Below, one piece after another: positions 1 through 20,519 of a DNA stretch of 20,519 bases. The stretch comes from a virus. Location: positions 1 to 20,519 of the IMG/VR virus record IMGVR_UViG_3300025096_000170; one strand, written 5' to 3'. Made by a program: the position numbers and the translations under genes. The notes under the pieces are model-generated. The model was not told the DNA's origin and did not search any database. It was given only the letters and a program-made list of their open reading frames with translations. The first letter of the stretch is position 1, and each line of letters starts with the position of its first letter.

Positions 1-2
1 GA

Positions 3-230
3 CTTCTTCACGGATACTCATTTAACTCTTGGAGTGATGTAGTAACCTACGATCGTGAATTCGTGGAAGAGTGGTTAATTTCACCTCAAACCTCCCTTTA
101 CTACTCCTTACAAGTAATGGGCGACGTGCAAGATAAGACCGATGCGTATGCAGCATTAGATCAGGCAGAAGTCGATGATTATTTGCAGGACATTTTAAAT
201 GAACCAATTACCTGCGATTGTCAAGAATGA
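3..230 (+). CDS. C-terminal end of an unrecognised protein (cut by window start)
   Basis: An open frame enters from the left edge and runs 75 codons to a TGA at 228-230. It reads as coding: no stop, phage-like codon choice, and an acidic C-terminus ending in residues CDCQE. I do not recognise the family. By position it lies at the end of the DNA-metabolism block of a T7-like genome, so an exonuclease or another small gene of that block is possible, but nothing in the sequence proves it. Its stop overlaps the start of the next gene (ATGA at 227-230), which supports both this frame and the downstream start, and suggests translational coupling. Confidence 0.7.
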   Translation, partial: LLHGYSFNSWSDVVTYDREFVEEWLISPQTSLYYSLQVMGDVQDKTDAYAALDQAEVDDYLQDILNEPITCDCQE

Positions 231-949
231 GAACACATCCTTATACAACACTATTAGAAAGAAAAAGAAAATGGACACCAGTCCAAGGAACAAAAGGCGT
301 ATGCCGTGAAGGGTCTGAAGAAACCATCAAGCGTGCTCTCGCAATACGTCATATGGAGTTACCAGTTGGAGAATTCATTACTGAAGCACTTGAAAAGGGT
401 GTACCAGATAACGCCCGCAAACTCCTTGAATCAAATGTTAAAGACGAAACAAATCATGATCTCGCTCTCGGATACGTAGCAAACTCCGTTGGTGTAAATG
501 AAAAAGCAGAAAAAGAAGCTCTTCTACTGCGACAAGCCTGGATAGATCATCCAGATCACACTGTCCTTAAAGCCCTTATAGCTGAACGTGCAATATTTTT
601 CTGCCTTCTTCCCTTCTTTCGTTTTAACGGTGACGCTGCTACTCGTACTGTCAGCGCCGACATATCAAGAGATGAACAAATCCATGTTGCAAGCCATTCC
701 CTTGTATGTCATGAGTTGGGTTTATCTCCTAGTCAATCTCTGGATAAACTTAGGAAAGCCACCATTAACTGGATTATGGAACCCCTAGGTATTAATACTG
801 AGTGTAAATATTTAGACAAAAAATTCTGGCTGGATGTAAGCGATCGATTAATGTATGAAGGCAAAGCACCAGAATTAATCTCCACCAAGACGGCAAGAAT
901 GCCAGCATTTTTTGAACATGCAAACACCAATCTCCCTCAATACGCTTAA
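227..949 (+). CDS. Ferritin-like di-iron protein, ribonucleotide-reductase R2-like
   Basis: This is a 240-residue, mainly helical protein with the ligand pattern of the di-iron carboxylate (ferritin/R2) superfamily. Visible ligands are an early Glu (E44 or nearby), E74-x-x-H77, E120, and E150-x-x-H153, one set per helix of a four-helix bundle. In T7-like cyanophages a protein at this position is usually annotated as a ribonucleotide reductase domain. If so, it would supply the radical cofactor for making deoxynucleotides from host ribonucleotides. It is shorter than typical R2 subunits (about 320-375 residues), and I see no tyrosine four residues after H77, where the E. coli R2 radical tyrosine would lie. 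Its exact reaction is therefore uncertain. I chose ATG 227 because it makes an ATGA overlap with the preceding stop; a TTG at 218 is possible. No R1 subunit is in the window. Confidence 0.8.
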   Translation: MRTHPYTTLLERKRKWTPVQGTKGVCREGSEETIKRALAIRHMELPVGEFITEALEKGVPDNARKLLESNVKDETNHDLALGYVANSVGVNEKAEKEALLLRQAWIDHPDHTVLKALIAERAIFFCLLPFFRFNGDAATRTVSADISRDEQIHVASHSLVCHELGLSPSQSLDKLRKATINWIMEPLGINTECKYLDKKFWLDVSDRLMYEGKAPELISTKTARMPAFFEHANTNLPQYA

Positions 950-1109
950 GCTACATAACGAACGACTGGATGAACTAATTAATAGACTTGATTCCCACTT
1001 CGGTTGGAACCCAGTTCATCCTAAAGAACCTATCGAGTCTATCATGTATCGTGCTGGTCAAGCCAGTGTCATTGATTATATTAAATCTATTATGGAGGAT
1101 GAAATCTAA
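918..1109 (+). CDS. Small conserved phage protein upstream of the portal operon
   Basis: This is a 63-residue helical, acidic protein starting at ATG 918 inside the last 32 bases of the preceding gene; a TTG at 912 is an alternative start. The N-terminal half looks like a short coiled coil (LNTLKLHNERLDELINRL). The C-terminal half carries MYRAGQASVIDYIKSIME, a pattern (aromatic, x-AGQ, x-x-V-I-x-Y-I) that I associate with small podovirus proteins encoded just before the portal. The function is unknown; a structural or assembly role is a guess from position. Its TAA overlaps the ATG of the next gene (TAATG). The GGAGG at 1095-1099, inside this gene, sits well as the ribosome binding site for that next gene. 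Confidence 0.7.
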   Translation: MQTPISLNTLKLHNERLDELINRLDSHFGWNPVHPKEPIESIMYRAGQASVIDYIKSIMEDEI

Positions 1110-1360
1110 TGTGTCTGTTTCAAAAACCACCAAGCCCGCCACCTCCACCACCACTACCGCCACCACCTCCTGCTCCAGCTCCGCCACCAGATCCTACACC
1201 TACACCTGAACCAATTGGAGAAGATGTGAATCCAGCGGTACGCAGAGCGAAGAGTAAGAAGGATGTGAACCCTCAACAGAAAGGTACTGGTGCTTTAAGA
1301 ATACCTTTAAATCCAGTTAATACAGCTAGTAATCAACCAACTGGAGGTATTAATCCATGA
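1109..1360 (+). CDS. Proline-rich small virion/tail assembly protein, T7 gp7.3-like
   Basis: This 83-residue protein lies immediately before the portal, where T7 has gene 7.3, a small virion protein needed for tail assembly and adsorption. It begins MCLF, is followed by a run of nearly pure proline and alanine (residues 7-35), then a basic stretch (RRAKSKK). It ends in RIPLN followed by a C-terminal GGINP, resembling the GGGINI end of T7 gp7.3. The homology call rests on position, size and this C-terminal motif, because the rest is low complexity. The start is a TAATG overlap with the upstream gene, served by a GGAGG. Its last codons contain the portal gene's Shine-Dalgarno sequence, and its TGA overlaps the portal ATG. 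Confidence 0.75.
   Translation: MCLFQKPPSPPPPPPLPPPPPAPAPPPDPTPTPEPIGEDVNPAVRRAKSKKDVNPQQKGTGALRIPLNPVNTASNQPTGGINP
1343..1348 (+). promoter_or_regulatory. Shine-Dalgarno (GGAGGT) for the portal gene, inside the gp7.3-like gene
   Basis: GGAGGT lies 8 bases before the portal ATG at 1357, a good spacing. In the reading frame of the upstream gene the same bases encode the two glycines of its conserved GGIN ending, so one sequence serves both as protein motif and ribosome binding site. Confidence 0.75.
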
Positions 1361-2982
1361 GTGTACGTGAGAGATACAATCATTTAAGCAGTAATCGTTC
1401 CCAGTTCCTGGACACCGCTGTTGAATGTTCTAAACTCACGTTACCTTATTTAATACAGACTGACGATAACGCAAGACCTTCACATAGAAGATTTATAACT
1501 CCATGGCAAGCAGTTGGAGCTAAGATTGTAGTAACGCTGGCAGCAAAATTAATGCTGGCGTTACTGCCTCCTCAAACTACCTTCTTCAAACTGCAAATGA
1601 GAGAAGATAAACTTGGTGAAGATATACCCCCTGAAATTAGAAGTGAACTAGACCTATCATTCTCCAAGATGGAACGAATGATTATGGATTATATAGCTGC
1701 TGCTAATGATAGGGTTATCATTCACCAAGCTCTCAAGCACTTAATTGTAGGTGGTAATGCACTTATATTTATGGACAAGGATGGGTTAAAAAACTTCCCG
1801 TTGAATAGGTATGTAGTTAATCGTGATGGTAACGGTAACGTTTTAGAAATTATAACAAAGGAACTTATAAGTCGTAAAGTTTTGGGGTTCGAGCTGCCTC
1901 CTGCTAAGAAACTTGTTGATCAATCAACAGGTGCGACAGGCTCAGATGAGGATGACGTAGAAGTATACACATGCGTTAAGACGGATGAGAAGAGTGGGCG
2001 TTGGGTCTGGTATCAAGAGGCATTCGGTGAAATGATCCCTGGTACTAGAAGTACAGCTCCCAAGAATGCAAGTCCATGGCTACCCCTCAGATTTAATGTG
2101 GTGGATGGAGAGGATTACGGAAGAGGACGAGTCGAAGAATTCTTAGGCGATCTACGGTCACTCGAAGGACTCTCTCAGGCACTCGTAGAAGGCTCTGCAG
2201 CCGCTGCGAAAGTCGTGTTCCTTGTATCCCCTAGTTCAACCACTAAACCAAAGACTATAGCCGAAGCTGGTAACGGTGCTATCGTACAGGGAAGACCTGA
2301 AGATGTTGCTGTAATCCAGGTAGGTAAGACAGCTGATTTTGCAACAGCTGCTAATTTAGCTCAGAGTATTGAGAAAAGATTAAGTGAAGCATTTCTTGTA
2401 ATGAATGTAAGGAATGCAGAAAGAGTGACCGCGGAAGAAGTCCGCCTCACACAAATGGAATTGGAACAACAACTCGGTGGCATATTCTCACTGTTAACTG
2501 TTGAATTTCTTATACCATATCTTAATAGAACTCTATTAGTTCTACAACGTAGTAATGAAATCCCTAAGATCCCTAAAGATTTAGTACGTCCGTCTATTGT
2601 GGCAGGTGTCAACGCTCTTGGCAGGGGTCAGGATAGAGAAAGTCTTACTGCATTTATCGGTACCATTGCACAGACACTTGGTCCTGAAGCATTGATGCAA
2701 TACATTAATCCTTCAGAAGCTATCAAACGTCTTGCTGCAGCACAAGGTATTGATGTATTGAATCTTGTTAAGACTGATCAACAGATTGCTGAAGAAACAC
2801 AGCAAGCACAACAAGCACAGCAGCAACAAGCTATGCTTGATCAAGCTGGGCAATTAGCTAATTCTCCGTTAATGGATCCACAAAAGAATCCAGGAATGAT
2901 GGCTAATGTGACAGGTGAAGCCAACGCAGATCCAGCACAACCACCAATGGAAGATGAAACCGAACCACCAATTGAACAGTAA
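1357..2982 (+). CDS. Head-tail connector (portal) protein, T7 gp8 family
   Basis: This 541-residue protein aligns by eye with T7 gp8 along its length. Matches include TPWQAVGAK...LAAKLMLALLPPQT (about residues 48-73), EEFLGDLRSLEGL (about 261-273), GRPEDVAVIQVGKTADF, and ERVTAEEVRLTQMELEQQLGG (about 356-376). It forms the dodecameric ring at one capsid vertex. This ring nucleates procapsid assembly, docks the terminase during packaging and then holds the tail. The length is close to T7 gp8 (536). The C-terminus is extended in low-complexity Gln and Ala (about residues 474-495) and then Pro, Met and acidic residues, as often seen in portals. It overlaps the upstream gene by ATGA and the scaffold gene by TAATG, making portal and scaffold a coupled pair. 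Confidence 0.97.
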   Translation: MSVRERYNHLSSNRSQFLDTAVECSKLTLPYLIQTDDNARPSHRRFITPWQAVGAKIVVTLAAKLMLALLPPQTTFFKLQMREDKLGEDIPPEIRSELDLSFSKMERMIMDYIAAANDRVIIHQALKHLIVGGNALIFMDKDGLKNFPLNRYVVNRDGNGNVLEIITKELISRKVLGFELPPAKKLVDQSTGATGSDEDDVEVYTCVKTDEKSGRWVWYQEAFGEMIPGTRSTAPKNASPWLPLRFNVVDGEDYGRGRVEEFLGDLRSLEGLSQALVEGSAAAAKVVFLVSPSSTTKPKTIAEAGNGAIVQGRPEDVAVIQVGKTADFATAANLAQSIEKRLSEAFLVMNVRNAERVTAEEVRLTQMELEQQLGGIFSLLTVEFLIPYLNRTLLVLQRSNEIPKIPKDLVRPSIVAGVNALGRGQDRESLTAFIGTIAQTLGPEALMQYINPSEAIKRLAAAQGIDVLNLVKTDQQIAEETQQAQQAQQQQAMLDQAGQLANSPLMDPQKNPGMMANVTGEANADPAQPPMEDETEPPIEQ

Positions 2983-3788
2983 TGGCAGAAACTTTAACAA
3001 TCAACAACGATGCACAACCGGAAGGTTTAACTGAAGAAGAGCAATCTAATTTAGAACTAGGTACTGAGATTCAAGATCAGCAAGAACAATTACTTGCTGG
3101 TAAATATGAGAATGCAAAGGAACTAGAGAAGGCATACGTTGAACTTCAAAAAAAATTAGGTGAAGATGGCAAAGACGAAGATAAAACTGAAGCTGAAAAA
3201 GAAGAAGTGTTGCCAGAAGAATCTGAAGAAAGTTCTGAAGAGTCTTCTACAGCAACTACCTTAATCAACGAAGCTTCTACTGAATATTATGCTAATGACG
3301 GTAAGTTATCTAAGGAAACTATTGCTAAGTTTTCTGAGATGAGTAGCCAAGATATAGTCAGTGCTTACCTGGAACTTCAGAAGAGTAACCCACAACCTCA
3401 ACAGCAAGAAGCTGAAGTCGTTGATTTATCTGCAGCTGATATTAATAGTATCCAAAACTCTGTAGGTGGTCAAACCCAATACCAAAACATGGTTGATTGG
3501 GCATCTACTAATATGGATAATAGTGAAGTAGAAGCCTTTGATAGCATAGTTAGTTCTGGTGATCCTGCTGCAGTTAAGTTAGCTGTAGCTGGTATCAAAG
3601 CAAAGTATGATGATGCAAATGGTATGGAAGGTAAACTACTAACAGGCAAAGCTCCTAAATCTTCACGTGACGTCTTTAGAAGTCAAGCTGAATTAGTTGC
3701 AGCTATGTCTAAACCTGAATATGATAGCGACCCTGCTTATAGGGCAGACGTTATTGAAAAACTCGATCGTTCTGACATCAATTTTTAA
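2982..3788 (+). CDS. Capsid assembly scaffolding protein, T7 gp9 family
   Basis: This is a 268-residue, very acidic protein rich in Glu, Gln and Ser, with predicted helices and no Cys, located between portal and capsid as in T7. Scaffolding proteins fill the procapsid, guide coat assembly and leave before or during packaging. The C-terminal 27 residues (MSKPEYDSDPAYRADVIEKL and the remainder) show the D/E-Y-x-x-DPAYR...V-x-x-KL pattern typical of T7-like scaffolds; in this class of protein the C-terminus binds the coat. The middle (about 60-90) is a Glu/Ser linker. The start overlaps the portal stop (TAATG) without a clear Shine-Dalgarno, implying translation by coupling from the portal gene. 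Confidence 0.92.
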   Translation: MAETLTINNDAQPEGLTEEEQSNLELGTEIQDQQEQLLAGKYENAKELEKAYVELQKKLGEDGKDEDKTEAEKEEVLPEESEESSEESSTATTLINEASTEYYANDGKLSKETIAKFSEMSSQDIVSAYLELQKSNPQPQQQEAEVVDLSAADINSIQNSVGGQTQYQNMVDWASTNMDNSEVEAFDSIVSSGDPAAVKLAVAGIKAKYDDANGMEGKLLTGKAPKSSRDVFRSQAELVAAMSKPEYDSDPAYRADVIEKLDRSDINF

Positions 3789-3987
3789 TTATGAGCGGCT
3801 CGGATAGTCGAATCCAGTAGAAGCAACAGGCAACCGCGTCCGTTCGGGGCAATCTTTGATTGCTTTGCATGAAACCACATCATGGAACGGGGGTGTGGTA
3901 CTATGGAGAAAGACGATGCAAAAAAAGCAAGTCACCCTAAAGTATCGCGGCGTGCCTTACACAAGAACACGTTAAACACTTTTTTAA
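3789..3987 (+). other. GC-richer gap between scaffold and accessory gene; contains a hairpin and a decayed small ORF
   Basis: These 199 bases contain no intact gene of normal size and look richer in G and C than the surrounding phage genes. A perfect 6-bp hairpin with a TTT loop (GCAATC/GATTGC, 3849-3863) is followed by TTT, a weak terminator or RNA-fold candidate. A reading frame with no stop runs from 3808 to 3975 and reads like protein (for example TTSWNGGVVLWRKT), but has no ATG until 3916. A nine-codon ORF at 3791-3820 (MSGSDSRIQ) sits just upstream in another frame, so a single frameshift could have split one gene of about 60 codons. I see no tRNA and no convincing promoter. Confidence 0.5.
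3916..3975 (+). pseudogene. Fragment of a YRG-motif (DUF4278-like) cyanobacterial small protein
   Basis: This is a 19-codon ORF whose sequence KKQVTLKYRGVPYTRTR resembles the TLxYRGVxYxx motif of the DUF4278 family, small proteins common in marine picocyanobacteria. That comparison is from memory, not from a search. Family members normally carry one or two such repeats in a longer protein; here the ORF stops straight after the motif. The same frame is open upstream to 3808 without a usual start, so this is best read as a truncated or frameshifted host-type gene, although a functional micropeptide is possible. Longer reading frames in this stretch are Arg-rich and less convincing. Confidence 0.35.
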
Positions 3988-4353
3988 ATGAAAACACTAG
4001 CACTCGCACTAGCCTCCACCGTCGTTGCTCTTCCGGCTTCCGCCGGAGTCTACGTGAACGTGGAGAACAATGCAGGTTATACAGGGTCTGATTATACAGG
4101 CGCTGTAACCGATTTCCATGTAGGTTACGAAAATGGAAATGAAACCTTTGATTGGTATGTACAAGGTGGTCCCGCTGTTGTAGCAACAGATGGCGCTGAC
4201 TCAGACACCAGAGTTTCTGGTAAAGTAGGAGCCAACATCGCAGCTACAGAGAAGCTTGGATTCTATGGTGAAGTCTCAGTACTAACTGCTGATGCAGATA
4301 CTGATGATGACAACACTTGGGGTACCAAAATAGGTGCTAAATTCAGCTTCTAA
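3988..4353 (+). CDS. Secreted small outer-membrane beta-barrel-like protein
   Basis: This 121-residue protein starts with a textbook Sec signal peptide: MK, a hydrophobic run LALALASTVVAL, then ASA with predicted cleavage after residue 19. The mature 102 residues show about six alternating amphipathic beta segments separated by Asp/Gly/Asn turns (for example VYVNVENN, DFHVGYENG, FDWYVQGG, KVGANIAA, FYGEVSVLT, GTKIGAKFSF). It ends in phenylalanine after an aromatic/hydrophobic alternation, the usual C-terminal signal for barrel insertion into the outer membrane. I know of no T7 counterpart; similar small secreted proteins occur in marine cyanobacteria and cyanophages as far as I recall. A role in envelope modification, exclusion of other phages or lysis is inference. 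Six strands is short for a barrel (eight is the usual minimum), so it may be periplasmic or oligomeric. The 5' third of the gene uses GC-rich codons unlike the rest. Confidence 0.75.
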   Translation: MKTLALALASTVVALPASAGVYVNVENNAGYTGSDYTGAVTDFHVGYENGNETFDWYVQGGPAVVATDGADSDTRVSGKVGANIAATEKLGFYGEVSVLTADADTDDDNTWGTKIGAKFSF

Positions 4354-4368
4354 TAAAGTATCTTGAAT

Positions 4369-4412
4369 CCCCATGGGTAGCACCTATGCTACTCCTGGGG
4401 TTCTTTATTTTT
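4369..4412 (+). terminator. Strong intrinsic terminator after the barrel-like gene
   Basis: A 14-bp stem with a single mismatch and one G-T pair (CCCCATGGGTAGCA, loop CCTA, TGCTACTCCTGGGG; 4369-4400) is followed by TTCTTTATTTTT. It begins 15 bases after the stop of the secreted protein gene. It would end transcripts arriving from the portal/scaffold side, or reduce their flow into the small genes and capsid gene downstream. Confidence 0.85.
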
Positions 4413-4426
4413 ATAGAGGTCTACAC

Positions 4427-4486
4427 ATGTATGAACATGAACACTGTAGATCCTGCCCAATATGTGAAACATCGGAGGAATACTAA
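4427..4486 (+). CDS. Micro-ORF with a CxxCxxC motif
   Basis: This is a 19-residue ORF (MYEHEHCRSCPICETSEEY) preceded by GAGG seven bases before its ATG, and its TAA overlaps the ATG of the next ORF. The Cys spacing C7-x-x-C10-x-x-C13, with nearby His, could bind zinc or another metal, but a peptide this short may simply be a leader that couples translation to the next gene. An overlapping frame starting at ATG 4431 (25 codons) shares the same ribosome binding site and is less well spaced. No family is recognised. Confidence 0.4.
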   Translation: MYEHEHCRSCPICETSEEY

Positions 4487-4599
4487 TGGCAGACAAACGA
4501 CCCGCTAGACGGGCAGAAGCTGTAGCAGCTGCTGAAGCCGCTGAAGTTGCAGCTCAAAAGAAAGTAGCAGAATCTAAGAAGAAGAAGGCGTCAGAATAA
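4486..4599 (+). CDS. Very small basic Ala/Lys/Glu-rich helical protein
   Basis: This 37-residue ORF (begins MADKRPARRAEAVAAAEAAE) has a strong ribosome binding site, GGAGGA at 4474-4479, six bases before the ATG. TAATG overlaps on both sides place it in a three-ORF translationally coupled chain. The sequence is a single predicted amphipathic helix, with Arg at the front, Ala/Glu in the middle and four Lys near the end. The function is unknown. Small Lys/Ala-rich proteins are common near capsid genes of marine phages, so a nucleic-acid or capsid-associated role is possible but unproven. Confidence 0.6.
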   Translation: MADKRPARRAEAVAAAEAAEVAAQKKVAESKKKKASE

Positions 4600-4760
4600 T
4601 GGCGCAACAAAGTAACAAAGTAACAGCTTCAGTGACTTGGATGAGTCCTGAGCCTGATATCAAAGATCCACTTGACACACTTCCTAGTGATAAACAACCA
4701 CCAGGAGTGGATGAGGATGATGATATGCCTCAATCATTAGAAGAAGCTTTATTAGGTTAA
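4599..4760 (+). CDS. Small acidic hypothetical protein
   Basis: This is a 53-residue, proline- and aspartate-rich protein (starts MAQQSNKVTASVTWMSPEPD, contains DEDDD, ends SLEEALLG). Its ATG overlaps the stop of the preceding basic ORF (TAATG), and an AAGG-type weak ribosome binding site lies upstream. No domain is recognised; it is probably mostly disordered with a short C-terminal helix. Its charge is opposite to that of the preceding protein, which may be coincidence or may reflect a paired function. Coding confidence rests on the coupled overlap chain and on protein-like codon use. Confidence 0.6.
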   Translation: MAQQSNKVTASVTWMSPEPDIKDPLDTLPSDKQPPGVDEDDDMPQSLEEALLG

Positions 4761-4766
4761 GTTATT

Positions 4767-5312
4767 ATGCCCACCCAATATAAAGTAATTGACAAGGCGA
4801 TGGACATAGGTCCATTCACTACAATAAGAGATCTTTGTAGATTCAAACCTTTGAATGATGAACCTGTTGTAGAGTTTACTTTATCAGATTATGTGTCAGG
4901 TACTGAAAAAAATCCTGATGACTTAGAGTTGTGGTATGGTGTACATGCATTATACAACGCACATCCAGGTCGTAATTCTGTGCTATCTATGTATACACAG
5001 TATATAGCACCATCTATTGTTGATTATTTACAGAAAGTTGATTCATTAAAAACCTTACTTAGGATGAGAGTTAATTTCTTCCCATATACTAAGGAAGTAT
5101 ATGAACATGAACAACATACAGATCATGAATTCAGCTGCAAAGGTGCTTTATTATATTTAAATACTTGCAATGGGTTTACAAGATTAGAGGATGGGACTAA
5201 AATAGATAGTGTTGAAAATAGAATACTATTGTTTGATCCCCATACACTACATAATTCTACTACAACTTCGAATGCTAAAGGTAGGTTCAATATTAATTGT
5301 ACTTATTTTTAA
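4767..5312 (+). CDS. 2-oxoglutarate/Fe(II)-dependent oxygenase
   Basis: This 181-residue protein has a C-terminal half with the double-stranded beta-helix signature of the 2OG-Fe(II) dioxygenases. It shows iron ligands H117-x-D119 (EHEQHTDHEF), an LLYLN core strand, a distal histidine H162 (FDPHTLHNS) and R173 (GRFNINCTYF) placed to bind the 2-oxoglutarate carboxylate. Members hydroxylate or otherwise oxidise proteins, nucleic acid bases or small molecules; prolyl-4-hydroxylase-like members are frequent in cyanophages. The substrate here is unknown. It sits six bases after the small acidic ORF, directly upstream of the capsid leader. H159 is a less likely alternative distal ligand. There is no clear Shine-Dalgarno. 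Confidence 0.85.
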   Translation: MPTQYKVIDKAMDIGPFTTIRDLCRFKPLNDEPVVEFTLSDYVSGTEKNPDDLELWYGVHALYNAHPGRNSVLSMYTQYIAPSIVDYLQKVDSLKTLLRMRVNFFPYTKEVYEHEQHTDHEFSCKGALLYLNTCNGFTRLEDGTKIDSVENRILLFDPHTLHNSTTTSNAKGRFNINCTYF

Positions 5313-5487
5313 TAGGGAGAGAGGCACCTCAGAGTCGGACCTCTCTTTCATTGGCTTTTGCCCGTGGAGTCTATTCTAAGGGATAGAACGATCGGATACC
5401 TTGAGCCGTCTAGACGGTGGGAGAGACCACAAAAAACGCGCAAAAAATTTCAGCTGAGAACGTTAATATAAACTTTATTCCATAACA
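5313..5487 (+). promoter_or_regulatory. Structured non-coding leader of the capsid gene; likely promoter region
   Basis: This 175-base stretch has no gene and holds three inverted repeats: GGGAGAGAGG/CCTCTCTTTC (5315-5324 with 5340-5349, two G-T pairs), TCTATTC/GGATAGA with a TAAG loop (5370-5387), and a perfect 12-base palindrome CCGTCTAGACGG (5406-5417). The octamer GGGAGAGA occurs twice (5315-5322 and 5419-5426). The first copy is preceded by ATA, so it matches the start region of T7 RNA polymerase promoters (ATAGGGAGA), but the upstream recognition part does not match. An AT-rich segment (5463-5480, with TATAAA) leads to an ATG without a Shine-Dalgarno. T7 has its strongest promoter at this position, before gene 10. 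The promoter function is inferred. Confidence 0.5.
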
Positions 5488-6666
5488 ATGGCACAGCAGA
5501 ATGCTAATGCCAATTCCAATCCTAATTTTTTAGGTAGAATTGGTGATACTGGAACGTATAACGCATCCAATAACAGAGATTTATATCTCAAAATTTTCAG
5601 TGGGGAGTTATTCAAAGGCTTCCAACATGAATCAATAGCACGTGACCTTGTTACTAAGCGTACCCTTAAGAACGGCAAATCATTGCAGTTCATCTACACG
5701 GGTCGCACAAAAGCCGAGTACCACACACCTGGTCAGGCTATATTAGGTAACACGGACAACGCGCCTCCAGTAGCAGAGAAGACCGTTACGGTTGACGATC
5801 TACTTATCAGTTCAGCTTTCGTATATGAATTAGATGAGACCCTGGCTCACTATGAGTTAAGGGGAGAGATCTCTCGTAAGATCGGTTATGCTCTAGCTCA
5901 AACATATGATAGAAAGATTTTCCGTTCTATCACTAGAGGTGCTCGTGCAGCTAGCCCAATTAGTAAGTCTAGCTTCGTAGAACCAGGTGGGTCACAGATC
6001 CGCGTTGGTACAACTGCGCAGGCTAACAATGCTTACGACTCAGATAAGCTCGTGGACGCATTCTATGATGCCGCGGCTGCTTTAGATGAGAAGGGTATTT
6101 CGGGTGAAGGGCGTGTAGCCGTATTGAACCCAAGACAATATTACACTTTGATACAAAACGTATCAGGTAATGGTCTAATCAACCGTGACGTACAAGGTAC
6201 AGCCTTGCAGTCTGGTAAAGGTATTATTGAAATTGCAGGTATCACTATCTACAAATCAATGAACATACCGTTCTTCGGAAACTTTGGTACTAAGCTCGGA
6301 GGCACTGCAGGTGCTGAAGATCCTGGTGAAACCTCACCTGGTAACACTGGTACCTTCGTTGGCGAAGATATGCTCGACGACGAAGCAGTTGCAACTACTG
6401 CATATGGTTCACGTAATGACTACGGTACTGATGAAAGATTCGCTCACTCTTGCGGATTGATCTTCCAGCGTGAAGGCGCAGCTGTAGTTGAAGCAATTGG
6501 TCCTCAAGTTCAAGTAACTTCAGGTGATGTATCCGTGATTTACCAGGGAGACGTCATTCTAGGACGCTTGGCAATGGGCAGTGACTATCTAAATCCTGCT
6601 GCTTGTGTTGAACTCATAGCTGGTGCAGCTCCTGCAAACAGTACCGAGAAAACCGACGGCTGGTAG
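5488..6666 (+). CDS. Major capsid protein, T7 gp10 family
   Basis: This 392-residue HK97-fold coat protein aligns by eye with T7 gp10A. Matches include LYLKIFSGELFKGF (T7 LFLKVFGGEVLTAF), GKSLQFIYTGRTKAEYHTPGQ (T7 GKSAQFPVLGRTQAAYLAPGE), TVDDLLISSAFVYELDETLAHYELRGEIS, then a long helical and beta region with VAVLNPRQYYTLIQN. It forms the icosahedral shell. It is longer than T7 gp10A (345); the loop at about residues 270-310 (GGTAGAEDPGETSPGNTGTF) is Gly/Glu-rich and may be surface exposed. The start has no Shine-Dalgarno (CCATAACA before ATG), as common in cyanobacteria. A strong terminator follows, so the gene stands as its own transcription block. I see no gp10B-type frameshift extension. 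Confidence 0.97.
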   Translation: MAQQNANANSNPNFLGRIGDTGTYNASNNRDLYLKIFSGELFKGFQHESIARDLVTKRTLKNGKSLQFIYTGRTKAEYHTPGQAILGNTDNAPPVAEKTVTVDDLLISSAFVYELDETLAHYELRGEISRKIGYALAQTYDRKIFRSITRGARAASPISKSSFVEPGGSQIRVGTTAQANNAYDSDKLVDAFYDAAAALDEKGISGEGRVAVLNPRQYYTLIQNVSGNGLINRDVQGTALQSGKGIIEIAGITIYKSMNIPFFGNFGTKLGGTAGAEDPGETSPGNTGTFVGEDMLDDEAVATTAYGSRNDYGTDERFAHSCGLIFQREGAAVVEAIGPQVQVTSGDVSVIYQGDVILGRLAMGSDYLNPAACVELIAGAAPANSTEKTDGW

Positions 6667-6686
6667 TATATATTTTATTCACATAA

Positions 6687-6714
6687 GGGGGGTTCTCACG
6701 ACCCCCTTTTTTTT
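6687..6714 (+). terminator. Intrinsic terminator after the capsid gene (T7 T-phi equivalent)
   Basis: A GGGGGT/ACCCCC stem (within 6687-6706, loop TCTCACG) is followed by eight T residues (6707-6714), 20 bases after the capsid stop. The position is the same as the T-phi terminator of T7, which lets capsid mRNA exceed the downstream tail messages. Confidence 0.92.
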
Positions 6715-6728
6715 ATTCATATTTCTTT

Positions 6729-7346
6729 ATGGCTACCTCGACAATTGACACCGATACCGAACTATCCGCAGTGAACTCAATTTTGGGTAGCATCGGTCAA
6801 TCTCCATCCACAGCAACATCTATTGATTTCACTAACCCAGAAATATCTTATATCTATAACATTTTAACTGAAGTTAACAAAGATGTACAGAATGAAGGTT
6901 GGCATTTCAACACAGAATATCACGTAGCTGTCGCACCTGACAGTTCTAAAAATATAAAGCTACCTGTACAAACTTTACGTTACACATTACATGACGGACA
7001 CGTTGATAAGACTAGGGATCTCGTCGTCAGAGATGGGAAATTATATGATTTGGTTGAACATACTTATGAGTTCGATGAAACAATATACTTAGATGTAGTA
7101 TCCCTTTATAAATTTAACGATCTACCTAATATATTTCAAAGGTATATAACTTATAGAGCTGCGGTTAGAGCTGCAACTCAGTTAGTTTCTAACCCACAAT
7201 TGGTACAACTTTTACAAACGGACGAAGCAAAAGGAAGAGCTGCTTGTATAGAGTACGAATGTGATATGGGTAACCATTCTTTCTTTGGTGTCCCTCATGA
7301 AAGTGCATATCAAGCATACCAACCGTACAGATCATTGAGGCGTTAA
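6729..7346 (+). CDS. Tail tubular protein A (gatekeeper/adaptor), T7 gp11 family
   Basis: This 205-residue protein contains the family's N-terminal pattern ELSAVNSILGSIGQSPS (T7 ELSAVNDILASIGEPPV), GWHFNTE in place of T7 GWTFNIE, and CIEYECDMGNHSFF near the C-terminus (T7 CMEYEMDYGGYNML). gp11 forms a dodecameric ring between portal and nozzle and provides the site where the tail fibres attach. The length is near T7 gp11 (196). It starts 14 bases after the terminator T-run, without a Shine-Dalgarno. Its stop is directly followed by the gp12 ATG, and GAGG in its last codons serves gp12. Confidence 0.95.
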   Translation: MATSTIDTDTELSAVNSILGSIGQSPSTATSIDFTNPEISYIYNILTEVNKDVQNEGWHFNTEYHVAVAPDSSKNIKLPVQTLRYTLHDGHVDKTRDLVVRDGKLYDLVEHTYEFDETIYLDVVSLYKFNDLPNIFQRYITYRAAVRAATQLVSNPQLVQLLQTDEAKGRAACIEYECDMGNHSFFGVPHESAYQAYQPYRSLRR

Positions 7347-10300
7347 ATGGCAACAATTACACAAACAATACCTACATATACTGGCGGGATTTCTCAACAG
7401 CCTGATGAGCTTAAAGTACCAGGTCAGTTAAATGAAGCAAAAAATGTTTTACCAGATGTCACCCACGGTTTAGTTAAAAGACCAGGCGCTAAATTAATTA
7501 AGTCTTTAAGTGACGGTACTAATAATTCTTATGCAACAGGTCAATGGTTTCATTACTATAGAGATGAGAACGAACAATATATAGGACAAATCATACGTAG
7601 AACTGGACATGCTGATGATGGTAAGGTTCGTATGTGGTCTTGCTTAGATGGGTCTGAAAAAACTGTTGCTGTAGGTTCATCTGCTACTAAACCAGGTGGT
7701 GGTTCGATCACACCTGTTGAATATTTAAAACACACTGCTGATCATGATATCCAAACACTAACATTAAACGATCATACATATATGTGTAATCGTAATGTTA
7801 CAGTGGAGATGGATAATGCGACAAGTAATGTTAATGCTTGGCAAGAAACTGCTAGACCACCTGAAGCATTTATAGAATTAAAAAATGTAGCATACTCTAA
7901 ACAGTATGCTCTTAATTTATATGCAGGTACTAGTGAACGTAATGCTTATTGTGCAACTAGAGTTTCGTGTGATCGAGTTCTAGACACTAGTAATACGTGT
8001 CAACACCAAGCTATTGTACAAAATGATACATGGTACCCACCAGAAGGAATTGAACCTGGTACAATGGATGGTACGACACGTACTGGTACTGGTAATAATG
8101 AAGGATGGACTAAATCATGTGGAAGTGGTGGTGTTTATAATTATAAAGGTGACTTAGTACTGGATCAACATTTGTTATGTGTTGGTGTTGATACATTTCA
8201 AGTTACTCCAGGAAGAGCGTATGAAAAAAGATCTAATTCTAATGGCGTAGAAGATTTTTATTATTACTACAGAGATAATCAAAAACGAGCCGATAATGAA
8301 GTTCATAGATTATACTTTAATGAAAACCAGACATGGTTAACTGGTCATAAATATAAATTAACTAATACAGCTACTAGTGTGTCTGTTGAATGGACTGCAG
8401 GTAGTGGTACAGGTCTCGGTGAACAAGCTGAAAAAATTTTCGAGGGCTGGGAAGCTCATAGTAATTGGGGAACCTTAACTACTGATTATGACATACTTCG
8501 GAGAGGGTATACTAACAATAGTCCTTGGAGTGCAGCTGATAGTAGAACTGTTCAAAAGACTGGATTAGATCTTGTTTTCAGATCTAAAACAAACTCTAAT
8601 GTATATGGTAGTGGTCGTTGGAAAGTTGAAGTACTAAATGGTAGTACTGTAGTCAGAACTTTTACTAGTACTATTTGGGCAAACCGTACTATTGAATCTA
8701 ATACGAATCCTATACCTAAACACCTTGCTGTTAAAATAGAAACTACAGGACAAACAACTGTTGTTGAAACTTCTAGTTACTCCGGTAAATATACAACGCA
8801 AAGTAATTTATTATTTGGAGGTAACGGATGGAAAGTAGGTGATTATTTCTACGTATGGATGACGGCTGGTAAATATAAAATCACTGTTGAAGATGAAAGT
8901 ATATCAAAAGTTAAAGCTGATTTAGGTTTAATACGACCGAAACCTACGCCTTTTACAGGTGAAACTGTAACTACTCCTGATAGTATTTTAGGTGATATAA
9001 GGCAAGCTATTGTAGATGCTACAACCGAAACAGGTGGGGCAATAGGTTGGGTAGACTCACACATAACACAAATTGGTAATGGTCTTTATATTACACGACC
9101 ATTAACTGGTGGTAGTTTCAATGGTACTTTTAACGTTAGCACACCTAACAGTGAATTACTAAATGTCTTTACAGATAAAGTTGGTGATGTAGCAGACTTA
9201 CCGAAAGAATGTAAACATGGTTATGTATTAAAAGTTTCCAATAGTGACTCAGCTACTGAAGACGATTACTATGTAAAATTCTTTGGTCATAATGATAGAG
9301 ACGGTCCTGGTGTATGGGAAGAGTGTGTTAAACCTGGTGCTGCGATTCGCTATGCTAAAGGTACTATGCCTGTTGATTTAATTCGAACAGCAGATGGTAA
9401 CTTTAGATTAACATTTTTAGATGGTACAGATTATACGATTAGTAGTGTAACTTATACAACGGAAGCTTGGGAGCCTGCTTTAGTAGGTGATACAGATCCA
9501 GAAGGTGAAGCTACGAACCCTTGGGCAAGCTTTGTTGGTAAAAAAATTACACAAATGCTATTCTTTAGAAATAGGTTGTGTTTGTTTGCTGACGAAAACG
9601 TTATAATGTCTCAGCCTGGAGACTTCTTTAATTTCTGGGGTAAATCTGCAATAGCAGTTTCGCCTGTTGATGTGATAGATATATCAGCGAGCTCAGAATA
9701 CCCAGCAATTATCTACGATGGTATACAGGTTGGTAGTGGTCTTGTTCTATTTACTAAAAATCAACAATTCTTATTAACAACAGATAGTGATGTACTAAGT
9801 TCACAGACTGCTAAGATTAATGCATTAAGTACTTACAACTTTAACAATAAAACTAGTCCTATTAATTTAGGTACTTCACTTGGATTCTTAGATAATGCTG
9901 GTAAATTTTCACGTTTCTTAGAAATGACTACGGTCCAAAGAGACGGTGATCCACAAGTCTTAGATCAAAGCAAAGTTGTTGGTGATTTATTTGCTAAAGA
10001 TTTAAGAGTCATATCTAATTCCAGGGAAAATTCAGTTGTATTCTTTAGTAAAGATTTAGATACAACTTTATATGGATATCGATACCATAACTTAGTAGAT
10101 AAACGCTTACAGCAAGCATGGTTCACTTGGGAATTTGATAGTAAAATACGATATCATTGTGTCTTAGATGACTCATTATATATGGTATTACAGACTAAAG
10201 ATTCTCCACAAACTGATATGTTAGTGAGAATAGATCTAAAGTTAACTGATACCTCTGATACTGTTAGTGATTTAAACGAAACGGTTGGACCTACTTTAAC

Positions 10301-10994
10301 AGCTGATGATACTTTATATAGAATCCATTTAGATCATAGTACAGTATGTACCACAGCAGCAAATACATTAACATATAACGCAACCACTAATAAAACTACA
10401 TTCACATTACCTAGTAATTATCCTGTAGTAGCTGGTGGTCAGTTAGCGGTATATGTTCTTGAGAATAATGCTTCAGGTGCGGATAACACATTCCAAGGAA
10501 TGACCGCGAACGCATCTCTGTCAGGTACTACTGTCACTTTAGATAATAATTGGAAAACATATATTAATACTAGTGGTACTACAGTCACACCCGCATATAG
10601 TTGGGTGTTAGGTTATCTTTATGAAATGAAAGTTGAATTCCCAACGATTCATTATCAAAAAGCTGCTGCAGCTGGTGATAAATATCGATCTGAAACACAA
10701 GGTTCTTTAACAGTACATCGTGCAAAGTTAAGTCTTGGTGATTCTGGTTTATATAAAACAACTTTAAAGAGAACAGGTAAAACAGATTTTGTTCAAACTA
10801 TAGAACCTACAATAGCTGATGCTTATGATGCTAATCAAATATCACTTACTCAAGAATCAACTAAAGTAATACCTATCTATGAGCGTAACACTAACGCAAC
10901 ATTAATTTTAGAATCCACACACGCTTCACCAGCGACATTATATTCAATGACATGGGAAGGCGATTACACCAACAAATTCTACAGACGTGTCTAA
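7347..10994 (+). CDS. Tail tubular protein B (nozzle), T7 gp12 family, with a large insertion
   Basis: This 1215-residue protein is much longer than T7 gp12 (794). The N-terminus (YTGGISQQPDELKVPGQLNE...VKRPGAKL) and the core (VDLIRTADGNF, NPWASFVGKKITQMLFFRNRL, FADENVIMSQPGDFFNFW) match T7 gp12, as does the C-terminal end (SMTWEGDY...RR). gp12 is hexameric and forms the tail nozzle through which DNA and the internal proteins leave. The extra length is mostly at about residues 195-540, between segments that correspond to neighbouring parts of the T7 protein. It is rich in Thr, Asn, Ser, Gly and aromatics and has several Cys in its first third. This looks like one or more beta-sandwich domains decorating the nozzle surface, possibly for host binding. 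The start follows the gp11 stop directly. Confidence 0.95.
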   Translation: MATITQTIPTYTGGISQQPDELKVPGQLNEAKNVLPDVTHGLVKRPGAKLIKSLSDGTNNSYATGQWFHYYRDENEQYIGQIIRRTGHADDGKVRMWSCLDGSEKTVAVGSSATKPGGGSITPVEYLKHTADHDIQTLTLNDHTYMCNRNVTVEMDNATSNVNAWQETARPPEAFIELKNVAYSKQYALNLYAGTSERNAYCATRVSCDRVLDTSNTCQHQAIVQNDTWYPPEGIEPGTMDGTTRTGTGNNEGWTKSCGSGGVYNYKGDLVLDQHLLCVGVDTFQVTPGRAYEKRSNSNGVEDFYYYYRDNQKRADNEVHRLYFNENQTWLTGHKYKLTNTATSVSVEWTAGSGTGLGEQAEKIFEGWEAHSNWGTLTTDYDILRRGYTNNSPWSAADSRTVQKTGLDLVFRSKTNSNVYGSGRWKVEVLNGSTVVRTFTSTIWANRTIESNTNPIPKHLAVKIETTGQTTVVETSSYSGKYTTQSNLLFGGNGWKVGDYFYVWMTAGKYKITVEDESISKVKADLGLIRPKPTPFTGETVTTPDSILGDIRQAIVDATTETGGAIGWVDSHITQIGNGLYITRPLTGGSFNGTFNVSTPNSELLNVFTDKVGDVADLPKECKHGYVLKVSNSDSATEDDYYVKFFGHNDRDGPGVWEECVKPGAAIRYAKGTMPVDLIRTADGNFRLTFLDGTDYTISSVTYTTEAWEPALVGDTDPEGEATNPWASFVGKKITQMLFFRNRLCLFADENVIMSQPGDFFNFWGKSAIAVSPVDVIDISASSEYPAIIYDGIQVGSGLVLFTKNQQFLLTTDSDVLSSQTAKINALSTYNFNNKTSPINLGTSLGFLDNAGKFSRFLEMTTVQRDGDPQVLDQSKVVGDLFAKDLRVISNSRENSVVFFSKDLDTTLYGYRYHNLVDKRLQQAWFTWEFDSKIRYHCVLDDSLYMVLQTKDSPQTDMLVRIDLKLTDTSDTVSDLNETVGPTLTADDTLYRIHLDHSTVCTTAANTLTYNATTNKTTFTLPSNYPVVAGGQLAVYVLENNASGADNTFQGMTANASLSGTTVTLDNNWKTYINTSGTTVTPAYSWVLGYLYEMKVEFPTIHYQKAAAAGDKYRSETQGSLTVHRAKLSLGDSGLYKTTLKRTGKTDFVQTIEPTIADAYDANQISLTQESTKVIPIYERNTNATLILESTHASPATLYSMTWEGDYTNKFYRRV

Positions 10995-11496
10995 TTACAT
11001 TCACCCCATTACGATGGAGGCAGCTCTCGAAGTTGCCTCTAATCTACGTGACGATGACCGACGAGAGGTCGAAGAAGGTCATGGCGTAGATCCACTTATT
11101 TATCTAACTACTGTAGCAAAAGAATACTCAGGCGACTGTGTATGGTTTGAAGTGCCTAACGGCAAGACTGCCGGGATGGCTGGCGTCAGTAATGATAATG
11201 ACTCTGTTTGGATGCTTTGTACGAATGCGATACATGAGTATCCAATTACTTTTGCTAGAGAAGCCAAGCGGTTTATTGAACGCCAACCTAATAAACTTCT
11301 TTGGAATATAGTAGATAAACGTAATACAATCCATTTGAAATTATTAAAATTTCTAGGGTTCAAGTTTTTAAGAGAACTTAAATACGGACCCAATAACTTA
11401 TCCTTTATCGAGTTTTGCCGTGTGCGCACCAGTAATGGCAGGGTTGAGTTTGGCTCAAGGAGTAATGGGCGGAATGGCAGGAGCCGCTCAAGCTAG
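10987..11496 (+). CDS. T7 gp13-like internal/assembly protein (acetyltransferase-like fold)
   Basis: This 169-residue protein sits in the T7 gene 13 position. The pattern YIHPITMEAALEVASNL, a GNAT-like DCVWFEVPNGKTAGMAGV segment, and LLWNIVDKRNTIHLKLLKFLGFKFL match the WNYVWVGNTSHIRFLKTIGAVF block of T7 gp13. In T7, gp13 is needed for infectious particles. Related proteins look like degraded GNAT acetyltransferases; no enzyme activity is implied here. GTG 10987 overlaps the end of gp12 by 8 bases and gives the expected N-terminus; ATG 11014 is an alternative. The last 25 or so residues are a Gly/Arg/Ser/Asn tail that shares DNA with the start of gp14. Confidence 0.8.
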   Translation: MSNYIHPITMEAALEVASNLRDDDRREVEEGHGVDPLIYLTTVAKEYSGDCVWFEVPNGKTAGMAGVSNDNDSVWMLCTNAIHEYPITFAREAKRFIERQPNKLLWNIVDKRNTIHLKLLKFLGFKFLRELKYGPNNLSFIEFCRVRTSNGRVEFGSRSNGRNGRSRSS

Positions 11497-12283
11497 AGCC
11501 AGCAACAAAGCTGCAATGAGACAATATAAGCATCAACTAAAAGTTCGTGAACGTAATTGGTTTCAAGAGCTTAGTATTTGGGGTGCTAAACGTAATAAAT
11601 ATAAGAAAGATCTTAATGAAAATGATCTTGCTGCAAAGAGAGGCTACACTCAAGCACAAGTAGGTCTTAATGAAGTATACGCTTCAACTCTACAAAGCAA
11701 TGAAAAAGCTCTTATTGAATTCATGTCTAAGCATGGTAAGATGGGCGCTGCAGGTAGAACTGGTAGACGTGTACAACGAATGGAATTAGGTGAAATAGCT
11801 GCTTTAGAACGTCATGCAGGACGTGCTCGGTATGCAGTTACTCAATCTAGAGAGAAATTCAAAGCAAATGTTGAAAATATAAGATTACAACAACTTAGCA
11901 GTCGTAGTCAATTATTTGGTAAGGTTGCATTTGAACCTGTACCAGATGTTGCACCACCACCTCCAGTACTACAAAGTACTTCAGCCCCATTAATGATGGG
12001 TATTATGAGTGGCGTTATGAATGCTGCAATGGGACTAGCAAGTGCACCTAAAGGTCCAGGTGATATGAAGGGAATGTTTGGTGATTATTCTGGCATCCAA
12101 GGAAGTATGACAAGTAGTCCGTGGGCTTCACCAATTTCAGGAAGTAGTTCATTTACTGGCTTTAATCCAGGCTCTAGTTTACCTAGCTTTAGTGGTATGG
12201 GTAGTTATTTTACACCTTCACCTATTCAATGGAACAAACCTTTAATAGGGGATTTTGGATTAGGATCTAATGCTTTTGCTTAA
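11420..12283 (+). CDS. Internal virion protein B, T7 gp14 family
   Basis: This 287-residue protein has the features of T7 gp14: an MC N-terminus (T7 MCWMAA; here MCAPVM), a short Gly/Ala hydrophobic segment (AGLSLAQGVMGGMAGAAQA), then a long Lys/Arg/Gln-rich helical region (about 30-170), and a flexible Pro/Gly/Ser/Met C-terminus. In T7, gp14 is ejected first and forms a pore in the outer membrane. The start was set at GTG 11420 because of the MC ending match; ATG 11435 is the alternative. The gene overlaps gp13 by 77 bases. It is about 90 residues longer than T7 gp14, mostly from the Pro/Gly/Ser tail (about 175-287). Confidence 0.85.
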   Translation: MCAPVMAGLSLAQGVMGGMAGAAQARASNKAAMRQYKHQLKVRERNWFQELSIWGAKRNKYKKDLNENDLAAKRGYTQAQVGLNEVYASTLQSNEKALIEFMSKHGKMGAAGRTGRRVQRMELGEIAALERHAGRARYAVTQSREKFKANVENIRLQQLSSRSQLFGKVAFEPVPDVAPPPPVLQSTSAPLMMGIMSGVMNAAMGLASAPKGPGDMKGMFGDYSGIQGSMTSSPWASPISGSSSFTGFNPGSSLPSFSGMGSYFTPSPIQWNKPLIGDFGLGSNAFA

Positions 12284-12289
12284 TTAATT

Positions 12290-14827
12290 ATGGTACAAAT
12301 TAAACCTTTTCAAGGGGGCGAATTTAATCAAGTCCAAACCACTGATTACGTCCCAGAATTACAGCGCGGTTATGAAAAATATAACCGTAGCGTTGATAGA
12401 GCCGAAGGATTTGCTCGGCAAAATGATGACCGACTAATTAAAATGGCAGGTCAGAGTTGGGAAGCATTAGCTGAACTCTCAGGCAGCTTACAGAAATTTG
12501 TTGGTGAAAAAGTTAAAGAAAAACAAGCAGCTGATATGGCTAAAGGGTTTAATGATTACCATATTCATGGTATGAGACCTTCAACCATAGAAGCCTTTAA
12601 AGCTGAAGAAAAAAGAATAGAGGACGAAGATACAGATTTAAGTAAAATAATTGTAGATATGGATAACGAACCAGAAAGTAATATTTTTGTTACTGAACGG
12701 ATGTATAAAACCTGGTCAGCTTCTAGGCAATTAGGTTTTGTTAAAGCGTGGTCCCAACAACAATTAACTGATTATAATCCAGGATTAATACCTGAAATAC
12801 AAAATGCTCTTGACCCAGCTCAACGTAATGCTGCTTTAACTGCTTATAGGCAGAAATTTTATGAACGTTTTGAGGGAATGAATCCTGCTTTAGTTCATGA
12901 ATATGTTATCAAAGCGGCACGTGAGAAAGATAAAACGGCATATAATTCATGGTATACTAAAGTTAAAGAAACTACTGAAGCTGCACGTACCGAAGAAGCT
13001 TCAATTAAATTAGATAATTCTCTTCAAAGAGGTGATGGTGAAGCTGTTCTAGCTGCTATTAGTACACAAGAATGGAGAATGGGTGGTATTGATAAAGCTA
13101 GAGAGTGGGCAGATAAGCGTGTACTAGCTTTAATTAAAGGTAATGCACTTGGTCCAGATGGTAAAGCTAATTCTAGAGATACCTTAGAAGACATAATTAC
13201 TACTGAATTCAAAGGAAGAGATGGTGGTACACATACTTTAGAATCTCTTTGGCCTGGTTTAGCTAAAAAGTGGCACAAGCAGATGATTACCACTATGAAA
13301 GGTGACTTTGAAGATGCGGAAGCTGTAAAAGAAGTTGCAGCTAAAACTATGGAGCAACGTCAACTTACAATACTTCAAGATCATCTTGATAAAAACGGTA
13401 CGCTTCCTGATAAGCTTATAGATGAATCTATAGCAGCAATAAACGAAACACATGGCTGGTATGATCCTGCAAAATTAAAAAAGATGAAGCAACAATCTAG
13501 TTTAACTGCAGTTCAGCTTAGGAAATCTGAAAAAGAATTAGAGAAATTAGTTAAAACTGGTGGGTTAACAGAAGACAAGCTTGCTGAATTTCCTTACCAA
13601 TTACAGCGTAAATGGGTAGATGTCGCGCGTCTACAAACTACAGCTGCTACTACTACTAATACTCATACAAAAATTATAGCTGCTATGATTAAAAGTAAGG
13701 ATAAATTAATCCCTGGTGGTGATAGTAGTGGGTCCGGTGTAGCATTAGAAGCTCTGATGAGAGCTAAATATCACACTCTAATTGATGAGGGTCTGGATGC
13801 AGAAGCTGCATTTAACAAAGTTAGAACAGATTTAGAAATACAGTTCGAAAAGAAAGGTTTTATAACGAAAGATGGTTTTGATGTATTTCCTCCAAAAACA
13901 GATGTAGCACGTCGAGTTAATAATCATACAAAAGAGATGGGACGTAGAACCAAACTTCTTGATACTCAAGGTGAGGCAGTTATTAATACACCAGGCGCTA
14001 TTTATGATAAAACTGAACTTACAGCAATGGAAAGTCAGTTTGGTCCTAATTTCAGACCTTCTAAAGAATTACTGTGGTGGACTGAAAAAACAGGTGTAAA
14101 TCCATTAGTTATAATTAATGGTCAACGTAAAGCACTGGATATGGACCCATTGGAAGATTTACCATCGTTTAAATTTTTAGATGAGAATTATGGTAAGAGT
14201 ACTATGCAGAAATTATGTAGTCAAAACCTTGGTACAAACGCTACATGTTCAGAATTAGGGAAAGTTGCGGTAGATAAGACTAGTATTTTTAACGCTACTC
14301 CTGAGTTTGTTCAATCTATCAGAGATGCTACTGATGCTACTGATCCTGTTGGTTCCGTAACTAAAACTATACATAAAACAACACCTAACAAAGTTCTGGC
14401 AGCTCTAGAAATGAGTCTGCTGAATCCTACTATATTTGAAGGAGATCCGAATGAGGATGGTGCAGATATATTTAATAAATTAAGTGATGATGAGAAAAAA
14501 ACCTACCATGCAATTACGTATAAATATGCTGAAACTTCGGAAGAACAAGAAGAAGCTTTAAATAATTTATTAAGAGATCGCTTTACAACTCCAGATGATA
14601 TCGGAACAGCAGGGTTCCCACAAGCTCCTGTAGAAGAAGTACAAACCGAAGAACCACCAACACCTACTAAAACTAAAACTAAAAAACCTATGACTTTTAC
14701 CTGGGCTAATGATGCCGATAAAGGTAGAAAAGAAGGTGAAGTATTTACTGTAAATGGTATAAAATATAAAATGGTTAAACGAGGTGGAAGTGGTACTCGC
14801 AAGCATTTAGGACGTCAACGTGTTTAA
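12290..14827 (+). CDS. Internal virion protein C, T7 gp15 family
   Basis: This 845-residue, mainly helical, charged protein is in the T7 gene 15 position (T7: 747 residues). In T7, gp15 forms part of the internal core and, after ejection, a periplasmic tube with gp16. The identification is by position, size and composition; the N-terminal segment QVQTTDYVPELQRGYEKYNRSVDRAE is typical of cyanophage members as I recall. Most of the protein reads as helical repeats. The C-terminus has a Pro/Thr/Lys linker (about residues 778-800) and then a small basic module containing GEVFTVNGIKYKMVKRGGSG. I see no lysozyme or transglycosylase motif. It starts 6 bases after gp14, without a Shine-Dalgarno. Confidence 0.87.
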   Translation: MVQIKPFQGGEFNQVQTTDYVPELQRGYEKYNRSVDRAEGFARQNDDRLIKMAGQSWEALAELSGSLQKFVGEKVKEKQAADMAKGFNDYHIHGMRPSTIEAFKAEEKRIEDEDTDLSKIIVDMDNEPESNIFVTERMYKTWSASRQLGFVKAWSQQQLTDYNPGLIPEIQNALDPAQRNAALTAYRQKFYERFEGMNPALVHEYVIKAAREKDKTAYNSWYTKVKETTEAARTEEASIKLDNSLQRGDGEAVLAAISTQEWRMGGIDKAREWADKRVLALIKGNALGPDGKANSRDTLEDIITTEFKGRDGGTHTLESLWPGLAKKWHKQMITTMKGDFEDAEAVKEVAAKTMEQRQLTILQDHLDKNGTLPDKLIDESIAAINETHGWYDPAKLKKMKQQSSLTAVQLRKSEKELEKLVKTGGLTEDKLAEFPYQLQRKWVDVARLQTTAATTTNTHTKIIAAMIKSKDKLIPGGDSSGSGVALEALMRAKYHTLIDEGLDAEAAFNKVRTDLEIQFEKKGFITKDGFDVFPPKTDVARRVNNHTKEMGRRTKLLDTQGEAVINTPGAIYDKTELTAMESQFGPNFRPSKELLWWTEKTGVNPLVIINGQRKALDMDPLEDLPSFKFLDENYGKSTMQKLCSQNLGTNATCSELGKVAVDKTSIFNATPEFVQSIRDATDATDPVGSVTKTIHKTTPNKVLAALEMSLLNPTIFEGDPNEDGADIFNKLSDDEKKTYHAITYKYAETSEEQEEALNNLLRDRFTTPDDIGTAGFPQAPVEEVQTEEPPTPTKTKTKKPMTFTWANDADKGRKEGEVFTVNGIKYKMVKRGGSGTRKHLGRQRV

Positions 14828-14846
14828 ACATTAACATAAAAAAACT

Positions 14847-17800
14847 ATGGAAGCAGGTAATTTACTTGATCAGTTATATGACGGTAATCCGGAACTTGAA
14901 GAAGATGTTAAAGAACAATTACTGAATGATCAAAACATTCGGGAAATTGAAAATCAACTTCTACAACGAGCCGCAGAACAAGAGCAGCTGCAACAACAAC
15001 AACAGCAGCCACAACAACCAGCTCAACCTTCTACCGCACAACCTGATCAACAAGCTCCACCTACGGGTGAGGCAGAATCTCCTACCTTGATGGATCGTGT
15101 AGATCAACAAGCTCAGAGTAATGTAGAAACAGCTGAATTACTTCTATCTCCTTTTGCAGGTGTTGCAGATTGGGGTGTGGGAGTACTGAATAAAATATCA
15201 CCCAACGGAAGGAACCATGAAGCATTTCCATCAATGGTTAATGAGGATGGTTCGTTAAAACAACTACCTAAATTTCAAACTGACTCAGCCCAAGCTGTCC
15301 GGGATATATCCTCAGTTGTATTACCAACAATTTGGTTAACTTGGAGGCTTAAAGGGCTCGGAGGTATTGCTCATAAAAAGGTAGGCTGGTCCTTAGGAAA
15401 CGATGCAGCTTTTAAATGGTTCGCTACTACAGGTTTAGCAGCTGGTTCTGGTGTTGCTGTAGATGAAACGGCACCAATACAGGAAAGAGACCACAATGCT
15501 GCAGCTATGCTGAAAAGCACTTGGCCAGTAACCTGGGGTTGGATACCTGATAATTGGGCAACATTAGATGCTGATAGTCCAGATATTAAAAGACAAAAGA
15601 ATAGGAATGAAGGACTTGCTGTTGGTATCTTCTCTGACGTTCTCTTAGGAGCTGGTAAATTATTCAGAAATCTAAAGAAAGTTAGACAAGCAACTCAATG
15701 GGTACCTGAGAATGAAAAAGCAAAGAATTTTGTTAAAACTCTAGAACCTGAAAAGTTAGATAATGATGATTTAGCTAATGAAGTTTTAAACTCTGCTAAA
15801 AAACGTGAAGATGATTTAAATGAACTTGGACAATTTAATGATTCTAGAAATGTAGATCCTACTCAACCTGTTTTCGGTAAACATGATATCTATGATCCTG
15901 AAGAATCAGGACTTAGAGCTGCTGATAGAGGAGGTATAACCTCTGCAGGTGTAGATGCTGTACGAATAGAGAAAAATATAGATACTGTACACGGACGTGT
16001 TGGTAGTGTATTCTCTGAATCTGCTTTAAAAGAAGGTTTAGAAACTGATGCTGCTGGTAGAAAACTAATTAAAGGTTTATCTAAACAATTAAACGATACT
16101 AAAGTTGGTTGGAAAGGTAGTAATGGTCAGTATGTAAGCCATAAACAAGTGATGCAAACTGGTGATAAACTAGCAGCTGATCTAATGGATATGGATGTTT
16201 CTGACATGAAGAAAGTCCTATCTAAATTATCTGGTATTGATACTGATACTGGTGCTAGAGTCCTTAAATCCGAAGCATATGCTGGTGTCTTTAAGGCTAT
16301 AAGAAACTACATGGAAGAATTTGCTAGCCTCAAAGAAGGTAGAGCGAAAGGTATTGTAGGTACATCTTTAGCAGGTCAAGTATCAGATATGGCAGAAGGT
16401 GCTAGATTACTAGATGGTACTAATACGTTAGCAAGAGCTCAAGAACAAATCTTAGATCGACTTGAATATCTAATGACTATTAAAGGTCAAACCTCTTATG
16501 CTAGAGGTAGGGCTTTAAATATGTTGAATCTATGGAATAGAGCATCTAAGAAAACAGTTAATAGTACTGATGCTTTAGCAGCAATTAAAACAGAAAAGAA
16601 TGCCACACTTAAAGCTTTAGAACGTATTGCATCTGATTCTAAAAACACAATGGATACGTTAAGAGCTGTTAAAGCTGAGCGTCCTGATATGTTAGGACCA
16701 TTGATGTTAGCTTATGAACATACAGATGGTAAAGTTGCAACTATTTCAGCATTAAATAACTATGTAAGAAACTCCACTGGTGTTATAAGGAAGGCAGTTG
16801 TAGATAATGCACCTGAAATGCCTTCAGCTTGGATGCAAGGTGCCTGGTCTAATATTTATAATTCAGTACTTTCTTCAGTTGGTACGCCACTTAAAGCTGG
16901 TTTATCAAACTTTGTGCTAATGGTAGAAAGACCAATAGCTACATTCGCTGGGGCATTAATACATAAAGATATGGCAACACTAAGAAAAGCCTCCTTTATG
17001 TATACTGGTATGGGTGATACTTTGCAAAAAGCTTACTCTCATATGAATCAAGTCTATAAAAGAGCAGCTAGAGATCCTAATTCTGTAGGGTATATCATGA
17101 GAGATGATATTGCACGTAAGAATGAAGATCAAATAACTCTTCTTAGATCTTTTGGTGACGCTGCTGAAAAGGAAGGTAACTTTGGTCCATCTGCTTTAGT
17201 CAATCAAATAGAAGCAATGAACGACTTAGCAGAACATCCTCTATTAAGATTCAGTGCTAATGCTATGACCGCATTTGACGGATTTACTAGATCATTTATT
17301 GCTAATATTGAAGCACGTGGTAGAGCATATGACTTATTTACGAATGCTGGAGAAGCTATACAAGAGACTAATCTGAAGAAAATATCTGATGGTGTCTATG
17401 ATGAAATGTTTAATAGCCAAGGCTTTATAAATGATGACGCAGTCGAATACGCAAGTAGAGAGATTGCAATGAACCTTGACAATAAAGCTGTTGATGCTTT
17501 AAGTGTCTTCATTAAAAAAGTTCCAGCATTAAAACCTTTCTTAATGTTCCCTAAAACTACAATGAATTTGTTAGCTTTTAGTGGATCACATAGCCCAATA
17601 GGTGTATTTTGGAATGATGTAAATGCTTTTAAACTACCATTTGAACAGATGGATCAACTTGAAGTTGAGAAATTACTAAGTTCACGTGGTATACCATTAG
17701 ATGATAATATGGTATCAGCTTATAGTACAATAAGAGCTGAATTAAAAGGTCGTAAAGCTATTGGTACATTATCCGTATTAGGTGCGGTAGCACTATTTAC

Positions 17801-18806
17801 AAGTGATCGTATAACGGGTAACGGTATTTACGATAAAACTAGGCAGAAAACAAGAAGAGAATTAGGTTGGACTCCTAGATCTTATAAAGGTTGGGACGGT
17901 AAATGGTATAGTTATGAAGGTCTCGGTGCTATCAGTGATTGGTTAGCTTTAACTACTGATGTTATGGATAACTTCGATACGTTAGATGAACCATCATTAG
18001 AAACTCATCTAAATAAAATGGGTTTTCTCTTAAGTGCTAACCTAACTAATAAGTCATTTACAGCTGGTTTAGAACCATTAAATGATGTATTAGCTGGTAA
18101 TCCTGCAGCATTATCCCGTTGGAGTGCTAGTTTTACTAGTGCATTAGCTCCAGGAAGTGGATTTAGAAATGAATTTGCACGCTTAATGACACCACAACTT
18201 AAAGAAGTTGAACAAGATTTCTTCCAATTATTAGCTAATCGTAACCCTATAACCAAAGGTGGTTTATCAGATGCTCATGACTGGATGGATGGTGGTTTAA
18301 TACGCGAACCTTTGAATTTTGCAACTAGAGTTTGGAATACTTATTCACCAATATGGAAAATTAGTGATAAGATTAGTCCTGAAAAACAATTCTTAATTGA
18401 TATTGAATGGAATGGTAGACCCTCACTTAGCACTAATGGTAAGGGTGTTGAATACTCAAACGCTGAACGCAGTCAAATCACTGAATTATTAGGTAAAGAT
18501 AAGGTCTTTGCTGAAGAAGTTAGGCGGATTATGCGTAGTACTGATGGTAAGAAATTCCGTGACGCCTATAAAAATGCACGTGATAAAGGTGTTTATTTAA
18601 ATAGAGAAGACTTTGATAATGTTCATTACTTACTAGATCGGGCATTGAGTAATGCTCAACGCTGGGCAGAGTCTAGAATAGGGCATAGAGAACAAGTCAG
18701 GCAAAAAGAATTCATAGATAAACAGACAAAAAATAAATCTAGAAAAGGTGATGTAGAAGGTATTCTACAATTAACTAATTACTATAACAATCAAATTCTA
18801 CCCTAA
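14847..18806 (+). CDS. Internal virion protein D, T7 gp16 family, without visible transglycosylase
   Basis: This 1319-residue protein is in the T7 gene 16 position and nearly the same length as T7 gp16 (1318). T7 gp16 carries an N-terminal lytic transglycosylase and spans the inner membrane during DNA entry. Here the first 90 residues are instead acidic helix plus a Gln/Pro tract (about 43-72, LQQQQQQPQQPAQP). I see no Glu-Ser-containing transglycosylase signature there or later. Weak hydrophobic stretches near residues 150-200 (SSVVLPTIWLTW, ATTGLAAGSGVAVDE) and 995-1010 (AIGTLSVLGAVALFTS) could touch the membrane. The rest is helical, with typical gp16-like segments such as LLRFSANAMTAFDGFTRSFI and VPALKPFLMFPKTTMNLLAF. 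It starts 19 bases after gp15, without a Shine-Dalgarno. Confidence 0.9.
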   Translation: MEAGNLLDQLYDGNPELEEDVKEQLLNDQNIREIENQLLQRAAEQEQLQQQQQQPQQPAQPSTAQPDQQAPPTGEAESPTLMDRVDQQAQSNVETAELLLSPFAGVADWGVGVLNKISPNGRNHEAFPSMVNEDGSLKQLPKFQTDSAQAVRDISSVVLPTIWLTWRLKGLGGIAHKKVGWSLGNDAAFKWFATTGLAAGSGVAVDETAPIQERDHNAAAMLKSTWPVTWGWIPDNWATLDADSPDIKRQKNRNEGLAVGIFSDVLLGAGKLFRNLKKVRQATQWVPENEKAKNFVKTLEPEKLDNDDLANEVLNSAKKREDDLNELGQFNDSRNVDPTQPVFGKHDIYDPEESGLRAADRGGITSAGVDAVRIEKNIDTVHGRVGSVFSESALKEGLETDAAGRKLIKGLSKQLNDTKVGWKGSNGQYVSHKQVMQTGDKLAADLMDMDVSDMKKVLSKLSGIDTDTGARVLKSEAYAGVFKAIRNYMEEFASLKEGRAKGIVGTSLAGQVSDMAEGARLLDGTNTLARAQEQILDRLEYLMTIKGQTSYARGRALNMLNLWNRASKKTVNSTDALAAIKTEKNATLKALERIASDSKNTMDTLRAVKAERPDMLGPLMLAYEHTDGKVATISALNNYVRNSTGVIRKAVVDNAPEMPSAWMQGAWSNIYNSVLSSVGTPLKAGLSNFVLMVERPIATFAGALIHKDMATLRKASFMYTGMGDTLQKAYSHMNQVYKRAARDPNSVGYIMRDDIARKNEDQITLLRSFGDAAEKEGNFGPSALVNQIEAMNDLAEHPLLRFSANAMTAFDGFTRSFIANIEARGRAYDLFTNAGEAIQETNLKKISDGVYDEMFNSQGFINDDAVEYASREIAMNLDNKAVDALSVFIKKVPALKPFLMFPKTTMNLLAFSGSHSPIGVFWNDVNAFKLPFEQMDQLEVEKLLSSRGIPLDDNMVSAYSTIRAELKGRKAIGTLSVLGAVALFTSDRITGNGIYDKTRQKTRRELGWTPRSYKGWDGKWYSYEGLGAISDWLALTTDVMDNFDTLDEPSLETHLNKMGFLLSANLTNKSFTAGLEPLNDVLAGNPAALSRWSASFTSALAPGSGFRNEFARLMTPQLKEVEQDFFQLLANRNPITKGGLSDAHDWMDGGLIREPLNFATRVWNTYSPIWKISDKISPEKQFLIDIEWNGRPSLSTNGKGVEYSNAERSQITELLGKDKVFAEEVRRIMRSTDGKKFRDAYKNARDKGVYLNREDFDNVHYLLDRALSNAQRWAESRIGHREQVRQKEFIDKQTKNKSRKGDVEGILQLTNYYNNQILP

Positions 18807-18843
18807 AATTTAAGAACTCATGAAAACTTAACCTTCTAAAACA

Positions 18844-20519
18844 ATGGCGGTAACGCAAAATACACATAATGGTAATGGTTCTACTCAAAACTTTGAATAT
18901 ACTTTCCAAGTTTTACAAGATTCTGACGTTAAAGCAGAAGTAGATGGAGCTCTTACTACAGCATTCACCCTTTTAACTAGTCCAACAAGAGTTAGTTTTA
19001 CTACAGCCCCTGCTAGTGGTACTAATAATGTACGCCTTTTCAGAGACACAGCTGTAGATGCTGCTAAATACATCTTCCAACCTGGCTCTTCGATTAAAGC
19101 ATCTGACTTAAACGCAAACTTAGAGCAATGTCTCTTTGCTGCTCAAGAAGAGCAGGGAGCTATGATTGGTACAGCTAGAATAGTAGATAGTGCTGTAACA
19201 TCAGCTAAAATTAAAAATGGGACAATTGTTGATGCTGATGTCAGTTCAACAGCAGAAATTGCCGTAAGTAAATTAGCTGATGGTTCAGCAAGGCAAGTAC
19301 TACAGACAGCATCGAATGGATCTGATGTAGAATGGACTAGTAATGTTGATGTTCCTGGTACATTAGACGTTACCTCATCAGCAACATTTGATAGTAATGT
19401 TACTATATCTGGTAATACAACTGTTGGTGGTACTTTAGGAATTACTGGTACTACAACTGCGGCGGCTATCAATGCAAGCGGGGCAGTTGGTGTAGATGGT
19501 AACTTTGATGTAAATACTAATAAATTTACAGTTGCAGCTGCTACAGGTAATACAGTAATTGCAGGTAACTTAGATGTTACTGGTACATTTGGTGTTACTG
19601 GTACTTCTAGCTATACAGGACAACAAACTGTTCCTGGTGGAGCGTTAGTAAAAGATATAAGAGTTGGTCTTGATGGTGATAATGAAGTTAGTACAGCAAG
19701 CGGTAGTTTAGTCTTAGACTCAGCTAGTGGTACTGTACAAGTAACAGATCACTTCAATGTAACAGGTAATGCTGATGTTGATTCTAATTTAAATGTAGAT
19801 GGTACATTAACTGTTGATGGAGTATCTACTTTAACAGGTGCTGTAAGTGCTCCTGCTGGAGTTACAGGCGCTTTAACAGGTAATGTGACAGGTAACGTAA
19901 CTGGTAATGTAACAGGCAATGTAACTGGTAATGTAACTGGTAATGTAACTGGAAACCTTACAGGAGATGTAACAGGAGATGTAACAGGTGATGTAACTGG
20001 TGACTTAACAGGAGATGTAACTGGTAATGCTGATACAGCGACAGTTTTAGCAGCTGCAGCCACAATTACAGCCTCTGAACAAGCCGCACATACCGTAAAC
20101 GATACTACATATTTCACTACATCAGCAGCAGAAGCTAGATATTTCAACCAAAGTACTTCTGAAACCATTAAAGATGGTGACGCATTCCCTGATAACGATA
20201 CAACTATCGCTACTACAGCAGCTATCAATGACAGGATTATTGACTTAGTTGATGATGTAGGTGGTTTTGTACCTATAGCAAATGAATTAGCTTTTCCTAA
20301 TGCTAATCCTGATATTAATGATGGAACAGGTACTCTTGTTAGTATCAAGACTTTATCTACAAACTATACCTCAAGTGGTAGTGGTGTTATATCAGTCTCT
20401 AATGGTACTGTAGGTAACTCTACTGTTACTATTAATGGTGCTGAAAATAGTACTACTTATAGTTCTGGTTATGGTATGATTGTAGAAACAACTTCTACTC
20501 TTAATACTTATACCTTCCA
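18844..20519 (+). CDS. Tail fibre protein, T7 gp17-like N-terminus (cut by window end)
   Basis: The frame stays open from ATG 18844 to the window edge (558 codons, no stop). Residues 1-100 match the T7 gp17 virion-binding domain in outline: a beta-rich start (TQNFEYTFQVLQDSDVKAEVDG), VRLFRDT..., then SSIKASDLNANLEQCLFAAQEEQ in place of T7 GSILRAYDLNVAQIQTMHVAEEARD. This end attaches the fibre to the tail. The following region is Thr/Gly/Val/Asp/Asn-rich with repeated motifs such as LDVTGTFGVTG and LNVDGTLTVDGVSTLTG, expected for a trimeric beta shaft. Residues 345-396 are a tandem TGNV/TGDV tract. The receptor-binding C-terminus lies outside the window. There is no Shine-Dalgarno; the start context AACAATGGC resembles that of the capsid gene. 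Confidence 0.93.
   Translation, partial: MAVTQNTHNGNGSTQNFEYTFQVLQDSDVKAEVDGALTTAFTLLTSPTRVSFTTAPASGTNNVRLFRDTAVDAAKYIFQPGSSIKASDLNANLEQCLFAAQEEQGAMIGTARIVDSAVTSAKIKNGTIVDADVSSTAEIAVSKLADGSARQVLQTASNGSDVEWTSNVDVPGTLDVTSSATFDSNVTISGNTTVGGTLGITGTTTAAAINASGAVGVDGNFDVNTNKFTVAAATGNTVIAGNLDVTGTFGVTGTSSYTGQQTVPGGALVKDIRVGLDGDNEVSTASGSLVLDSASGTVQVTDHFNVTGNADVDSNLNVDGTLTVDGVSTLTGAVSAPAGVTGALTGNVTGNVTGNVTGNVTGNVTGNVTGNLTGDVTGDVTGDVTGDLTGDVTGNADTATVLAAAATITASEQAAHTVNDTTYFTTSAAEARYFNQSTSETIKDGDAFPDNDTTIATTAAINDRIIDLVDDVGGFVPIANELAFPNANPDINDGTGTLVSIKTLSTNYTSSGSGVISVSNGTVGNSTVTINGAENSTTYSSGYGMIVETTSTLNTYTF
19876..20031 (+). repeat. 13 imperfect 12-base tandem repeats in the fibre gene (TGNV/TGDV)
   Basis: Thirteen consecutive 12-base units of the type ACWGGTAATGTA encode six TGNV, one TGNL, three TGDV, one TGDL, one TGDV and one TGNA. 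The block changes from Asn to Asp at about 19960. Four of the units differ from each other only at silent positions, so the tract could change copy number by slippage. Confidence 0.95.

Follow-up and report, generated by a model that had tools for sequence, protein, structure and literature searches.

A Predicted Outer-Membrane Protein Gene behind a Glutamine-II Riboswitch and a Micropeptide in T7-like Cyanophages

In the late block of a T7-like cyanophage, the gene for a barrel-like protein of the family Phage_OMP (OMP in the following) lies behind a glutamine-II riboswitch and a micropeptide, and on balance we favor the reading that it represents the second, translationally coupled cistron of a short glutamine-sensing operon. 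The window, that is, the whole stretch of DNA that was analysed, comprises 20,519 nucleotides (IMG/VR record IMGVR_UViG_3300025096_000170, positions 1 to 20,519); its features are listed in Table 1. With a secreted outer-membrane protein placed behind a glutamine sensor, the nitrogen state of the infected cell probably determines how this virus remodels the cell surface. The riboswitch, the micropeptide, and the terminator, all overlooked by an earlier note on this DNA, are the strongest clue to the control of the OMP gene. The protein family and the riboswitch class are already known; their arrangement and its prevalence were not found described. The literature search yielded no description of the order riboswitch-peptide-OMP, an earlier mention in Klahn 2018 or in Ames & Breaker 2011 being possible, no paper that joins DUF4278 with phage, and none that mentions PF24653.

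Table 1. Features of the window around the OMP gene.
Feature	Position	Strand	Basis
Capsid assembly (scaffold) protein, left border	2982..3788	+	PF05396 / phrog_1052
Glutamine-II (type 2 glutamine, 'downstream peptide') riboswitch aptamer, RF01704	3838..3899	+	Rfam 40.9 bits, cut-off 33
Alternative hairpin	3897..3951	+	GGTACT(ATGGAG) 3897-3908 with AAGTATC(GCGGC) 3940-3951
GGAG Shine-Dalgarno (SD) sequence of the micropeptide	3905..3908	+	Sequence
19-aa micropeptide MQKKQVTLKYRGVPYTRTR; DUF4278-like, with one YRG repeat	3916..3975	+	Residue conservation, weak DUF4278 match
Six-strand barrel-like protein of Phage_OMP (PF24653) with signal peptide (residues 1-19)	3988..4353	+	Pfam score, AlphaFold2 model, structural neighbors
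Intrinsic-terminator-like hairpin and U-rich tail, 3′ of the OMP gene	4365..4412	+	-22.9 kcal/mol hairpin, then TTTATTTTT
Structured, conserved leader RNA before the gene for the major capsid protein, outside the OMP cistron	5351..5430	+	Covarying helices, 98 distinct relatives
Major capsid protein, right border	5488..6666	+	PF21703 / phrog_267

The 121-aa Protein Very Likely Belongs to an Outer-Membrane Family

The earlier note, made from the DNA letters, had proposed a secreted, barrel-like outer-membrane protein with a signal peptide cleaved after ASA (residue 19), alternating beta segments, and a C-terminal Phe, encoded between the scaffold and capsid genes, and had named profile search and structure prediction as checks. 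In the profile search, the 121-aa product matched PF24653 with 146.6 bits at a cut-off of 27 (residues 2-121, profile positions 3-122 of 122; Pfam) and likewise PHROG 417. Homologs of PF24653 are present in 463 phage records, which by name are marine Synechococcus or Prochlorococcus phages save for a few labelled 'marine' or 'uncultured', and the match together with these homologs is far above chance. The other members of this cyanophage barrel family (gp222, T4-GC 241, or 'DUF680') share the signal peptide, the six strands, and the terminal Phe; in contrast to them, the gene in the window stands behind a glutamine riboswitch and a micropeptide.

By inspection, the N-terminus forms a Sec-type signal peptide composed of K2, the hydrophobic stretch LALALASTVVAL, and the site PASA↓G (AxA↓G), as the note had claimed, and the AxA residues are conserved: at -3/-1, 38 of the 39 aligned relatives that cover these positions read A/A and the remaining one S/A. 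Hydrophobic and polar residues alternate in every strand of the mature protein, and an alignment of 44 relatives has Phe as the C-terminal residue throughout. The AlphaFold2 model, based on a 37-sequence alignment, contains exactly six strands (residues 20-32, 35-50, 54-67, 73-85, 90-99, and 110-119) and zero helix with a pLDDT of ~90 across the mature region, in agreement with the strand number given by the note, which is smaller than that of eight-strand barrels. The best structural matches are the outer-membrane barrels OprF (Z 10.0), OmpA (9.8), NspA (9.5), and OmpW (9.4), the Foldseek E-values being weak (best 0.035), and the sequence search of solved structures revealed no relative better than E 0.44. 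The protein shares the all-beta meander and one polar face with OmpA, OprF, and NspA at a Z of ~10, but in contrast to these eight-strand barrels it is modelled with six strands, and it scores 16.6 bits with the eight-strand barrel profile OMP_b-brl (PF13505), below the cut-off of 28.7 bits. Taken together, the family match and the nearest structures make it very likely that the 121-aa protein belongs to an outer-membrane family. To our knowledge, the closed monomeric outer-membrane barrels all have more than six strands, and the six-strand unit poses the structural question of whether such barrels can assemble from two separate half-barrels.

The note had also stated that the morphogenesis block of T7 lacks a counterpart. 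The gene does reside in a phage morphogenesis block, but its family is an established one that occurs widely in cyanophages. T7-like cyanophages also carry hli and psbA in the gap between the scaffold and capsid genes. In the window, an ORF of 181 aa (4767-5312) matches phrog_274, labelled 'DNA endonuclease V', and its residues (HTDHE...H...R) resemble a 2OG-Fe(II) oxygenase. Genes for 2OG-Fe(II) oxygenases adjoin OMP in Syn1, S-RIM44, and P-SSM2 as well; among the P-SSM2 proteins, the OMP neighbor PSSM2_245 does not match the ORF of the window, and PSSM2_235 does. A simple promoter and terminator scan gave nothing useful and missed the terminator-like hairpin.

A Glutamine-II Riboswitch before the Micropeptide and a Predicted Alternative Hairpin

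The aptamer comprises a pseudoknot (3841-3845/3885-3889) and the helix P2 (3874-3881/3892-3899). Among 20 relatives, the RF01704 core columns with the pseudoknot core are invariant, and P2 covaries: 99.6% of the cells are paired, five of the eight pairs are changed on both sides, and the score was reached in 0 of 500 shuffles. Prochlorococcus RF01704 loci with a downstream peptide have the invariant pseudoknot core, P2, and a short YRG peptide in common with the window. Unlike these host loci, the window belongs to a phage and has a barrel gene after the peptide.

The alternative hairpin abuts the SD sequence, and the last bases of P2 are common to both structures. The partner of the P2 3′-arm and the pre-SD bases is formed by the K-Y-R codons of the peptide (AAG TAT CGC). 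Over 61 unique sequences, 89% of the register is paired; sliding lowers the value to 30-46% and shuffling of the partners to 81%, the latter being high because the codons are conserved. The duplex energy amounts to -13.9 kcal/mol within a locus versus -10.3 kcal/mol between loci, and the hairpin is found in the predicted MFE structure of the window. Moreover, two covarying classes exist, in which GGTACT is combined with AAGTATC and GGTATAT with GTATATC, respectively. The codon use of the micropeptide, with AAG for Lys in 59/60, TAT for the first Tyr in 86/90, and TAC for the second Tyr in 67/90 cases, fits the predicted pairing.

Because P2 and the alternative hairpin have bases in common, the SD sequence should be freed upon binding of glutamine, which agrees with the published behavior of type 2 glutamine riboswitches, where expression is activated upon glutamine binding (PMC6316151). 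For the 'Downstream-peptide' motif, a possible regulatory role of the conserved peptide sequence was already hinted at in 2010 (PMC2864571). With good confidence, we place the OMP gene under riboswitch control, its response to glutamine being a prediction.

The OMP Gene Is Likely Coupled to the Micropeptide

The YRG motif and the next Tyr of the micropeptide are invariant in 90 unique coding sequences and third positions vary in several codons, indicating that the micropeptide is read as protein. Its score with DUF4278 (PF14105) is 16.1 bits over 12 residues at a cut-off of 25.3 bits. At three Prochlorococcus-group loci, the proteins encoded after the glutamine-II riboswitch comprise 33 or 55 aa with two or three YRG repeats, and the two that were scanned both score above the DUF4278 cut-off; the peptides of the window's group, in contrast, have one repeat and a length of 16-21 aa.

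The OMP gene starts 12 nt after the end of the micropeptide in the window and 3-17 nt after it across related loci. An SD-like tetramer precedes the micropeptide in 54 of the 55 peptide-OMP loci and the OMP gene in none of the 55. This lack of an SD sequence at a short distance behind the peptide, together with the terminator, suggests that OMP is built for expression with the peptide. Judged by this gene architecture, OMP is likely translated by ribosomes arriving from the micropeptide, i.e., by translational coupling. As riboswitch-free OMP loci exist, the coupling is not obligatory; in the isolates S-SBP1 and KBS-P-1A, OMP is located before psbA, outside riboswitch control.

Riboswitch and Peptide Are General in T7-like Cyanophages

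All 45 T7-like OMP loci that extend 200 nt or more upstream show the order riboswitch-peptide-OMP, versus none of the 15 loci devoid of T7 genes. A riboswitch-anchored sample of at least 120 IMG/VR stretches was collected by a DNA pattern that favors the riboswitch subtype of the window. At the 122 pattern sites listed, two genome contigs included, the next recognized gene was the capsid gene in at least 77 and OMP in at least 29 cases; at least 15 other sites had incomplete sequence, and one was without assignment. When the sample was anchored at the capsid gene, 35 of the 39 loci with enough upstream sequence carried the riboswitch, all 35 with the peptide. OMP is present in 12 of these 39 loci, with the riboswitch in 10 and without it in 2, and 25 of the 35 riboswitch-bearing loci are devoid of OMP. 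These counts indicate that riboswitch and peptide are general in T7-like cyanophages, with OMP as an optional second cistron. Both occur between the scaffold and capsid genes in ~90% of T7-like cyanophages, and a glutamine sensor stands beside the capsid gene in about nine in ten of the contigs sampled.

RF01704 was detected above the cut-off in P-SSP7, P-SSP2, KBS-P-1A, P-GSP1, S-CBP1, S-CBP4, NATL1A-7, NATL2A-133, P-SSP10, and P-SCSP-R27W, and the window's order of riboswitch, peptide, and OMP recurs in the isolates NATL2A-133, P-SSP10, P-SCSP-R27W, and NATL1A-7. In S-SBP1, 7B11-B, and the myoviruses S-T4, P-TIM68, and S-SM2, the match was below the cut-off or absent. Riboswitch control of OMP in myoviruses was considered and rejected, as these three myoviruses have no match above the cut-off.

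In P-SSP7, the riboswitch is located at 20522-20575 (2809-2862 of locus L208), and an unannotated 17-aa peptide, MKVTFVYRGVAYTRVIG, accompanies it between psbA and gene 10; no barrel gene lies behind. As the sensor is present in this laboratory model, it is directly testable.

The Neighbors of OMP Relatives Point to Nutrient Uptake

The genes next to OMP relatives, likewise overlooked by the earlier note, point to a role in nutrient uptake. In P-SSM2, both PSSM2_246 and PSSM2_247 belong to Phage_OMP, and 10 nt separate the end of PSSM2_247 from pstS. In front of PSSM2_247, the sequence CTTAACCTTCTCTTAGTTT resembles a Pho box of the cyanobacterial consensus, and g247 of P-SSM2 is itself reportedly induced in P-starved hosts. 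The order OMP-OMP-pstS is common to P-SSM2, S-SM2, and S-B43; pstS adjoins OMP in only 3 of ~10 sampled myoviruses, the rest having other neighbors. PMC10976474, citing Zeng and Chisholm 2012, reports that pstS of P-SSM2 is under host PhoBR control. The PhoBR-controlled pstS region of P-SSM2 (PSSM2_246-248) resembles the window in that Phage_OMP genes accompany a nutrient cue, together with an uptake gene; there, in contrast, control is transcriptional and by phosphate, without a riboswitch. S-PM2d169, which shows the largest fold change under P-depletion (PMC10976474), was tested for membership in Phage_OMP and does not belong to it. Some cyanophages encode two different Phage_OMP proteins in tandem (L076 2938-3931, L199, L238, and L243, the latter representing P-SSM2), and such pairs could form a heterodimeric barrel.

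PF24653 was found above the cut-off in 16 of 101 Cyanobiaceae genomes, in the single-cell genome (SAG) AG-363-M21 only via its phage contig; the other Cyanobiaceae matches are larger, distant proteins with 30-50 bits. A host origin of the 121-aa protein by close homology was rejected, the Cyanobiaceae relatives being only these distant ones. The scan of genome contigs gave 11 matches to the barrel protein, including two contigs (L197, L198) that carry T7-like phage genes. One Cyanobiaceae relative directly follows the gene for ZnuA (L230 862-1830). Outer-membrane-like Cyanobiaceae proteins of 322-340 aa combine a His/Asp-rich loop with the Phage_OMP domain (L225-L233) and are possibly a zinc-uptake outer-membrane channel of marine picocyanobacteria.

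A host protein of 265 aa (L232) contains two tandem Phage_OMP units. This protein and the ZnuA-adjacent Cyanobiaceae proteins of 322-334 aa have the same domain, predicted export, and terminal Phe as the phage protein. However, the host proteins consist of two tandem units, or of one unit with a diverged half and the His/Asp-rich loop, whereas the phage proteins at the examined loci always comprise one, and no two-unit relative was found in the viral contigs searched. The tandem units of the host protein, the one source of this suggestion, point to a natural barrel that may have 12 strands from two units, of which the six-strand phage protein would supply one half.

The pstS neighbors in cyanomyoviruses and ZnuA in the host make a nutrient channel the likeliest function. 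We infer that the Phage_OMP family belongs with nutrient uptake, and a nutrient channel is the most likely single reading of OMP, although its probability falls somewhat short of one half. Against a nutrient reading with a nitrogen cue, the host neighbor ZnuA is a metal-uptake protein and does not serve nitrogen.

Proposed Mechanism and Alternative Readings

In the mechanism that we favor, the K-Y-R codons of the nascent RNA would pair with the aptamer's 3′-arm and with the pre-SD bases, thereby holding off translation; the helix covaries, and its effect on translation is our interpretation. At high glutamine levels, formation of the glutamine-II pseudoknot would free the SD sequence, resulting in translation of the 19-aa DUF4278-like peptide, a step transferred to this locus from the activation published for the riboswitch class. 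Ribosomes ending on the peptide would then restart 12 nt downstream on the SD-less OMP gene, as the observed architecture suggests. Export of OMP by Sec would be followed by its insertion into the outer membrane in units of six strands, two of which may make up a 12-strand barrel, export and assembly being assumed along with the predicted fold. Finally, as the family neighbors pstS and ZnuA suggest, OMP would most likely raise the permeability of the outer membrane to a nutrient that becomes limiting for phage production when nitrogen is no longer scarce. Against a glutamine-gated OMP stand the rarity of the pstS adjacency in the myoviruses sampled, the non-obligatory coupling, and the unusually small number of six strands. 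A broader model, which we put forward as speculative and rather doubtful, holds that cyanophages employ one half-barrel module as a nutrient-gated pore (two times six strands) and wire it to a lineage-specific nutrient signal, namely PhoB/pstS in myoviruses and, in T7-like podoviruses, a glutamine riboswitch with an off-state built from the codons of the 19-aa peptide.

A serious rival, to which we assign a substantial chance that nevertheless stays below one half, is that the riboswitch serves the micropeptide, which would mimic a host DUF4278 nitrogen regulator, acting for instance on glutamine synthetase (GS), with OMP as a passenger behind it. The many loci with riboswitch and peptide in the absence of OMP (25 of 35 when anchored at the capsid gene, and at least 77 sites where the capsid gene is the next one recognized) argue for this reading, as do the invariant residues YRG..Y, the DUF4278 proteins driven by host riboswitches, and the link of DUF4278 to the GS inactivating factor IF17 (PMC6316151). 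However, OMP follows the peptide at 3-17 nt without an SD sequence in 55 of 55 loci, a terminator closes the unit in the window, and RNA pairing explains part of the codon conservation of the peptide. A micropeptide as main effector would also be compatible with a functional OMP.

As a further alternative, OMP could modify the cell surface such that superinfection, or the attachment of phages to debris, is blocked; small proteins located in the outer membrane or at the surface serve superinfection exclusion in other phages, and the late position of the gene would fit. We consider this unlikely, as nutrient-uptake genes adjoin OMP relatives, glutamine control has no evident logic for exclusion, and Phage_OMP occurs in podoviruses and myoviruses alike. 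The earlier note had raised superinfection blocking as well as help in lysis, and specific evidence was found for neither. A weakening of the outer membrane in aid of lysis, to which predicted export and the late block would be suited, appears improbable: the protein has no lipobox, no spanin-like organisation, and a single conserved barrel domain, and lysis genes do not adjoin it. Least probable is a virion component with an incidental signal-like N-terminus, since the placement among head genes is opposed by the conserved AxA site, the amphipathic strands, and the optional nature of OMP, which 12 of the 39 capsid-anchored loci carry.

A Second Structured RNA Precedes the Capsid Gene

In the RNA leader upstream of the capsid gene, the long-range stem GG[CTA]N/N[AGT]CC is 96.2% paired with 22 cells changed on both sides, a score that 0 of 500 shuffles reached. 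The short stems of a UACG-type capped hairpin are perfectly paired in 93 of the 98 distinct sequences, with exchanges among base-pair types, and the last hairpin changes in concert (TGG/CCA, TAGG/CCTA, TGTG/CACA, and ACTG/CAGT). The RNA is located at most 200 nt from the capsid gene in 63 of the 70 loci with enough sequence, and with a strict pattern, 98 distinct sequences were obtained. Besides the window, this highly conserved RNA occurs in P-SSP7 (L208), L209, L210, L215, and ~100 IMG/VR contigs. The search of Rfam 15 matched no family. RNAalifold favored a local hairpin on this alignment because MAFFT misaligned the variable stem; the helices were counted by a hand-anchored script, one of them with a pair counter. 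The RNA is a candidate new element that may control processing or translation of the capsid mRNA.

On the T7-like phage contig of the Prochlorococcus SAG AG-363-M21 (L058, the contig of L197), a group I intron (7730-7956; Rfam 94.7 bits) is located approximately where the capsid-gene match splits in two, and the capsid gene may be interrupted by this intron. In addition, tRNA genes or sequences resembling tRNA 3′-halves occur near the leader RNA in the scaffold-capsid interval of L021, L043, L044, L061, L107, L195, and L214.
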